Below, in pieces: positions 1 through 64,000 of a stretch of 64,000 nucleotides of DNA (the stretch's first letter is position 1; each line of letters starts with the position of its first letter). Below the pieces are notes generated by a model. The model was not told the origin of the DNA. It saw only the letters and a program-made list of their open reading frames with translations, and ran no database searches. The stretch comes from Paenibacillus daejeonensis DSM 15491 (GTDB lineage: Bacteria; Bacillota; Bacilli; Paenibacillales; Paenibacillaceae), in the NCBI RefSeq assembly GCF_000378385.1, contig NZ_KB899668.1, forward strand, positions 112,370-176,369. Reading direction: 5' to 3'. Both the position numbers and the translations under genes were made by a program.

Positions 1-118
1 CTCCAACGAAAGTTTCTTGCCTTACAGCCGCCTCAACCGCTCCACCTGACGCTCCAACGAAAGTTTCTTGCCTTACAGCTACCTCAACCGCTCCGGCCGG
101 TGCGCCAGCGAAACTTTA
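1..118. repeat. Short tandem repeat, two full units plus a degenerate third
   Basis: A unit of about 51-53 bp starts at 1 and again at 52. Both copies share the core CTCCAACGAAAGTTTCTTGC, then CTTACAG, then CCTCAACCGCTCC. A diverged third start (CCAGCGAAACTTTAG) begins near 105. Each unit contains the small palindrome GAAAGTTTC. The stretch 1-247 holds no gene I can support. The array may extend left of the window. Its role is unknown; it lies about 130 bp upstream of the hybrid kinase gene. Confidence 0.75.
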
Positions 119-247
119 GATTCTCTATTTATCCGGTTGAAATAGCTTCACAGAATTCTCATCCAAAGCCTTGCCTAACAGGGGGATAACAGCTAAGCTA
201 GAAGAGGTGAATGAGTAAATTAACCATAAAGGACGGTAACCGGGAGA

Positions 248-3004
248 ATGTTTAAGAAATTAAAATGGGGTATACGCGCCAAAATTATTTTTGGCTACAC
301 CGTTGTCATCCTATTCTTGACTATAGCCATATTATTGGTAGGCAGCCAACTGACCGCGCTACAGAAGGAAATTGACTATATTGCGGACCATGATATTGAA
401 GTTCATGACCTGACCAATCGGCTGGAGCGCCACATGCTCAACCTGGAGACGGGTCAGCGCGGGTACATGATAACCGGCAGGAACAGTTATCTTGAACCTT
501 ACAACAGATCCAAATCCAACTGGGAGCAGGACTACAACCTGTTGCATTCGTTGATTGGAGACAATGAGAAGCAGCAGATCACGCTTGAAGCCATTAAGGC
601 GGGGTTTGTTGAATGGATCAGCACCGTCGGCGATCCCAGCATTGCAATGAAGGAGCAGCAGAATGATGAGGGGGTCGCGAGCTTCTTCATCACTGATCCC
701 GGCAAGCGGATCGTGGATCAGTCGAGGGAGAAATTCAGTAGCTTCCGTTCTGAGGAGCGCGCGTTGACCAATGCACGTACAGAAAGTCTCGGTCAGCAAA
801 ATATGTGGCTGCAGATTACACTATACACTGCACTGGTTATTGTATCCGCATTGGCACTGGCCATTGCCTTTACAGTATCCGGCAGTATCGTACGCGCTAT
901 TCGTGAAATCAATAACGCGGTGCGGCTCATGGCTTCACCCGAAGGCGATATGAGCAGTCGCATTACAGTAAACACCCGCGATGAAATCTATGAGCTGGTG
1001 AACTCCACGAATGGTTTGCTGGATAATGTCGAGCAGTCTCAATGGTTGCAGGTTAAAGTAACCGAGTTAATCAGTGAGCATCAAAGCGAGACCGATATAA
1101 CAGGGCTGTCGCAGTCCTTTGTAAACCGGATTTCGGAATTGCTGGATGCGTCTTATGGCGTGTTGTACTTGCGTAAACGCAACAAGAACGGTGACGAGAT
1201 GATGGTCCGCCAGGCTGCTTACGCCATTCCTGCGGGATCCCAGGCACCTGAAGCTTTTGCGTTCGGTGAAGGACTGGTCGGCCAAGCGGCCAAGGATAAA
1301 CGAATCTTCCAGATCTCTGATGTGCCTTCCCATTATTATCGAATTACGTCGGGTTTGGGCGAATCTCAGCCGCAGCATCTGATTGTAGCGCCTTCCTGCT
1401 TTGAGAATGAAGTGGTAGCTATTGTCGAGCTGGCTTCGTTCATGCCGTTCAACGAACAGGAGCGCGAGCTGCTGTCGAAGACGATGGAGTCCTTTGGAGC
1501 GATTATCAACAGCGCGGCGAGCCGTCAGGAGATCGAGGAATTGCTGCAGGAATCGCAGACCTTAACCGAAGAGCTGCAATCGCAGTCAGAAGAACTGCAA
1601 GCTCAGCAGGAAGAAATGCGCGTTACAAACGAGCAATTGGAAGAGCAGAATCGCCTGGCCGAGCTGAAGTCGCAGGAGCTGGAGAAGATCAGCAAGGCGC
1701 TGGAGGCCAATGCCGAGCAGCTCAAACAGAGCTCTCGCTACAAATCCGAATTCCTGGCCAATATCTCGCATGAGCTGCGTACGCCGCTCAACAGTATGTT
1801 GATTCTCTCTCAGATTCTTTCGGAGAATCAGAGTAACCATCTCGACAAGGATGAGCAAAAATACGCAACGGTTATTCATTCAGCAGGCGAGGACTTATTA
1901 AATCTAATTAATGATATTTTGGACCTGTCAAAAGTAGAGGCTGGCAAATTGGATATTGTTATGGAGGAAATGAGCGTAACAGAGCTTACTTCTTTGTTGA
2001 TGCATCAGTTTGAGAAGACCTCCGAACAGAAGGCGCTGGATTTTCATGTTGAAGTGGCGCCGGACTCCGATGAAATTTTCTATACCGACAGTCAGCGGCT
2101 CCATCAGATTATGAAAAATCTGTTGTCTAACGCATTTAAATTCACCGAGCAAGGCTCCGTGACATTTGCTGTGCGGAAGGCAAAAGAGGAAGAGATCCAG
2201 ACTCACCTGCCAACTCAGGCCGGTCGGACGGTGCTTGCCCTCCGCGTGACAGATACAGGAATCGGCATTGCCAAGGATAAGCAAGCCTTGATCTTCGAAG
2301 CCTTCCAGCAAGCGGATGGCACGACCAGCCGCAAGTATGGGGGCACGGGTCTAGGATTGTCGATCTGTCGGGAGCTGACAACATTGCTCGGCGGTACAAT
2401 GACAATTAAGAGCGAACCGGATGAGGGTAGCACCTTTACGGTGTATATACCTAGCATGGAGCCCAATTACGAGGGTCAGCGCCAAGTGGCAGCAGGCGAA
2501 CAGTTAGCCACCGCGCAATCGAATGCGGCGGTCTCACAGGAAAGCGAAGAGAGGAATCTGTCCCGCAAACAAGCGAATGAGCCGATGGAAGAACCACAAG
2601 AGGAAGAATTGTCTACTATCGAGGGCTTGCAGGTGCTTGTGGTTGATGACGACGAGCGCAATATATTTGCCTTGACGAATTCCTTGGAACGCGAGGGATT
2701 ACGGATTCATGCTGCACGCAACGGTCAGGAAGCACTGGATGCGCTCGCGACAGAGCAGGGGATCGCGCTGGTGCTGATGGACATTATGATGCCTGTCATG
2801 GATGGATATACGGCAATTCGCAAAATCCGCGAACAGCCGGAGCACGTGAATCTACCGATTATTGCCCTGACTGCCAAGGCGATGAAGGAAGACCGCGATC
2901 GCTGCCTGGAAGCGGGAGCTTCTGATTATATTAGCAAACCGGTGGATTTGCGCAGATTACTGTCTATGATTCGGGTATGGCTTTCCAAGCAGGCCGGACG
3001 ATGA
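248..3004 (+). CDS. Hybrid sensor histidine kinase (CHASE3-HAMP-GAF-HisKA-HATPase-REC)
   Basis: A membrane-bound hybrid kinase of 918 aa. A transmembrane helix at about 13-35 and a second at about 188-210 bracket an extracellular CHASE3-like sensor containing LETGQRGYMITG. HAMP follows (about 212-265), then a GAF-like domain (about 280-425), a Glu/Gln-rich coiled coil (about 428-500) and HisKA with phospho-acceptor His508 in NISHELRTPLN. The HATPase shows DTGIGI and GGTGLGLSICREL. The C-terminal receiver carries VLVVDDD and the phospho-acceptor Asp845 in LVLMDIMMPVMDGY. So it can autophosphorylate and pass phosphate to its own receiver; output to an unlinked regulator or phosphotransfer protein is inference. 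Its stop overlaps the start of the CheR-like gene (ATGA), so the two are translationally coupled. The SD GGGAG sits almost on the ATG, with AAAGGA further upstream, so initiation context is poor. The signal sensed is unknown. Confidence 0.93.
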   Translation: MFKKLKWGIRAKIIFGYTVVILFLTIAILLVGSQLTALQKEIDYIADHDIEVHDLTNRLERHMLNLETGQRGYMITGRNSYLEPYNRSKSNWEQDYNLLHSLIGDNEKQQITLEAIKAGFVEWISTVGDPSIAMKEQQNDEGVASFFITDPGKRIVDQSREKFSSFRSEERALTNARTESLGQQNMWLQITLYTALVIVSALALAIAFTVSGSIVRAIREINNAVRLMASPEGDMSSRITVNTRDEIYELVNSTNGLLDNVEQSQWLQVKVTELISEHQSETDITGLSQSFVNRISELLDASYGVLYLRKRNKNGDEMMVRQAAYAIPAGSQAPEAFAFGEGLVGQAAKDKRIFQISDVPSHYYRITSGLGESQPQHLIVAPSCFENEVVAIVELASFMPFNEQERELLSKTMESFGAIINSAASRQEIEELLQESQTLTEELQSQSEELQAQQEEMRVTNEQLEEQNRLAELKSQELEKISKALEANAEQLKQSSRYKSEFLANISHELRTPLNSMLILSQILSENQSNHLDKDEQKYATVIHSAGEDLLNLINDILDLSKVEAGKLDIVMEEMSVTELTSLLMHQFEKTSEQKALDFHVEVAPDSDEIFYTDSQRLHQIMKNLLSNAFKFTEQGSVTFAVRKAKEEEIQTHLPTQAGRTVLALRVTDTGIGIAKDKQALIFEAFQQADGTTSRKYGGTGLGLSICRELTTLLGGTMTIKSEPDEGSTFTVYIPSMEPNYEGQRQVAAGEQLATAQSNAAVSQESEERNLSRKQANEPMEEPQEEELSTIEGLQVLVVDDDERNIFALTNSLEREGLRIHAARNGQEALDALATEQGIALVLMDIMMPVMDGYTAIRKIREQPEHVNLPIIALTAKAMKEDRDRCLEAGASDYISKPVDLRRLLSMIRVWLSKQAGR

Positions 3005-3867
3005 ACGAGAACAAGCCACCCTCTCAGCAGCCCATGGAGGAGCAGGGAAGCTCCCGGCTGGAACAGTTGGAGCTGGAGCTGCTGCTTGAAGGTCTGTATC
3101 GAATGTATGGTTACGACTACCGTAATTATGTTCGTAATTCGGTAGCGAGGAGAGTGAAATTGCGGCTGGGCGCGGAGCGTTTGCCGACGATTACGGCTCT
3201 GCTGGATCGGGTGCTGCACGATCCTGCCACTGCCCAACGGCTGATGCAGGACTTCTCGATTCCTGTAACGGAGATGTTTCGCGATCCACTGTTCTTCTAC
3301 GCGTTCCGTACCAAGGTCATTCCCCAGCTGCGCCGATTGCCTGAAGTACGGATCTGGCATGCCGGTTGTTCCAGCGGGGAAGAGGTTTATTCCATGGCCA
3401 TCCTCCTGGAGGAAGAAGGTCTGCTGTCCAAAACCAAAATCTACGCAACAGATATTAACGAAACGATGCTGGAACGCGCCCGTACGGGCGCTTTTCCGCT
3501 TAATCGTATGCAGGCGTATACGACCAACTATATCCGTTCCGGTGGAATGCGAGAATTCTCATCCTACTACGATAGCGATCAGGTGCATGCTCATTTTAAT
3601 CCAGAGCTGATCCAGCATGCGTTGTTTGTTCACCATAATCTAGTGACAGACCGTTCCTTCAATGAATTCCATGTGATTGTGTGCCGCAATGTCATGATCT
3701 ATTTTGATTTAGAGCTGCAATCCAGGGTCCACGACCTGTTCTATGAATCGCTTGCTCCGTCTGGCATTCTTGCATTAGGCAGCAAAGAATCGCTGATGCT
3801 CTCGCAACATCGTCAGAATTATCGAGAGCTGGATGGGAGTCAGAAAATCTATCAAACCCGCAAATAA
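3001..3867 (+). CDS. cheR: CheR-family protein-glutamate O-methyltransferase
   Basis: SAM-dependent methyltransferase of the CheR family, 288 aa from ATG 3001. That start overlaps the kinase stop and is preferred to an in-frame ATG at 2977. The N-terminal helical CheR domain (about 20-75) is followed by the SAM-binding motif HAGCSSGEEVYS and a C-terminal CRNVMIYFD segment typical of the family. Classical CheR methylates glutamates of chemoreceptors. No chemoreceptor, cheB or cheW lies nearby. CheR homologues paired with large hybrid kinases are common in soil bacteria and probably act on non-chemotaxis signalling; that part is inference. The operon ends here, with a 154-bp gap before dps. Confidence 0.9.
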   Translation: MNENKPPSQQPMEEQGSSRLEQLELELLLEGLYRMYGYDYRNYVRNSVARRVKLRLGAERLPTITALLDRVLHDPATAQRLMQDFSIPVTEMFRDPLFFYAFRTKVIPQLRRLPEVRIWHAGCSSGEEVYSMAILLEEEGLLSKTKIYATDINETMLERARTGAFPLNRMQAYTTNYIRSGGMREFSSYYDSDQVHAHFNPELIQHALFVHHNLVTDRSFNEFHVIVCRNVMIYFDLELQSRVHDLFYESLAPSGILALGSKESLMLSQHRQNYRELDGSQKIYQTRK

Positions 3868-3928
3868 TGGTGGTTCAAAACCATTGAATGTATAAACACC
3901 AGGCCGTCTCCGCATCCTAGTTCTGACT

Positions 3929-3954
3929 GTTTGAGCAGTTGTGTGCAGGGGTAA
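3929..3954 (+). promoter_or_regulatory. Candidate sigma-B-like general stress promoter of dps
   Basis: GTTTGA (3929-3934), a 14-bp spacer and GGGTAA (3949-3954) resemble the Bacillus sigma-B consensus GTTTAA-N12-14-GGGTAT. Position fits: about 68 bp upstream of the dps start, and dps is a classic sigma-B target in Bacillus. Whether this organism has sigma-B is not known from the window. Confidence 0.4.
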
Positions 3955-4021
3955 TATTCGCTTAGATAAGGAACAGTACCTGTACTTGTCAATACAGACT
4001 TACAAAAGGAGCGCGATTGGA

Positions 4022-4492
4022 ATGGCAACGAAAGCACCGACAAAAAAATCACAAGCCACTGAAGTGATTGATCATCTGAATAAGCAGGTAGCTAACTGGA
4101 GTGTCATGTACATGAAGCTCCATCATTTCCACTGGTATGTCAAAGGCCCTAACTTCTTCGCACTGCATGCCAAGTTCGAGGAACTGTATGAAGAGGCTAC
4201 TCTAATTATGGACGAGCTGGCGGAGAGAGTGCTCACCATTGGGGGCAGCCCGGTATCAACATTGAAGGAACAGTTGTCCCTGTCTTCCATCAAGGAAGCA
4301 TCAGGTCGTGAAAAGGATGCCAATGCAATGCTCCAGGCCATCATTGATGACTTTACAGTTCTGGCCGAGGAATGCAAAGCAGGCGCTGAATTGGCGGAAG
4401 AGGCCGGTGACGAGCCGACAGCCGACATGCTGATTGGCCGTACAGAGTCGATTGAGAAAAACATTTGGATGCTCAAAGCCGCACAGGGCTAA
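4022..4492 (+). CDS. dps: Dps/ferritin-like DNA-binding stress protein
   Basis: Mini-ferritin of 156 aa that would assemble as a dodecamer, oxidise and store iron, and protect DNA from peroxide. The diagnostic ferroxidase region is present: HHFHWYVKGPNFFALHAKF followed by EELYEEATLIMDELAERV, supplying the His, Asp and Glu ligands shared between subunits. The Lys-rich N-terminus (MATKAPTKKSQ) is typical of tails that contact DNA. ATG 4022 is chosen because it follows AAAAGGAGCG at correct spacing; the reading frame extends upstream to 3941 but without a ribosome site. Monocistronic, with its own terminator. Confidence 0.93.
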   Translation: MATKAPTKKSQATEVIDHLNKQVANWSVMYMKLHHFHWYVKGPNFFALHAKFEELYEEATLIMDELAERVLTIGGSPVSTLKEQLSLSSIKEASGREKDANAMLQAIIDDFTVLAEECKAGAELAEEAGDEPTADMLIGRTESIEKNIWMLKAAQG

Positions 4493-4510
4493 ATCATACA
4501 AGCAGGACAG

Positions 4511-4536
4511 GAGGACCGCTGAGGCGGTCCTCTTTG
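4511..4536 (+). terminator. Rho-independent terminator of dps
   Basis: AGGACCGC and GCGGTCCT pair around a TGAG loop, followed by a short T-rich run (TCTTTGT). Confidence 0.85.
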
Positions 4537-4540
4537 TCGT

Positions 4541-4901
4541 TCAGGAGTCGCAAACTCTCTTGTGGAGTATAGACCCCAAATTACACAGGTCTGGCTGTTC
4601 TTATCTGTAAGCGTTACCAGATTCAAGAGTTCGATTTTTGTTTGTTTTGTATAGGTAAAAAGTCCCTTTCTATGTCGATAAAAAGGAAATAGACTATTTG
4701 GTATAGAAATATTTATATCTTGACGAACTCTATATTATAGTCCAAATTAGGTGTTCTTCACCGAATCACTCCCCATTTCATTGGACAACCGCTACAGTAG
4801 TCGTTGAAGCTTACTTGTGCCAAGTTGCCCTGCCATTCCACTACACAATGTACCTTTAAGCAGGAATATAACGAAACCACATAAAGGGTTAAGGCAAAAA
4901 T
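4541..4901. other. AT-rich intergenic region upstream of the subtilase gene
   Basis: About 360 bp without a supportable gene. It holds a cre-like site (4606-4619) and an AT-rich stretch (about 4630-4750) with several TATA-like hexamers, but no well-spaced -35/-10 pair that I would call. Confidence 0.6.
4606..4619 (+). promoter_or_regulatory. Candidate CcpA catabolite-responsive element (cre)
   Basis: TGTAAGCGTTACCA matches the Bacillus cre consensus TGWAANCGNTNWCA at 13 of 14 positions. It lies 283 bp upstream of the secreted subtilase and downstream of the dps terminator, so the subtilase is the only plausible target. Carbon repression of extracellular proteases is established in Bacillus; its use here is inference. 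Confidence 0.5.
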
Positions 4902-7808
4902 ATGACCATACATACGAAGGATCATAAAAAGCAGTCGCATCATGCGGCTCGCATAGCGGATGTCCGGGTATCGGACCGCCGAACGGCCAAGCTGCGTCTC
5001 TGGCGCCGCATGATGCTGTGCGCGTTCGCTGCGCTGCTGCTGGCCCTGACCCTTCATCTGCCTGCTGGAGCACCAGGCTCGGAAGCTGCAGTCCGGACGC
5101 TGGCGGACGGGTTGGCTGCCGAGGAGCCTGACAGCTGGCTGGTCAAGTGGCACGACCCCTTGCAGATGAGTCAGCTTCGGGGAACCGAGCTGATTCGCAG
5201 GCAGCATGAGGCTGCAGTCGATGTGGTCCGTCCCAAAGCCGGAGTCGACCGCGAGAAATGGCTGCAAAAGCTTCGAGCACTGCCGGAGATTGAGTATGTC
5301 CACCCAAATGGCAAGGTTCGCACGCTGGCTATGCCTGTGACAGTCGATCCTGAGCTGACGAAGCAGCATTATCTGGACCAAATCCGCGTAAAGCCCGTAT
5401 GGGAAAGCGGATATACCCGTTCTGATCTCACGATTGCTATCGTTGATACGGGCATTGATCTGCAGCATCCTGATCTGGCTGGCAATCTGGTCGAAGGCAT
5501 CAACCTGATTAAACCCGGCTCACCGCCCCAGGATGACAATGGGCACGGAACCGGTGTCGCTGGCGTGTTGGCAGCTGTAGGCAATAACGGACAGGGAGTT
5601 TCCGGCATCCTGCATCAGGCAAGAATTATGCCCATCAAGGCATTGGATTACGAAGGGTATAGCGAAGAAGACCGACTGGGCGAAGGCATTCTGCATGCCG
5701 TGCGCAACGGAGCCAAAATTGTTGTGTTGTCAGTGGGATTGTATCGCTATTCCCCCTATATGAGCGACATCGTGGCATTAGCCGAGAGACAAGGCGTCCT
5801 GCTCGTAGGCGCTGCTGGCAATGATGGACTCATCTATGGAGATAAGGCTGCGGTGAAATATCCGGCCGGTTATCCTACCGTGCTGGCAGTAGGAGGGGCA
5901 ACCCATGACAATCAGGTGGAGCCTCGTTCCAATCCCGGTCCGGAAATGGATATCGTCGCACCTTGGCGGGTGTATACAACCAAGCTAGGCGGTGGCTACA
6001 AGCATGACGAAGGGACGTCGCTGGCTGCGCCCCAGGCTGCAGGAGTCGCTGCATTGCTGTGGGCGAAATATCCGGAGCTGAAGCCATATCAGGTGCGCCA
6101 GCTGTTGCGCCAGTCTGCCAAGGATATCGGGCCCGCTGGTTGGGATTCAGCCACGGGCTACGGTTTGCTGCAGGCGGACAAAGCGATGAGTATTCGCTAC
6201 AATCCTGATCCGGCAGAGCCGAATAACAGTCGCGCGCAAGCTTATCCATTTCCCTTGCAGACGCAGCTGAGCGGGGTGCTGGATCAGGGCTCAGACAGGG
6301 ATTGGTTTGTCATCGATGCTCCGTACGATGGTAAGCTGACCATTCTGTTTCAAGGTCTGACCTCCCCTGGGGAACCTATGCCTCCGGTCGTCATCAGTCA
6401 TCATGATGGCGAAGCTATAGTGGATGACGAGCGGGTAAAGATCGGTACTAAAACCGCCGAATTTCTTGTTCAAAAGGGGAAAAACTATATTGAGCTCAAG
6501 CTTGAGGAAGGTGGTTCAGAGGGCGTACTTCCCTATCTGATCACATCGGAATTCCGGATGAATCCGGATCCCTACGAAGTAAATGACAAGAGCTACCAAG
6601 CCTATACCTTGGTACCGCAAAGCCAGGAAATTACCGGCAACTTTCATCAAACGGGTGATTATGACTGGTTTGCTGTGACATTTACGCAGGGAGGCAAGCT
6701 GAAGCTGAAAGTGAGCACGGATACCGTGCGCATTGATCCGCGCATCGCCATTCAGCGAGCGGGTGATCCGTTATTGGAGATTGATGAGCATGGAGATGGA
6801 CACGACGAGGAGTCGCCATCCTTGACGATTACTCCGGGCAAATATTATATCCGAATCAATAATGCGGCAGCAGCTGAAGCCAGTCCAGTCGTTGGCACCT
6901 ATACCCTAACCTTTGACTATTTGACTGAATACGATGATCCCAACGAGCCCAATAACAGGGTTTATGAGGCAACCACCATTCGCTCCGGTACGGAATATGT
7001 TGGCGTTATTCATCAAGCGGATGACGTCGATTGGTTCCAGATCCGGGTAAACGAAGACAGTATTCTAAAATTGCAGGTAGAGGATATACCAGCCAGCAGA
7101 TCGTTAACTCTGGAACTGTTTGACCGTACGCAAACTCCTATTCGTTCCATGCGATCCAAGGATCAACAGCAATCGCTGAACATGGAGCAGAAGTTGCAAG
7201 CAGGTCAGTATTTCATTAAAATCTCTGCAGATGCTGCATTTAATCATCAATTTTACCGATTCAAAGTAGAGCAAGACGAATTGCTTGGTGGCTTCCGCGA
7301 TATACAGGAGCATTGGGCAGCGGCTGCTATTGTTTCTTTGCATGATCGGAACATTATCGGTGGCTACGGGGATGACCGCTTCAAGCCAGCTAATCCAGTT
7401 ACGCGTGCTGAAGCGGCCACCATGCTGGTAAGGGCCTATCGGCCGGTTGGGGGGCAAGCCTCTGACTTCAAGGATGTTCAGAGCGTTCACTGGGCTTACG
7501 GTTCCATTATGACAGCCGCCGGCCAAGGATGGGTGTCCGGGTATCCCGGAGGCTCATATCGGCCGGAGCAGCCCATCAGCCGCTCCGAAATGGCGGCCAT
7601 GCTGAGAGGGGCCATGGGCATCCCTGCAGTGTCATCGACGGTTGCGCCATTTTCTGATGTGGAGGCGGGACATTGGTCGGCACCGACATTGACGGCGCTC
7701 AAGCAGGCTGGGTGGATTACCGGATTTCCGGGTAATGTCTTTTATCCTGGGCAGCAGGCCAGTCGTGCCGAATTTGCAGCGCTTCTGCATCGGGCGCTAA
7801 CCCCTTGA
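4902..7808 (+). CDS. Cell-surface subtilisin-family serine protease with PPC-like repeats and three SLH domains
   Basis: Secreted S8 peptidase of 968 aa. A long basic N-region is followed by a hydrophobic signal core (about 36-55) and a prodomain-like segment (about 60-140). The catalytic triad is intact: Asp182 (IAIVDTGID), His215 (NGHGTGVAG) and Ser373 (EGTSLAAPQAAG). Three pre-peptidase C-terminal-like modules follow (about 435-530, 545-650, 660-770), recognisable by recurring DPxEPNN and DxDWF motifs. Three SLH domains close the protein (about 796-838, 857-900, 915-965), two with TRAE/SRAE motifs. It should be exported, matured and held on the wall polymer made by the csaB/tagO genes of this window. 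The upstream cre-like site suggests catabolite control. Substrate unknown. The ribosome site is weak (TTAAGG). Confidence 0.93.
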   Translation: MTIHTKDHKKQSHHAARIADVRVSDRRTAKLRLWRRMMLCAFAALLLALTLHLPAGAPGSEAAVRTLADGLAAEEPDSWLVKWHDPLQMSQLRGTELIRRQHEAAVDVVRPKAGVDREKWLQKLRALPEIEYVHPNGKVRTLAMPVTVDPELTKQHYLDQIRVKPVWESGYTRSDLTIAIVDTGIDLQHPDLAGNLVEGINLIKPGSPPQDDNGHGTGVAGVLAAVGNNGQGVSGILHQARIMPIKALDYEGYSEEDRLGEGILHAVRNGAKIVVLSVGLYRYSPYMSDIVALAERQGVLLVGAAGNDGLIYGDKAAVKYPAGYPTVLAVGGATHDNQVEPRSNPGPEMDIVAPWRVYTTKLGGGYKHDEGTSLAAPQAAGVAALLWAKYPELKPYQVRQLLRQSAKDIGPAGWDSATGYGLLQADKAMSIRYNPDPAEPNNSRAQAYPFPLQTQLSGVLDQGSDRDWFVIDAPYDGKLTILFQGLTSPGEPMPPVVISHHDGEAIVDDERVKIGTKTAEFLVQKGKNYIELKLEEGGSEGVLPYLITSEFRMNPDPYEVNDKSYQAYTLVPQSQEITGNFHQTGDYDWFAVTFTQGGKLKLKVSTDTVRIDPRIAIQRAGDPLLEIDEHGDGHDEESPSLTITPGKYYIRINNAAAAEASPVVGTYTLTFDYLTEYDDPNEPNNRVYEATTIRSGTEYVGVIHQADDVDWFQIRVNEDSILKLQVEDIPASRSLTLELFDRTQTPIRSMRSKDQQQSLNMEQKLQAGQYFIKISADAAFNHQFYRFKVEQDELLGGFRDIQEHWAAAAIVSLHDRNIIGGYGDDRFKPANPVTRAEAATMLVRAYRPVGGQASDFKDVQSVHWAYGSIMTAAGQGWVSGYPGGSYRPEQPISRSEMAAMLRGAMGIPAVSSTVAPFSDVEAGHWSAPTLTALKQAGWITGFPGNVFYPGQQASRAEFAALLHRALTP

Positions 7809-7823
7809 GGAAGGAGCATCACA

Positions 7824-8075
7824 GTGAACCGTAGCACTCTTACATCATCAGTGGGCATCGACGGATTATTGTCACTCACGATCGCACTGCTCAGCATTAC
7901 GTTTGCGTGGTATGTCGTCCAAGGCATTAATATAGACAAGTGGGTGAAACAGCCCCGCGGGCCGCAAGCCAGGATGCTCCAAGTGCTCTTGGCTGTTGTC
8001 CTCGGGCATGGGCTTGCCCGTTTTATTGTAGACTACATGGAATGGACAAGAATGCTGCGGTGGATTGTCGAATAA
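7824..8075 (+). CDS. DUF1146 family membrane protein (YwzB-like)
   Basis: Small protein of 83 aa with two hydrophobic helices (about 12-31 and 51-68). The sequence SITFAWYVVQGINIDKW is characteristic of the DUF1146/YwzB family. The GTG start follows GGAAGGAGCATCACA at good spacing, 16 bp after the subtilase stop. In many Bacillales this gene lies between the ATP synthase operon and murA; here murA follows but ATP synthase genes do not precede it, so the left side of the block is rearranged. Function unknown. Confidence 0.85.
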   Translation: MNRSTLTSSVGIDGLLSLTIALLSITFAWYVVQGINIDKWVKQPRGPQARMLQVLLAVVLGHGLARFIVDYMEWTRMLRWIVE

Positions 8076-8204
8076 CATGCGTTAAAAAGGTCAACAATGG
8101 GTAATACATGACGGAACGAGATGAATCGGCTTTCCAGAAGCCTTGGAATTCACGCCGTTCCTGCACATCGTGTCGAATGATGCGGACAGGAAAATAAAAA
8201 GCGC

Positions 8205-8234
8205 TTGTCGATGAGAGTTAAGAAATGGTATGAT
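8205..8234 (+). promoter_or_regulatory. Candidate sigma-A promoter of murA
   Basis: TTGTCG (8205-8210), an 18-bp spacer and TATGAT (8229-8234). The predicted transcript would have a leader of about 45 nt before the murA ATG. Confidence 0.6.
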
Positions 8235-8284
8235 TGAGTTTGTTGTGTGAATTTTGCTTTGACAGCGCGCGGGGGGAATAATTA

Positions 8285-9712
8285 ATGAGTAAAATAGTCG
8301 TCCGCGGTGGGCAGAGACTATCAGGAACCGTTCGGGTAAGCGGCGCGAAAAATTCTGTGCTCCCAATTCTTGCAGCCTCTTTGCTTGCGGCAAAGGGTGA
8401 AAGTGTCATTCGTGACGTACCGCTGCTTGATGATGTAATGAATATACACAAGGTGCTTGCATGTCTGGGCGCCGATCTGTCTTATCATAATGAATCGGAA
8501 ATCATGCATATCGACGCCAGGGATCTGACATCCCATGAAGCACCGTACGAGCTGGTTCGCAAAATGCGGGCATCTTTCCTCGTCATGGGACCTTTGTTGG
8601 CTCGCATGGGCTGTGCCCGCATCTCGCTGCCAGGCGGATGTGCGATTGGTACGCGCCCGATTGACCAGCATTTGAAGGGCTTCGAAGCCATGGGGGCAGA
8701 TATTAACCTTGGTCATGGTTACATTGAAGCGAAGACTGAAGGCCGGCTGCGCGGCGCCAAGATCTATCTGGATGTTGCCAGCGTGGGTGCAACCCAGAAT
8801 ATTATGATGGCTGCTGCACTGGCTGAAGGCACCACCACGATTGAAAATGCGGCTAAAGAACCCGAAATTGTGGATCTGGCCAACTACTTGAATAGCATGG
8901 GCGCTACCGTACGCGGAGCAGGTACCGGTATGATTCGGATTGAAGGGGTAGAGGAGCTGCATGGTGCAGACCATACCGTCATTCCAGACCGGGTCGAAGC
9001 AGGAACGTACATGATTGCAGCAGCCATCACTGGTGGCGATGTCTATGTGGAAGGCGCCATCGCCGATCACTTGGCACCCGTGATCTCCAAGATGCAGGAG
9101 ATGGGCGTAACGGTGATTGAAGACGAGAATGGCGTGCGCGTGCGAGCCGAGCAAGCGCTCAAGTCGGTAGACGTCAAGACCTTACCTTATCCTGGCTTCC
9201 CTACCGATATGCAGTCTCAGATGATGGCGCTGCTGATGGTATCCGAAGGAACCAGCGTGGTAACAGAGACGGTCTTCGAGAACCGTTTCATGCATGTAGA
9301 GGAATTCACCAAGCTGCAGGCTCATATAAAGGTCGAGGGCCGTACGGCGATCGTGAGCGGTGGTACGCAGCTCGTCGGAGCGAAGGTATGTGCTACGGAT
9401 CTTCGAGCAGGAGCAGCACTGATCTGTGCGGCGCTGAGAGCTGAAGGTGAATCCGAAGTAACCGGTATCCACCATGTGGACCGCGGCTACGTTAAATTGA
9501 CCGAGAAGCTTGCCGGACTGGGAGCGGATATCAGTCGCGTTGAAGCCGAACCAGAGGCAGATATTATGGAAGAAAAAGTGGCCAGTATTCTTAGCGACAT
9601 TTCGACAGATGCTGACAAGAAGCCAGTCATCGCGGCTTCCGCCAAGCCAGCCGACACCAGCAAACGTGATAAGGACGTGGCCGTACTTAAAGCTCAGCCA
9701 ACCTGGGCTTAA
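8285..9712 (+). CDS. murA: UDP-N-acetylglucosamine 1-carboxyvinyltransferase
   Basis: Catalyses enolpyruvyl transfer from PEP to UDP-GlcNAc, the first committed step of peptidoglycan synthesis, in the cytoplasm. EPSP-synthase-fold motifs are present from the N-terminal [16 protein letters not shown] onward. The catalytic cysteine that fosfomycin modifies is Cys119 in [14 protein letters not shown]. The protein is 475 aa, longer than the usual 415-440. The extra 45 or so residues (from about 430) are Ala/Lys/Asp-rich and look unstructured. Position directly before spoIID matches the murA paralogue linked to the sporulation block in Bacillales. A strong terminator follows. Confidence 0.95.
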
Positions 9713-9740
9713 GTCACCCCTTACATAGGAAATTTGCGGC

Positions 9741-9778
9741 ACGACAGACCCTGTTCTTTCAGGTCTGTCGTGTTTTTT
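9741..9778 (+). terminator. Strong intrinsic terminator of murA
   Basis: ACGACAGACC pairs perfectly with GGTCTGTCGT (10 bp), followed by GTTTTTT. It separates murA from the sporulation genes. Confidence 0.93.
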
Positions 9779-9818
9779 GTTGTGCCTGGAGGCCATGTTC
9801 TAATCTAGTAAAGCCATT

Positions 9819-9826
9819 CATAGAAT
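9819..9826 (+). promoter_or_regulatory. Candidate sigma-E -10 element of spoIID
   Basis: CATAGAAT matches the sigma-E -10 consensus CATACAMT at 7 of 8 positions and lies about 90 bp upstream of spoIID, which is a sigma-E gene in Bacillus. The -35 region 14-15 bp upstream (around GTTCTAAT) is weak. Confidence 0.4.
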
Positions 9827-9911
9827 AAGGTATGGACAACCTGAGCAGAAGCGCCAGCCTCACCGGCTGAAGCGCTGCTTCGTTGTCTTCCGAAGGAGGA
9901 AGGAGAAGGGC

Positions 9912-11006
9912 ATGCGTATTCTACTAGGTTCTAGATTATGGAGATGGTCAGCTGTAGCTGCTGCGGGCGCAGCGTTGGCGGTTCTGGTTACGGGATTGAT
10001 TCTGCAACCTGCTGCTCCGGAGGGTCCCCCTGCACCGGAAGTGAACGCCGGACAAGTGGTCCCCCCCGTTCAAGGTGACGAGCCCCAGCCGACAGAGACG
10101 GCGGCCGAGTCGCTCGCTGCAGCCGAAGAAGCCTTGACTGAGCAAGAGGGCATACTGGATCAATTGCGGGTGAACGTCTTTGTCAGCAAAGAGTCGCGGA
10201 TCGAACGGGTACCGCTAGAGTTATATGTGCGAGGTGTACTTGCAGGCGAGATGCCGGCCGATTTTGAAATGGAAGCATTGAAGGCGCAGGCCATTGCGGC
10301 GCGAACGTATATTGTCAAGCAACTGGCGGCAGGCGGCGGAACAGGGAAGAAGACAGGTGATATCAGCGATACGGTTTCCCATCAAGTCTATGTCCCGCTC
10401 ACTGAGCTGGGGACGCGTTGGCCGGAGGAGCAATCGACTCAGTCGCTGGCCAGATTAACCCGTGCCGTTCAGGAAACAAGGGGCCTAATTATGACGTACA
10501 ATGGCAAGCCGATAGAAGCTTCTTTCTTCTCTACCAGCAACGGCTATACCGAGAACTCGGAGGACTATTGGACGTTAAGCCTCCCTTATCTGCGCAGTGT
10601 GCCCAGTCCGTGGGATCAGGAGCTGTCGCCTCGCTATGAGCAGACGGTGACGCTCTCTCTGGAGGAATTTCGCCGCAAGCTGGGCGTCGGAAAGGGAGCA
10701 GAGCGCACGATGCGCATCCTGGAGAGGACACAAGGACAGCGGGTTAAATCCGTATCGATTGGAGGTAAAACCTTTACAGGACGCCAGGTACGGGAGAAGC
10801 TGGGCTTGGCATCCAGCCAATTCGGCTGGTCTACGGCTGACGGAGAAATCACGTTTACTACCTACGGATACGGGCATGGCGTCGGGATGAGCCAGTGGGG
10901 GGCCAACGGCATGGCCAAGTCCGGTAAAGCGGCAGAAGCCATTTTACAACACTACTATACGGGCGTTACGATTGAACAAGCTTCAAAGCTACCATCTGAA
11001 TTTTAA
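9912..11006 (+). CDS. spoIID: Stage II sporulation protein D, peptidoglycan lytic transglycosylase
   Basis: Mother-cell membrane enzyme that cuts denuded glycan strands and drives septal thinning and engulfment in the DMP complex with SpoIIM and SpoIIP. Length 364 aa. A signal-anchor helix (about 14-32) is followed by an acidic linker and the SpoIID domain (about 90-355), including LAGEMPADFEMEALKAQAIA with the Glu expected in the active site, and the C-terminal YGHGVGMSQWGANGMA signature. An AAGGAGGAAGG ribosome site precedes the ATG. It is followed after 54 bp by spoIIQ, the next engulfment gene. Confidence 0.95.
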   Translation: MRILLGSRLWRWSAVAAAGAALAVLVTGLILQPAAPEGPPAPEVNAGQVVPPVQGDEPQPTETAAESLAAAEEALTEQEGILDQLRVNVFVSKESRIERVPLELYVRGVLAGEMPADFEMEALKAQAIAARTYIVKQLAAGGGTGKKTGDISDTVSHQVYVPLTELGTRWPEEQSTQSLARLTRAVQETRGLIMTYNGKPIEASFFSTSNGYTENSEDYWTLSLPYLRSVPSPWDQELSPRYEQTVTLSLEEFRRKLGVGKGAERTMRILERTQGQRVKSVSIGGKTFTGRQVREKLGLASSQFGWSTADGEITFTTYGYGHGVGMSQWGANGMAKSGKAAEAILQHYYTGVTIEQASKLPSEF

Positions 11007-11012
11007 CCTCAC

Positions 11013-11041
11013 GTATAAATCACGAGCTTCTGGCAACAATG
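11013..11041 (+). promoter_or_regulatory. Candidate sigma-F promoter of spoIIQ
   Basis: GTATA (11013-11017), a 14-bp spacer and GGCAACAATG (11032-11041) fit the sigma-F consensus (GYATA; GGNRANAMTW) closely. spoIIQ is a forespore sigma-F gene in Bacillus. The predicted start leaves only about 14 nt before the ATG, so the ribosome site would lie at the very 5' end. Confidence 0.5.
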
Positions 11042-11060
11042 GCTAGTGAGGTGATGGAAG

Positions 11061-11795
11061 ATGAATGAAGAAAACAAAAATTCCAAGTTTGAGGAATCTC
11101 CTAAATCGAATCCAGGAGGTTCAACTGCCAACGCGTCTTCGTGGAAAAGGCTGCTCGCGAAAAAATGGTTTTCCCCAGCAGCTTTCATGGCGGCGGCAGC
11201 AATTATCGTAACCTTAATGTGGCTCTATCAGGGGTCAGGACAGCTAGAGATCGTAGAGGATAACCAACCTGGTCAAGAAGCTACAGAAGGCAGTGAAATC
11301 GCTGAGCAACCGGGAGCAATTGACGAAGAGACGCTGGAAGTGCTCGCAGGAAACGAAACGCTTCAATGGCCTGTCCTGAACCGTGATGAGTTGGTCGTCG
11401 CTACGCCTTTCTATGAAGCTGATGCCTCTAATGAAGAGCGTCAGGCCGCCATGGTGCAAGTCGGTAACACGTATACCGCGCACATGGGAATCGACTTTAC
11501 GCAAGCCGAAGACCAGCCGTTTGATGTGCTGGCAGCGATGAGCGGCAAAGTCAGCCATGTCGATCAGCATCCAACCAATGGATTTGTCGTCGAAATCTCG
11601 CATCCCGATAGCATCGTCACGATCTATCAAGGCGTGAGCGACGTCACTGTGAAGACCGGCGACGAAGTAAAACAAGGAACAATCATTGCCAAATCGGGCC
11701 GCAATGAGCTCGAGAAGGAACTGGGCAACCATTTGCATTTTGAAATTCGCCAAAACGGCGAAGCGGTCAACCCGGGCTTGCTCCTTCCGGAGTAA
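11061..11795 (+). CDS. spoIIQ: Stage II sporulation protein Q, LytM/M23-family forespore protein
   Basis: Forespore membrane protein that docks with mother-cell SpoIIIAH across the intermembrane space during engulfment. Length 244 aa. A Ser/Asn-rich cytoplasmic N-terminus (1-45), one transmembrane helix (about 35-56) and an M23 LytM domain (about 130-242). The zinc-binding signatures are intact: HMGID (HxxxD) and HLHFEI (HxH). In B. subtilis SpoIIQ the first metal-binding His is lost, whereas clostridial SpoIIQ keeps it, so this copy could retain endopeptidase activity or structural zinc. A 15-bp perfect hairpin lies after the stop. Confidence 0.92.
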   Translation: MNEENKNSKFEESPKSNPGGSTANASSWKRLLAKKWFSPAAFMAAAAIIVTLMWLYQGSGQLEIVEDNQPGQEATEGSEIAEQPGAIDEETLEVLAGNETLQWPVLNRDELVVATPFYEADASNEERQAAMVQVGNTYTAHMGIDFTQAEDQPFDVLAAMSGKVSHVDQHPTNGFVVEISHPDSIVTIYQGVSDVTVKTGDEVKQGTIIAKSGRNELEKELGNHLHFEIRQNGEAVNPGLLLPE

Positions 11796-11810
11796 GCGAA
11801 ATCCGCAACC

Positions 11811-11847
11811 AGCAAAGCGGCAGAGGCATCGTCTCTGCCGCTTTGCT
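11811..11847. terminator. Perfect 15-bp hairpin after spoIIQ
   Basis: AGCAAAGCGGCAGAG and CTCTGCCGCTTTGCT pair fully around a 7-nt loop. There is no run of T on either side, so it may act as a transcript-end or processing hairpin rather than a classical intrinsic terminator. Confidence 0.7.
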
Positions 11848-11901
11848 GTGTGCCAAAATGAAAATAATTGTACGAAATAGCTTGTCAGGCTTGGCAATAA
11901 A

Positions 11902-11929
11902 GAATATCTACCCGCTCCCCTCATATACT
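11902..11929 (+). promoter_or_regulatory. Candidate sigma-E promoter of spoIIID
   Basis: GAATATC (11902-11908) and CATATACT (11922-11929), spacer 13 bp, resemble the sigma-E consensus (KMATATT; CATACAMT). spoIIID is an early sigma-E gene in Bacillus. The predicted 5' leader is about 28 nt with a GGGGAGGCGGG ribosome site. Confidence 0.5.
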
Positions 11930-11963
11930 GTACCAAACTATCTCGAGTAGGGGAGGCGGGAAC

Positions 11964-12251
11964 GTGCACGATTACATCAAGGAAAGAACGATAAAAATCG
12001 GCCGCTGCATCGTGGAAACCAAGCATACGGTACGGACGATCGCCAAGGAGTTCGGGGTTTCCAAAAGCACGGTGCATAAGGATCTGACCGAGCGGTTGCC
12101 AGAGATAAATCCGGACCTGGCCGATCAGGTCAAGCACATTCTCGAATACCACAAATCGATCCGACACTTGAGGGGAGGAGAAGCGACGAAGATCAAATAC
12201 AAGAAAACGACGGGGAAGAAGAGGGAAGTGGTCGCTGCTGCAAAAATTTGA
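11964..12251 (+). CDS. spoIIID: Sporulation transcriptional regulator SpoIIID
   Basis: Mother-cell DNA-binding protein that represses or activates sigma-E genes and helps trigger the switch to sigma-K. Length 95 aa, close to the B. subtilis protein. It carries the expected helix-turn-helix TVRTIAKEFGVSKSTVHKDL (about 24-43), then a basic C-terminal tail rich in Lys that makes additional DNA contacts in the family. GTG start after GGGGAGGCGGG. Order spoIIQ-spoIIID-mbl agrees with Bacillales. Confidence 0.96.
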   Translation: MHDYIKERTIKIGRCIVETKHTVRTIAKEFGVSKSTVHKDLTERLPEINPDLADQVKHILEYHKSIRHLRGGEATKIKYKKTTGKKREVVAAAKI

Positions 12252-12261
12252 CGGATTTTCA

Positions 12262-12282
12262 GTGAAAATAGAGGATTTTCAC
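12262..12282. other. Inverted repeat between spoIIID and mbl
   Basis: GTGAAAAT (12262-12269) and ATTTTCAC (12275-12282) form an 8-bp palindrome with a 5-nt loop. No T-run follows directly. It could be a weak terminator or a regulator site. Confidence 0.4.
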
Positions 12283-12386
12283 CTCTCTGTATCGAATGTA
12301 CTTCCAGGATGGGCAGCTTAAGGTAGCGGTTCAAACCTCTAATGCCCAATTGACCGAATACTAAGATGGTGGGGGACTTACGCCTT

Positions 12387-13385
12387 ATGTTTAGCAAGGA
12401 TATTGGAATTGACCTGGGAACTGCAAATGTATCGATTCACGTCAAAGGGAGAGGTGTTGTCCTGGATGAACCGTCGGTCGTTGCGATCGATAACGATACA
12501 AACCGGGTGCGCGCCGTAGGTGAGGAAGCGAGGCGGATGGTTGGCCGGACACCGGGCAATATTGTTGCCATCCGTCCAATGAAAGACGGCGTTATTGCCG
12601 ATTTTGAAATTACGGAAATCATGCTGAAATCGTTTATTGATCGGATCGGTGGACGGTCCTGGTACAGTCGTCCTCGCATCCTCATCTGCGCGCCAACCAA
12701 TATCACTTCTGTGGAGCAAAAGGCAATTCGACAGGCAGCCGAGCGGAGCGGAGCCAGAGAGGTCTACCTGGAAGAAGAAGCAAAGGCTGCTGCCATCGGG
12801 GCTGGAATGGACATCTTCCAGCCCAGTGGCAATATGGTAGTGGATATCGGTGGCGGAACGACCGACGTGGCCGTCCTTTCGATGGGCGACGTCGTCACCG
12901 CCTCCTCTATTAAAATTGCTGGGGACAAGTTCGACGAAGCTATCATGAAGTTCATTAAGTCGAAGTACAAGCTGGCGATCGGTGAACGGACGAGCGAAGA
13001 CATCAAGATGAAGATTGGCAAAGTTTACAATGACGGCCAGAAGGACGAGATGGACATCCGCGGACGCGACATGGTGTCCGGCTTGCCACTCACGGTTACC
13101 ATTCATTCGGATGAAGTGAGAGAGGCGCTCTGGGACTCTATTTCCTCTATCGTGCAGACGGCCAAGTCGGTGCTGGAGCAGACACCACCGGAGTTGTCGG
13201 CCGATATTATTGATCGCGGCGTCATCCTGACAGGTGGCGGAGCTTTGCTGCGCGGCTTGGACACGCTGCTCGCGGAAGAGCTTAAGGTACCGGTACTGGT
13301 TGCTGATGATCCGATTCACTGTGTGGTTAAAGGGTCTGGCATCATGCTAGATAACCTAGACCGCGTAGTCAAAAAACTCGGCTAA
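12387..13385 (+). CDS. mbl: Rod-shape-determining actin-like protein Mbl
   Basis: MreB/Mbl-family actin homologue that assembles membrane-associated filaments and directs lateral peptidoglycan synthesis. Length 332 aa from ATG 12387, which follows GGTGGGGG; an in-frame ATG at 12366 lacks a ribosome site. Nucleotide-binding motifs are visible: DIGIDLGTANV (phosphate 1), VVDIGGGTTDVAVL (phosphate 2) and ILTGGGALLRGL (adenosine). The order spoIIID-mbl-flhO-flhP matches B. subtilis, which is why I call it Mbl rather than MreB. Confidence 0.93.
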   Translation: MFSKDIGIDLGTANVSIHVKGRGVVLDEPSVVAIDNDTNRVRAVGEEARRMVGRTPGNIVAIRPMKDGVIADFEITEIMLKSFIDRIGGRSWYSRPRILICAPTNITSVEQKAIRQAAERSGAREVYLEEEAKAAAIGAGMDIFQPSGNMVVDIGGGTTDVAVLSMGDVVTASSIKIAGDKFDEAIMKFIKSKYKLAIGERTSEDIKMKIGKVYNDGQKDEMDIRGRDMVSGLPLTVTIHSDEVREALWDSISSIVQTAKSVLEQTPPELSADIIDRGVILTGGGALLRGLDTLLAEELKVPVLVADDPIHCVVKGSGIMLDNLDRVVKKLG

Positions 13386-13480
13386 TCTTTTGCTGTGGGC
13401 AAGCCGATATAGTAGGGAGAAGCGTCTGTGTGCAATAGGCATGGGCACAGAGTGGACAAGCTAGCCGGAGGTGCAACCCC

Positions 13481-14347
13481 ATGTTAAGAGGGCTATACAC
13501 GGCTGCTGCAGGGATGATGACCCAACAGCGCCGTCACGATACCGTAACCAATAACATTTCCAATATTAATACACCGGGCTTCAAGCAGGTCAATGCGATC
13601 GGCCGTTCGTTTCCGGACATGCTGATTTCCCTGACTGGCATTGAAGGGGAGCAGTCGAAGCAGATCGGCACAATCAATACGGGCGTATTCGCCGAAGAGA
13701 GTCTCTCCATTCATCTCCAAGGCGATATGTCTGAGACCTACCGGATGTCCGATTTTGCCATCGTATCTGACCTGGCCGTGCCAGGCATGGCGTTTGACGC
13801 ATCAGGCAAATATGTCGCTCCGAACGGAGAGGTTACGTTCCAGCCCCAGGCATTCTTCACCCTGCAGGATGCCAATGGCGACACGCGGTATTCCCGTGAT
13901 GGCAAATTCACGCTGAATGATGCGGGCTTCCTCGTATCCGGCGATGGTTCATTGGTCTTGGGCGCGGGCAATGCACCGATTCAATTCGAAGCAGGCGTGG
14001 CGATTGATCAGTTAAGGCTGACGCCAGATCAGCGCTTTATTGATTCTCTGACTGGTGATGATACAGGAGCGCAATTGCTAATTACGCGAATCGAGAATCC
14101 CAACCAGCTGGTTCGCGAAGGCAATAGCAAATTCCGCCTTGAGGGCGACCCTGCACTGGCAACACCGATTGCGGCAGGTGAACGTTTTGAGGTTCATCAG
14201 GGCTTCATTGAACGCTCCAATGTCGATGCCGGCCAATCCATGGTGGATATCATGGGTGCGCTGCGGGCCTACGAGGCTAACCAGAAGGTCGTGCAGTACT
14301 ATGACCGGAGTCTGGAGAAGGCCGTAACGGAAGTAGGACGCGTGTAG
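13481..14347 (+). CDS. flhO: Flagellar hook-basal body protein FlhO (FlgF/FlgG family)
   Basis: Rod component of the flagellum, 288 aa. The N-terminal flagellar-rod signature is present (MLRGLYTAAAGMMTQQRRHD, then NNISNINTPGFKQ), as is the C-terminal helix (SMVDIMGALRAYEANQKVVQ) that forms the coiled-coil wall of the rod. Together with the next gene it corresponds to flhO-flhP, the proximal/distal rod pair outside the main fla/che operon in Bacillus. RBS CGGAGGTG. 38 bp separate it from flhP. Confidence 0.93.
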   Translation: MLRGLYTAAAGMMTQQRRHDTVTNNISNINTPGFKQVNAIGRSFPDMLISLTGIEGEQSKQIGTINTGVFAEESLSIHLQGDMSETYRMSDFAIVSDLAVPGMAFDASGKYVAPNGEVTFQPQAFFTLQDANGDTRYSRDGKFTLNDAGFLVSGDGSLVLGAGNAPIQFEAGVAIDQLRLTPDQRFIDSLTGDDTGAQLLITRIENPNQLVREGNSKFRLEGDPALATPIAAGERFEVHQGFIERSNVDAGQSMVDIMGALRAYEANQKVVQYYDRSLEKAVTEVGRV

Positions 14348-14385
14348 CAGGAACGTGACATAAGTCATCAGGGAGGAACCACCTT

Positions 14386-15234
14386 ATGAATAGCTCAATG
14401 ATTAATGCAATGGTATCGATGAACGGTCTCCAGCAGAAGCTTGATCTGCTTGCGGACAACATTGCTAACGTCAATACCGTCGGCTACAAGCGCAAAGATG
14501 CAACCTTTGAGGATTTGCTTACGAATATGAAGCAACAGGGTGAAGCGTTCGAGCAGCCCGTCCGATTGACGCCGCTCGGCTTCAATCAAGGCTGGGGCTC
14601 GCGATTGACGATGATTCAACCGGATATGACCCAAGGAGCGGTGCAAAAGTCGGACAACCCGTATGATATCGCCATTCAGGGCGATGCGCTGTTCGAGGTT
14701 ATTACCGATGAAGCCGGGACACGGGCCTATACGCGGAATGGTGCATTCCAGCTGACACTTGACCAGAACGGCACGCCAATCCTAACGACCAAAGAAGGCT
14801 ATCCGCTCGTTGTGCAGCAGCCGCCGGATGCGGCTGGCAATGTGGTCGAAGGGCGCATTGTCGTGCCTAATGGCCACCAAGTTCGTGTGTCAGAGGATGG
14901 CCAGATACAGGCTGTGTCAGCAGACGGATTTGACATCTTTGAGCTTGGACGGGTAAAATTAGTGCAGCCCATGAAGCCTGGCGTGTTGTCGCCCACAGCG
15001 GATAACCTCTTCGTCGTTGCCGACGGTTTGGAGGTAGAAGATGTGGTGCGCGCCGTGGTGCCGGATGCTGTGAACCGGATTGCCCTGATGCAAGGATTCC
15101 TAGAGCAATCTAACGTTAACCTGAGCCACGAGATGTCGGAGTTAATGATTGTTCAACGGGCCTATCAAATGAGTGCGCGGGCGCTGACTTCTAGTGATAC
15201 CATGATGGGATTGGCCAACAGTCTGCGTGCCTGA
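14386..15234 (+). CDS. flhP: Flagellar hook-basal body protein FlhP (FlgG-like)
   Basis: Second rod protein, 282 aa. N-terminal signature MNGLQQKLDLLADNIANVNT followed by GYKR; the middle beta domain carries NPYDIAIQGDALFEV; the C-terminus has LMIVQRAYQMSARAL. In B. subtilis the FlhO/FlhP pair is needed for rod completion and hook assembly. RBS GGGAGGAACC. Followed after 21 bp by epuA-like gene, likely the same transcript. Confidence 0.93.
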   Translation: MNSSMINAMVSMNGLQQKLDLLADNIANVNTVGYKRKDATFEDLLTNMKQQGEAFEQPVRLTPLGFNQGWGSRLTMIQPDMTQGAVQKSDNPYDIAIQGDALFEVITDEAGTRAYTRNGAFQLTLDQNGTPILTTKEGYPLVVQQPPDAAGNVVEGRIVVPNGHQVRVSEDGQIQAVSADGFDIFELGRVKLVQPMKPGVLSPTADNLFVVADGLEVEDVVRAVVPDAVNRIALMQGFLEQSNVNLSHEMSELMIVQRAYQMSARALTSSDTMMGLANSLRA

Positions 15235-15255
15235 TGAGATGGGGAAGGATAATAG

Positions 15256-15594
15256 ATGAACAGGGAAAGTCAAGAAGGACGGCGCACGACGGAGTCTCTC
15301 CGCCACAGCGTAGAGGACACTGATCAGCCGAAGGTAAGACGGGGTATGAGCGAGGTGTCCGAAGAGCCGTCTTCAGCGAAGAAGACGGAGGAAGCCACCC
15401 CTAAGCGGCTGCCGCTTGTAGTGCGTATCCTGCTCTGGATTCTTCGCAAGAGTATCGTACCGCTATTGCTGGTGCTGGCCTTGGTCGGCGGGGCTTTTCT
15501 GGGGTATGTGCTGCTAGGCGAAGGTGACAGCTCCGACGTCTGGAAATGGGAGACGTGGCGCCACCTGTATGATTTAATATTTTTGGATTCGTAA
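15256..15594 (+). CDS. EpuA-family small membrane protein
   Basis: Protein of 112 aa with a charged, probably disordered cytoplasmic N-terminus (1-50, rich in Glu/Lys/Ser) and one strong transmembrane helix (about 62-82) followed by a short tail. The arrangement and the WKWETWRHLYDLIF end resemble the EpuA family, often annotated (I think misleadingly) as DNA-directed RNA polymerase subunit beta. Function unproven. Last gene before the convergent terminators. Confidence 0.75.
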   Translation: MNRESQEGRRTTESLRHSVEDTDQPKVRRGMSEVSEEPSSAKKTEEATPKRLPLVVRILLWILRKSIVPLLLVLALVGGAFLGYVLLGEGDSSDVWKWETWRHLYDLIFLDS

Positions 15595-15641
15595 GTAGTG
15601 TGCTATGCATACGATTTTCTAAAATAAATTAGGATTAGACT

Positions 15642-15672
15642 AGACCTCATTCGGGCGGGGTCTTTTTTTTTT
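15642..15672 (+). terminator. Intrinsic terminator of the flhO-flhP-epuA transcript
   Basis: AGACCTC and GGGGTCT pair (one G:U) around an 8-nt loop, followed by an unbroken run of T. Confidence 0.85.
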
Positions 15673-15681
15673 ACTTGCAAT

Positions 15682-15713
15682 AAAAAAGGACTGTCCTAGC
15701 AAGGAACAGTCCT
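15682..15713 (-). terminator. Intrinsic terminator of the minus-strand SLH gene
   Basis: On the minus strand AGGACTGT and ACAGTCCT pair around an 11-nt loop and are followed by TTTTTT. It faces the terminator of the + strand transcript. Confidence 0.9.
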
Positions 15714-15744
15714 GTGGGTATCCTGTTTTTAGTAGGTAAATATA

Positions 15745-16365
15745 TTAAAAGCCACGGTCAGCACCGATACGATCCAGGATAATTACAACTTCAGCACGTG
15801 TAGACAAGGCACGAGGGTTAAAACGATTTGGTTCCTTTCCTGTAATCGTGCCAGATGCTATCATTGCGCCTATGGATCCTCTGCTCCACTCTGGAGCTCT
15901 TACTACATCTGCATAAGCAGCTGGGGGCTGTTGCTCGGCAACGCCTGTAACACGGGTAATAAGTACTGCTAGCTCTTGACGTGTGATTGGTGCATCAGGT
16001 TTAAAAGTTCCATCCGCATAGCCTAACATGTAACCTGCTTGCACGGATTTTGCTACTTCTCTGTAATACCATTTGTTTTTTGGAACATCCGAATAGTCAA
16101 TTGTAGCTTCATCTTGTACGCGAGTAACTTTATTAATCAACGTTGCTAATTCAGCACGAGTAATTGGTGCATTCGGATTAAAACGATTAGTAGATTGGCC
16201 ACTAACTAAACCCAGCTCAGCCCATTTTGCAATGGTTGCCTCTGCCCAATGCCCTCTAATATCCGTAAAGTTGTTAGCTGCAGCAGCTTCTTGAGACTGA
16301 TTAATAAACGGAACTAGGAAAGCCAACACCAACATACCAATCACAAACTTCTTCATTCTTTTCAT
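15745..16365 (-). CDS. Secreted protein consisting almost only of three SLH domains
   Basis: 206 aa from the ATG at 16365, chosen because GGGGAGTGGAG precedes it; an upstream in-frame start at 16404 has no ribosome site. A signal peptide (about 1-29, ending near QEAAAA) leads directly into three SLH domains, starting at about 32, 93 and 158, with TRAE, TRQE and TRAE motifs. Nothing else is present, so it has a wall anchor but no cargo domain. The adjacent upstream minus-strand gene encodes a large Ig-like protein with no anchor. An adapter or wall-capping role is inference. Confidence 0.88.
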   Translation of the reverse strand: MKRMKKFVIGMLVLAFLVPFINQSQEAAAANNFTDIRGHWAEATIAKWAELGLVSGQSTNRFNPNAPITRAELATLINKVTRVQDEATIDYSDVPKNKWYYREVAKSVQAGYMLGYADGTFKPDAPITRQELAVLITRVTGVAEQQPPAAYADVVRAPEWSRGSIGAMIASGTITGKEPNRFNPRALSTRAEVVIILDRIGADRGF

Positions 16366-16466
16366 TTGAACTCCACTCCCCATTATGTAATAAACTCGAT
16401 CCAATTAATCTTACCCAGAAATTTTAAGTATGAATAGCCTAATAAGGAGAGTTGGAAAATATTTAT

Positions 16467-16497
16467 TAAAAAACCTTCCACCCAAGGGATGGAAGGT
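16467..16497 (-). terminator. Intrinsic terminator of the Ig-like repeat gene
   Basis: On the minus strand ACCTTCCA and TGGAAGGT pair around a 9-nt loop, followed by TTTTTT. Confidence 0.9.
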
Positions 16498-16515
16498 AGG
16501 GAGATAAGTAAAAGT

Positions 16516-18696
16516 CTAACGAACCGTTACCCGCACAGTGACTGTCTTGCCATCGAAGCGGGCACGGATGGTGGCTGAGCCTTTGCTGAGCGTTGTGATC
16601 GTACCGCCAGAGACTTCAGCAACTTTGTTGTTGCTGGTAGTCCAAGTAGCGGACGAGGTCACGTCTACGATTTTACCGGTATCATACTCGGCTTTGACGG
16701 TTACGGATTCTTTGGCTCCAATGGCGACACGCAGCGAGGAGCTGGAGATGGCCAGTTTTTTGAGTTTTGGCACAACCGTAATAGTGACCGATACACTCCT
16801 ATCCTGGTACGTTCCAATTAATAGCGTCGTGCCCTCATCCACGGCCCGCACGGAGCTTCCTTTAATAGTAGCAATTTTTTCGTTGGCCATACTCCAGTTC
16901 ATCTTGCTGCCGAGCGAAACGGTCTTGCCATTTTTATAAGTGCCTGTAACCTTGATGCTCTTGGAACGGCCAGGGTTGAGCTCAAGGGTCGAGGGGTCGA
17001 CGGTGAGCTTGACGATTTCTTCTTCAATTGTTACCCGGAAGGTAATCTTCTTGCCAAGATAGGTTCCAGTCAGATTAACGCGAGAAGCGATCAAACCTCG
17101 CAGCTTGTCATCGCGGACCAGCAGGTTAGGAGAGGAAACGCTCCAGTCGATCCGATCAGTTACGGTTTCATCTTCCCCGTTTTCATAGATGACTGTAACT
17201 GCAGGAAGACTGATTTCCTTGCCGGTAACTACACTCAGCGTCTCAATGTCACTTTGGAGAGCAAGCGGTTTGTCGTGAACGGACACCTTAACTTTTACTT
17301 GGCGACTGCCCAGAGCTGCGGTAAGGGTCGCCTCGCCCAGCTTGACCGGCTTCCATTTGCCATCTGCGATAGTAGCGATACTCTCGTCGCTGGAGGTCCA
17401 GGTGATGAGCTTGGAGATATTCTGGCTGTCCCCGGAGAGTGTAATGCCGGTTACTGCTGGTAGCTGCTGATCTTCTCCCACAAAGCCGTCCAGGACCGTT
17501 TTCTCGACGGAGATCGTCTTCATAGGTCCATACACGGTAACGTTGATGTCACGGCTCAAGCCTTTGTACGTCGCGGTGATTCGGGCAGTGCCGGCCGCTT
17601 TGGGACTGATTAGGCCCGAGCTGCTGACGGTGGCTACGAATACATTGGACGACGTCCACTCCGCCTGAGAGGTGATATCCAGACTATGGTCTGCTGTATC
17701 CGATACGCTGGCTTGAATCTGCACGGGTGCATCCTGCAGCTGAAGGTGCAGCTCTTTGTCACCGGAGAGAGTCATCGCCTGATGCGACGGGCGTACAACG
17801 ACGGTCAGGGTTTTGGTAATCCCTAGATGTGTCACGCTGATGGAGGTTGTACCAGAGCCCACCGGAGAGAGTACACCTTTCTCAACCGTTACCACATTTA
17901 CATTGCCGCTTTTCCATGTTGCTTCATTGGTAATGTCAATGCTCTCGCCAGTCTTGCGCTCGGCCGTGGCGGTGAGTTCCTTATCGCTGTCGCCGACCTT
18001 AAATTCCATAAGCCGGTCCGGACTGATGGCGATTGACTTATAGGGTGAGGTGACGGTCAATGTGACGGTTGCGGATAAGCCTTTGTGTTTTCCTGTAATC
18101 TTGACGGTCCCAGGATTGACCAGGGTGACAGTACCGTCAGCGTCAACGGTAGCTACGCCTGTACTGGAAGAACTCCAAGCTGCGTCGGAGGTCACATCTG
18201 TACGCGAACTTCCCTTAAGGGCGCTTAGGTCCAACTGCAGCTCTTCGCCGAGTTGAATATCAAGCTTATCGGACAACTCAGCCGAGCTGCCTCCACGGGT
18301 CAGAACGACTTTGTCATAGAGATACTCCGCAGATACAGAGATTAGGGCGGTGAATCCTTTGTAACGCGCTGTAATCTGGGCGCTGCCCGCTGAGACGGCT
18401 GTGAGCAGTCCTTTATCAACTTTAACGGTGGAGCTCTTGGATGAGGTCCAAGATGCTTCGGACGTCACGTCACGTAGCGAAGTGCTGCCTTCAACCTCAG
18501 CCCATAACTTCAGCAGTTCGGTATCGTCCTCTACATATAATATGAAGGGCGAGGGAACAGAGTCGAAGGAGATTCCTACAACTTTTTCTTCAGCCCCGGC
18601 GGCAGGGACGGGTAGACCGAGACAGAGTAAAGTAACTACGAGCATGGCTGAGAGCCAGGAACGCAAGGACCAACGATTGTGAAGCGCGTGCATCAT
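16516..18696 (-). CDS. Secreted multi-domain bacterial Ig-like (Big_2) protein
   Basis: 726 aa, exported: signal peptide about 1-35 ending at PAAGAEE. The rest is a row of about eight Ig-like modules of 80-90 residues. Each shows the Big_2 pattern: a hydrophobic strand, then WTSS or W-S-S, then VATV or IATI, then G-(S/T)-A-x-I(T). No SLH domain, LPXTG motif, lipobox or enzymatic domain is visible. It would be a fibrous extracellular protein, either released or held by a partner such as the SLH-only protein encoded next to it. The RBS GGAGGTAAATC fits the start at 18696; a second ATG is the next codon. The two minus-strand genes interrupt an otherwise + strand envelope block. Confidence 0.88.
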   Translation of the reverse strand: MMHALHNRWSLRSWLSAMLVVTLLCLGLPVPAAGAEEKVVGISFDSVPSPFILYVEDDTELLKLWAEVEGSTSLRDVTSEASWTSSKSSTVKVDKGLLTAVSAGSAQITARYKGFTALISVSAEYLYDKVVLTRGGSSAELSDKLDIQLGEELQLDLSALKGSSRTDVTSDAAWSSSSTGVATVDADGTVTLVNPGTVKITGKHKGLSATVTLTVTSPYKSIAISPDRLMEFKVGDSDKELTATAERKTGESIDITNEATWKSGNVNVVTVEKGVLSPVGSGTTSISVTHLGITKTLTVVVRPSHQAMTLSGDKELHLQLQDAPVQIQASVSDTADHSLDITSQAEWTSSNVFVATVSSSGLISPKAAGTARITATYKGLSRDINVTVYGPMKTISVEKTVLDGFVGEDQQLPAVTGITLSGDSQNISKLITWTSSDESIATIADGKWKPVKLGEATLTAALGSRQVKVKVSVHDKPLALQSDIETLSVVTGKEISLPAVTVIYENGEDETVTDRIDWSVSSPNLLVRDDKLRGLIASRVNLTGTYLGKKITFRVTIEEEIVKLTVDPSTLELNPGRSKSIKVTGTYKNGKTVSLGSKMNWSMANEKIATIKGSSVRAVDEGTTLLIGTYQDRSVSVTITVVPKLKKLAISSSSLRVAIGAKESVTVKAEYDTGKIVDVTSSATWTTSNNKVAEVSGGTITTLSKGSATIRARFDGKTVTVRVTVR

Positions 18697-18856
18697 GATT
18701 TACCTCCAAGCAGGGTTTGATTTTTTATCCAATAAAAACGGCTTTGCTTTCTTACTATAACGGCAATGTACTTCTCAAAATGAAGGGGAGATGGAAATTT
18801 GCGCAAATAAAAATTGGGTAAATGTCGATTGCATGAAAAAGAAAGACGCGAAAAAA

Positions 18857-18882
18857 AGCGGCTTTGGGGGACCAAAGTCGCT
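18857..18882. terminator. Hairpin with minus-strand T-run between divergent genes
   Basis: AGCGGCTTTGG and CCAAAGTCGCT pair with one mismatch around a 4-nt loop. Read on the minus strand it is followed by TTTTTTT (18851-18857), a canonical intrinsic terminator. It lies directly beside the -35 box of the next + strand gene and upstream of the Ig-like gene. Confidence 0.7.
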
Positions 18883-18883
18883 T

Positions 18884-18912
18884 TTGATTGTTTTGCGGCG
18901 GAGAGGTATAAT
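18884..18912 (+). promoter_or_regulatory. Sigma-A promoter of the CDP-alcohol phosphatidyltransferase gene
   Basis: TTGATT (18884-18889), a 17-bp spacer and a perfect TATAAT (18907-18912). The leader before the GTG start is about 27 nt. Confidence 0.8.
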
Positions 18913-18945
18913 AATGTAGATATAGAGAGTGAGGGGGTCGCTCGG

Positions 18946-19455
18946 GTGAATCTGCCGAATCTGTTAACGATGCTGAGGTTCGCGCTCATCCCCGTCTATA
19001 TTGCCGTATTTGCCAACGGCTACGTAGTCACCGCCTTTTTTATTATGGTGGGGGCAGGGGTGACCGATGTACTGGATGGTTATCTGGCAAGACGCAATGG
19101 ACAGGTAACCCGGCTCGGCATAATGCTGGACCCATTGGCGGACAAACTCATGCTAATCACTGTGTTTGTGTCCCTCGTCGTGGCGGGCATGATCTCATGG
19201 TGGGCAGCCATTGCCCTTTTGCTGCGAGATTTGGGGATGATTATCGTATCGGCCTATGTTCACTTTAAGGGCAAGCTGACCGTACCCTCCAATTGGATGG
19301 GCAAGCTGACAACCGTACTGCTCTACGTCGCAATAACCATGCTGTTTTTTGAGTGGTCTTACGGGGAACACATGTTATGGGTAGTCATTGTCTTCTCATA
19401 CATAACGACGGTTATGTATTTCAACCACTTTCGATCCCTTAACCGATCCCATTAA
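18946..19455 (+). CDS. CDP-alcohol phosphatidyltransferase (PgsA-like phospholipid synthase)
   Basis: Integral membrane enzyme of 169 aa. The CDP-alcohol phosphotransferase signature is complete: DVLDGYLARRNGQVTRLG then MLDPLADKLM, matching DGx2ARx8Gx3Dx3D. Members transfer a phosphatidyl group from CDP-diacylglycerol to glycerol-3-phosphate or another alcohol; the PgsA-like N-terminus NLPNLLTMLR points to phosphatidylglycerophosphate synthase, but the acceptor cannot be proved. About four or five transmembrane helices. GTG 18946 is chosen because GAGGGGG lies 8 bp upstream and the promoter lies within the longer open frame. Confidence 0.88.
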   Translation: MNLPNLLTMLRFALIPVYIAVFANGYVVTAFFIMVGAGVTDVLDGYLARRNGQVTRLGIMLDPLADKLMLITVFVSLVVAGMISWWAAIALLLRDLGMIIVSAYVHFKGKLTVPSNWMGKLTTVLLYVAITMLFFEWSYGEHMLWVVIVFSYITTVMYFNHFRSLNRSH

Positions 19456-19461
19456 AAGAAG

Positions 19462-19508
19462 AACCCGGCTGCCAGAGCGCTTCATGTCTCCAGCCGGCCG
19501 GGCTCTTT
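19462..19508 (+). terminator. Probable terminator after the phospholipid synthase gene
   Basis: CCGGCTG (19465-19471) and CAGCCGG (19491-19497) pair around a 19-nt loop; GGGCTCTTTAT follows. GC-rich with a short T-run, so termination efficiency is uncertain. Confidence 0.5.
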
Positions 19509-19554
19509 ATCTTAAACCTCCATGACTGCAGTTCATGAAGGGATGTCACTAGTG

Positions 19555-19583
19555 TTGACGTATTTACATCCTTTTATTACATA
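19555..19583 (+). promoter_or_regulatory. Possible sigma-A promoter of fabZ
   Basis: TTGACG (19555-19560), 17 bp and TACATA (19578-19583). The -35 box is good, the -10 weak. It lies in the AT-rich gap immediately before fabZ. Confidence 0.4.
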
Positions 19584-19639
19584 TGCAATAGACTTTTTGA
19601 ACACGTATTATGTGGAAATATAGAAAGGAGCATGAATTG

Positions 19640-20071
19640 ATGTTGGATATTAATCAAATTCAAGAAATTATTCCGCACCGCCCGCCATTTTTGCTGGTTG
19701 ACCGGATATTGGAACTGGAGGACGGTGTGCGTGCAGTAGGCCTCAAAAACGTCACCATGAACGAACCTTTTTTCACCGGACATTTTCCGGGCCATCCCGT
19801 CATGCCTGGCGTGCTCATCGTGGAGGCACTGGCACAGGTAGGTGCGGTCGCCATTTTGAATGTTGAAGCGAATAAGGGCAAGCTGGCCTTTTTTGCAGGT
19901 ATTGATGGGGTGCGGTTCCGCGGTCAGGTCGTGCCAGGGGATACACTAACACTTGAGGTGGTCATTACCCGGCTCAAAGGCACAATCGGAAAAGGACAAG
20001 CAACTGCACGCGTGGGCGAAAAAGTGGTCGCGGAAGGTGAGCTGATGTTTGCTCTTTCAAGTAAGGGGTAA
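19640..20071 (+). CDS. fabZ: 3-hydroxyacyl-[acyl-carrier-protein] dehydratase FabZ
   Basis: Cytoplasmic hotdog-fold enzyme of type II fatty acid synthesis that removes water from beta-hydroxyacyl-ACP. Length 143 aa from ATG 19640, which sits 9 bp after AAGGAG; an in-frame ATG at 19610 lacks a ribosome site. The catalytic segment [19 protein letters not shown] (about 49-67) supplies the active His and Glu, and the N-terminal [13 protein letters not shown] is the family hallmark. Head of a probable envelope operon with the phosphohexomutase gene 48 bp downstream. Confidence 0.95.
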
Positions 20072-20119
20072 AATCGTCTGTATACGTAAGAATACATATT
20101 CGGAAAAGAGGTTGAGAGG

Positions 20120-21829
20120 ATGACGGAAAACGTACTGGCAGCGGCACAATATAAGGCTTGGCTGCATGATGAACTTATCGATGATGCCACGAAACAGGAG
20201 CTGCGCGCCCTCGAAGATAATGCCAAAGAAATTGAGGATCGCTTCTATCGCGAGTTGGAATTCGGTACGGGAGGCCTGCGTGGCGTTATGGGCGCGGGCA
20301 CAAACCGAATGAATGCTTATACGGTGGGCAAGGCTACACAAGGTCTGGCTAACTGGCTATTATCCCAGTCGGACAAGCCGTCGGTTGTCATTGCACATGA
20401 CTCCCGCAATCAGTCGCCGGAATTTACGATGCACGCGGCTCAAGTGCTGGCAGGCAACGGAATCATCACGTATCTATTCCGGTCGCTGCGTCCGACACCT
20501 CAACTCTCCTATGCTGTGCGAGCGCTTGGTGCTCAAGGCGGCATTGTCATTACGGCCAGTCATAACCCGCCAGAGTATAACGGCTACAAAGTCTATGGCA
20601 ACGATGGCTGCCAATTGGTCCCGTATGATGCCGAGCAAGTCATCGCCTCTATCAAGAAAATTGACGGATTCGGCGAGATCCGTCGGACGTCGCAGGAGGA
20701 AGCAGAGGCTGCCGGTCTAATCCGCTGGCTGGATGAGTCGGCGGATGACCAATTTACCGATACGGTGGTTTCGGCCAGTCCGAATCTTCAGTTGCTTCAA
20801 GAACGTCTCGGCAGCCAGGTGAACATCGTGTTTACCCCACTGCATGGAACAGGCAATCTGCCGATTCGCGAGGTGCTGCGCAAGGCGGGATTCACCCAAG
20901 TGCATATTGTGGAGGAGCAGGAACAGCCAGACGGCTATTTCAGTACCGTCAAGTCACCGAATCCAGAGGAACGCGAGGCATTCACGCTCGCCATCAAGCT
21001 GGCAGAGGAGAAGCAGGCAGACCTTATTATCGGAACTGACCCGGACTGCGACCGGATGGGGGCTGTCGTCAAGAACAAGCAAGGTGAATTTGTCGTGCTT
21101 AGCGGCAACCAGTCTGGCGCTATCATGGTTCACTACTTGCTAAGCCAGCTTCAGGAACAAGGCAAACTGCCGGACAACGGTGTTGTGGTCAAAACAATTG
21201 TGACAAGCGAGATGGGGGCAGACATTGCCCGTCACTATGGCGCAGAGGTGGTCAATACACTGACCGGCTTCAAATATATTGGAGAGAAAATGACCGAGTA
21301 CGAGCGTACAGGGGAGCACAGCTTCCTGTTCGGTTATGAAGAGAGCTACGGCTATCTGACTGGTACGTATGCGCGGGATAAGGACGCTGTCGTTGCTTCG
21401 CTGCTAATCAGTGAAGCTGCCGCTTATTATAAAGCGCAAGGCAAGACGCTGTATGATGTGCTGTTGGAGCTATACGAACAATTCGGTTATTATCAGGAGC
21501 ATCTGGAGTCACGCACGCTTAAAGGTGTGGATGGCGTCCAGCAGATCGCTGCCATTATGGAAGACTGGCGTCATCATGCGCCACAGACCATCGCTGGATC
21601 GACAGTAGCTGAGCTGCAGGATTACCTGCCGGGTCTGAATGGCCTGCCGCCGGAGAACGTGCTGAAGTTCATCCTGGCAGATGGCTCCTGGTTCTGCCTG
21701 CGGCCGTCAGGCACAGAGCCGAAAATCAAGGTGTATTTCGCCGTTCGCGGCTCATCCCAGCAAGAGGCCGCCGCAGCGATCACCAAGCTGACGTCTGAGG
21801 TTATGGCCCGGGTGGACAACCAAGCTTAA
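20120..21829 (+). CDS. pgcA: Phosphoglucomutase / phosphomannomutase
   Basis: Alpha-D-phosphohexomutase of 569 aa interconverting hexose 1- and 6-phosphates, feeding UDP-glucose and wall polymer synthesis. Motifs: ELEFGTGGLRGVMGAGTNRM, the catalytic phosphoserine loop TASHNPPEYNGYKVYG, the metal-binding loop GTDPDCDRMG, the sugar-binding GYEESYGYL and the phosphate-binding LRPSGTEPKIKVY near the C-terminus. Size and motifs fit the PgcA-type enzyme of Bacillus. RBS AAAAGAGGTTGAGAGG. Thirteen bases separate it from the DUF5693 gene. Confidence 0.93.
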   Translation: MTENVLAAAQYKAWLHDELIDDATKQELRALEDNAKEIEDRFYRELEFGTGGLRGVMGAGTNRMNAYTVGKATQGLANWLLSQSDKPSVVIAHDSRNQSPEFTMHAAQVLAGNGIITYLFRSLRPTPQLSYAVRALGAQGGIVITASHNPPEYNGYKVYGNDGCQLVPYDAEQVIASIKKIDGFGEIRRTSQEEAEAAGLIRWLDESADDQFTDTVVSASPNLQLLQERLGSQVNIVFTPLHGTGNLPIREVLRKAGFTQVHIVEEQEQPDGYFSTVKSPNPEEREAFTLAIKLAEEKQADLIIGTDPDCDRMGAVVKNKQGEFVVLSGNQSGAIMVHYLLSQLQEQGKLPDNGVVVKTIVTSEMGADIARHYGAEVVNTLTGFKYIGEKMTEYERTGEHSFLFGYEESYGYLTGTYARDKDAVVASLLISEAAAYYKAQGKTLYDVLLELYEQFGYYQEHLESRTLKGVDGVQQIAAIMEDWRHHAPQTIAGSTVAELQDYLPGLNGLPPENVLKFILADGSWFCLRPSGTEPKIKVYFAVRGSSQQEAAAAITKLTSEVMARVDNQA

Positions 21830-21842
21830 GGAGTGGACTTTT

Positions 21843-23969
21843 GTGCAATCGATCCAACTGTGGAGCCGCAGGGCCCGCATCGTATTATGGGGACTTGTGA
21901 TCGCAGGACTCCTCGCGGCTATGCCGCTTGGGTATATGCGTTATCAGATGGAGCAGACATCCAAGCAAGTGGAGTTTGTGTATAATTACCGTGACCTGGT
22001 GCAGATTGCGAGCTTCCAGGCGAGACCGCAGGATTTTATTGACGAACAGCTGGAGCGAATGCAGGATGCCGGCATTGGCACGATGGCGATTTTTGAATCC
22101 ACGCTTGAGGAACTGAGCTGGAACCACCGTCTGTCGCTATACAGCTCGGCGCAGATGGCTGAGCTGCAAGGCGAGCCGGCTCCGCTTAATGAGAACTTTA
22201 CGTATATTTTGTTTGCGAATGAAGAGGCACAGTCTGCACTTGGTCCGATGATCGAGAGCACCATGGGCAGCGGGGAAATTGCATTCCGGCCTTATTCGTA
22301 CGAGGGTCTGGATGGACTTGTGATTGAGACGCCACTTGAGGATGCGACGGCCAAGACGATGCTGCCCGATCCCCTTACGATTCAAGATCTTCATGATCGT
22401 GGCTTTCAGCTGCTGCCGCGACTGTCTGACCGCATGAAGCCTTATGACCATGACCTGACGGATAGTATCTTGGGCTGGTTACACGACTTGGGTGTGAAGC
22501 GGATTCTATTTGATGGCGATGCAGTCAAAGGGTTTGGCGACCATGCAACCGATGGCAGTTTGAATTCGATGGCGGAGCTTCTGAAAAAGTACGATATTGG
22601 CATTGTGGCGATCGAGAACCTTCGCACCATGCAGAAGGGCTTCCAGACGCTCGCTTACAACATCGATTACAATGTTGTTCGTCTCTATTCACTATCTGCG
22701 CTGGATGCAGGACGCTTGTCGCCGGAAACGATCGCCGATCGCTTCCAACTGGCAGGCAAGGACCGCAATATTCGTATGTTCTACATTAATGGACAGCCAT
22801 TGCGCAGCTCGGAACGGGGAGGAATTGTTCATTCCCTTGATAATATCTACGAGTCCTTAGCTGGCAACGAAGATACGCCGGGCGCTATCAAGCTATTGGA
22901 GGATGTAGGCTACACGAATGGTACAGCCCAAGCCTTTGATTACAACTATGAGCCTGGATCGTGGATGAAAATCCTGAAGGGCGTCGTAGCACTCGGTGCC
23001 ATTGCGATCATCGCGTTATTGATTGGTGCGTTTATCCCGGTTCTGCTCTTGCCTGTTTTCCTGCTGGGTCTACTGGGCAGTGCAGGATTGTATGTCCTCT
23101 CACCGGCAGTGCTCGAGCAGGGGCTGGCACTTGGCGCTGGTATTGCTGCACCTACACTGGCACTAATCTGGGCCTTCAGCCGCATCCGCAAGCATACGGA
23201 GGGCGACCGCCGGATCGTTGGCGGCGACTGGGATAGTCAAGACGCCAAGAACGGCAGTGGCATGTTCGGCGGCAAATGGGTGTTCCCTGAGCTTGGCAAG
23301 GGCCGCCGATTGACGATGGCTGCCGGCCTGTATGTTCTGACGGCTGTCATTTCGTTCATTGGCGTCCCGTTGGTATTTGGCTTGCTGAACAATGTTACCT
23401 ACAGTCTGGTGCTCCAACAATACCGTGGCGTCAGTCTGCTGCATCTGGCTCCAATTGCTTTAGTGGGACTGTATGTCTTCCTGTATTCCGGACTGTCACC
23501 GCTCGATAATCTGCGTCGCTTGCTGCGGTTGCAGATCACAGTGCTATGGGTGGTTGTGGCAGGCATTCTGGGTGTCGTCGGGATGTACTATCTCTCACGT
23601 ACCGGCAATGCCGGTTCGGTTACCAGTCTGGAATTAACGATCCGCAGCGTGCTTGAAGGCACATTCGGCGTGCGGCCGCGGTTCAAGGAATTTATGTTTG
23701 CCCATCCTTTATTTTTGCTGGGGCTGTTTCTGGCGCTTCGATACCGTGCGGCCTGGGTACTAATAATTGTAGCTTCGATTGGGCAACTTTCTATTGTAGA
23801 TACGTTTGCACATATTCATACTCCGCTCTATATCTCGTTCATCCGCGTCATCCTGGGCCTGGGCCTTGGCGCTCTGATCGGGCTCGTGATGATCGGCGTG
23901 TGGCAGATCGCGGAAGGAGTATGGCGCAGATGGGTATACCCGCTAATCACAAAAAGACGTTCCGTCTAG
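21843..23969 (+). CDS. DUF5693 family multi-pass membrane protein
   Basis: Protein of 708 aa. An N-terminal transmembrane helix (about 10-30), a soluble extracytoplasmic region of about 340 residues, then about eight transmembrane helices (from about 375 to the end). The soluble part has TIM-barrel-like repeats (FDGDAVKGFG, VVRLYSLSALDAG) but I see no catalytic motif. It resembles DUF5693 proteins that commonly sit just upstream of csaB in Paenibacillus. A membrane enzyme for wall-polymer assembly is a guess from context. GTG start after AAGGAGTGG. Its end overlaps the start of csaB by 40 bp. Confidence 0.82.
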   Translation: MQSIQLWSRRARIVLWGLVIAGLLAAMPLGYMRYQMEQTSKQVEFVYNYRDLVQIASFQARPQDFIDEQLERMQDAGIGTMAIFESTLEELSWNHRLSLYSSAQMAELQGEPAPLNENFTYILFANEEAQSALGPMIESTMGSGEIAFRPYSYEGLDGLVIETPLEDATAKTMLPDPLTIQDLHDRGFQLLPRLSDRMKPYDHDLTDSILGWLHDLGVKRILFDGDAVKGFGDHATDGSLNSMAELLKKYDIGIVAIENLRTMQKGFQTLAYNIDYNVVRLYSLSALDAGRLSPETIADRFQLAGKDRNIRMFYINGQPLRSSERGGIVHSLDNIYESLAGNEDTPGAIKLLEDVGYTNGTAQAFDYNYEPGSWMKILKGVVALGAIAIIALLIGAFIPVLLLPVFLLGLLGSAGLYVLSPAVLEQGLALGAGIAAPTLALIWAFSRIRKHTEGDRRIVGGDWDSQDAKNGSGMFGGKWVFPELGKGRRLTMAAGLYVLTAVISFIGVPLVFGLLNNVTYSLVLQQYRGVSLLHLAPIALVGLYVFLYSGLSPLDNLRRLLRLQITVLWVVVAGILGVVGMYYLSRTGNAGSVTSLELTIRSVLEGTFGVRPRFKEFMFAHPLFLLGLFLALRYRAAWVLIIVASIGQLSIVDTFAHIHTPLYISFIRVILGLGLGALIGLVMIGVWQIAEGVWRRWVYPLITKRRSV

Positions 23970-25078
23970 TCCTGTCGGGCTATTACGGATTCCGCAACAG
24001 CGGCGACGAAGCGGTGCTGAAATCCATTCTGCTGGCCTTGGAAACAGCTGCTGAGGAATCGGACATTCGCATTGAGCCCATCGTCCTGTCCATTGATCCG
24101 GTCTCGACCCGGGAGATGTATGGCGTGGATGCCAGGCACCGTATGCGTCCGGCAGAGGTGATGGCTGCGCTGCGCGAGAGTGACGGACTGATTAGCGGCG
24201 GGGGCAGCTTGCTGCAGGATGCGACCGGTGCGAAGACCATCCCCTATTATGCGGGAGTGCTCAAGCTGGCTCAGATCCTGGGTAAGCCGACCTTTATCTA
24301 CTCCCAAGGCATAGGGCCGGTTAACCGCCGTTGGATGGATCCGATGATCCGCCACGTCATGAGACGGAGTGCCTACGTGAGTGTGCGAGATCCGGAGTCG
24401 GCCGACCTGTTGGGACGGATGGGCGTTGACCGTTCACGGATTGAGGTTGTACCGGATCCCGTGATGGCGATGCCGTTGCCTGACCAGGCAGAGGTGGTCG
24501 GGGCCAGCGAGCCTGTAGCAGGAGCGGAACGTGTACCTGTGGTGGGCGTTTCCTTGCGATACTGGCGCAAAGACCGACAGGATTTGGACCGGGCAGCAGA
24601 AGCTCTGGCTATACTGGCCAGGAGCAGGGAAGTGCGATTACGCTTCCTGCCCTTCCATACACCAGACGATGCGGAAGCATCCACCTATGTGATGGAGCGG
24701 CTGGGAGCGATCGGCAACTCCACTGCGGAGTTGGTTTCTCTCGGAGAAGACCCGCAGCAGATGCTGCTTACGGTGAGCAGCTGCGATCTTTTGATCGGTA
24801 TGCGTCTGCACGCCCTGATCTACGCGGCCAACCAATCGGTACCGATGCTGGGCCTATCCTATGACCCTAAGATCGATCAATTTCTTGGACGATTGGGTCT
24901 GCGGGCAATCGGAACAACGGATACCCTGGATCCGGATGCTATGGCCACTGCTGCTGTCGAACTGCTGGACAACGGCGAGGTATGGCGCGCACGGCACGCG
25001 GATGCAATTGAAGCATTACGGAGCCAAGCGTTGCTGCCCGCGCAACAAATTGTGCGGCTAATACGTCAAATTCAGTAA
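23930..25078 (+). CDS. csaB: Polysaccharide pyruvyl transferase CsaB
   Basis: Adds a ketal pyruvate to ManNAc residues of the secondary cell wall polymer, the modification that SLH domains recognise. 382 aa from ATG 23930, 10 bp after AAGGAG; the earlier ATG at 23921 touches the ribosome site. Family hallmarks are LSGYYGFRNSGDEAVL at the N-terminus, SGGGSLLQDATG, the YSQGIGP segment and LIGMRLHALIYAAN near the C-terminus. The start lies inside the DUF5693 gene, so translation is coupled. Five of the surface proteins in this window carry SLH domains and should depend on it. Confidence 0.95.
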   Translation: MGIPANHKKTFRLVLSGYYGFRNSGDEAVLKSILLALETAAEESDIRIEPIVLSIDPVSTREMYGVDARHRMRPAEVMAALRESDGLISGGGSLLQDATGAKTIPYYAGVLKLAQILGKPTFIYSQGIGPVNRRWMDPMIRHVMRRSAYVSVRDPESADLLGRMGVDRSRIEVVPDPVMAMPLPDQAEVVGASEPVAGAERVPVVGVSLRYWRKDRQDLDRAAEALAILARSREVRLRFLPFHTPDDAEASTYVMERLGAIGNSTAELVSLGEDPQQMLLTVSSCDLLIGMRLHALIYAANQSVPMLGLSYDPKIDQFLGRLGLRAIGTTDTLDPDAMATAAVELLDNGEVWRARHADAIEALRSQALLPAQQIVRLIRQIQ

Positions 25079-25119
25079 GGCAGTGAAGCGAAGAAGCTGT
25101 AATCGGATGAAGAGGGTGA

Positions 25120-25932
25120 ATGAAAGGCATGACTGTGACAGTCCATGAGAAGCGACAGGCGCAAGCGGCCCCAGTACCTGAGGTACCGGTGGTACCGATG
25201 TACGGAATGTCCTTCTCTCGAATGAATATGAAAGATACCGTGCGTTATCTGACCGAGGCAATTGAGCAGCGTCGGACGACGCAGGTCATTACTGGCAATC
25301 CCATCATGATTATGACGGCCTTGGAGAATCCGGTGTTTCACCGGGCGATGCGTGAAGCCGAGCTGTTGGTGCCCGACGGTGCAGGTGCCGTATGGGCAGC
25401 GAATTATGTAGGGATGCCGGTAGCCGAGCGAGTAGCCGGGTTTGATCTGTTGCATGAGCTGCTGCATGTCGGAGAGCAGAAGCGCTGGTCAGTTTTCCTG
25501 CTGGGAACGACCCAGGAGGTCATTGACGAAGCAGCCGACAGGCTGAAGCGTCAGTATCCGCTGGTGCGGTTCATTGGCACCCATCACGGATTTTTCGGAG
25601 ATGATGAGGATGCGGAGGTTATTGCCAAGATAAGGGAAGCTGATCCGGACATGCTGTTTGTGGCACGCGGGGTGCATAATCAGGAGCCTTGGATAGCCAA
25701 GCACAAGCAAGCGCTCGGCGTTCCGGTTATGATGGGGATCGGTGGTAGTCTGGATGTTATTGCCGGCAAGCTGAAGCGGGCCCCGCTATTCATGCAGCGT
25801 CTTGGGTTGGAATGGCTTTATCGCCTCATGTTGCAGCCTTCTCGGATCGGAAGAATGCTGGCTTTGCCCAAATTCGTGATTAAAGTGATGCGCGACCGCG
25901 AAAACGTGACAAAAGAATATCCAACCCCGTGA
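25120..25932 (+). CDS. tagA: WecG/TagA/CpsF-family glycosyltransferase
   Basis: GT26 enzyme of 270 aa that adds N-acetylmannosamine to lipid-linked GlcNAc in teichoic acid or secondary-wall-polymer synthesis, at the inner face of the membrane. Family motifs are TGNPIMIMTALENPVF, LLVPDGAGAVWAAN, FLLGTTQEVIDEAA and ARGVHNQEPW. It lies between csaB and tagO, giving the full linkage-unit route (TagO, then TagA, then CsaB pyruvylation). ATG 25120 follows GAAGAGGGTGA closely; ATG 25129 is an alternative. Confidence 0.92.
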   Translation: MKGMTVTVHEKRQAQAAPVPEVPVVPMYGMSFSRMNMKDTVRYLTEAIEQRRTTQVITGNPIMIMTALENPVFHRAMREAELLVPDGAGAVWAANYVGMPVAERVAGFDLLHELLHVGEQKRWSVFLLGTTQEVIDEAADRLKRQYPLVRFIGTHHGFFGDDEDAEVIAKIREADPDMLFVARGVHNQEPWIAKHKQALGVPVMMGIGGSLDVIAGKLKRAPLFMQRLGLEWLYRLMLQPSRIGRMLALPKFVIKVMRDRENVTKEYPTP

Positions 25933-25965
25933 AAATTCTGTGAAAATGCTGAAAATCGGTTAAAA
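25933..25965 (+). repeat. Short direct repeats of TGAAAAT before the tagO promoter
   Basis: Three spaced copies (GTGAAAATTCT, GTGAAAATGCT, CTGAAAATCGG) at 10-11-bp intervals, so on one helical face, lie just upstream of the -35 box. This spacing could suit an activator, but no known operator is recognised. Confidence 0.45.
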
Positions 25966-25971
25966 ATGGAG

Positions 25972-26001
25972 TTGGAGTTTCTTATTTAATCGGAGTATAA
26001 T
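25972..26001 (+). promoter_or_regulatory. Candidate sigma-A promoter of tagO
   Basis: TTGGAG (25972-25977), 18 bp and a perfect TATAAT (25996-26001). Leader of about 25 nt with AGGGGAG. Confidence 0.7.
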
Positions 26002-26033
26002 TCATTCCGGTAGAAACAAAAGGGGAGTTGGAG

Positions 26034-27179
26034 ATGTCTGTGAGCGTTATTTATATTATGGGATTTGTCATCGCACTCGTATTGGCGTTATCCTTGACGC
26101 CGCTCGTCAAGACCTTTGCATTTAAAATTGGAGCGATTGACAAACCGAATTACCGCAAAGTGCATACGCGCATCATGCCTCGCTTGGGCGGGCTCGCCAT
26201 CTATGCTGCTTTTATCGGAGCTGTATTGGCGGTACTGCCATTTGTGCCGGAGGGCATGCTTAGCCGTTATGATATGAATTTGATTTTTGCCACTATGGCA
26301 GGCGGTACAATTATCGTCCTGCTAGGCGCGCTTGATGACCGGATTGAATTGTCGGCTAAGGTCAAGCTGCTTGGTCAGATTATCGCAGCCTGTGTCGTTG
26401 TCTTCGGCTTCGGCGTCAAGATCGACCTGGTCAACATTCCATTCGGTGCCAACATGCAGCCGATTGCGGACTGGTTGAGCATTCCGCTGACTATCTTCTG
26501 GATTGTTGGGGTGACCAACGCCATCAATTTAATTGATGGTCTGGATGGTCTGGCTGCAGGTGTATCGGGTATCGCGATTGGCACAATCCTCGTTATGGCC
26601 TTTGTTATGGGCTTTGAGCCGACGATCTTGCTGAGCTGTGTGTTATTGGGCGGGATTGTAGGATTTCTGTTCTTCAATTTCCATCCGGCCAAGATATTTA
26701 TGGGGGACTCAGGATCACTATTCCTGGGCTTCTGTCTCGCGACCCTGTCGATGATCGGCTTCAAGCAGGTCACGATCGTATCGTTCGTGACGCCGCTCTT
26801 GATCATTGGGGTGCCTTTGTCTGATACCTTCTTCGCCATCGTACGTCGTTGGATCAACAAGAAGCCGATCTTTGCTCCGGACAAAGGCCATTTGCATCAC
26901 CGTCTGCGCGACCTTGGCTTCAGCCATCGTCGCACGGTACTGATCATTTACGGAATTGCCGCATTCTTCGGATGCTGTGCCATCGTTCAATCAACCATTG
27001 TCCAATCGCCAGCGGCGAACTGGATTACCTTCGGGGTTATCGTCATTCTGACGATCTTGCTGCAGATCGGGGCCGAGCTCATCGGCATTGTCGACAAGAC
27101 GCGTCGGCCCGTCATCAACTTCATCCAGCGCAAGCTGCTGAAGCTGAGCCCCGAACCTGCACGACAAAATAAGTCTTAG
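26034..27179 (+). CDS. tagO: Undecaprenyl-phosphate N-acetylglucosaminyl 1-phosphate transferase (TagO/WecA family)
   Basis: Polytopic membrane enzyme of 381 aa that starts teichoic acid and secondary-wall-polymer synthesis by moving GlcNAc-1-P to undecaprenyl phosphate. About ten transmembrane helices. Catalytic motifs: GALDDRIELSAKVKLLGQ (DD motif), INLIDGLDGLAAGVSG, FLFFNFHPAKIFMGDSGSL and the cytoplasmic HLHHRL. ATG 26034 lies 6 bp after AGGGGAG; a TTG at 26028 in the same frame is less likely. It has its own promoter candidate and terminator, so it can be expressed apart from csaB-tagA. Confidence 0.94.
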   Translation: MSVSVIYIMGFVIALVLALSLTPLVKTFAFKIGAIDKPNYRKVHTRIMPRLGGLAIYAAFIGAVLAVLPFVPEGMLSRYDMNLIFATMAGGTIIVLLGALDDRIELSAKVKLLGQIIAACVVVFGFGVKIDLVNIPFGANMQPIADWLSIPLTIFWIVGVTNAINLIDGLDGLAAGVSGIAIGTILVMAFVMGFEPTILLSCVLLGGIVGFLFFNFHPAKIFMGDSGSLFLGFCLATLSMIGFKQVTIVSFVTPLLIIGVPLSDTFFAIVRRWINKKPIFAPDKGHLHHRLRDLGFSHRRTVLIIYGIAAFFGCCAIVQSTIVQSPAANWITFGVIVILTILLQIGAELIGIVDKTRRPVINFIQRKLLKLSPEPARQNKS

Positions 27180-27192
27180 CTCTTATTCTTTT

Positions 27193-27231
27193 GCCTTGGT
27201 CCGATACACGGACCAGGGCTTTTTTATTTTT
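27193..27231 (+). terminator. Intrinsic terminator of tagO
   Basis: CCTTGGTCCG and CGGACCAGGG form a stem around a short loop, followed by CTTTTTTATTTTT. Confidence 0.9.
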
Positions 27232-27412
27232 GCAGCCCATTCTAAAAAATCGTACCTCCATAACCGATAACATAGGTACAATACCTGCACGCCGGGCGTT
27301 ACCCGTTATGCAGGCAGAGGGGGAACGCGATTCGATTTTTGCCGGCCCGTACCTGATGAACCGACGAAATGGATATGCGTGAGCACGTTGCACGTATGCG
27401 ATAAAATTATGC

Positions 27413-27435
27413 TTTCGAAGGCGTTTCCTTCGAAA
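27413..27435 (+). other. Leader hairpin just upstream of a ribosome-binding site
   Basis: TTTCGAAGG and CCTTCGAAA form a perfect 9-bp stem with a 5-nt loop, 6 bp before TAGGAGG of the following SLH gene. Without a T-run it is more likely an mRNA stabilising or translation-control element than a terminator. Confidence 0.5.
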
Positions 27436-27452
27436 ACTTTTAGGAGGACCAC

Positions 27453-30400
27453 ATGTTAAAAAAAGCACTCTCAGTTCTAATGGCCGTGGCGCTGCTCCTG
27501 ACGATCGCGCCGGTCTATCCCGCGCAGGTAGAAGCGAATACGTCGCGGAATTTTGTATTTAACAATGAACAATACACTTCCGGCACACCGAGAATCACAA
27601 CCAATGAACGCGTCACGCTAAACGGTACAATCAACAATGTCATTGGCAGTACGATTACGTACAGTGTATACCAGATCTCTCTCACCAATGGCCAGGAGAC
27701 GATACTGAACCGCAATGAAAATCAAACCACCAATATTTCACTCAGCGGCAGCAGTATTACCATCCTGAATGTCCAACTGTTCCCCGGTCTTAACAAGATT
27801 ACCTTCAAGGGAGCACAAGGCAGCGCTGAGGTGACGGATTCAATCTATATTGAATACCGCAACAGTCCAACGCTTTTTAATTTGATGGCAAATCTGGACG
27901 GTCTGCAATACGAAATTCAAGAGCATGGTACAACAGTGGTGCATTCTACACCATCACAAGGCAGAGCCAGTGCAGATATCAGCATTAGCGGTAAAGCGCC
28001 AAACGCAGAGCGTGTAACGGTTATTGTTAATAATCGAAGCTATACGTACGCAGTTAACAGTATCAATGACTGGAACTTTGTTGCGGCGCCGGTGAATATC
28101 GTCAAAGGGAAGAATACGGTGACGATTCGCGTCTTCAACAATAATCAGACTGTAGAAACGACAAGAGATATTGCTTTCTATAACGGAACCGTGACTTTCT
28201 TTGACATGAATCTCAAGCATGATAACGGTTCAGCAAGTCTGGAGAATAATCCGAACTTTTCTGTTCCTAATACTAATCTGACGCTAGAAGGCAAGGTTAT
28301 AGTTCCACTGCTCTACGATCAGGCCACCAATGCACACACGCCAACGATCCCGAATGCCGGATTGCAGTACCGTCTGGGGAACACTGGCGCGTTTACGGCA
28401 ATTCCAGGCACGATCCAGATGGACCCAGTAGGAACTGTTCTCAGACCCAATGACCGGTTTATGACGCTTACATATGCCATTCCATTATCAGGAGCAAACT
28501 TGACGTTTGATACCCGGCATACGATTCAGTTCCAGGGGATGAACCTGGTTAAGGTGCCGGCTGGAACCGACCTGTCGGATGTATATTCATTTACACTGCG
28601 TAATAGTGGATTGGCTTACATCGAAGATATTAACTATTTGCCGGGGTTCACTGGCACGACAACTAACGGTCAACTGGAAACCATGCAGGGCTCTGATATT
28701 GAGAATGCCGATATTTTCTCGCTGCCCATGGGTATTGAGGTATTGATCGGGAACTATCAGAACTGGACCACTCCGCCGGCTAATCTGGTCACCATTCAAA
28801 GCGTTCGTGATGCGGCCGGTACGGTTCACACCGTGGGGAGTAACAGCGGTGTTTTGAACGATCCGACTCATAAATTTAGTTATATTCAGCGTGAGGTTGG
28901 ATACGTAACGCAACGAAATATCGATGGGGTGGAGCAGCGTTTCCTGCGCGTGTTCCTGGAGGTGCGCAAGCTGCCGTCTGCTGGACAGCAGACCCTTAAC
29001 ATCCGACTCAATAATAGCAATGCCTCGACAGACGTTTATGCAGCACCAATTACCCTGCTCTACGGCCCGTATGCGAATTTTACTCGTCTACTGGATACCA
29101 TGTCTGTAAGTTACGACACGACACTGCAATCCGGACCGGGCCAGCAATTCCTGATTCAAAACCAGTTGGACCGCTTCCGTGGAGAACTGCTGAATATTGC
29201 CAACCCGAATGATATCGTCTATGAATCGTCTGCAGACGGACCGCAAACGGTATTCATGTATATTAATAACACGCACATCCTGCTGAGGCAGGAAGAAACA
29301 ACCAACCGGGCCAAGTTCATCATCAAAGATGCTGCTGAAGAGTCTAAAGCGTTCAACGCGCTCTTCAAATCCGGTGACAATACTATTCGATTCGTGTTCC
29401 GCACGGCAAGAAACAACTATGAACGCAGTATGAAGCTGACGCTTGTTCCGACCAATCTGCCGCAGATTCCGGCGGAGAACACGGATGGTGTATATCCATA
29501 TAGTATTGGGCTGCAAAGGCCAACACCGAACGATCCCAAGTTCCCGCTCTCCGGAAATGTGTTTACAACAAAAGAAGCAGAGATGAACGTCTACGGTACC
29601 TTTGATTTTATTGATTTGGGAACAAGTGTGCAGGCTGTAATCAACAAGCTGGACACGATGAATGCGGATCGCAAAAATTATATGATTCGCATTTCCACTG
29701 CTGGTGAACCGGACATTAACTGGTCTCTGGAGAATTCATTTGTAACCATTTCTGCCAATGAATCTGAACATAATCAGGTCGTCGGCGGTTCGGTCACGGT
29801 ACCGGGCCTGACAGTGCAGTATGACTTGGCCAAACAGAGCTTCTCTTTCATTCTGCCCAACCAACAGCTGCCTATCGACGGTAGTCCGAAGGTTTACACA
29901 ATCACGGTATTCAACAGCGGAGAGACGGGCCCTCGGGCGACATATCGTTTGGAGATTAATCCGACGACAATCCCGTATACGGTGCTGGCCCCGATCCTGG
30001 AGAAACGAATCATGAATCAGAACTTTGTTGAAGTGGTGATTGCTTCACCAGGTGCCGAGAGCATTAATATTAACAAAGTGGAAGCCCGCAAGATCACTTA
30101 CCTCGATTACAGCCGACTAGAGGATGGACAGCCACGACTCATTCCAGCCTTCAGTGCGCTTGTTACAGATCTTAGAGGCGGAAGGGATACCCGGATTGAC
30201 CTGATTATCCGTAGGGGCAATGATGAGATTAAGGATTATTTCAACGTGAAATATGTGCCGGAGTCGATCCCGGGTCATCAGATTATGGAGACGATGAAAA
30301 ACTCCCATAAGCTGTTTGATAATCAATTGACGTTGAGCTTTGATCGGAATACGAATTTAATCCGCACCGATTATAATGTGCCGGATAATCTTAAAGGCCA

Positions 30401-31550
30401 AGTTTATAATGGTCATAAATTATTGTTTGCTATAGCAAACCCTGTAGATGGCGTTGTAGACCGTCATGATTTTCAATCCGTACCCGCCAATTATGACCTG
30501 GACTTGTCACTTGGAAAAGTACTGTTCGGCGCTAGCTTTCCGCAGCGGTATATCAAGTCTAGTCCTGTCTATTGGATCGATCCAGGCCAAGCGGATGACG
30601 CGACCACTCCGGGTGTGTATGATCCAATTGATGCAGGTGTGGACCCCTATCCGTTCTCTAGGGAGCAAGGGGTAACCCAGCGTTATTATTTCTCTCGTGC
30701 GAACGACCGGGAGCTGGTTCCGTCCAAACGCGGTTCGTTGACCCTCGCTTACGATCCGTCGATCCGTCAGGGTGCAGGCACGATGGTTACCGTATTCCGT
30801 TTTGACGCTTTCACGCAGCAATGGGAGAATATTGGTGGCGTTGTTGACGACCGTAAGAATACCATTACTGTGCCATTCGATAGATTTGGATACTATACGG
30901 TCGCCAAATTGAGTTATGGCTTCAATGACATTACTGATCATCCTTATGCAAGAGAAGCGATGGAGGCCATCTTCACCAAAGGTGTGATGAACGCGATTGA
31001 TCCTAGCGGCATGTTTGGTGGCGATCAGTATGTGACCCGTGCCGAGTTTGCCCGCATGATCGTACGTGCACTTGAGATGCCGCTCAACTATGATGGGGCC
31101 AATCACTTTGATGATGTGCCGAATATGGGCAACGCGATTAATATGAATGCGATTTGGGATTATCGCTATATTGAAACCGCGGCTCGTTCAGGTTTTACAA
31201 GAGGGACGCGTCCGCGCGCATTCGACCCAGAGTCCCCTATCGTCCGTCAGGACGCAGCGGTCATGCTTGCCAAGGCGCTGAACATGAAACTAGAGACGGA
31301 TGCATCTAAGGTTCGTTCAGGCTTGCAGAAGGCGTTCAGAGACGAGGGTGCGATGGACTTCTATGCGGCGCCGTCTATTCTGGCGATCCAGAAGAAAGCA
31401 TTCATCCAGGGTGCACCTGTAGATATTAATGATCCAGCTCGGGGTAATGTGTTCCAACCGAAGGCGAGGCTGTTGCGCAGTGATGCTGCCATTATTATCG
31501 CTAAGGTTATGGCGGATGTGAAAAAGCTGCCGAAGTTGTATACTCAGTAG
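27453..31550 (+). CDS. Very large secreted SLH-anchored surface protein
   Basis: 1365 aa. The signal peptide is about 1-30 (VYPAQVEA). The bulk (about 35-1050) is beta-rich with repeated short modules such as ERVTLNGTI, APNAERVTVIVNNRSYTYAV and NTVTIRVFNNNQTVE, resembling Ig-like or PKD-type folds without a clear family. An IPVIY-like link leads to three C-terminal SLH domains from about 1157: the first keeps VTRAEFARMI, while the second (VRQDAAVML) and third (LRSDAAIII) have diverged from TRAE. Being next to tagO and before the S-layer gene, it is probably a second wall-anchored layer or adhesin component. RBS TAGGAGG. Cargo function unknown. Confidence 0.88.
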   Translation: MLKKALSVLMAVALLLTIAPVYPAQVEANTSRNFVFNNEQYTSGTPRITTNERVTLNGTINNVIGSTITYSVYQISLTNGQETILNRNENQTTNISLSGSSITILNVQLFPGLNKITFKGAQGSAEVTDSIYIEYRNSPTLFNLMANLDGLQYEIQEHGTTVVHSTPSQGRASADISISGKAPNAERVTVIVNNRSYTYAVNSINDWNFVAAPVNIVKGKNTVTIRVFNNNQTVETTRDIAFYNGTVTFFDMNLKHDNGSASLENNPNFSVPNTNLTLEGKVIVPLLYDQATNAHTPTIPNAGLQYRLGNTGAFTAIPGTIQMDPVGTVLRPNDRFMTLTYAIPLSGANLTFDTRHTIQFQGMNLVKVPAGTDLSDVYSFTLRNSGLAYIEDINYLPGFTGTTTNGQLETMQGSDIENADIFSLPMGIEVLIGNYQNWTTPPANLVTIQSVRDAAGTVHTVGSNSGVLNDPTHKFSYIQREVGYVTQRNIDGVEQRFLRVFLEVRKLPSAGQQTLNIRLNNSNASTDVYAAPITLLYGPYANFTRLLDTMSVSYDTTLQSGPGQQFLIQNQLDRFRGELLNIANPNDIVYESSADGPQTVFMYINNTHILLRQEETTNRAKFIIKDAAEESKAFNALFKSGDNTIRFVFRTARNNYERSMKLTLVPTNLPQIPAENTDGVYPYSIGLQRPTPNDPKFPLSGNVFTTKEAEMNVYGTFDFIDLGTSVQAVINKLDTMNADRKNYMIRISTAGEPDINWSLENSFVTISANESEHNQVVGGSVTVPGLTVQYDLAKQSFSFILPNQQLPIDGSPKVYTITVFNSGETGPRATYRLEINPTTIPYTVLAPILEKRIMNQNFVEVVIASPGAESININKVEARKITYLDYSRLEDGQPRLIPAFSALVTDLRGGRDTRIDLIIRRGNDEIKDYFNVKYVPESIPGHQIMETMKNSHKLFDNQLTLSFDRNTNLIRTDYNVPDNLKGQVYNGHKLLFAIANPVDGVVDRHDFQSVPANYDLDLSLGKVLFGASFPQRYIKSSPVYWIDPGQADDATTPGVYDPIDAGVDPYPFSREQGVTQRYYFSRANDRELVPSKRGSLTLAYDPSIRQGAGTMVTVFRFDAFTQQWENIGGVVDDRKNTITVPFDRFGYYTVAKLSYGFNDITDHPYAREAMEAIFTKGVMNAIDPSGMFGGDQYVTRAEFARMIVRALEMPLNYDGANHFDDVPNMGNAINMNAIWDYRYIETAARSGFTRGTRPRAFDPESPIVRQDAAVMLAKALNMKLETDASKVRSGLQKAFRDEGAMDFYAAPSILAIQKKAFIQGAPVDINDPARGNVFQPKARLLRSDAAIIIAKVMADVKKLPKLYTQ

Positions 31551-31567
31551 TCTATAGTAAGGTATGG

Positions 31568-31601
31568 GGCGGCTATTCCAATAGGATTAGCCGCCTTGTT
31601 G
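31568..31601 (+). terminator. Terminator of the 1365-aa SLH protein gene
   Basis: GGCGGCTA and TAGCCGCC pair fully around a 12-nt loop, followed by TTGTT. Confidence 0.8.
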
Positions 31602-31757
31602 CATTCTATTACCAAAATGCGGTATAATCACAAAACCGTGTCTGAATCTGAGAATTTCCAAATGAAGTTCTTTTCATAGATTTAGAGGTTCTCAGAATTC
31701 TCTGCGACCTTGCGGAGATGACTGGCACATATTTTTTTTGTTGGTAAATGTTTCTCA

Positions 31758-31786
31758 ATGACGAAACGCGGGTAACAAGCTATACT
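31758..31786 (+). promoter_or_regulatory. S-layer promoter candidate P1
   Basis: ATGACG (31758-31763), 17 bp, TATACT (31781-31786). Sigma-A type. Confidence 0.5.
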
Positions 31787-31988
31787 AGGTTTCGACAACA
31801 TACATAATGTGAAGTCATTACCAACGCTAGCGAAACCCACCAAGTGTTACATAGTTTTGAACAGTGAGAATGCCATTAAAAAAAATTCAAAGTTTTTTTC
31901 TCGGAATCGCAACTTTTCTGAATCCCCTGCGTTTATATACATGGAGTCGCACAGAGCGGCCCATAACGCAAGGTTTCTGAAAATGTGC

Positions 31989-32017
31989 TTTACGGTAGGA
32001 TGTGCCCATTGTATAAT
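31989..32017 (+). promoter_or_regulatory. S-layer promoter candidate P2 (strongest)
   Basis: TTTACG (31989-31994), exactly 17 bp and a perfect TATAAT (32012-32017). Confidence 0.75.
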
Positions 32018-32120
32018 GTTCTAGTGGCATGCGATTCTACCATATTTTTCTACGCTAGTTTACAAGTTTCTGCGACATGATCTTACATAATGGTTAGGAA
32101 CATGCCACGCAGACATTCTT

Positions 32121-32126
32121 TATAAT
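32121..32126 (+). promoter_or_regulatory. S-layer promoter candidate P3 (-10 only)
   Basis: A perfect TATAAT, but no convincing -35 hexamer at 16-18 bp. It would start just before the upstream ribosome site. Confidence 0.3.
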
Positions 32127-32141
32127 ATCGCGCTCAACTCT

Positions 32142-32165
32142 GGGAAGGGGGTGAATCGGCCGATG
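32142..32165 (+). promoter_or_regulatory. Upstream ribosome site and in-frame alternative start of the S-layer gene
   Basis: GGGAAGGGGGTGA (32142-32154) precedes ATG 32163 by about 9 bp. The frame runs without a stop into the S-layer gene, adding MRETSHHIARQDSQHPKHFR and six more residues. A GTG at 32151 is also in frame. Tandem start sites have been described for the Bacillus brevis cell-wall protein gene. Confidence 0.55.
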
Positions 32166-32240
32166 AGGGAAACGAGCCATCACATTGCAAGACAAGACTC
32201 TCAACATCCGAAACATTTTAGAGGAGATGAACAAAAGGTT

Positions 32241-35200
32241 ATGAAAAAAAGTTTATCCTTGCTTTTGGCCATCGCTATGGTGTTCTCCATGTTTGCAGCC
32301 GTAGCGTCTGCAGCTGAAACCCCACAAGAACGTTTTGACGTTCTGAAAGAAGCTGGCATCTTTGAAGGTTATCCAGATGGATCTGCTGGTCTGGAGCGCC
32401 AAATGACTCGTGCAGAATTCTCCAAAGTTCTTGCACTGCTGACTGACGCACCTTCTAACCCTTCTGCTAATACTTACACTGATGTGCCTGCAACTCACTG
32501 GGCTTCCGAGTTTATCGGAGCTGTTACAGCTGCTGGCCTGATGAACGGCGTTGGACTGAACAAGTTCGACCCTAACGGTACTGTTACTGTAGAGCAAGTC
32601 GCTGCTACCCTGGTTCGTGCACTGGGTCTCGACGAAGCTTCCGGTAACCTGACTGGTACTTACAGCCCTTGGGCACAAGGCTACATTGTAGCTGCTCAAC
32701 AAGCTGGCCTGCCAATCGAAGGTCCTAACTACAAAGCAAACGCTCTGCGTTCTGTGCTTGTAGACAATGCTTACACTGTATGGGTACTGTCTTCCGTACA
32801 AGTAACTGCAACTGAAGTAATCGACGAGAACACAGTCGAAGTTACTTTCTCCGATGGCGAGAAAGTTGAAGTTGAGCTGACAACTGCACTGGTTCCTAAC
32901 CAAGCTACTAACGTAACTGTTAAATACCTGGGCGTTGACTTCGTAGTTTCTGTAACTCTGGAGCAAGGTACTGTTGAAGCCGCTGCTATCGGCGCTAACA
33001 AGATCGAAGTTAAATTCAACCGTGCTGTAAACCCTTCTGATGTTACAGTTAACCTGCGTCGCGCAAACAACACTGTTAACATTCAAGAAAGAGTATGGGC
33101 TTCGGACAACAGATCCGTTGTTCTGCAAACTAGCTCCAAATTCGTTGCTGGTACTTATACTGTTTCCGTAACTGGAATCGAGTCTGAAGCAATCGAGCGT
33201 GAACTGACACTCGAAGCTGAAAAAGTAGCTTCCGTAGACATCCTGTCTGACGTTGCATCGCTGTCCGGTCCTGCCGGCAACACTGGTGCAAGCGTATCGG
33301 TTGGTTACCAAGTACTTAACCAATACGGTGAGGACATTTCTGCTACTACTCAATTGAACGCTAATACTACTATCGGTACAATTGCTACTAACCCTGTTTC
33401 CGGTAGAACATTGACAATCAATGCGTCTTCTGCAAATGCTCCTTTCCAAATTGGTCAAACGTTGGCTGTTACATTGATTCACGTTCCTACTTCCACTGTT
33501 GAAACAGCAACTCTGACTGTTTCTGCAGAAGCTAGAGTATCGCAAATCAGCGTAGAAAGACTGGCTGGTCCAGCTAACACTACTCTGACTGCGGATACTG
33601 CTAACCCTAGCGATTTCTACCTGGTAATCAATGCAAAAGATCAATACGGTGCAGCTGTAACTGATGTTACTAAATTGAAAGAGCAAGTTCTGGTTAGTGT
33701 TTCTAACACTGCAGTAGCATCTGTAAATGGCTACAGCAATAACCAAGCTACTTTCACAACTGCTAACATCAATGGCGTAAACACTCCTGTTCTGCGTCTG
33801 AGCACGCCTAACACTAACGGTCGTCTGACTGCTGGTAACTCTGTTGTTACTCTGATTGCTACTGGTCCTGGCGCACAAACTGCTAGCTTCACAATTGAAG
33901 TTGGTCAAGGTCTGCGTTCTGACACTGTAACATTCACGCCTCCAGGTAGCGTTGCTGCTGGTGAAGTGGTTCGCGTACCAGTTGTCGTAACTGACCTTGC
34001 TGGTAACGAAATTACTAACACTACTGTTCTGAACAGCGTTAGCAACGATAACTACATCGGCGTACGTGTAACTCCTACACCTAGCTATACTGGTTTCAAC
34101 GGTACTTTCGTTCGTGAGAACAACCAAACATACTACCGTTTCACTGCACCAACTACGACAGGCGTTCTTAACCTGACTGCACTGTCCAGCACGTTCAAAG
34201 CAACAAACCTGCAAATCAACATTCAAGACGCAGCTGTACCTAATGTAATCACTGGTATTAAAGACGTTAACCGCGTGATCTTCGATGGTCAAACGGTAAC
34301 TCTGGACACTGGTAAACTGGTTATTGAAGATCAATATGGTCGTGTGATCAACAGCCCAGCATTGAACGCTGCTGATACTACTGGAAACTACAAAGTAGTT
34401 GTAACTGGCGGTAACGGCGATTACATCGAACGTACTGGTAATACAATTGCTTCTGGTTCTTCTGTAACTCTTGAGGCATCTGGACGTGGTTCTGAAACGT
34501 TGACTTTCGCTGTTGAAAGATACAACGGAACTGCTTGGGTTGCTGTACCAGGTAGCGCAACAACTGTTCAATTCCGTTCCGTAACTCAAGCTGATCTGGG
34601 TAACTACGGTGTAGATCCAGTTGGAAGAGTGTTTACTCAAGCAGCTGCTGGAGTAACTCAATACAACAAAACACTGAACGTGTTTGGTCTTACTTCTGAC
34701 CAACAAAAAGTAACTCTGCCTTCTGATCTGTACAATGCGGTTGCACAAAACAGTAATGTAACAATCAGTGATTCTGGCGCACTCACTATCACTGGTGCAG
34801 CAACTGGAACAACTGGTGGTATCTACCCTAACGATTCTACAAATGAAGTTACAACAAGTGTGCGTGTAACTATCAACGCTACTGGTCAAGCTATCGATGC
34901 TGAATTGATTGCTTCCCGTGTAGCTCCAGCTGTTGAAACACTTGCTGCTGACGGTACTGTAACAATTGGTGCTGGTAACTTCAGCTTCGGTTCGATTGCT
35001 GACAAAGTAAGAGCAACTGATCAATACGGTGTAAGAGCTACAGTTAATGCTGATGGAATTACATTCCCTGGTCAAGCAACTGTACGTGCTCTGATTAACA
35101 TCACTGATCTGGTTAACGCTGGTGGATCTACTACTCCAGTAATCACAGGCAATGGTACTACCAATGCTACTATTGCTGGTCTGGAGTCTGGCGATTCCTT

Positions 35201-35258
35201 CACAGTAACTCTGACAATCAACGGTAAAACATCTACAACTCGCGTTAACGTTCAGTAA
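32241..35258 (+). CDS. Major S-layer protein with N-terminal SLH domains
   Basis: 1005 aa from ATG 32241. The signal peptide is 1-24 (cleavage after VASA). Three SLH domains follow (about 27-70, 82-130, 140-185); the first has MTRAEFSKVLALL, the others are degenerate. The remaining 800 residues are Thr/Val/Ala/Asn-rich, beta-structured and cysteine-free, as in self-assembling S-layer proteins. Codon use is extreme (GCT, ACT, GTT/GTA, CTG, AAC) and unlike its GC-richer neighbours, the mark of very high expression. Codons TTA, CTA and TCA are absent after Leu5. The SD here is AGGAGATGA at long spacing. A second in-frame ATG at 32163 with a better SD would add 26 residues before the signal peptide. 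Anchoring should need CsaB. Confidence 0.95.
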   Translation: MKKSLSLLLAIAMVFSMFAAVASAAETPQERFDVLKEAGIFEGYPDGSAGLERQMTRAEFSKVLALLTDAPSNPSANTYTDVPATHWASEFIGAVTAAGLMNGVGLNKFDPNGTVTVEQVAATLVRALGLDEASGNLTGTYSPWAQGYIVAAQQAGLPIEGPNYKANALRSVLVDNAYTVWVLSSVQVTATEVIDENTVEVTFSDGEKVEVELTTALVPNQATNVTVKYLGVDFVVSVTLEQGTVEAAAIGANKIEVKFNRAVNPSDVTVNLRRANNTVNIQERVWASDNRSVVLQTSSKFVAGTYTVSVTGIESEAIERELTLEAEKVASVDILSDVASLSGPAGNTGASVSVGYQVLNQYGEDISATTQLNANTTIGTIATNPVSGRTLTINASSANAPFQIGQTLAVTLIHVPTSTVETATLTVSAEARVSQISVERLAGPANTTLTADTANPSDFYLVINAKDQYGAAVTDVTKLKEQVLVSVSNTAVASVNGYSNNQATFTTANINGVNTPVLRLSTPNTNGRLTAGNSVVTLIATGPGAQTASFTIEVGQGLRSDTVTFTPPGSVAAGEVVRVPVVVTDLAGNEITNTTVLNSVSNDNYIGVRVTPTPSYTGFNGTFVRENNQTYYRFTAPTTTGVLNLTALSSTFKATNLQINIQDAAVPNVITGIKDVNRVIFDGQTVTLDTGKLVIEDQYGRVINSPALNAADTTGNYKVVVTGGNGDYIERTGNTIASGSSVTLEASGRGSETLTFAVERYNGTAWVAVPGSATTVQFRSVTQADLGNYGVDPVGRVFTQAAAGVTQYNKTLNVFGLTSDQQKVTLPSDLYNAVAQNSNVTISDSGALTITGAATGTTGGIYPNDSTNEVTTSVRVTINATGQAIDAELIASRVAPAVETLAADGTVTIGAGNFSFGSIADKVRATDQYGVRATVNADGITFPGQATVRALINITDLVNAGGSTTPVITGNGTTNATIAGLESGDSFTVTLTINGKTSTTRVNVQ

Positions 35259-35270
35259 TCTGTTTGACAA

Positions 35271-35296
35271 AAGAGCCCTTCGGGGCTCTTTTTTTA
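35271..35296 (+). terminator. Intrinsic terminator of the S-layer gene
   Basis: AAGAGCCC and GGGCTCTT pair around a TTCG tetraloop, followed by TTTTT. Very stable. Confidence 0.95.
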
Positions 35297-35362
35297 TTTG
35301 CTTCGAAACAAAGTGCAGGCCTGCAACGTCTAATCAGGTAGAATATTGCAGGAGGAATGTAT

Positions 35363-37873
35363 GTGAGAAAACGTTGGGTGAAACCCGCCGTCATTGGGTT
35401 GACGGTCTTGACAATGTTGGCGTCGCCGCTGTCGGTGTTGCCACAGCCAGTCGCGGAGGCGAGTATGGCGCAGTTGTCCAAGCAGTGGGTGCGTTTGGGC
35501 TCGTCTGGTGTGTTGAATGTGCGGGATGCGCAGTTCTTGATGCAAGAGAAGGGTAAAGTATTGGCGGTTACGGTGGGGATCACCAATAATAGCTCGCGTT
35601 CACTGAGTCTGTTGGATTATTGGGTTCGCGTGAAGAGTAAATCTGGTAAAACCTTTAAGGCTTCGTTGCTCGAAGCGGACAAGGCCAAGACGATGGTGCC
35701 ACCGAACTCCTCACTCTACTTAACCTATTACGCGGTTGTGGATCTGCAAACCAATCTTTCCGATCTTCTATTCGACGTTATCGAATGGGATTTTGACCAG
35801 CCCAATTATGAGAAACGATTGGGACGCATTAGCGTGCCATCTGGCACCACTGGCAAAACGCCTGCTTTTCAGGCGAATGTCATGCTATATCAGAACTCCA
35901 AGTTACGGGGCGCTCTCAAGTCTTACATAGCCACACGCGATAACACTAACACGTATGTAACGCTTCAATACTTGATTGAAAACGTTGGCTTTCGTTCAGC
36001 AGATCTTTCCGGGTTGAAATTTTATGCACAAACCGATGGTATGTCAGTCTATGGGGTGAATTTTGCTGCGTCGAAGGAAACTATCGAGCCGAAAGAGCGT
36101 AAAATTGTCACGCTACTCGCCACCATTCCAAACAGTGTCGCCACCAAACCCTTGTCTCTTATCGCAGCTACTTCGGATGAAGCCAGCAAAGTGGAGCTTC
36201 CGCTAGGTGTCTTCCAACTGCCTGCGATCAAGACAACAACGCCGGCGGCAGCTGGCAGCAATCGTCTCATCTATCTGAATGGTCAGTTGATTTCGACCAA
36301 AACGGCGGGTGCTACTGTTGAAAAGACAGAGGACGGTCAGAAACAGACGGTTGAGCTTGCCTTTCATCTGCAGAACACTGATAACCGTGCCGCGTCCTAT
36401 GCCAATTTGGACTTTGTCATTGAGACCACTGGAGGGGCTCAGTATCCTTTGACTTTTACAAAGGAAGAGCAGACTATGCTGCTCCCTAAGATTGAAAAAA
36501 AACTCACACTCACTGGCGAAATTCCTGCCAATCTTAAGATAGAAGACGCCATCGTGGTGGTTCGTTCAGCTCCAAGCGAAGAAACCCGCAAAGCCACCTT
36601 GGGCACCTACAAGATATCTCGTACAGTTGTTGTTCCAGAAAATAATTCGGGTACCATCTACCAGAACAAAGACTATCGGCTTCATATCGATTCCGTGAAT
36701 CGAATCGCCACCGAAGGCAATGATCTTTTGGTTGCGGACTTGGTGATTACGAACCCAACCAGCGAATCGAAGGCGATTCCTGTGTATCAGGGACATTTCC
36801 TGATTAACGGCGTTAAAACCCCGACTCAGTCATTCATCCCACTGGACCAGTCGGTTACGATTGCTCCTGGCGGTACGTATAATGTGGCCGTGTATTCAGA
36901 GATTCCTTATACCTCTGTAGTAAATGACTTGTCATTTGTTCTGACTGAGAAGGTAGAAGACAAGCCAGACAAGACGTTGTTCCGTTTTGACAAACAAATG
37001 ATTCGGACCCTCGTGCCTCAAAAACAAGATCGAGTGTACGAGATTAAGAACGTCGGTCGTCAAGCCAGTGTGAAGCTGCAGAAATCTGCTATTCATCGTG
37101 GTGCGCAGGCTAATGAGCAGTTCTACTATGGTGAGTTTGAAGTGACCAATCATGAGATTCGGCTTGCAGATCCTACTAAATTGCAGGGCTATCTAAAAGA
37201 TAACGCCGGCTTGATCGTACCGATCAGCTTTGTACATGACACGGCTCGCATCACGCCAAAAGCAAAAGCGCTCTATGCGGCTGTGGCTAAAATCCCGGCT
37301 ACCTTTAACAAAGACAAGTTTGCTCTCTATTTGGGTCAATCGATTGTTACGGAAGCAGGTGGAGAAGGGTCAGCCGCGAAAACACTGATGGTCAAGCCAG
37401 TTGCTTACGAGATTAGCCCAACGCTTACTTATAATGAAACGTTAAAAAATATCACGTTTGCTGGAAACCTATTGAATTTCAGAGAGCTTCAAGCTAATCT
37501 GAAAGTAACGGAAGGCGAGAATGCGAACTTTACAGGGTTTGATTTTAAAATCAAATACGATTATACCCGTGATGCTAACTATGAGACGGCTTATAAGGAT
37601 CAGAAGCTAGTCTTTGAAATCGTTGATGCCGGGGAAGGTAAAGTTACCTATAATAAAGAGATTCGTATTTCGCCATCGGATGACGGCAATGCCCCACTCT
37701 TGAAAGAGGGCCAAGAGGTTTCCTTGGATTTGGTGTTTGAGGACCCAGCCATTATGAGCAAGATCAGACGCTTCCGTGAATATCAGTTCAATGTTTACAC
37801 GGTCGTGGACAATCATAAGCTGCTCATTGCCTCCAAAGAGTTGAAGTGGCAAAATCTTGAGAAAATTCAGTAA
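35363..37873 (+). CDS. Large exported protein of unknown function, S-layer locus
   Basis: 836 aa from GTG 35363, 7 bp after GGAGG; an ATG at 35357 in the same frame is only 1 bp from the ribosome site. Signal peptide about 1-34 (PVAEA). The mature part is a repetitive beta-sandwich protein: six or seven segments share a pattern of VLAVTVGITNNSSRSLSLLD or LVADLVITNPTSESKAIPVY type, then a loop and a polar strand, typical of DUF4352-like or NEAT-like surface folds, though I cannot assign a family. No SLH domain, lipobox or LPXTG. Codon use is intermediate. Twenty-six bases separate it from the next exported protein, so the two form a unit behind the S-layer gene. Confidence 0.8.
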   Translation: MRKRWVKPAVIGLTVLTMLASPLSVLPQPVAEASMAQLSKQWVRLGSSGVLNVRDAQFLMQEKGKVLAVTVGITNNSSRSLSLLDYWVRVKSKSGKTFKASLLEADKAKTMVPPNSSLYLTYYAVVDLQTNLSDLLFDVIEWDFDQPNYEKRLGRISVPSGTTGKTPAFQANVMLYQNSKLRGALKSYIATRDNTNTYVTLQYLIENVGFRSADLSGLKFYAQTDGMSVYGVNFAASKETIEPKERKIVTLLATIPNSVATKPLSLIAATSDEASKVELPLGVFQLPAIKTTTPAAAGSNRLIYLNGQLISTKTAGATVEKTEDGQKQTVELAFHLQNTDNRAASYANLDFVIETTGGAQYPLTFTKEEQTMLLPKIEKKLTLTGEIPANLKIEDAIVVVRSAPSEETRKATLGTYKISRTVVVPENNSGTIYQNKDYRLHIDSVNRIATEGNDLLVADLVITNPTSESKAIPVYQGHFLINGVKTPTQSFIPLDQSVTIAPGGTYNVAVYSEIPYTSVVNDLSFVLTEKVEDKPDKTLFRFDKQMIRTLVPQKQDRVYEIKNVGRQASVKLQKSAIHRGAQANEQFYYGEFEVTNHEIRLADPTKLQGYLKDNAGLIVPISFVHDTARITPKAKALYAAVAKIPATFNKDKFALYLGQSIVTEAGGEGSAAKTLMVKPVAYEISPTLTYNETLKNITFAGNLLNFRELQANLKVTEGENANFTGFDFKIKYDYTRDANYETAYKDQKLVFEIVDAGEGKVTYNKEIRISPSDDGNAPLLKEGQEVSLDLVFEDPAIMSKIRRFREYQFNVYTVVDNHKLLIASKELKWQNLEKIQ

Positions 37874-37899
37874 TGCACTTGCATTAGAAAGGCGGAAAC

Positions 37900-38433
37900 A
37901 TGAACAAAACTACGCTCGTTAAACTTGGAGCAGCCGTTACTATCATGGGCACAGGCATTGTGCTGGGATCCGTATGGTCCACCAATGCCGAAGGCAACGC
38001 CTTAAAACCCGGATCCACGCAGGACCCTGTCGTAACGAAGAGCTACGTGGATCAGCAGATTGCAGCGGCCCTAGGTCAAGGTGGAGGGGGTGGGGGGACA
38101 ACAACCCCGCCTCCGACGACAACACCGCCAACCACGCCTACAACGCCGGGAGCAGCCTCCCAGGTTGAAGTGGTCAATGTGCCGATTGGTAAGACACTGA
38201 TTGCAGATCAAGGCGCACAGTTCGTTGTGCGGGCCGGTGCTGCGCTGGCTTATAGTCAGGACGTCGATGGCATCTCCGATGTGACGGATGGCAGGGACAT
38301 CAAGAATGGACAAGCGGTACCAAAGAATCATCTGATTCTCTTCCCTCGGGATGGGCGCGGAATTGCACCGGACCCGACGGTCAACAAGAATCAATTGGTC
38401 GTACTGGTGACCGGCGGTTATAAGATCCAATAA
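37900..38433 (+). CDS. Small secreted or membrane-anchored protein with a Thr/Pro linker
   Basis: 177 aa. An N-terminal hydrophobic helix (about 6-27) may be a signal peptide or anchor. VTKSYVDQQIAAALGQ follows, then a Gly6 run, then a TTTPPPTTTPP-type linker (about 67-85) and a C-terminal domain of about 85 residues with VPIGKTLIADQGAQFVVRAG and VPKNHLILFPRDGRG. That domain resembles one I have seen at the end of other Firmicute exported proteins, but I cannot name it. A wall-spanning linker between membrane and S-layer is inference. RBS AAAGGCGG. Confidence 0.75.
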   Translation: MNKTTLVKLGAAVTIMGTGIVLGSVWSTNAEGNALKPGSTQDPVVTKSYVDQQIAAALGQGGGGGGTTTPPPTTTPPTTPTTPGAASQVEVVNVPIGKTLIADQGAQFVVRAGAALAYSQDVDGISDVTDGRDIKNGQAVPKNHLILFPRDGRGIAPDPTVNKNQLVVLVTGGYKIQ

Positions 38434-38530
38434 GTTCTGTCTAATTTTCCCCGGTTTGACAACATGTTATACGCTTGGGCCTGCCTGTACCTTCATATAC
38501 TATCTCCATCAACTCACGGAGGTGCAGGTC

Positions 38531-38836
38531 ATGTCCAATCGCAGCAATAAAATTGTCGTTCCGGCATCGAAACAAGCGCTGTATCAAATGAAATATGAAG
38601 TAGCAGCTGAACTGGGTTTAAATGTAGGCAGTGGATATCGCGCTAATGCTGGTGGAACAGAGGGGCTGGATAGCGAATTTGCAGGTGAATTAGGCTCTGT
38701 GTCGCATGGACAAAGTGGTTCGCAAGTGAAGGAATCCTGGTCCCATCTGGCGACTCGCGACGCAGGTGCGGTAGGCGGCGGCATCACGCGGCGGCTGATC
38801 GCGCAGGCGGAAGATGTGTTAAGGGACTTCCGTTGA
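38531..38836 (+). CDS. Alpha/beta-type small acid-soluble spore protein, extended form
   Basis: 101 aa. SASPs coat and protect spore DNA and are degraded by GPR at germination. Both family signatures are visible: KYEVAAELGL (with the GPR cleavage site) and AGAVGGGITRRLIAQAE. The usual length is 60-75; here about 35 residues, rich in Gly/Ser/Glu, lie between the signatures. ATG 38531 follows CGGAGGTGCAGG; the open frame extends upstream to 38456 without support. A possible spore-type -10 (TATACTA, 38496-38502) lacks a clear -35. Confidence 0.88.
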   Translation: MSNRSNKIVVPASKQALYQMKYEVAAELGLNVGSGYRANAGGTEGLDSEFAGELGSVSHGQSGSQVKESWSHLATRDAGAVGGGITRRLIAQAEDVLRDFR

Positions 38837-38884
38837 CATATAGCGACATATCCGGTATCATACTGTCCTAGAAGTGTTGTATAA

Positions 38885-38920
38885 CAACCTTTTCCTATAT
38901 GGAAAAGGTTCATTTTTTGA
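38885..38920 (+). terminator. Terminator of the spore protein gene
   Basis: AACCTTTTCC and GGAAAAGGTT pair around TATAT, followed by CATTTTTTG. Confidence 0.9.
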
Positions 38921-38989
38921 ATATATAAGTCTTTACGTCGATTTGTGCCTGTGGACTTATTATACGATGGTTTTAGGAGGTTGATACGG

Positions 38990-40192
38990 ATGGCAATTAA
39001 AGGACGGCATTTATTCACATCGGAGTCAGTAACAGAGGGACATCCGGACAAGATCTGTGACCAGATCTCCGATGCAGTATTGGATGCATTTTTGGAAGTA
39101 GACCCGCATGCTCGCGTAGCTTGCGAAGTATCAGTTGCAACGGGCTTGGTTCTCGTTATTGGTGAGATCAGTACCCGTGCGGATTATGTGGATATTCCTT
39201 CGATCGTGCGCCGCACGATTAAAGATATCGGCTATACGCGTGCGAAATATGGCTTTGATTATAACACGTGTGCTGTACTGACCTCGCTGAATGAGCAGTC
39301 TGCTGACATCGCTCAAGGTGTAAACGCAGCGATTGAAACACGTGAAGGCAAGAACATCCTCGAGGAAAATGAAGATATTGGTGCAGGTGACCAAGGCCTG
39401 ATGTTTGGTTTTGCGACCAACGAGACACCTGAGCTCATGCCACTGCCAATCGCGCTATCCCACCGGATCTCCCGCCGCCTTGCAGAGGTGCGTAAGGATG
39501 GTACGCTGGATTACCTGCGTCCGGACGGTAAGACGCAAGTAACGATTGAGTATCAGGATGGTAAACCAGTTCGTGTGGATGCGATTGTCGTATCGACTCA
39601 ACATGCGGAAGAAGTCACACTGGAGCAAATCCAGCAAGACATCCGCGAGCACGTGATCAAGCCTGTTGTTCCTGAGGAATGGCTGGATGCGGATACGAAG
39701 TACTACATCAACCCAACGGGCCGCTTCGTTATTGGTGGACCTCAAGGTGATGCTGGTCTGACTGGCCGTAAAATCATCGTTGATACCTATGGCGGCTATG
39801 CTCGTCATGGCGGCGGTGCGTTTTCCGGTAAGGATCCAACAAAAGTTGACCGCTCGGCAGCTTATGCGGCTCGTTATGTGGCGAAGAACATCATCGCTGC
39901 TGGTCTGGCCGACAAGTGTGAGATTCAGCTTGCTTACGCCATTGGCGTAGCGAACCCTGTTTCCATTAACGTGGATACGTATGGCACTGGCAAAGTGGAT
40001 GAAGAGAAGCTGGTTGAAGTCATTCGCAACAACTTTGATCTTCGTCCGGCAGGCATCATCCGTATGCTTGATCTGCGTCGTCCAATTTACAGCCAGACTG
40101 CCGCTTACGGTCATTTTGGTCGTACCGACATCGATCTGCCGTGGGAGCGCGTGGACAAAGCTGACAAGCTTAAAGAAGAAGCTCTTGCATAA
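38990..40192 (+). CDS. metK: S-adenosylmethionine synthetase
   Basis: Makes SAM from methionine and ATP in the cytoplasm; tetrameric, Mg and K dependent. 400 aa from ATG 38990, preceded by TAGGAGGTTGAT; the upstream in-frame ATG at 38945 has no ribosome site. Signatures: [32 protein letters not shown] and [19 protein letters not shown]. In many Firmicutes metK is preceded by a SAM-I riboswitch; the 154 bp upstream hold only the spore-gene terminator and about 70 AT-rich bases, so none fits. Its position inside a surface-protein cluster has no obvious functional reason. Confidence 0.97.
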
Positions 40193-40205
40193 TATAAGAA
40201 CCATG

Positions 40206-40236
40206 AGACCGTCCGGGACCCCGGGCGGTTTCTTTT
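40206..40236 (+). terminator. Intrinsic terminator of metK
   Basis: ACCGTCCGG and CCGGGCGGT pair (one G:U) around a 4-6-nt loop, followed by TTCTTTTT. Confidence 0.9.
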
Positions 40237-40339
40237 TATCCTCGCGCTACCATAGTCAATTTGCCAAATTCCCTAAACTTCCAGTCGATATCGACCGAAG
40301 ATATATGTACGACTGACATTTTTGGGGAGTGAAGCTGAA

Positions 40340-43300
40340 GTGTTGCGGAATTGCAAAATCATATCTATCCTCTTGGCAGCGTTGATGATCGTTCAGGTCA
40401 TCGTTCCGAGCCTGCCCTATACTGACTCGATTGTACATGCCGGACCTAATGGTCCGATACTCTTTTCAACCAATCCTGCGGATAATGCGACCAATGTATC
40501 ACCTAATGCGGCACTGCAGCTGCAATTTGACGAGAACGTCGTCAAAGGGACGGGTTCAGCAGCAGTTACGATCCGTCGTGTATCGGACAATGCCATTGTT
40601 GAGACCTTTGTCGTTGCGACTAGCGCGGCGGTAACTATTGGATCAGACAATCGTCAGGTGCGGATCACCCCTTCATCCAACACCCTGCAATTAAATACAG
40701 AGTATTATGTTCTCATCGATCCAGGTGCATTCCGTAATACGAACGGACAGAACTACGCTGGCATCTCTCAGGCCACCGCGTGGAATTTCACGGTCACAGC
40801 AACTGACCGGACGCCACCTGTTCTGCTTGGCCGCACACCCGCTCAGGGCGGTACGATCGAGATGGGTGGTATCCTGCAGCTTCAGTTTGACGAGACGGTC
40901 TACGCCTCTAGCGGCAATGTCACGTTACAGCGTCTTAGCACCAACGGAGCAGTAATTGATACGCAGTTGATTGGCGTAACGACTACCAGTGTCCGTGGGA
41001 GCGGCACGAGCACCATTACAATCGCCCCGTCGACACCACTAGAGCCAAGCAGTCGCTATAACGTCTCTGTCAGTAGCGGAGCGTTTCAGGATGCTTATGG
41101 CAACAGCTATGCGGGTCTGAACGGATGGACCTTCCAAACCCTTGGGCCTCCGATGTCTATGCCTTTGTTGTCGCCACCAGATGACGCTACAGGTGTGAGC
41201 GCCCAGACCTCGCTTCAGATGACGTTTGATCTACCGGTATCGAAGGGTACAGGTATGATTGTAATCAAGCGTGTCTCGAATAACAGCACAGTCAGAGAAT
41301 ACAATGTGGCAACTAGCAATCTTGTTACGATAGATTCAATTGATCCAACCATCGTTCGCATAACGAATACGGATGTAACAACGAACCAAGCTTACTATGT
41401 GCTTGTGGACCAAGGAGCATTCGTGAGCCGCAGTAACCCGTCTATTGTGTTCCAGGGCATCACAGACGCCACCCAGTGGAATTTCTCGACCTTTCCGAGC
41501 TCAGATACCATTCCGCCAACGGTAACGGCCTTGTCGCCTTCTGTGAGCCACAACAGCGGCACCCAGACGAGCCTGTCCTTCCCATTGGAGATGACCTTCA
41601 GTGAGCCGGTCTATCCTGGTAATGGTCAAATCGTCATACGCAACCAGCAAAATGATGCGATTCTCACCTCGATTCCAGTGACCTCGAATCGGGTAACCGG
41701 GGGTGGGACCAACAAGATCACCATTACACCGGGCATCCAGTTTGTCAATAACTCGTCCTATTATGTGCAAGTAGGCGGTCAGGCGTTCCGCGATGCTGCG
41801 GGTAACAGCTACACTGGCATCCCGGATACAGACCGGACGACCTGGCGGTTCTCGATTACGCAGGACACAGCTCCTCCACTAATCTCTGCGCTGCAGCCAG
41901 ATAATGGAGCAACTGAAGTGCCACGTACAGGCAAGTTCATGGTTACATTTAATGAACCGATTCAGCTCGGAACGGGCCGTATCCTGATTCGCGCAGCAAG
42001 CGGTGGGAATGCACCGTCGGTAGAACCGCTGGCCGAGATTGATCCAGACAATAACCGTCGTCTCATTCTGACTGTACTGCCGAATGAGCCGCTTAGCGTC
42101 AACACGGCTTATTATGTCGAGATGCAAGAAGGCGCAGTGCGGGATATAGCTGGCAACAATTTTGCCGGTATTCTCAATGAGTACCGCTGGGCATTCCGGA
42201 CCGTGGGTTCGGATACCACGCTGCCTCAACTCACCAAGGCCGATATGACCGGGGGCACGCGAATCGTGCTCACCTATAATAAGGAACTGAACCCGAACGT
42301 CGTCCCGGCGCCGGCCAATTTCTATGTGACGGTCAGCAACACGCCACGTGCGGTCACCTCGGTTGCCGTACAAGGGACAACCGTGACCCTGACGCTCCAA
42401 AGCGGTGTCGTTTTTGGCCAGGAAGTGAAGGTTTCTTATTCGAAAGGCGCTTCGCCAATCCAGGATCTGTCGCGTAATGAGGCGGCAAGCCTGAATGGCA
42501 CAGTCGTGGGGAATACCCAACAGTCGACCTTGCCACGACCGGTGAGCGGAACCGTCAGCGGCGCGCTCATTACGATTACGTTTAATGAAAGTCTGGCAAC
42601 AATGGCTAGCAGCGGTGCAGGGCAGTTCACGGTTTACTCCGGAAACAGCTACCGCAGTGTGGCTTCGGTAACGACGAGTGGTACATTGCTCCTCATTACT
42701 CTGAGTTCGCCGATTACAGATGGCCAGGCCGTGAGTGTCAACTACAGTGTCGGCTCGTCACCGCTGCGAGACGTGTCGGGTAATGCAGTACAAGCGTTTA
42801 GCGGCTTCGGTGTCCGCAATCTGTTGGATACAACCCCACCCGTGCTTCAGAGTATCGCCGCGGCTGGAACTCGCGTCATCTTAAATTATAACGAAGCGTT
42901 GAATCCGGGCGCTGTACCGCCTGCGGGTAGCTTTAGCGTCGTCGTGGCAGGAACAGGCCGGACGGTGAACAGTGTCGAGATCAGCGGCACACAGGCCATC
43001 CTGACGCTATCCTCCGCTGTGGCCAGCGGACAGGTTGTCCAGGTGAGCTATTTGGGAGGTAATCCGCAGCTAGCCGATCTGGCGGGCAATGCAGCTCCGC
43101 CTTTTGCCAATCAGATGGCGGGCTCGGTTAGCGGGGACAATGGTCAGATTATAGCGGCCACTGTTCAGGGACAGACATTAACGCTGACGTTCCCTTACAC
43201 GCTTAATCCGGCCTACACACCGAGCGCAACCCAGTTCTATGCTAGAATTCAGGGCGTTCTGCACACGGTCACTTCGGTGTCCATCTCGGGTTCGTCGGTT

Positions 43301-44734
43301 GTGCTGCAGCTTCATCGCAGTGTGGCGACAGGGGAGACGGTGAGTGTGACGTACTCGTCAACGGGTACGCAGCTCCAGAGCACGGGAGGCGTGTTGATTG
43401 CGCCATTTACAGATTATCAGGTAGGTAATCAGAGCTCCTGGACGGGAGGCGGCAGCCTGCCATCGGATTTTGAAGTGTCCGATCGGGGCGGCTTGAACAT
43501 GAAGATGACAGTGGCAATCACACAATCGAGCATGTCTCCGGCAGGACGGATTGCCCAGCGGTATACAATCCATGCAGACAAAGTTACTGCGGCCTATCAG
43601 GCTATCCGCAATGGCAGCGGGGACAGACCGCGCGTCCAGTTCACCGTACCATCCAGTGAGATGGCTGCCATCGTTGCGGTGCCGGTTCGTCAGTTGGAAG
43701 AAGTGAGCCGTCAGACGACCAATGCCGTCTTTGCCGTTCTTTACAAAGAAACAACCTATGAAATTCTACTATCTGCGCTGGATTTCCGGGAGATTGAACA
43801 ATTGGTGGGTACCTCTGGTTATCTGCTCATTGAATTGGAGCCGAATGCAACGAGCGAATCAAACGGGCTGATGTCAGCGATTAGTCGCGCGAATGCTCAG
43901 ATTATGGTAAGCCCAATGAGCTTTGAACTGTCCGCTTCGAGCGGTGGTATTGACAAGCCGATTACGAATTTCACGGGTTACTTGACCCACACCGTGAGAA
44001 CGGCTGTACAGCTGGATCCGCGCAAAACGGCGGCTGTCTGGCTAGACCCGGAGACAGGGGCCTTATCCTATGTGCCGACGATGGTAACCAACACAGGTGG
44101 TTCATCGACGATCACGTACAAACACAAAGGCAACAGCGCGTATGCCATCGTTAACGGATTACAGGACTATCGAGACCTGGCTAACCATTGGGGACGCAAT
44201 GACATCCTGATGCTGGTCAACAAGTTTGTTGCCGACGGACGGACGGCTACCAGCTTTGATCCGAATCAGCCAGTAACACGTGGCGAGTTCGCTGTGTTCA
44301 TCGCCCGCGGACTCGGGTTATCCGGTGACAAGTCGGCAGCTAGCCGTTACAGTGACGTGAATGCGAACTCGGTCTTGGCTGCATACATCGGTGCTGCTTC
44401 CAAGGCTGGCATCGTTGAGGGCCACCCCGACGGGACCTTCCGACCTAATCAGTCGATTACCCGTCAGGAAATGGCAGCCATGATGATTCGGGCAACAGCG
44501 ATGGCTGGAGCGAGTATTTCGATTCCACAGAGCAGCGTGGCTTATCTGTCCCGTTACAAAGATGCAGGTACGATTGCACCGTGGGCACGCGACGATATGG
44601 CAAAAGCCGTCGAAGCGGGCATTATCAACGGCATGACGGTCGACACGATTAGCCCGCGCACGGACGCGACGCGCGCTCAAGCCGCTGTCATGATCAAGCG
44701 TATGCTCGGTTATATCGAATTTATGGATGTGTAA
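40340..44734 (+). CDS. Giant SLH surface protein with Big_5-like and SwmB-like modules
   Basis: 1464 aa from GTG 40340, 10 bp after GGGGAG (a TTG at 40322 is in frame but implausible). Signal peptide about 1-34 (SIVHAG). Five Big_5/SbsA-type Ig-like modules (about 38-145, 150-262, 275-390, 400-510, 520-635), each with LQLQFDE or LQMTFDL and DxAGNxYxGI. Four or more SwmB-like modules (about 640-1055) with TRIVLTYNKELNP and VxVSYxxG. Then a non-repeat region and three C-terminal SLH domains from about 1277: VTRGEFAVFIARG, ITRQEMAAMMIRA and TRAQAAVMIKR. Wall-anchored fibrous adhesin is the likely role. Confidence 0.9.
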   Translation: MLRNCKIISILLAALMIVQVIVPSLPYTDSIVHAGPNGPILFSTNPADNATNVSPNAALQLQFDENVVKGTGSAAVTIRRVSDNAIVETFVVATSAAVTIGSDNRQVRITPSSNTLQLNTEYYVLIDPGAFRNTNGQNYAGISQATAWNFTVTATDRTPPVLLGRTPAQGGTIEMGGILQLQFDETVYASSGNVTLQRLSTNGAVIDTQLIGVTTTSVRGSGTSTITIAPSTPLEPSSRYNVSVSSGAFQDAYGNSYAGLNGWTFQTLGPPMSMPLLSPPDDATGVSAQTSLQMTFDLPVSKGTGMIVIKRVSNNSTVREYNVATSNLVTIDSIDPTIVRITNTDVTTNQAYYVLVDQGAFVSRSNPSIVFQGITDATQWNFSTFPSSDTIPPTVTALSPSVSHNSGTQTSLSFPLEMTFSEPVYPGNGQIVIRNQQNDAILTSIPVTSNRVTGGGTNKITITPGIQFVNNSSYYVQVGGQAFRDAAGNSYTGIPDTDRTTWRFSITQDTAPPLISALQPDNGATEVPRTGKFMVTFNEPIQLGTGRILIRAASGGNAPSVEPLAEIDPDNNRRLILTVLPNEPLSVNTAYYVEMQEGAVRDIAGNNFAGILNEYRWAFRTVGSDTTLPQLTKADMTGGTRIVLTYNKELNPNVVPAPANFYVTVSNTPRAVTSVAVQGTTVTLTLQSGVVFGQEVKVSYSKGASPIQDLSRNEAASLNGTVVGNTQQSTLPRPVSGTVSGALITITFNESLATMASSGAGQFTVYSGNSYRSVASVTTSGTLLLITLSSPITDGQAVSVNYSVGSSPLRDVSGNAVQAFSGFGVRNLLDTTPPVLQSIAAAGTRVILNYNEALNPGAVPPAGSFSVVVAGTGRTVNSVEISGTQAILTLSSAVASGQVVQVSYLGGNPQLADLAGNAAPPFANQMAGSVSGDNGQIIAATVQGQTLTLTFPYTLNPAYTPSATQFYARIQGVLHTVTSVSISGSSVVLQLHRSVATGETVSVTYSSTGTQLQSTGGVLIAPFTDYQVGNQSSWTGGGSLPSDFEVSDRGGLNMKMTVAITQSSMSPAGRIAQRYTIHADKVTAAYQAIRNGSGDRPRVQFTVPSSEMAAIVAVPVRQLEEVSRQTTNAVFAVLYKETTYEILLSALDFREIEQLVGTSGYLLIELEPNATSESNGLMSAISRANAQIMVSPMSFELSASSGGIDKPITNFTGYLTHTVRTAVQLDPRKTAAVWLDPETGALSYVPTMVTNTGGSSTITYKHKGNSAYAIVNGLQDYRDLANHWGRNDILMLVNKFVADGRTATSFDPNQPVTRGEFAVFIARGLGLSGDKSAASRYSDVNANSVLAAYIGAASKAGIVEGHPDGTFRPNQSITRQEMAAMMIRATAMAGASISIPQSSVAYLSRYKDAGTIAPWARDDMAKAVEAGIINGMTVDTISPRTDATRAQAAVMIKRMLGYIEFMDV

Positions 44735-44761
44735 CGCATGGATGCGGAGGAGGGCTTGGGC

Positions 44762-44950
44762 ATGAATTGGGAAGCAGGGCAACCCCGGGGGCAAGGATCG
44801 CCAGAGGGGCTGCTGCAGGCAGATCGCAGAGAGTTGGAGCTGGTGGCGAAGCAGATGCTGAAGCACCGGATGGACAGTACGGTAGTAGTGACGCTGACGG
44901 GATTATCGCCCGATGAGGTGTCTGTACTGAAAGCAACGATGACCTACTAA
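44762..44950 (+). CDS. Small protein of unknown function
   Basis: 62 aa from ATG 44762, 9 bp after GGAGGAGGG, 27 bp beyond the SLH gene stop; an in-frame ATG at 44738 is possible. No signal peptide or membrane helix. The second half is amphipathic, ending LTGLSPDEVSVLKATMTY. A terminator follows directly, which supports it as a real last gene of the transcript. Not recognised. Confidence 0.55.
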   Translation: MNWEAGQPRGQGSPEGLLQADRRELELVAKQMLKHRMDSTVVVTLTGLSPDEVSVLKATMTY

Positions 44951-44978
44951 CGAAACCTGAAGCCGTATTAAAAGACTG

Positions 44979-45010
44979 GCCGCTGCCCTCTCGGGGACAG
45001 CGGCTTTGTC
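44979..45010 (+). terminator. Intrinsic terminator after the small ORF
   Basis: GCCGCTGCCC and GGGGACAGCGGC pair around a short loop, followed by TTTGTC. Short T-run. Confidence 0.75.
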
Positions 45011-45169
45011 GTGATCAAAGGGATAGCTCCCAAGGCCTAAGAGTCTAAAACGTCATTCCATGTCGCAATGTTGCGGGAGGGACATTAGGATCTTCTCATC
45101 TACCGTAACTTTTTCGGCCTTCTAGCAGTCTATAACTAGTAGATTTCAAGATGGGAGAGTTGCCAGATT

Positions 45170-47977
45170 ATGCGTAAACGGGAAGTGGATAAACCGGGAC
45201 CGGCGCAACCAATGGCCTATGACGATTTGGGTCGGACGATTCGGGACCGCGCGCTCAGGGAAAATGGCCGCATGAAGCGGGGGAAATTAACGAAGCGCGT
45301 ACTGATCATCGCACTAAGCGGTACACTGCTGCTGCAGCCGCTTGCAAGTGTAGGGACATTCGGAATCGGACAGTTATTGAGTGGTACGCAAGTGGCGTCG
45401 GCCGCCGTGACCTCAAGCTTCAAGCAGACCTCCGAGTCGATGATTACCGCAGGTGCCAAACGAATCGATTACATATGGACCGGCACAAGGTCTGGCAAAT
45501 CGGTGCAGGCCAACGTGCATGTGATAGAGGTGGATCTCACCAATCCACATGTGTCGCTTAATGTCATGAGCGGCAAGAACAACAACCTGACGAATACGAA
45601 CACAACCACCAATATGACCAAAGAAACCGGCGCGGTTGCGGGGGTCAATGCGGACTATTTCAATATGGGTGCGGAAGGCGTACCGATGGGCGCACAGATT
45701 ATTAGCGGCTCCCTGATGTCGAGTCCATCCGTGCTCAAAGGCATGTATGCTTTTGCGGTGTCCAATGACCGTGTACCAGTTATTGACCGGTTCGGATTCG
45801 AGGGCAATGTAACGACGGCGAGCGGCGGCAGCTTCCCGCTGGCCGGCATCAATCAGACGTCTTATATGACAGAGCCGGCTACGGGCTCTGGAACATTCAG
45901 TCACGTGAACGCCATGTATATCTACACAAGTGCCTGGACTGCGGCAGAGCGGCCCAACACCAAGAACAGCGCAACCACCCCGACTGAGATTCTGGTCGAA
46001 AACGGAAGGGTGACGCAAATAGCTGAGAACAGCACCTTACCCGTCAAACCACCGGAGAACGGGTATATCCTGCGTACTCATGGCACAGCGGCCCAGTTCG
46101 CCAAACAGCATCTGACGGTGGGCCAGACGGTTAATGCCAATTACAACCTGACTTCGCTGACAACGGGTGCCAAGAAGGATCCGGGATCTTATCAGATGAT
46201 GGTAGGAGGCCATACCATTCTGGTGGAGGACGGCAAGGCTGCGAACTTCTCCCGGGACGTCAGCAGCATTAGCGGCAACAGTGCCCGTTCCCGGACAGCG
46301 GTAGGTTACTCCCGTGACAATAAGAAGGTCTATTTGGTCACTGCCGAGGATTACGGCAATAGCTCCGGCATGACGCTGAAGGAATTGCAAGAGGTTCTTA
46401 CGCGGCTGGGTGTCTGGAAAGGGCTGAACCTGGATGGCGGCGGCTCAACAACCATGGCGGCTCGTCCACTCGGTGATTTTGAAGTAGGACTGGCTCATCC
46501 TACGGAGAATAGCGGCGGTACGACAGAGCGTCGCGTGATCAACGGCATTGGTATTTATACGTCGGCCCCCAAAGGCGAGGTTCAGGGCATCAAGGCCAGT
46601 GGTCCTAGTGTAATCTTCATGGGCCAATCGGCGGGCTACTCCTTGAAAGCCTATGATACGTATTACAACCCGATTGAACCGACAGGCATGACAGCGCAAT
46701 GGAGCGTGGAGAACGGATTCGGTACGATGAATGGCAGCACGTTCACTCCGACCAAGTCGGGCAAAACGACGCTGACAGCCAAATCGGGCTCCGCCTCGGA
46801 TAAGCTCGCCGTCGAAATCATCGGTGCCAGCCAGATCAGTCAAATGACAGTCAACGCCTCATCCGCTTCGCTGCAGGCTGGCTCGTCAATCAACGTGCCG
46901 GTACGCGTCAAGCTGACGGACGGACGTGAGATGAACGTGCCTGCGAGCTCGGTGCGCTGGGAATTCAGTGGCTTCACGGGTGAAGTCAAGGACGGCGTGC
47001 TGAATGTGCAGTCCATCAATCAAGGGGCGACCTCCGGTACGGCCATTGCTCGTTACGACGGGTATTCGGCACTTGTCTACTTCTCGGCAGGCAGTGCCAG
47101 TGCGGAGCGGACATGGGAGAACTTTGAGAATGTCGGCTACCCGATTACGTTCCAATCCACACCTAACGGCACCACGGGTTCGGTTAGCGTTGGCAACAGC
47201 TTGAGCGGCATGCAGTCCAAAGGGCTGATCATCAACTATGACTTTACGGCTGGCACGGGTACTAAGGCCGCCTATGCAGCGCTAAATGGTGATGGCCGAG
47301 CTGTCGAGGGATCGCCGCTCGCAATCTCAGCGGATGTCTACGGTGATGGCAGCAACAACTGGGTCCGTGCCGAGATCACAGATGCATCAGGCAAGCTGCA
47401 CTATGTCGATCTCGCCCGTCCATTGGATTGGACCGGCTGGCGCAGTGTCAAGGCTGATCTGAGCACCTTGGGCATGACTTATCCGGTGAAGGTGAAACGT
47501 CTGTATGTTGCAAATCCGGAGCAAGGACAGAGTGAGCGTGCTGCGACAGGACAGGTAGCGATCGACAATATCGCGTTCCACTACCCTGCGTCGGCTGTGC
47601 AGCCGGATACACCGACCATTCGCCTGACACTGGGCAGCACCAATGCGTCGGTCGGCGGGACTGCTACGAAGCTGGATGCGGCACCGATTGCACTGAACGG
47701 GGTGACGTATCTGCCGCTGAAGTTCGTATCGGATGCCATCAAGGGGAATGTGGCATGGGACAATACAACCAAACGGGCGACCTTCTTGCGTGGCGACAAG
47801 CTGCTTGAGCTGTGGCTGGATCAGAAGGGATACGTCATCAACGGCAAGCGCGAGACTGCGGCAGCAGCGCCGATCATTCGCAATGGCAGGACGCTGGTCC
47901 CGGTTCGTCTGGTCTCCGAGCAACTCGGCCTAAAGGTCCACTATGATGCAGCCCAGAAGATTATTACCATTCAATAA
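45170..47977 (+). CDS. Exported phosphodiester-glycosidase (NAGPA) family protein with C-terminal stalk domain
   Basis: 935 aa. A 34-residue charged N-terminus precedes the hydrophobic signal segment (about 42-68, ending VASA). The NAGPA/DUF2233 domain spans about 85-470 and contains VAGVNADYFNMGAEGVPMG and the diagnostic NLDGGGSTTMAAR (about 420). Members cleave GlcNAc-1-phosphodiester bonds; substrate here could be a wall or exopolysaccharide. Two Ig-like segments (about 480-640), a jelly-roll region (about 655-800) and a copper-amine-oxidase N-terminal-like stalk domain (about 815-933; APIALNGVTYLPLKFVSDAI) follow. RBS GGGAGAG is 12 bp away; a start at 45272 is possible but its ribosome site is worse. 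Confidence 0.88.
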   Translation: MRKREVDKPGPAQPMAYDDLGRTIRDRALRENGRMKRGKLTKRVLIIALSGTLLLQPLASVGTFGIGQLLSGTQVASAAVTSSFKQTSESMITAGAKRIDYIWTGTRSGKSVQANVHVIEVDLTNPHVSLNVMSGKNNNLTNTNTTTNMTKETGAVAGVNADYFNMGAEGVPMGAQIISGSLMSSPSVLKGMYAFAVSNDRVPVIDRFGFEGNVTTASGGSFPLAGINQTSYMTEPATGSGTFSHVNAMYIYTSAWTAAERPNTKNSATTPTEILVENGRVTQIAENSTLPVKPPENGYILRTHGTAAQFAKQHLTVGQTVNANYNLTSLTTGAKKDPGSYQMMVGGHTILVEDGKAANFSRDVSSISGNSARSRTAVGYSRDNKKVYLVTAEDYGNSSGMTLKELQEVLTRLGVWKGLNLDGGGSTTMAARPLGDFEVGLAHPTENSGGTTERRVINGIGIYTSAPKGEVQGIKASGPSVIFMGQSAGYSLKAYDTYYNPIEPTGMTAQWSVENGFGTMNGSTFTPTKSGKTTLTAKSGSASDKLAVEIIGASQISQMTVNASSASLQAGSSINVPVRVKLTDGREMNVPASSVRWEFSGFTGEVKDGVLNVQSINQGATSGTAIARYDGYSALVYFSAGSASAERTWENFENVGYPITFQSTPNGTTGSVSVGNSLSGMQSKGLIINYDFTAGTGTKAAYAALNGDGRAVEGSPLAISADVYGDGSNNWVRAEITDASGKLHYVDLARPLDWTGWRSVKADLSTLGMTYPVKVKRLYVANPEQGQSERAATGQVAIDNIAFHYPASAVQPDTPTIRLTLGSTNASVGGTATKLDAAPIALNGVTYLPLKFVSDAIKGNVAWDNTTKRATFLRGDKLLELWLDQKGYVINGKRETAAAAPIIRNGRTLVPVRLVSEQLGLKVHYDAAQKIITIQ

Positions 47978-48001
47978 TATAGGTCTTGTTTCATCGGATT
48001 G

Positions 48002-48010
48002 TGGTATGAT
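48002..48010 (+). promoter_or_regulatory. Possible extended -10 promoter of degS
   Basis: TGGTATGAT has the TGn extension of an extended -10 element, about 42 bp upstream of the degS start. The TTGTTT nearby is only 13 bp away, too close for a -35. Confidence 0.4.
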
Positions 48011-48051
48011 GGTAGAAGCATCCTCCATGGAGAAAGCGAGCCGAGGCGTAC

Positions 48052-49212
48052 GTGAACTATCGAATCAACGACATTGACCGCGTCATTAAGAATGCGATAC
48101 ATGTAATGGAAGACAGCAAATATCAAATCTTCGAGATTTGTGAATCAGCCCGTCAAGAGCTGCTGCTGATTACCCAGGAGCTTGAGACGGTGTTCAAAGA
48201 AACAGCCGAGACGATCGACAAAGTCGATCGTCTCGAGCTGGACTATCGCCGTTCCCGGATCCGGCTGACCGAGGTCAGCCGGGATTTTGTGAGGTATAAG
48301 GAAGCTGACATCAAGGCTGCTTACGAGAAGGCGACCCAGATTCAGCTCGATCTTATGGTTTATCGGGAGAAGGAAGCCTATTTGAAGTCCCGCAGGGACG
48401 AGCTCCAAAAGCGTGTGAAAAACGTGGAGCAGTCCATCGAACGGGCAGAAACGATCAGCTCACAGGTGAATGTAGTGCTGGAGTACCTCTCAGGGGACCT
48501 GAACCAAGTGACGCGGATTCTCGAATCAGCCAAGAATAGGCAGGCCATTGGTCTGAAAATTATCGTCGCCCAGGAGGAAGAGCGTAAGCGGATTGCCAGA
48601 GAAATCCATGACGGTCCCGCTCAGTCCCTGGCGCATCTAGTTCTTAGGACGGAAATTGCAGAAAGAATGCTGCAAAAGAAGGAATTTGGATTAGTACAGG
48701 ACGAATTAGTAGATTTGAAGGGCCAGGTACGACTAGGTATTGAAGAAATTCGCAAAATTATTTTTAATTTGCGGCCGATGGCTCTCGATGACCTGGGCTT
48801 AGTACCTACCTTACGAAAATACGTGCAGGATTTTGAAGAAAAAGCGCGAATCAGGACGACTTTTGAAACGGTAGGACGAGAGGTCAGACTGCCATCAGCG
48901 ATGGAAGCGGCGATTTATCGTTTGGTTCAAGAAGCCTATACGAATGCGTTGAAGCATGCCAGCCCATCGATCGTCTCTCTCGGCATCACCTATCAAGCGC
49001 AGATTGTGAAGATCGTCATCCAAGACAATGGAACAGGATTTCATGTGGACCTGACCGAGGCAAGAGCCAAGGACAATTCAAGTTTTGGATTGATCGGTAT
49101 GCGCGAGAGAGTCGAGCTGCTCGAGGGGAGGATGGAAATCGAGTCAGCGATAAATCAGGGAACGAAGATAACGATTCATATTCCCATAAATGCGGAGCCT
49201 AGAAAGGAGTAA
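48052..49212 (+). CDS. degS: Sensor histidine kinase DegS
   Basis: Cytoplasmic kinase of 386 aa, no membrane helices. The N-terminal 180 residues form the DegS sensor coiled coil. The HisKA_3 motif RIAREIHDGPAQSLAHLVLR holds the phospho-acceptor His186, matching His189 in B. subtilis. The HATPase region has EAYTNALKHA, IQDNGTGF and SSFGLIGMRERVELLEG. It phosphorylates DegU to control exoenzymes, competence, motility and biofilm genes. GTG start with GAGAAAGCGAG as a weak ribosome site. Six bases separate it from degU. Confidence 0.96.
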   Translation: MNYRINDIDRVIKNAIHVMEDSKYQIFEICESARQELLLITQELETVFKETAETIDKVDRLELDYRRSRIRLTEVSRDFVRYKEADIKAAYEKATQIQLDLMVYREKEAYLKSRRDELQKRVKNVEQSIERAETISSQVNVVLEYLSGDLNQVTRILESAKNRQAIGLKIIVAQEEERKRIAREIHDGPAQSLAHLVLRTEIAERMLQKKEFGLVQDELVDLKGQVRLGIEEIRKIIFNLRPMALDDLGLVPTLRKYVQDFEEKARIRTTFETVGREVRLPSAMEAAIYRLVQEAYTNALKHASPSIVSLGITYQAQIVKIVIQDNGTGFHVDLTEARAKDNSSFGLIGMRERVELLEGRMEIESAINQGTKITIHIPINAEPRKE

Positions 49213-49218
49213 CTGACG

Positions 49219-49944
49219 ATGGACGTGAAATCACCGGGGAACCGGACGATTAAAGTGCTGATAGCCGATGATCACCAGCTGTTTCGTGAGGGACTGAAGC
49301 GCATCTTGAACATGGAAGACGATCTGGAAGTGATCGGCGAATGCGGGAACGGGATTCAGGTCCTGGAGTTTTGCAACCGGCAAAAGCCCGAGGTCGTATT
49401 GATGGATATTAATATGCCGATTGAGAATGGGGTAGTCGCTACGGAGCGGCTGCGTGACATTTTCCCGGATGTGAAGGTTATAATTCTCTCGATCCACGAT
49501 GATGAGAGTTATGTGTTTGAAACGCTGCGCAAAGGCGCAACCGGCTATCTGCTGAAGGATATGGAGGCGGAGGCGCTCGTCAATGCGATTCGCTCGGTCG
49601 TCAATGGCCATGCCTACATTCACCCCAAGGTGACGGGCAAGCTGATCAACCAGCTGCGTCGCATGACCTATCTGGACGAGATAGGCGCGAACTCTGGAGC
49701 CGCGGCTTCCGAAGAGACAGGCGTCAAATTCGTAGCCGGAGAGAACAACCCGCTGACCCGCCGGGAGGCCGAAGTCCTGCGACTGATGGCCGAGGGCAAA
49801 AGCAACAAAAACATCGGCGAGTTCCTGTACATTAGTGAAAAAACAGTTAAAAACCATGTCAGCAGTATCCTCCAAAAGATGGAGGTCGACGACCGCACCC
49901 AAGCGGTCATCAACTCGATCAAAAACGGTTGGGTGACGTTGTAA
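49219..49944 (+). CDS. degU: Response regulator DegU
   Basis: NarL/LuxR-type regulator of 241 aa. Receiver about 10-125 with VLIADDHQLFREGLKRIL and phospho-acceptor Asp63 in VVLMDINMPIENG (Asp56 in B. subtilis; offset by a longer N-terminus). The LuxR helix-turn-helix (about 175-235) has NPLTRREAEVLRLMAEGKSN. In Bacillus, unphosphorylated DegU activates comK and phosphorylated DegU activates secreted proteases, so the subtilase at 4.9 kb and the comF genes at 58 kb are plausible targets; this is inference. RBS AGAAAGGAGT. Confidence 0.97.
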   Translation: MDVKSPGNRTIKVLIADDHQLFREGLKRILNMEDDLEVIGECGNGIQVLEFCNRQKPEVVLMDINMPIENGVVATERLRDIFPDVKVIILSIHDDESYVFETLRKGATGYLLKDMEAEALVNAIRSVVNGHAYIHPKVTGKLINQLRRMTYLDEIGANSGAAASEETGVKFVAGENNPLTRREAEVLRLMAEGKSNKNIGEFLYISEKTVKNHVSSILQKMEVDDRTQAVINSIKNGWVTL

Positions 49945-49967
49945 GCATAGGCAATATAGGGAACAGG

Positions 49968-50003
49968 AAAGCTCCAGGGCGGATTATGCTCTGGAGCTTT
50001 TTG
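49968..50003 (+). terminator. Intrinsic terminator of degSU
   Basis: AAAGCTCCAG and CTGGAGCTTT pair fully around a 13-nt loop, followed by TTG. A second partial copy of the right arm (TGGAGCTTTTTTTG) starts at about 50007. Confidence 0.85.
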
Positions 50004-50092
50004 ATGTGGAGCTTTTTTTGATGGGAAGCGGCGGATTGAGCATGATTGTGGAGGCTTTCGTAGCGACGAAAATGTAAGGAAGTGCGCTGCGT

Positions 50093-50276
50093 AAAGACAA
50101 AAATACAACTAATAACAGCAGAAAACGACAATAAAGCTGCTCTAAAGACAAAAGCGCAGTTAATTTCTTGTTTATTTCTTAATTATGGGAATTTAAGCTT
50201 GATTAGTTGTATTTTTGACGTTATGGACCTCTAAAACGGAGACATCTTGGTTAGTAGTTGCACTTTTGTCTTTAGC
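50093..50276. repeat. Intergenic cluster of four related, interleaved inverted repeats
   Basis: Within the roughly 390-bp gap 50004-50389 no gene is supportable. Two copies of a 20-mer lie on the + strand (50093-50113 with GACAAAAATACAACTAAT; 50142-50163 with CTAAAGACAAAAGCGCAGTT) and two on the minus strand (50202-50219; 50254-50275). Copy 1 matches copy 3 over 17 of 18 bp; copy 2 matches copy 4 with three or four changes. The order is A-B-A'-B'. It resembles REP-type or nonautonomous repeats. The remaining bases show nothing else. Confidence 0.75.
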
Positions 50277-50416
50277 AAGTGCGAGTTCTCGTTCGCCTCC
50301 TAAAAATAATTAAAAAAGTGCAGGGGTTAGCGGGCTGAGGCTCGTCTAATAGAGTAGGAGCGAAAATAAGTCGGAAGGGAGGCGAGAGGATCAGCGACGA
50401 AGAGTGGGTCAAACGA

Positions 50417-50950
50417 ATGCTGGAAGGCGATGAAGCGGCCTTTGAGCGATTGGTAAGCCGGTACCGAGGTGAGTTGTATCAGGTAATTTATGCAGTGCTG
50501 CGGCATGCAAAGGATGCAGAGGATGCATTGCAGGAAGCGTTCGTCGCGATTTATCTCGGCCTCCCGGGTTACCGCCAGCAAGGCCTGAAAACCTGGATAA
50601 CCCGGATCGCAGTCAACAAAGCGATTGATCATAAGCGGAAGCTGGAACGTCTGCGAAAAAGGTCGCTTCTGACGGATGTACCTGAACGGGAGCATCCGCC
50701 TCCAGTCTATGAAGAATTCGATGGCCGGGTGGCCGAGCGGCTGCTGGAGGAAGAGAGTCGGGCTCAAGTTAGTCAAGTGGTCGGTGGCATGCCGGAAGGA
50801 TATCGGCGGGTCGTAGAAGCTTTTTACTGGCAAGGCAAGAGTCAGCAGGAGATTGCGCAAGGCGAGAAGGTAGCGCCGAAGACCATCGAGTCCCGCCTGT
50901 ATCGGGCCAGGCAATGGATAAGAGAACGCTGGAAGCGGGGGGAGGAGTAG
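50417..50950 (+). CDS. ECF-type RNA polymerase sigma factor
   Basis: Sigma-70 region 2 (MLEGDEAAFERLVSRYR to TWITRIAVNKAIDHKRK, about 1-75) and region 4 (MPEGYRRVVEAFYWQGKSQQ, then IESRLYRARQWIRERW, about 115-172) are clear. The first ATG, 50417, gives 177 aa but lacks a ribosome site and removes the start of the region 2 helix. Between the in-frame stop (50336) and this ATG there is no ATG, GTG or TTG. ATC 50390 lies 7 bp after AAGGGAGG and would start with SDEEWVKRMLEGD, the expected N-terminus, giving 186 aa. Followed after 2 bp by its anti-sigma factor. Target genes unknown. Confidence 0.88.
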   Translation: MLEGDEAAFERLVSRYRGELYQVIYAVLRHAKDAEDALQEAFVAIYLGLPGYRQQGLKTWITRIAVNKAIDHKRKLERLRKRSLLTDVPEREHPPPVYEEFDGRVAERLLEEESRAQVSQVVGGMPEGYRRVVEAFYWQGKSQQEIAQGEKVAPKTIESRLYRARQWIRERWKRGEE

Positions 50951-50952
50951 GG

Positions 50953-51438
50953 ATGAACCATCCAACAGAAATATTCTGGCGGCAATACGCGCTCACGGAT
51001 GAGTTGACGCATGCAGAGCGAGCGACGGCGGAGGAGCATCTGTATCAATGTGAGACATGCCTGGCGTTATACATAAGATTACTGGAGGAAGCCGAAGACA
51101 CGCCGCAGCTGAGCAAAGAAGGCGAGGTAGCTTTGACGGCTGCACTGCGTGGACATCGGGATGTGCAAAAAACAGGAGACCGCAGGCGCCGCCGACCAAC
51201 CGGCCGGGAACGTCGTCGTGCGCTGGTTCATTATGTGATTGCGGCAAGCCTGACTCTCGTCTTCCTCTCTAGTGGGCTCTTGCAGGATTATCTGGATCAT
51301 ACGGTGCAGCCTGCCAATCTGATACAGGGAACGGAGCAAGTCGAGAACGAACAGACGATTACGTCGCGTCTGATGGAGCGGACGACAGACCTGCTGCGAG
51401 CATGGAAGCCCTCGGCAGATGAGGCAGATCGGTATTAA
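50953..51438 (+). CDS. Zinc-finger (ZAS) anti-sigma factor, single membrane helix
   Basis: 161 aa from ATG 50953, which follows GGGGGGAGGAGTAGGG; an upstream in-frame ATG at 50914 overlaps the sigma gene. The N-terminus carries the zinc-associated anti-sigma motif HLYQCETC (HxxxCxxC, about 29-36). One transmembrane helix lies near 97-118, with a short outer domain of about 40 residues after it. It should hold the ECF sigma factor at the membrane until an envelope signal leads to release. Gene order sigma then anti-sigma is standard. Confidence 0.88.
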   Translation: MNHPTEIFWRQYALTDELTHAERATAEEHLYQCETCLALYIRLLEEAEDTPQLSKEGEVALTAALRGHRDVQKTGDRRRRRPTGRERRRALVHYVIAASLTLVFLSSGLLQDYLDHTVQPANLIQGTEQVENEQTITSRLMERTTDLLRAWKPSADEADRY

Positions 51439-51493
51439 ACAATAGAAATGCGAGACTGCAGCAGGCAGTCAACGCAAGATGGAGAGTGAAGCT

Positions 51494-52666
51494 ATGCGGT
51501 TTGGTGGGATAACATTGCTACTGATGTCCCTTATCCCGGGATTGGGGCATTATATGATTCAGCGACGGGTCCGAGCTTTTGTCTATCCGTTGCTCGTGTT
51601 TGGATTTCTTGGAATAGGAATTACCATGGGCTTTTTAATGGGGCATGATGAGCCTTTCCTGTTCATGGGCTTTCTAGCCATGGTGGTCTGGGGAATCAAC
51701 ATCCTCGACATGATGATTCATCTACTGGTGCGACCGTCACAGGAAGCGAGAGCACCCTTCCCGTCACACGATATGCATCAGGGAATGCAGGGCGGATACG
51801 GTCCGGGAGTTCCTTATCCAATGCCGCCCTATCCCGGCGACGCTGCTTACGGACCCGGCCACGACCCGCATAGGCGCAACGCCGGCGAACGGTTTTATAC
51901 CATCTTGTTGTCTGCCGTTCCGGGGCTGGCTCACTTTCAACTCGGGCTCATGCAGCGAGGACTAACCTTGCTGCTCGGATTTTTCGGGATGGCGGCTGTT
52001 ATTCTGTTTGTAAGTGTCATGGCTAGCGAACAGTTCATTCTCTTCTTGATGGTGCTGCCGATTATTTGGTTGTACGGGCTGTTCGATGCGCTGCGGCAGC
52101 TTGAGCGTAAGCAGTTGGGAGAGCCGCTGCAGGACCGGTCGATCCTGGAGGATTGGGACGCCCAGCGGGCTGGTGGCAGACGGAGCCGGCTGCTGGCTAC
52201 GCTGCTCTCTGTATTTCCGGGAGCTGGTCATATGTATCTGGGAGCACAGCAGCGCGGATTGCAGTTAATGGGCGGTTTCCTGTTATCCTTTTATCTTCTG
52301 GACGTCTTGTACCTGACCTTCTTCATGTTCCTGATCCCGGTCATCTGGTGCTTCGCTTTCTTTGATGCACTGCAGCTAGGTGCCCGTTACGAACGGATGG
52401 AGGGCTTCATTGAGGATGTGCCGATCGTCTCTGGCTTCTCGCCTAGCCGTCGCTGGCTGGGGGCAGGGATGATCCTGCTCGCGGGCTATATTTTGTTCAA
52501 CCAGTTCCTACAAGAATGGCTGATTCAGATGTTTGGTCATCAGATGTGGGTGCAGCAGCTGCAACGTTATGTCCAGATCGGGCTCATTACGTTGCTGCTG
52601 CTGGTGGGCGGAGTGAAGCTGATGCTTGGCGGCCCTGGTCCTGGAAGCAGTAGCGTACGGGGATAG
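51494..52666 (+). CDS. Multi-pass membrane protein with three internal PG-x-GH repeats
   Basis: 390 aa from ATG 51494, 6 bp after GGAGAG; an in-frame ATG at 51479 has no ribosome site. About ten hydrophobic helices. The protein contains three copies of a module beginning with a PG-GH motif: LIPGLGHYMIQRRVRAFVYP, AVPGLAHFQLGLMQRGLTLL and VFPGAGHMYLGAQQRGLQLM, each followed by two helices and an F-D-A or N-I-L-D-M end. A Pro/Gly/His-rich cytoplasmic loop (about 90-140) joins modules 1 and 2. I cannot name the family beyond resemblance to TM2-like hypotheticals. It forms a unit with the ECF sigma and anti-sigma genes and may be part of the envelope response. A terminator follows. Confidence 0.8.
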   Translation: MRFGGITLLLMSLIPGLGHYMIQRRVRAFVYPLLVFGFLGIGITMGFLMGHDEPFLFMGFLAMVVWGINILDMMIHLLVRPSQEARAPFPSHDMHQGMQGGYGPGVPYPMPPYPGDAAYGPGHDPHRRNAGERFYTILLSAVPGLAHFQLGLMQRGLTLLLGFFGMAAVILFVSVMASEQFILFLMVLPIIWLYGLFDALRQLERKQLGEPLQDRSILEDWDAQRAGGRRSRLLATLLSVFPGAGHMYLGAQQRGLQLMGGFLLSFYLLDVLYLTFFMFLIPVIWCFAFFDALQLGARYERMEGFIEDVPIVSGFSPSRRWLGAGMILLAGYILFNQFLQEWLIQMFGHQMWVQQLQRYVQIGLITLLLLVGGVKLMLGGPGPGSSSVRG

Positions 52667-52685
52667 AGGGGATACCGAACCAAGG

Positions 52686-52709
52686 AGCGGCCGAAGGGCC
52701 GCTTTTTTT
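52686..52709 (+). terminator. Terminator of the ECF sigma operon
   Basis: AGCGGCC and GGCCGCT pair around GAAG, followed by TTTTTT. Confidence 0.93.
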
Positions 52710-52746
52710 GTGTGCGTAATTCAAGCATGAAGGACTTCAAAGTAGG

Positions 52747-52775
52747 TTGCATTATTTAACAAAGTATAATAAAAT
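52747..52775 (+). promoter_or_regulatory. Candidate sigma-A promoter of the ABC importer
   Basis: TTGCAT (52747-52752), 17 bp, TAAAAT (52770-52775). A TATAAT at 52765-52770 is spaced only 12 bp from the same -35. Confidence 0.5.
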
Positions 52776-52780
52776 AACTT

Positions 52781-52806
52781 TAATCCAATTAATCTCATGG
52801 GAATTA
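52781..52806 (+). promoter_or_regulatory. CymR-like operator half-sites upstream of the ABC importer
   Basis: TAATCCAATT (52781-52790) and ATGGGAATTA (52797-52806) match the two halves of the B. subtilis CymR consensus (TAAWNCNANT; ATNGGAATTT), but the gap between them is 6 rather than 3 bp. CymR represses sulfur acquisition when cysteine is plentiful. Confidence 0.35.
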
Positions 52807-52916
52807 GAGGTTAATGAATGAGCGGCTGACAAGACCACTTGAAGCCAACTGGCGCAAAGGAGGGAGTACAGGAAAACTGGACACCCGGTAGAAGTTAGGC
52901 TAGAGGGGCGATAACT

Positions 52917-53702
52917 ATGCAAGCGGCACCGATTGTGGAAGTGAAGAACGTGAGCAAGGGCTTTGCCCACAAAGGGCACAAGGAGCTGGTGTTGAGCAGT
53001 ATCTCTCTGACTGTTCATGAGGGGGAGATTCTGTCCCTGCTAGGCCAGAGCGGGTGCGGCAAGAGTACTTTACTGAATCTGATTGGCGGATTCGACAAGG
53101 CGGACGACGGAACGATCCGCATCTCGGGACGGGATATGGTGCGTCCTCAGCTCGACTGCCAGATGTTGTTCCAGGATTACGGCTTGCTGCCTTGGCGTTC
53201 GGTAGAGGCCAATGTGGAGCTAGGACTACTTAACTTGAACCTGCACAAAAAAGAGCGGAGCGATCGCGTGGGACACTATCTCGCCCTGGTCGGACTGGAG
53301 GACAAAGCGGAATGGTTCCCCCACCAGCTATCGGGAGGAATGAAGCAGCGGGTGGCGTTAGCGAGGGCATTGGCAGTACAGCCAACCTTGCTCTTGATGG
53401 ATGAGCCGTTTGCCGCGTTGGACACATTCAACAGATACTATCTTCAGGATGAGCTGCTGCGGATCCAGCGGCAAGAAGGGACAACCGTCATATTGGTAAC
53501 ACATGATATCGACGAGGCGGTCTACCTGTCGGATGCCGTCCTGATTATGGATGCCAGGCCGGGTACGATTCGCAGAGAAGTCCGTTTGCAGATGATGAAG
53601 CCTCGGGATCGTGGGGATGGACATTTTCAGCACTATCGCAAGGTTATTCTGGAGACATTCCGGTTGACGGGGGCATTGCCCTCCGAAGAATTCACGATAT
53701 AA
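52917..53702 (+). CDS. ABC transporter ATP-binding protein, SsuB/TauB-like
   Basis: Cytoplasmic ATPase of 261 aa. Walker A LLGQSGCGKSTLLNLIGG, Q-loop at LFQDYGLLPWRS, signature LSGGMKQRVALARAL, Walker B LLLMDEPFAALD and switch His in LVTHDIDEAVYL. The QDYGLLPWRSVEANVELGL segment is characteristic of nitrate/sulfonate/taurine importers. Together with the following two genes it forms a complete importer. ATG 52917 is preceded by TAGAGGGGCGATAACT. Confidence 0.93.
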   Translation: MQAAPIVEVKNVSKGFAHKGHKELVLSSISLTVHEGEILSLLGQSGCGKSTLLNLIGGFDKADDGTIRISGRDMVRPQLDCQMLFQDYGLLPWRSVEANVELGLLNLNLHKKERSDRVGHYLALVGLEDKAEWFPHQLSGGMKQRVALARALAVQPTLLLMDEPFAALDTFNRYYLQDELLRIQRQEGTTVILVTHDIDEAVYLSDAVLIMDARPGTIRREVRLQMMKPRDRGDGHFQHYRKVILETFRLTGALPSEEFTI

Positions 53703-53716
53703 GGGAGGATGGAAGG

Positions 53717-54691
53717 ATGAAGGTTAGAAGGTCAAAGCGAATGGCCGCAGGACTAACAGCCGTATCGCTGCTGCTCTTGGCAGCCTGTGGGACAGAGACA
53801 ACCGCGCCCGCCCCGGGCAGCCAGGAGAGTAAGACAATCCGGATCGGTTATCTGCCAATTACCCACGCAGCGCCTCTCTATCTGGAGCAGGGGCTCGACA
53901 AAGAGGGCTATGAAATCGAGCTGGTGAAATTCGGTTCATGGCCCGATCTGATGGATGCGCTCAATACCGGACATATAGATGGCGCTTCGGTACTGGTACA
54001 GCTGGCGATGCGGGCCAAGGAGCAGGGTATCGATCTGAAGACGGTGGCGCTGGGGCACAAGGACGGCAATGTTGTTGTCTCTTCTCAAGATGTCGAGGCG
54101 GTAGCCGATTTGCAGGGACAGAGCTTTGCTATCCCCAGCCGGTTCTCGAGTCATAATATTCTGCTCTACGAGATGCTCAAACGCGAAGGCCTCGCGTATA
54201 CCGATGTGAATGTGGTAGAGCTGCCACCGCCGGAGATGCCGGTCGCACTAGCTGAAGGACGAATCGCCGGTTATGTTGTTGCCGAGCCGTTCGGCGCGGC
54301 TTCGGTTGTCGCCGGTCATGGCAAGGTGTTGTTCCAATCCGACGAGCTATGGCCGGAATCCATTTGCTGCGTAATGGTGCTGCGCTCAGACTGGATTCGG
54401 GAGAATGAGGAACTGACCGGGAATGTTGTAGAGAAGTATGTGGAAGCAGGCCAGCTTGCTGAGCATAAGGACGCGCACGCCAAGGAGGCGCTGGGATCAT
54501 TCCTGAATGTGCAGGAGGATGTCCTCGATCTGTCGCTGGAGTGGATCCACTATGATGAGTTGAAGCTGGATGAAGCGTCCTACCGGACCTTGAGTGATTA
54601 CCTGGTGGAGATGGGGCTGTCAGAAAACCCGCCTGCCTTCGAGGAATTTGTGGATAACCGCTTTATTGAGAAGGTACTGGAGAGCCGATGA
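53717..54691 (+). CDS. ABC transporter substrate-binding lipoprotein, SsuA/TauA/NMT1-like
   Basis: 324 aa. The lipobox LLAAC (Cys at about 25) marks a lipoprotein held on the outer face of the membrane. The mature part is a two-lobed type II binding protein: IRIGYLPITHAAPLYLEQ, a SWPDLMDALNTGHIDG segment, and VVAEPFGAASVVAGHGKV near the hinge. These are features of SsuA/TauA/NrtA and NMT1-type binders of sulfonates, taurine, nitrate or thiamine precursors. The ligand cannot be told from sequence. Its stop overlaps the start of the permease gene (ATGA). Confidence 0.92.
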   Translation: MKVRRSKRMAAGLTAVSLLLLAACGTETTAPAPGSQESKTIRIGYLPITHAAPLYLEQGLDKEGYEIELVKFGSWPDLMDALNTGHIDGASVLVQLAMRAKEQGIDLKTVALGHKDGNVVVSSQDVEAVADLQGQSFAIPSRFSSHNILLYEMLKREGLAYTDVNVVELPPPEMPVALAEGRIAGYVVAEPFGAASVVAGHGKVLFQSDELWPESICCVMVLRSDWIRENEELTGNVVEKYVEAGQLAEHKDAHAKEALGSFLNVQEDVLDLSLEWIHYDELKLDEASYRTLSDYLVEMGLSENPPAFEEFVDNRFIEKVLESR

Positions 54692-55458
54692 CGCGCAGGG
54701 CCAGGCTAATTTATGGAGCGGTGGGCATACTCCTTCTCCTGGTGCTTTGGCAAACACTGGTACTGGTGCGAGGTGTCGGCGAGGCCCTGTTTCCTTCACC
54801 TCTTGGTGTTGCTAGGGGAATTGTAGAGCTCGTGGAGAACGGCGTCCTGCTGACGCATGTTCAGGTGAGCCTGGGACGATTTGCCGCAGGCTATTTTTCT
54901 GCCTGTTTGGTCGCTGTCCTCCTTGGCCTCGTCCTTGGACGGGTCGAGCGGCTCTGGGCACTCATTGATCCTGTAGTGCAGCTGCTCCGTCCTGTCTCGC
55001 CGATCGCTTGGGCACCTTTTATCGTGCTGTGGTTCGGAATTGGCAACGCACCGGCAATCGTCATCATTTTCATCGCGGCATTTTTCCCGGTGCTTATCGC
55101 CACTGTGACCGGGGTCAGAAGCGTGGCCCCGATCTATCTAAAGGTTGCTCAGAATATGGAACTTACCCGCGTCCAACTGATACGCCGGATTATTCTACCG
55201 GCAGCTTTCCCTACCATTGCAGGCGGTCTGCATCTGGCTATCGGCACGGCTTGGATTTTTCTTGTCTCCGGCGAGATGGTTGGGGCTCAATCGGGACTTG
55301 GCTTTTTAATCATCGATAGCCGCAATACGCTGCGCATGGATCTGGTGATGGCAGGAATTGTATTCATCGGCATCTGCGGTCTGCTGCTGGACCGGGCAGT
55401 CCGACTGTTCGAGCATTGGGTAGGAAGCCACTGGGGGCGGGGGAGTGCCGGTAGGTAA
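54688..55458 (+). CDS. ABC transporter permease, SsuC/TauC-like
   Basis: Membrane subunit of 256 aa with about six transmembrane helices. The EAA-type loop MELTRVQLIRRIILPAAFPT (about 153-172) contacts the ATPase. The PVSPIAWAPFIVLWFGIG segment is typical of the sulfonate/nitrate/bicarbonate permease group. Overlaps the binding-protein gene by 4 bp. The ABC order ATPase, binding protein, permease is complete. Confidence 0.93.
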   Translation: MTRRARLIYGAVGILLLLVLWQTLVLVRGVGEALFPSPLGVARGIVELVENGVLLTHVQVSLGRFAAGYFSACLVAVLLGLVLGRVERLWALIDPVVQLLRPVSPIAWAPFIVLWFGIGNAPAIVIIFIAAFFPVLIATVTGVRSVAPIYLKVAQNMELTRVQLIRRIILPAAFPTIAGGLHLAIGTAWIFLVSGEMVGAQSGLGFLIIDSRNTLRMDLVMAGIVFIGICGLLLDRAVRLFEHWVGSHWGRGSAGR

Positions 55459-55525
55459 CGGGTCGTCTTTGCTGTGGGCTGCGCAAGGGATGGCCCTGAG
55501 GGACCACCTACCGGCCAATTGTAGA

Positions 55526-55978
55526 TTATAGGGTAGGCGGCTGAGAGGATTCGGTTGCCAGTTCGATTACAGCTAAATCCTCTACGTCCCGCTGGCAGTG
55601 GTCACAATGGTAGGCGATGTTGACTTCATGGCCGCAGGAGCGGTGCACCAGCTTCTTGTAACATTTCTGAAGATTGCGCCGCCCCCACAAGACGAGGGCA
55701 TGGAAGACATCCTCGAGATCTCGGCCGCTCTCGGTTAACTGGTAGCGGTACCGGGGAGGATGCTCCGAGTACAAGGTAGCTGTCAGTAAACCCTGGGCTT
55801 CCAAATATTTGAGCCGCTCGGAGAGCAGCTTCGAGGAGAGCCCTTCGAGCGCCTTCTTGATCTCATTAAACGTGGTACGGCCGATGAGCACCTCATGAAT
55901 AATCAGTAAGGTCCAGCGATCGCCGATAATGTTCAGGGACTGGGCAATATTGCATGGTAAATCGTATCTGTCTTTCAT
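55526..55978 (-). CDS. HxlR-family winged-helix transcriptional regulator with C-terminal Cys/His motif
   Basis: 150 aa from the ATG at 55978, which follows AGGAGGCC on the minus strand; an upstream in-frame start at 56002 is less likely. The HxlR winged helix spans about 8-100, with CNIAQSLNIIGDRWTLLIIH and FNEIKKALEGLSSKLLSERL. The Cys in LPCN at the N-terminus is at the position used for redox sensing in YodB/HypR-type members. The C-terminal 50 residues add CYKKLVHRSCGHEV and YHCDHC, a possible zinc knuckle. Divergent from the DUF4242/acyl-CoA-dehydrogenase pair, with a palindrome between them, so it probably regulates that pair and itself. Confidence 0.88.
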   Translation of the reverse strand: MKDRYDLPCNIAQSLNIIGDRWTLLIIHEVLIGRTTFNEIKKALEGLSSKLLSERLKYLEAQGLLTATLYSEHPPRYRYQLTESGRDLEDVFHALVLWGRRNLQKCYKKLVHRSCGHEVNIAYHCDHCQRDVEDLAVIELATESSQPPTL

Positions 55979-56033
55979 CGTTTTGGCCTCCTGGATGTAC
56001 ACGCATGTCTTCTAGGTTTCTTTCTGATATTTA

Positions 56034-56057
56034 GTTACTATTTTACACTATGTAAAA
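56034..56057. promoter_or_regulatory. Candidate HxlR operator between the divergent genes
   Basis: GTTACTA (56034-56040) faces TATGTAAAA (56049-56057), and the inner arms TTTTAC (56041-56046) and GTAAAA (56052-56057) form a perfect palindrome around ACTAT. HxlR regulators of Bacillus bind comparable TTACT/AGTAA-type palindromes. It sits directly before the ribosome site of the rightward gene. Confidence 0.5.
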
Positions 56058-56070
56058 AGGAGAGTTCAAT

Positions 56071-56634
56071 ATGGCGCTTTATTTGGCTGAATCGGTATTG
56101 GAGAGTGGCAAGGGGGATCGCGGACAATTGGAGCAGCGGCTGATCGTCATCCGCCGGGAGGCGGAGGCGCGGAGCGCGCGGTTGTTGGAGGTGCAAGTGG
56201 CTGCGGATTACAGCAAGGCTTACTTCATCTTTGAGGGAGAGAATGAGCACACGGTACAGGAGGCGCTGGAAGCAGCCTTGACACCGGCGGCGCTTATCAA
56301 ACAGGTGCGCCTGATCGGGCAGACTGCGGAAGAAGCCGAGGAACGAGTAAATACGAATTATCTGGTCGAATGGAATCTGCCGTCTGATCTGAAGATGGAG
56401 CAGTACCTGGCGCGTAAGCGGGAGAAGTCCGTTCATTATGCCGAGGTGCCGGAGGTGACTTTCTCAAGAACCTATGTCTGCGAGGATATGACCAAATGTC
56501 TGTGTTTCTATGAGGCGCCTGACGAGGAGGCGGTCAAACGGGCGAGAGAAGCTGTCAGCGCGCCGATCGACGCAATTACCGAAATCGCAGCGCCCGCCCG
56601 CAGTACCGGATTGGACGGCGGAGCAAGCCAATGA
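56071..56634 (+). CDS. Protein with two tandem DUF4242-like domains
   Basis: 187 aa, no signal peptide or membrane helix. The second half (about 95-172) matches DUF4242 well: YLVEWNLPSDLKMEQYLARK, then FSRTYVCEDMTKCLCFYEAP and DEEAVKRAREAVSAP. The first half repeats the pattern more loosely (MALYLAESVL to FEGENEHTVQEALEAALTP). DUF4242 is a small ferredoxin-like fold; members are described as possible metal- or nickel-binding proteins. RBS AAAAAGGAGAG. Overlaps the acyl-CoA dehydrogenase gene by 4 bp, so they are co-translated. Confidence 0.78.
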   Translation: MALYLAESVLESGKGDRGQLEQRLIVIRREAEARSARLLEVQVAADYSKAYFIFEGENEHTVQEALEAALTPAALIKQVRLIGQTAEEAEERVNTNYLVEWNLPSDLKMEQYLARKREKSVHYAEVPEVTFSRTYVCEDMTKCLCFYEAPDEEAVKRAREAVSAPIDAITEIAAPARSTGLDGGASQ

Positions 56635-57731
56635 GCAATACGGCTCGTCAGCAGCAGCTGCATGACATCATCAAGGAGAAGCTGAGGCCGCATGTTCGGC
56701 AGATTGATGCCGAGGGGCAATACCCGCTTGGTTATCTACAAGCGTTGGGGGAAGCAGGCCTGTACGATGCTGACGGGTCGGAGCCTGGCAGGAGCATCAG
56801 GGATCGTGTCCGGTTAATCGAGATGACGGCACAGACTTGCCTGACATCTGCCTTCAACATCTGGTGCCATCTAGCCGCTGTCACCTATGTCGGTACGAGC
56901 GACAATGAGCGGCTGAAGCAAGAGGTGCTGCCAGGACTGCTGGACGGTCGTTTGCGCGGCGGCACTGGACTGTCCAATCCGATGAAGTACTACGCCGGGC
57001 TGGACCAATTGTATTTGAAGGCGGAGCCGGACGGGGAAGGAGGGTATCGGCTGCAAGGGACATTGCCGATGGTATCCAATCTGGGCGAGGACCATTGGTT
57101 CGCCGCAGTTGCAGAAACGGCTGACCATGAGCGGATCGTCTTCTTCTTGCCCTGTACGGCCCAAGGACTGCATCGGACAGAAAGGGTTGGCTATCTGGGG
57201 CTGAACGGCAGCGCCACCTATGCCTGCGTCTTCAATCAGGTCGAGGCAGGAGAGCAATGGGTGCTGTCACAAGACGCCGACAGCTGGATCAGACAGGTGC
57301 GTAGTATATTCATTCTGTACCAGATTCCGCTCGGACTGGGACTGGTCAATGCGTGTATCGAGACGATGCGCAAGAGTGCCGCCATTCAAGGTGGCTGCAG
57401 CCAGTATCTGGCTGTACAGCCTGAGCATCTGGAGGAGGCGCTGATACAACTGAGGGAGCGGACGTATATGCTCGCCGTCTCTCCGTCGCTATCGGCTTCT
57501 TGGAGCGAGGTGCTGAAGCTGAGACTGCAGACCGTACATCTAACGCTGCAGGCTGCGCAGGCCGCGATGCTTTTTCAGGGCAGCGCCGGATATCAGCAGA
57601 ACAGTGGTCCTGCGCGGAGATTGCGGGAAGCGTACTTTTATGCCAATCTTACGCCATCCGTCCGTCATCTGGAGAAGCTGAACCGGCTGTTGTCGAATCA
57701 AGATCAGGGTAACGTCACGATAGGGCAATAG
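56631..57731 (+). CDS. Acyl-CoA dehydrogenase-family flavoprotein
   Basis: 366 aa. The alpha-helical N-terminal domain, a middle domain with GLSNPMKYYAGL and MVSNLGEDHWFAAVAE, and a C-terminal bundle (about 225-360) follow the acyl-CoA dehydrogenase plan, but the catalytic Glu region of classical enzymes is not evident. This fold also includes FMN-dependent monooxygenases such as DszC and SfnB, which act on organosulfur compounds; this would suit the SsuABC-like importer next door. Substrate unknown. Start overlaps the DUF4242 gene. Confidence 0.82.
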   Translation: MSNTARQQQLHDIIKEKLRPHVRQIDAEGQYPLGYLQALGEAGLYDADGSEPGRSIRDRVRLIEMTAQTCLTSAFNIWCHLAAVTYVGTSDNERLKQEVLPGLLDGRLRGGTGLSNPMKYYAGLDQLYLKAEPDGEGGYRLQGTLPMVSNLGEDHWFAAVAETADHERIVFFLPCTAQGLHRTERVGYLGLNGSATYACVFNQVEAGEQWVLSQDADSWIRQVRSIFILYQIPLGLGLVNACIETMRKSAAIQGGCSQYLAVQPEHLEEALIQLRERTYMLAVSPSLSASWSEVLKLRLQTVHLTLQAAQAAMLFQGSAGYQQNSGPARRLREAYFYANLTPSVRHLEKLNRLLSNQDQGNVTIGQ

Positions 57732-57811
57732 CCAAGAAGCAAGTTTCAGTGACCGGATTCACCGCTGGGCACCTCAGAGCATATAGTGTCTCAAAAAGGG
57801 AGGCGGCTCTG

Positions 57812-58366
57812 ATGACGGCCATATTTGTATGGGTGATCTCCTGTTACCTTGTGGCGATGCTGGCGGTTCATCTCCTTGGACGCAGACGGGGAAAGCGCGC
57901 TTTGACCATAGAGCACTATATTCTGATCGGTAATGACGAGGAACAGGGACTGGAATGGGCTGTCCGCCGCCTGCGCTGGCGTTCGTTCTGGACCGGGGTT
58001 CCCGTGCGGATGACGGTGATTGACGAAGATATGGCCAGTCGCAGCGGATTGCTCGCCAGCAAGCTTCTAAGGGAAGAGGACCAAATTGTCTGTGTAGCCA
58101 AAACCGGCGAATGGCGGGTGCTCCGCTGCCAGACCGACGGGATGCGGGGCGACAGTCTGGCGATGAGGCGTGCTGCTGAGGATGAACAGGACGGCCGTTA
58201 CCAGAACGGGTCCTACGCTCGGCCGCTTGGGGAGCGCTTGCAGGAGGGCCCGCTGCTGTTTGGTGAGAAACCACAGGACACAGACGGGTATCTAGATTGG
58301 CTGCAGGCTCATGGGGTAACCAATCCGGCAGAACGCACGGTACTAATTGACTTGCGCAAAGCCTAA
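57812..58366 (+). CDS. Hypothetical single-pass membrane protein
   Basis: 184 aa from ATG 57812, 5-8 bp after AAAAGGGAGGCGG; the reading frame is open from 57749 but without support. One transmembrane helix (about 2-22) then a basic stretch (GRRRGKRA) and a soluble cytoplasmic domain with no recognised motif. Position just before comFA suggests it belongs to the comF neighbourhood. Confidence 0.7.
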   Translation: MTAIFVWVISCYLVAMLAVHLLGRRRGKRALTIEHYILIGNDEEQGLEWAVRRLRWRSFWTGVPVRMTVIDEDMASRSGLLASKLLREEDQIVCVAKTGEWRVLRCQTDGMRGDSLAMRRAAEDEQDGRYQNGSYARPLGERLQEGPLLFGEKPQDTDGYLDWLQAHGVTNPAERTVLIDLRKA

Positions 58367-58369
58367 CCC

Positions 58370-58398
58370 TTGCCTCACGTCAGCGCATGCTCTATGAT
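58370..58398 (+). promoter_or_regulatory. Sigma-A promoter upstream of comFA
   Basis: TTGCCT (58370-58375), exactly 17 bp and TATGAT (58393-58398). A terminator lies about 35 bp further on, before comFA. Confidence 0.6.
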
Positions 58399-58437
58399 AG
58401 GACTACAGGAACTTTTAAAACATGCGGACGGAGTGAA

Positions 58438-58482
58438 GCACACCCGATCAGCGCCATTAGGCGCTGGGGGTGTGCTTTTTTT
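58438..58482 (+). terminator. Intrinsic terminator in the comFA leader
   Basis: GCACACCC and GGGTGTGC form the base stem, with an inner GCGCC/GGCGC hairpin, followed by TTTTTTT. It ends 24 bp before the comFA ATG and 40 bp after the predicted comFA promoter start. Confidence 0.88.
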
Positions 58483-58505
58483 GCGTTTGCAGCGGGGAGG
58501 GCCAG

Positions 58506-60611
58506 ATGAAAGCATGGGTGTATATTGTGCAGACGGCGCAGCGGTGGCAGGCGCACATGAGCATCGAAATTGACGTAGATATCCGGTATTGGCTGGAGGC
58601 AGAGTTTCGCGAAGGCGTGCTGGCAGGAGAGAAACGTACCCGTTCAGGAATGGGTGAGTGCATGCTGATCTGGACAGCGCCGCTGCCTCTAGGACAGGCG
58701 GTGCAGGCGGCAGAAGCTTGGACACGCGGGCTGCGACAGTCAACTGGCACAGCTGCAGGCTGGCGAGGCAACGAGCGGGAAGCCGGCAAGCGGTTGATCG
58801 CGTGCGTGGAGGGCGTGGTTGGCAAAACGAAGGAGAAAAGTCGGCAGACCGGGATGGTGGACCTCAGCCGTTATGCTGCAACAGGCGGCGATATAGAGGG
58901 TGATATTGATCCACCCGCAATGGCAGGAGGAAAGGCTGCTGCTGGGGGCAAATCGGCTGCACAGGGTCGTGCACGAAACCCCGCAAGAGGCTCGCAACCT
59001 CCAGGTCCACAGCCCCCGGACCCACTGCTGACCCGCGCCCGCCCCCGAACCGCCCGCGCCCCAGCGGTCGCGCGGGCGCAAGGCCAAGCCCTCGCGGCGG
59101 CCGCCCACGCCGCCGCCCGGGCCCTGCAGGGTCGTGCGCTGCTGCGCCGCGAAGCGCACGACCTACTGGACGGCGCGGGCGCGGCCTCGCCCAAGGCCGC
59201 CAGCTGGAGCGGCGCGCTCCAGCTGGCGGCCCTGCTGGGCCGGCTGCGCCTCTCCAGCGCCGTCGCCGCGGACTCCGCGTCGCGGCGACCCTGGGCGCTG
59301 CCGCGCCTGCGCCCGCAGGCCCGCTGCCTGCGCTGCGGCAGCGGGGGCGCGCGGCTGCGCCGTACGCCATGCGGCGGGTGCGGCCGCATGTGCGCGTACT
59401 GCGAAGCGTGCCTGACAATGGGGAAGGCACGCGAGTGCGAGCTGCTCGTGCGCGGCGGGCTCGCGCAGAGGAAGCGGGGGACCAGCGCCGGGCCGGAGGC
59501 GGCGCTGGCGGAGCGGTTGCAGCGCTGGGGGCTCAGCCCGGCGCAGCAGGCCGCGGCGGGGCAGGCGCTGCGCTATATAGAGCAGGCGCCGCCAGCGGCG
59601 GGGTGGGGCCCGGAGCGGGCATTCCTGCTCTGGGCGGTCACGGGAGCGGGGAAGACGGAGATGATCTTCCCGCTCATTGACTCCGTGCTGCAGCGCGGCG
59701 GCCGTGCGCTCGTGGCAACGCCCAGACGCGATGTCGTGTTGGAGCTGGATCCCCGCATCCGCCGGGCTTTTCCGGAGGCGTCGGTGGTGACGCTCTACGG
59801 CGGCAGCGAGCAGCGGTGGGAGCAAGGTCAGATTACCCTGGCGACGACGCACCAGCTGATGCGGTTCGACAGTGCATTTGATCTGGTCGTGGTGGACGAA
59901 ATTGATGCCTATCCCTTCCATGGCGATGAAATGCTCTACTACGCGGCGGGCAAAGTCCGGGCACCGCAAGGCGTGCAGGTACTCCTGTCGGCAACGCCAC
60001 CCGGGCCGCTGCGTCGGGCAGCCCGGAGCGGGCGGTTGGCCCATGCCTCGGTGCCCGTACGGTATCACCGGCATCCCTTGCCGGTGCCGCAGCTGCTGCG
60101 TATCCCTTCTGTTGTCGAGCTGATTAAGCGGCGAATGATTCCAGCCCCTCTCAAGCGAGTCATGGAAACCTCGCTGACCCGGGGCGCCCAGTTGTTCGTC
60201 TTCATTCAGCAGATTCGGCACATCGAGCCGCTGGTCGCGCTGCTTACTCAAGTTTTTCCCGGCACCGTAATTGAAGGTACCTCCTCCCAGGATCCCGACC
60301 GCACAGCGCGGGTCATGCGATTCCGTTCGTGCGAGATCCGGCTGCTCGTGACGACCACGATTCTGGAGCGCGGCGTCACGGTTCCCCGCAGCGATGTGAT
60401 CATTCTGGATGCGGATGGCAAGCTGTTCGATGACGCTTCGCTGATTCAGATGGCAGGCCGGGCGGGACGCTCCGGCGATGACCCGCGCGGCCGGGTGGTG
60501 TTTTGCAGTCCAGCCCGTAACCGTGCGCAGGCTTCGGCCGTCCGTCAAATCCGCTATATGAACCGGATCGCCAAGCGACGGGGCTACCTTTTGCCCGCAA
60601 CCGATGAGTGA
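58506..60611 (+). CDS. comFA: ComFA-like DNA helicase/translocase of the competence system
   Basis: 701 aa from ATG 58506, 7 bp after GGGGAGGG. DEAD-type ATPase that powers import of single-stranded DNA through ComEC. Domains: a lineage-specific N-terminal region (about 1-270) with a low-complexity Ala/Arg/Pro linker (about 140-265); a four-Cys zinc finger beginning C274-L-R-C277, then CGGCGRMCAYCEAC; Walker A AVTGAGKTEMIF with Lys383; DExx box VVDEIDAYPF; motif III LLSATPPG; LLVTTTILERGVTVPRSD; QMAGRAGRSG. B. subtilis ComFA is 463 aa, so the N-terminus is greatly extended. GC content of 58920-59660 is far above the surroundings. Confidence 0.92.
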   Translation: MKAWVYIVQTAQRWQAHMSIEIDVDIRYWLEAEFREGVLAGEKRTRSGMGECMLIWTAPLPLGQAVQAAEAWTRGLRQSTGTAAGWRGNEREAGKRLIACVEGVVGKTKEKSRQTGMVDLSRYAATGGDIEGDIDPPAMAGGKAAAGGKSAAQGRARNPARGSQPPGPQPPDPLLTRARPRTARAPAVARAQGQALAAAAHAAARALQGRALLRREAHDLLDGAGAASPKAASWSGALQLAALLGRLRLSSAVAADSASRRPWALPRLRPQARCLRCGSGGARLRRTPCGGCGRMCAYCEACLTMGKARECELLVRGGLAQRKRGTSAGPEAALAERLQRWGLSPAQQAAAGQALRYIEQAPPAAGWGPERAFLLWAVTGAGKTEMIFPLIDSVLQRGGRALVATPRRDVVLELDPRIRRAFPEASVVTLYGGSEQRWEQGQITLATTHQLMRFDSAFDLVVVDEIDAYPFHGDEMLYYAAGKVRAPQGVQVLLSATPPGPLRRAARSGRLAHASVPVRYHRHPLPVPQLLRIPSVVELIKRRMIPAPLKRVMETSLTRGAQLFVFIQQIRHIEPLVALLTQVFPGTVIEGTSSQDPDRTARVMRFRSCEIRLLVTTTILERGVTVPRSDVIILDADGKLFDDASLIQMAGRAGRSGDDPRGRVVFCSPARNRAQASAVRQIRYMNRIAKRRGYLLPATDE

Positions 60612-60695
60612 CGGCTGTCATCCAGGTCTTCGTGTCTGGCTATTGCTATTGCAACCTTTTCCAATAAACAGCGTAGTAGAAAGGAGTTCAGGAAC

Positions 60696-61556
60696 ATGAC
60701 CCTCTGGAAAAAGAGCCTCGGGCAACGTGCTGCAGGCTGGGTCAGGCACACGATGACCCTGCTCTCGCCGCAATATCCGGTTTGTCTCGTATGCGGGCAT
60801 GCAGCAAGGCCATCCGCTGGAGGACAGCCGACGAGCCCGGTGGATACGCTGCAGCTGCCGCAGGCTGTGAACGCCAGGCTGTGCAGAGCGTGTCGCAGCG
60901 AGTTGTCCTGGATTCGGTCAGAAGAGATTCAGTGCTATGTGTGCGGTCGGGCCGAAGCCTGCGAGGATTGCATACGGCGCGGGAATGGCCAGATTCTCTG
61001 GAACCGCAGCGCGGTCAGGTACACTGATGCCATGCGGGAGTGGCTGGCAGATTACAAATACCGGGGAGCCGAACGGCTGGAGCCCCTTTTGCAAAACATG
61101 CTCTATGCTCTGTACGATAGGACTTCCGCTGAATTGCGAGGTCAGATGGCAGACTCGCGCTGGAAGTGGGATATTGTGGCCTTCGTACCTCTGAGCAACA
61201 TGCGCCTGGATGAACGGGGGTTCAATCAGGCCGAGCGTCTGGCTGCTGCGCTTGCGGGCAGGTACGGCCTGCCGCTCGCTTCCTTATTGGTGCGGACGCG
61301 CGACTCCGGTAAGCAGAGTCACAAGGACAGGCTTGCCCGGATGCGGGCGATGGAGGGCTTGTTCGCCGTGGAGGCAGGAGCATCAAGTTATTTGGCCCAT
61401 CTCTATAGAGTGAATGGTGGTCGGCGTGCGGTTCGCATTTTGCTGCTCGACGATATCTATACCACCGGGAGCACCGTGCATGCCTGCGCATCAGCGCTTC
61501 ACAGCTGCACCGCTATACCATTGCAGATTAGTGTGCTAACCTGGGCACGTTCCTGA
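60696..61556 (+). CDS. comFC: ComFC-like phosphoribosyltransferase-fold competence protein
   Basis: 286 aa. The N-terminus has zinc-finger Cys pairs (Cys30 and Cys33 in CLVCGH; LCRAC; CYVCGRAEACEDC). The C-terminal domain is a type I phosphoribosyltransferase fold with ILLLDDIYTTGSTVHACA (PRPP loop) near 242-259. Family members bind ssDNA and ComFA and help DNA uptake and recombination. 84 bp after comFA; comFB is absent between them. RBS AAAGGAGTTC. Confidence 0.93.
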   Translation: MTLWKKSLGQRAAGWVRHTMTLLSPQYPVCLVCGHAARPSAGGQPTSPVDTLQLPQAVNARLCRACRSELSWIRSEEIQCYVCGRAEACEDCIRRGNGQILWNRSAVRYTDAMREWLADYKYRGAERLEPLLQNMLYALYDRTSAELRGQMADSRWKWDIVAFVPLSNMRLDERGFNQAERLAAALAGRYGLPLASLLVRTRDSGKQSHKDRLARMRAMEGLFAVEAGASSYLAHLYRVNGGRRAVRILLLDDIYTTGSTVHACASALHSCTAIPLQISVLTWARS

Positions 61557-61757
61557 GTTTACTCGGATGTTCTCGTATCGAAGAGCTGGAAACTGATTAT
61601 GCCCTAGGACTAAAGGTTAAGGATACCGTATGGCTGGAATGTCCAATTGAGCCATTTCATCTAGAGTGACCTACATACGATTTCGGTTGTTAGGCAAGCG
61701 ACGTCTCCGGGCCCGCTGCCTTCACAAATACATGCTGTAAAGGAGACTGCTGCATTC

Positions 61758-63047
61758 ATGAAAAAGATTACGTCCTTATGTTTGTCCCTCGTCTTGATGT
61801 TCTCCGTGATGGGGGCTGTTGCCGCGCAAGAGCGTGCCATTTCGCTATGGTATGGCGAGAACCAAGTAGAGCTGGGAGGCCACCAGCCGGTCATTCAAGA
61901 AGGTGTGACCCTGGTACCTGTGAAGCCGCTGTTTGATCAAATGAACCTTGAACTGGGATGGGACGGGGCTACTAAGACCGTAACTGGCCAGAATGACAAT
62001 CTGACAATTTCGCTCCAAGTAGGCGAGACTACAGCCACGATTAACGGCACCGAAGTCACACTGCCCATTGCTGCTGCCAGCATGGATAATGTGACCTATG
62101 TACCGGTTCGTGCGCTGGGCGAAGCTGCAGGCTACCGTGTACTATGGGACCCTGAGCAACGCGCTATCCAACTCCTGGGCGCAACAGCACCAGCACCTGG
62201 CGAAGAGGTAGTAGAGGGTGAAGGCAGCAAAGGCTTCCTGTGGCAAGTAGAAGATGCCAACAGCACAGTCTACCTGCTCGGTTCGATTCATGTAGCGGAT
62301 GAGTCGATGTATCCACTACGCACGGAAATTGAAGAGGCGTATGCCGCTTCCGACTACCTTGCGGTCGAGCTGGATATTGCGATGGAAGACGCGACTGAAT
62401 TTGAGGAACTGATGTTTGAGCTGGGGATGTATCAAGATGGTACGACACTTAGCGATCACATCCCTGCAGATACTTATGCCGCGCTTGGCGAAGTGTTGGA
62501 GGCTGAAGGTCTGGATGCCGATGCCTTTGACATGTTTAAGCCTTGGGTGATTGCAACTACCATTGATTCCTTGCAGATTGGTGAAGCGGGTTATGACGGT
62601 GAAATGGGCATCGACATGCATTTCCTGAATCAAGCCAAAGCCAGCAACCTGCCGATTCTCGAGCTCGAGAGTGCAGCGCTGCAACTGAACATGTTCAACG
62701 ACTTCTCGGAAGAGCTGCAGCTTGAACTGCTTGAGGGCTCCATTGCCGGTTACCATGCGGGCCCGGACGAGAATGCACAGTACATGATTGACCATATGAT
62801 CCAAATGTGGGTCGATGGCGATCAATCCCTGTTGACTGAGATGACGGAGGGCTTCTCCATCAGCGAAGAATACAACAAAGCGATGCTGATTGACCGCAAT
62901 ATCGGCATGGTTGACAAGATCAAAGAGTATTTGGAGGATGAAGAAAACAAGACGTACTTTGTTGTCGTTGGTGCGGCCCACATGGTTGGTGCAGACGGCA
63001 TCGTCACGTTGCTGCGTGAGCAAGGTTATACAGTAACTGAGCTGTAA
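61758..63047 (+). CDS. Secreted TraB/GumN-family protein with N-terminal stalk domain
   Basis: 429 aa. Signal peptide about 1-22 (AVAAQE). A copper-amine-oxidase N-terminal-like stalk domain (about 25-135) with TLVPVKPLFDQMNLELGWDG and VTYVPVRALGEAAGYRVLWD. Then a TraB/GumN domain (about 155-429) with LGSIHVADESMYPL and a C-terminal YFVVVGAAHMVGADGIVTLL; the GxxH motifs at both ends are the putative metallo-active site of the fold. Function of bacterial family members is poorly known. Acidic. RBS AAAGGAGA. A terminator follows. Confidence 0.9.
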   Translation: MKKITSLCLSLVLMFSVMGAVAAQERAISLWYGENQVELGGHQPVIQEGVTLVPVKPLFDQMNLELGWDGATKTVTGQNDNLTISLQVGETTATINGTEVTLPIAAASMDNVTYVPVRALGEAAGYRVLWDPEQRAIQLLGATAPAPGEEVVEGEGSKGFLWQVEDANSTVYLLGSIHVADESMYPLRTEIEEAYAASDYLAVELDIAMEDATEFEELMFELGMYQDGTTLSDHIPADTYAALGEVLEAEGLDADAFDMFKPWVIATTIDSLQIGEAGYDGEMGIDMHFLNQAKASNLPILELESAALQLNMFNDFSEELQLELLEGSIAGYHAGPDENAQYMIDHMIQMWVDGDQSLLTEMTEGFSISEEYNKAMLIDRNIGMVDKIKEYLEDEENKTYFVVVGAAHMVGADGIVTLLREQGYTVTEL

Positions 63048-63066
63048 GCTGTAGCGAATAGTAGGG

Positions 63067-63118
63067 AGAGGCGGCCCGTAGTTCTGCTGAGGCAGACTGC
63101 GGCGCGCGCCTCTTTTTC
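63067..63118 (+). terminator. Terminator of the TraB/GumN gene
   Basis: AGAGGCG (63067-63073) and CGCCTCT (63107-63113) form the base of a branched stem, followed by TTTTTC. Confidence 0.8.
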
Positions 63119-63163
63119 AAATTCTAGTGTCTGTCGGAGCCGACGGAAGGAGAATCGGGATGG

Positions 63164-64000
63164 ATGGAAACCTATGATGTAATTGTGGCAGGCGCAGGAT
63201 TTGGCGGACTGACTTGCGCATCTCTATTGGCTAGCCAAGGCTATCGGGTGATTCTGTGCGAGGCTTCAGGCGAGCTGGGTGGATCAGCCGGAGGCTTTCA
63301 GAGGGAAGGCTATCAGTTCGCTGCTGGGGCTACAGTGGGAATGGGGTTTGAACCGGGCGGTTATTTTAACCGGCTGTACGGGACGCTAGGACTGGAATCT
63401 CCCAACCTTCATAGTCTGGAACGGATTATGCAGATTGCGATGCCGGAGCAGACGGTGGATTATTGGCGCAACAGAAAGCGTTGGCATGCTGAATGTGAGC
63501 GGCAGTTCCCGGGTGAAGCCAGACAGATAGCCGACTTCTATGATGAGGTGGAAGCAGCAGGTGAATTGCTTCGTTACATGACAGAGCGCAGACCGTTCTT
63601 TCCTCCTGCAGGGCTGCGCGAATGGGCCTCCCTGGTGCCTCATCTCAACCCGCGGATGCTGCGGTGGGCTCCGCTGCTGACCCAGACGGTGGGGGATCGG
63701 CTTCGCAAATATGGGTTGTCGGAGCACTCTCCATTTGGGACGTTTTTGAACGGTCAATTAATGGACAGTGTCCAGACGACCGCATCCCGCTGCCCGGCTT
63801 TGCTGGGATTAATTGCGTTAACTGTTTTTCATCAAGGGGCATTTGCGATCCAGGGTGGTTTGCCAGCCGTTGCTGAGGCACTGGCAGAGACATTCACCGC
63901 AGCAGGCGGCGAGATCAGATACCGTACCCCAATTCGTAGCATCGAGCGACAGAGTGAGGGTTGGCAGGCCGTGACCAAACGAGGCGAGCAGTTGACGGCC
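63164..64000 (+). CDS. FAD-dependent desaturase/oxidoreductase (phytoene desaturase-like), cut by window end
   Basis: The first 279 codons of a larger gene. The N-terminal Rossmann FAD-binding motif is clear: DVIVAGAGFGGLTCASLLAS, then VILCEASGELGGSAGGF, as in phytoene desaturases and related carotenoid/amine oxidases. GGLPAVAEALAETF and IRYRTPIRSIERQ follow the family plan. ATG 63164 is chosen though AAGGAG is 11 bp away; the nearer ATG at 63160 stops after five codons. Substrate (carotenoid precursor or other) cannot be decided. The gene continues beyond 64000. Confidence 0.87.
   Translation, partial: METYDVIVAGAGFGGLTCASLLASQGYRVILCEASGELGGSAGGFQREGYQFAAGATVGMGFEPGGYFNRLYGTLGLESPNLHSLERIMQIAMPEQTVDYWRNRKRWHAECERQFPGEARQIADFYDEVEAAGELLRYMTERRPFFPPAGLREWASLVPHLNPRMLRWAPLLTQTVGDRLRKYGLSEHSPFGTFLNGQLMDSVQTTASRCPALLGLIALTVFHQGAFAIQGGLPAVAEALAETFTAAGGEIRYRTPIRSIERQSEGWQAVTKRGEQLTA

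What the first reader, a model, noticed from the sequence alone, without database searches (positions are those of the whole stretch)
32142..32241. Two in-frame start sites for the S-layer gene, the upstream one with the better ribosome site
ATG 32163 has GGGAAGGGGGTGA at about 9 bp, while the canonical signal-peptide start (32241) depends on AGGAGATGA at long spacing. The frame between them is open, so a product with 26 extra, His/Gln/Arg-rich residues before the signal peptide is possible. Tandem starts are on record for the Bacillus brevis cell-wall protein gene. If both are used, translation through the first could keep the second site open, or the longer form could be secreted differently.
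Basis: partly seen in the sequence, partly recalled or inferred. Interest (0 to 1): 0.75.

Follow-up and report, generated by a model that had tools for sequence, protein, structure and literature searches.

The report
Frame-locked tandem starts before S-layer gene
The S-layer gene of this Paenibacillus-like bacterium has two in-frame start sites, and relatives in many bacterial families keep both sites and the reading frame between them, so the double start looks like a selected device for making a very abundant coat protein.

Summary
ATG 32163 follows GGGAAGGGGGTGA (8-nt gap) and lies 26 open codons before the signal-peptide ATG 32241. By predicted pairing to 16S rRNA it has the strongest ribosome site of 6088 start codons scanned in the window.

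It is not local. A leader model matches 391 of 394 genomes of the family and 145 of 149 drawn from the order (82 of 86 outside the family). Of 212 leader loci examined (partly redundant), 197 have start 1 in frame with start 2 and no stop; 4 are out of frame, 1 has a stop, 6 lack start 1, 4 are unclear or unrelated. On a tree, leader length changed at least 52 times, frame 3 times; the adjacent spacer changed length 30 times, frame 29 times. Leader residues vary (pN/pS 0.82) but stay polar in 156 of 159.

Sequences around start 1 also keep weak pairing that could hold its ribosome site in a hairpin loop; marginal in the window.

Likely both starts are used: the strong first site loads ribosomes, which read productively through the second. 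Usage was not measured. Tandem starts are recalled from Bacillus brevis; the breadth and frame lock are what this adds.

The parts
32132..32140 (+). 5' arm of a possible hairpin: GCTC (32132-32135) and CTC (32138-32140)
   Evidence: GCTC somewhere upstream together with GAGC early in the leader in 138 of 166 distinct loci; 93.4% of cells paired in 80 aligned leaders against 29-53% when slid; not the predicted minimum-energy fold in the window
32142..32154 (+). SD1, extended Shine-Dalgarno GGGAAGGGGGTGA
   Evidence: -21.8 kcal/mol with the 16S tail, best of 6088 start codons in the window
32163..32165 (+). start codon 1 (ATG)
   Evidence: ATG in 148 and TTG in 11 of 159 distinct leaders; first candidate start after SD1, chosen without regard to frame
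32163..32240 (+). 26-codon in-frame leader (N-terminal extension), polar
   Evidence: no stop in 159 distinct leaders, the other two frames closed in 153 and 151; more polar than own shuffles in 156 of 159; 52 length changes but 3 frame changes on the tree
32165..32177 (+). 3' arm of the possible hairpin inside the leader: GAG (32165-32167) and GAGC (32174-32177)
   Evidence: GAGC at this place in 131 of 159 distinct leaders
32220..32226 (+). SD2, AGAGGAG, 14 nt before start 2; most relatives have GGAGG 13 nt before it
   Evidence: GGA GGA codons in 158 and 155 of 159; 13-nt gap in 117 of 117 loci with GGAGG, of 120
32241..35258 (+). S-layer protein gene from the signal-peptide start (start 2), 1005 aa
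   Evidence: Pfam SLH 1.2e-11

Best explanation
The region is a conserved double-initiation leader of the main S-layer gene. Shown by sequence comparison: SD1 with start 1, the frame from start 1 to start 2, a polar extension and SD2 are kept over many families. Inferred: both starts are used. SD1, the strongest ribosome site around, captures ribosomes early and may shield the 5' end. Those ribosomes initiate at 32163 and read through 32241 in frame, so each still makes S-layer precursor, with a longer polar n-region before an ordinary signal peptide that signal peptidase removes. A second stream starts at 32241. The frame lock exists because a ribosome starting at SD1 in the wrong frame would be wasted or would run over start 2. 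The residues matter mainly by being polar, so that export is not disturbed.
For: Leader model hits 391 of 394 family genomes, and 371 of the 371 of high quality; 82 of 86 order genomes outside the family; 85 of 299 drawn from the class, 27 of them of the own family and many weak; a single strong hit in the own genome. 197 of 212 loci in frame and open. Tree: at least 52 length changes against 3 frame changes; adjacent spacer (156 of 172 rows) 30 against 29; 49 of 52 against 1/3 gives p about 3e-20 if changes are independent. Polarity and 57.5% A at codon position 2. Synonymously fixed GGA GGA codons and a constant gap point to use of SD2. The genomes that break the frame, L013 (= L194) and L174, both shift so that the leader ORF stops at TGA overlapping ATG 2.
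Against: No expression data. Selection on residues is weak (pN/pS 0.82 in the true frame, 0.82 in frame +1, 1.30 in frame +2). Codon 4 ends in G in 152 of 159 and codon 5 is AGC in 131 whatever the residues, an RNA-level constraint. Family f37 (L094, L215-L217) and L218 (f23) keep SD2 and start 2 without start 1; f34 (L091) keeps pairing around SD1 without start 1. L065 has a stop at codon 4. Detection carries bias: loci came from a model of 27 such leaders; SD1 had to match 8 (retry 7) of 10 letters; start 2 had to be an ATG with a short G-rich string upstream, so the constancy of ATG 2 is not evidence and that of SD2 is only partly so.
Confidence: 0.6

Rival explanations
1. Only start 2 is used. 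SD1 is a non-initiating ribosome-binding stabiliser of the mRNA (STAB-SD type) or a standby site, perhaps shown in a hairpin loop, and the open frame is incidental.
For: SD1 strength; the STAB-SD of cry3A binds 30S, blocks RNase J1 and does not start translation (PMC4113751, passages); pairing around SD1 kept in f34, which has no start 1; f37 has no start 1.
Against: A start codon 7 or 8 nt after SD1 in 161 of 175 loci, frame lock, no stops in 159 distinct leaders, polar codon bias.
Confidence: 0.15
2. Only start 1 is used; the precursor has a long signal peptide and 'start 2' is an internal Met.
For: SD1 stronger than SD2 in 120 of 120 distinct loci (SD1 was chosen by its letters); the SD2 gap of 13 nt is long.
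Against: The GGA GGA codons are nearly fixed at synonymous positions; f37 and f34 keep start 2 without start 1.
Confidence: 0.08
3. The extension is an export-targeting signal that sends part of the precursor to a special site or at a special rate, as YSIRK or extended signal peptides do (recalled).
For: Polar, mostly net positive extension (mean +2.8, range -1 to +8) kept before different signal peptides; an MRxxS-like start is common.
Against: The middle is nearly free in sequence and length (22-32 codons); MRxxS is partly explained by the RNA-level G-AGC constraint.
Confidence: 0.12

Closest known systems
Tandem translation starts of the Bacillus brevis (Brevibacillus) middle-wall-protein gene (recalled, Adachi et al. 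1990; not seen; listings showed no title or abstract on it)
   Same: Two in-frame starts before a wall/S-layer gene with a signal peptide; the leader model also finds f32, whose leader typically ends RGGEPKV before MKKVVNSVLASALAL
   Different: f32 uses TTG as start 1 with LQDSG; the window uses ATG with MRETS; the arms around SD1 differ. Naming f32 as Brevibacillus rests on recall
STAB-SD of cry3A mRNA (PMC4113751, passages seen)
   Same: Strong SD-like sequence upstream of the working start, able to bind the 16S tail
   Different: STAB-SD does not direct initiation; here a start codon at 8 nt is frame-locked to the gene
Translational coupling by leader ORFs, and ribosome standby sites (recalled)
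   Same: A first ribosome site just upstream of the main one; in L013 and L174 the leader ORF stops exactly at start 2
   Different: In nearly all loci the leader is fused in frame instead of ending at the gene

Membership tests
Bacillus brevis type tandem-start leader | two start codons in one open frame, each with an SD | tested here: met
Bacillus brevis type tandem-start leader | precedes a surface-layer / wall protein with a signal peptide | tested here: met
   window protein has an SLH domain; signal peptide read by eye; of 10 downstream proteins of relatives that I chose, 6 have SLH and 4 have no Pfam match over the first ~305 aa
Bacillus brevis type tandem-start leader | sequence homology with the Brevibacillus leader | tested here: inconclusive
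   f32 genomes matched at 3e-7 to 8e-6 with shared RGGE and KV-MKK; f32 is unnamed and its naming rests on recall
Bacillus brevis type tandem-start leader | both starts used in vivo | not testable with these tools
   needs profiling or proteomics
STAB-SD | SD-like site near the mRNA 5' end | not testable with these tools
   transcription start unknown; promoter-like sites found only by consensus, 3 against 1.7 in shuffles
[quoted passage not shown]
   frame lock and polar codons speak for initiation; not measured
described RNA family (Rfam 15) | match over a family's gathering score | tested here: not met
   window 31500-32500: three matches, each far below its family's cut-off

The most novel reading that the evidence does not exclude
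An ancient composite leader, older than some of the S-layer proteins behind it, combines an RNA element (a very strong ribosome site held in a small hairpin loop, with arms that differ together between some lineages) with a frame-locked, sequence-free polar extension of the signal peptide. It stays with the main coat-protein gene even where the protein differs, and lets every ribosome that enters make product: a two-port loading device for the cell's most abundant protein.
Probability: 0.3. Interest if true: 0.8.

Novelty: new variant of a known kind. Interest (0 to 1): 0.62.

Why it matters
S-layer proteins are among the most abundant proteins a cell makes. A translation leader found in practically every genome of a large family, frame-locked through dozens of length changes, would be a natural solution to extreme expression. 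It is directly testable, it may explain disagreement about the start of these genes, and it could inform expression design in Brevibacillus and Paenibacillus hosts.

Tried and rejected
A fold gating start 2: RNAalifold on 27 leaders gave -3.3 kcal/mol with 1 of 15 pairs changed on both sides; the window leader folds less well than most shuffles (193 of 200 fold at least as well). Known Rfam families: none. A mini-ORF in the window (ATG 32227, MNKRL, TGA overlapping ATG 32241): in the 27 leaders only the window and L009 have it, so it is local. A specific leader peptide as the main driver: pN/pS is 0.82 and frame +1 gives the same.

No listed title or abstract described this leader in Paenibacillus; most subscription journals are not held. 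Passages only were seen of PMC9864115, PMC5670726 and PMC4113751; PMC5670726 does not contain the term S-layer.

Rows: one search failed on 27 of 202 loci; one search resolved 20 (19 of them given on the other strand); L060, L077, L079 and L131, and L220 and L223, were read. L065 is not in the 159. L143 was left out. One search was given 80 of the 131 references; 11 f32 went; f28, f34 and f21 loci were in neither. My note overstated the swap test; the report gives the full picture, and I lowered the probability of the novel case from 0.35 to 0.30 for it.

Full report
What is there. The coordinates are right. ATG 32163 has GGGAAGGGGGTGA 8 nt upstream; ATG 32241 has AGAGGAG 14 nt upstream; the 26 codons between are open. 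With the 16S tail the first site scores -21.8 kcal/mol, first of 6088 start codons on both strands of the window; the second scores -11.5, rank 110. The gene encodes a 1005-residue protein with a signal peptide (by eye) and an SLH domain. Named relatives are Paenibacillus, Thermobacillus and Chengkuizengella.

Spread. In the window and the 32 named loci, 33 leaders were anchored, 32 with a distance divisible by three; L035, missed by that pattern, was printed there too and reads 78 nt. A sequence-only model of 27 leaders matched 391 of 394 genomes of the family, the three misses being under 80% complete. Of 149 genomes drawn from the order 145 matched; 63 of the 149 are of the own family, so outside it the count is 82 of 86 (misses G395, G402, G417, G471). 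Of 299 drawn from the class 85 matched at E up to 0.01, 27 of them of the own family, and many of the weakest may be chance. The own genome has one strong match, the next at E 0.055.

Frame. I fetched 150 more stretches and located SD1 and start 1 without reference to frame. Of 202 loci 175 were resolved, 171 in frame; a retry of the other 27 added 20 in frame; six more were read as in frame. In all 197 of 212 loci are in frame and open. Against: L013 and L194 (one genome), L174 and the degenerate L143 are out of frame; L065 has TAG at codon 4; L091, L094 and L215-L218 have no start 1; L219, L221, L222 and L224 are unclear, broken or unrelated. The 191 leaders give 159 distinct sequences of 22-32 codons, none with a stop; frames +1 and +2 are closed in 153 and 151 of 159; shuffled leaders stay open 14% of the time. 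On a quick tree of up to 180 downstream residues (172 rows) leader length changes at least 52 times and frame 3 times. The spacer between SD1 and start 1 (156 of these rows) changes 30 times and its frame 29 times. The spacer is an internal control: indels do occur there.

What is conserved. Residues are hardly conserved (pN/pS 0.82; 0.82 in frame +1 and 1.30 in frame +2, 1301 same-length pairs, start codon and last eight codons left out). The middle is more polar than its shuffles (mean hydropathy -1.73 against -0.77; 156 of 159), with 57.5% A at codon position 2; net charge averages +2.8, range -1 to +8. Before start 2, the codons GGA GGA occur in 158 and 155 of 159, and GGAGG sits 13 nt from ATG 2 in 117 of 117 loci that have it, of 120. 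SD1 is stronger than SD2 in 120 of 120. Bias: SD1 had to match 7-8 of 10 letters, and start 2 had to be an ATG with a short G-rich string upstream, so the constancy of ATG 2 shows nothing and that of SD2 only in part.

RNA level. Codon 4 ends in G in 152 of 159 and codon 5 is AGC in 131, whatever the residue at codon 4. This GAGC faces GCTC upstream of SD1: both present in 138 of 166 distinct loci, GCTC alone in 13, neither in 15, with no chance baseline. On 80 aligned leaders the two helices (4 + 3 pairs) have 93.4% of cells paired against 29-53% for slid versions; dealing partners out anew among sequences barely lowers this (92.6%), since the columns hardly vary. Four pairs changed on both sides against 0.8 in shuffles (0 of 500), but slid versions reach 3 or 4 as well. 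An arm-swap test between lineages gave clearly best cognate pairing for f32 (-18.0 against -5.2 to -10.1) and f21 (-20.4), and best but nearly equalled for f34 (-16.8 against -16.1 with the f21 arm); f34 and f21 are one sequence each. It was not diagonal for Paenibacillales, f28, f29, the mixed 'other class' group or g17/g5b, and the overall gain was small (-10.4 against -9.4). In the window the hairpin is not the predicted fold (z +0.55); z ran from +0.67 to -2.07 in ten relatives of the order, -0.5 to -1.97 in five f32, and -2.6 in f21. I call it probable in some lineages and marginal here.

Interpretation. Frame lock, open frame and polarity argue that start 1 is translated. The SD2 codons, and lineages that keep only start 2, argue that start 2 is used. 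L013 and L174 break the frame independently, and in both the start-1 frame ends in TGA overlapping ATG 2, where leader translation would still finish at start 2; a homopolymer sequencing error is possible in L013. In the degenerate L143 a second ATG, 59 nt before start 2, lies in that same frame (by eye). The simplest mechanism is two-port loading: the very strong SD1 captures ribosomes, and their product is not wasted because the frame runs into the gene. The extension has to be compatible with export, hence polar. Whether SD1 also protects the mRNA as STAB-SD does (PMC4113751, passages) is open; f34 hints at it.

Leader and protein. Among ten downstream proteins of relatives that I chose for diversity, six have SLH and four have no Pfam match in the first ~305 residues, behind the same kind of leader. 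The leader may be older than some of the proteins it serves.

Known or new. Tandem starts before the Bacillus brevis wall-protein gene are recalled, and f32 looks like that case (11 of 11 f32 loci with TTG start 1). New here, as far as the listings could show, are the near-universal spread in this family and order, the quantified frame lock, the constant SD2 gap and the pairing around SD1. Use of either start was not tested.

Noticed in passing
L094, L215, L216, L217 (family f37): They keep the second half of the leader (NSQPKHKRGGETKV in L094, L215 and L217; only GGETKV after a stop in L216) with SD2 and start 2 but no start 1.
   Followed up: partly
L028, L029; G401, G408, G412, G415 (family f9): Chengkuizengella L028 and L029 each hold two leaders, and the f9 genomes carry 3-4 leader matches each; one copy, L143, is degenerate.
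   Followed up: partly
L138, L140, L081, L100: The leader precedes proteins without a Pfam match in the first ~305 residues, so it may outlive replacement of the protein.
   Followed up: partly
window 27453-31550: A 1365-residue SLH protein lies just upstream; in several relatives (L009, L013, L023) a stretch like its C-terminal part lies about 1.1-1.2 kb upstream of the leader, so the order seems conserved.
   Followed up: no
window 35357-37873: An 838-residue protein with a weak DUF4352 match follows the S-layer gene.
   Followed up: no
window 32253-35270, minus strand: A 1005-codon open frame runs antisense to nearly the whole S-layer gene, probably a by-product of codon usage.
   Followed up: no
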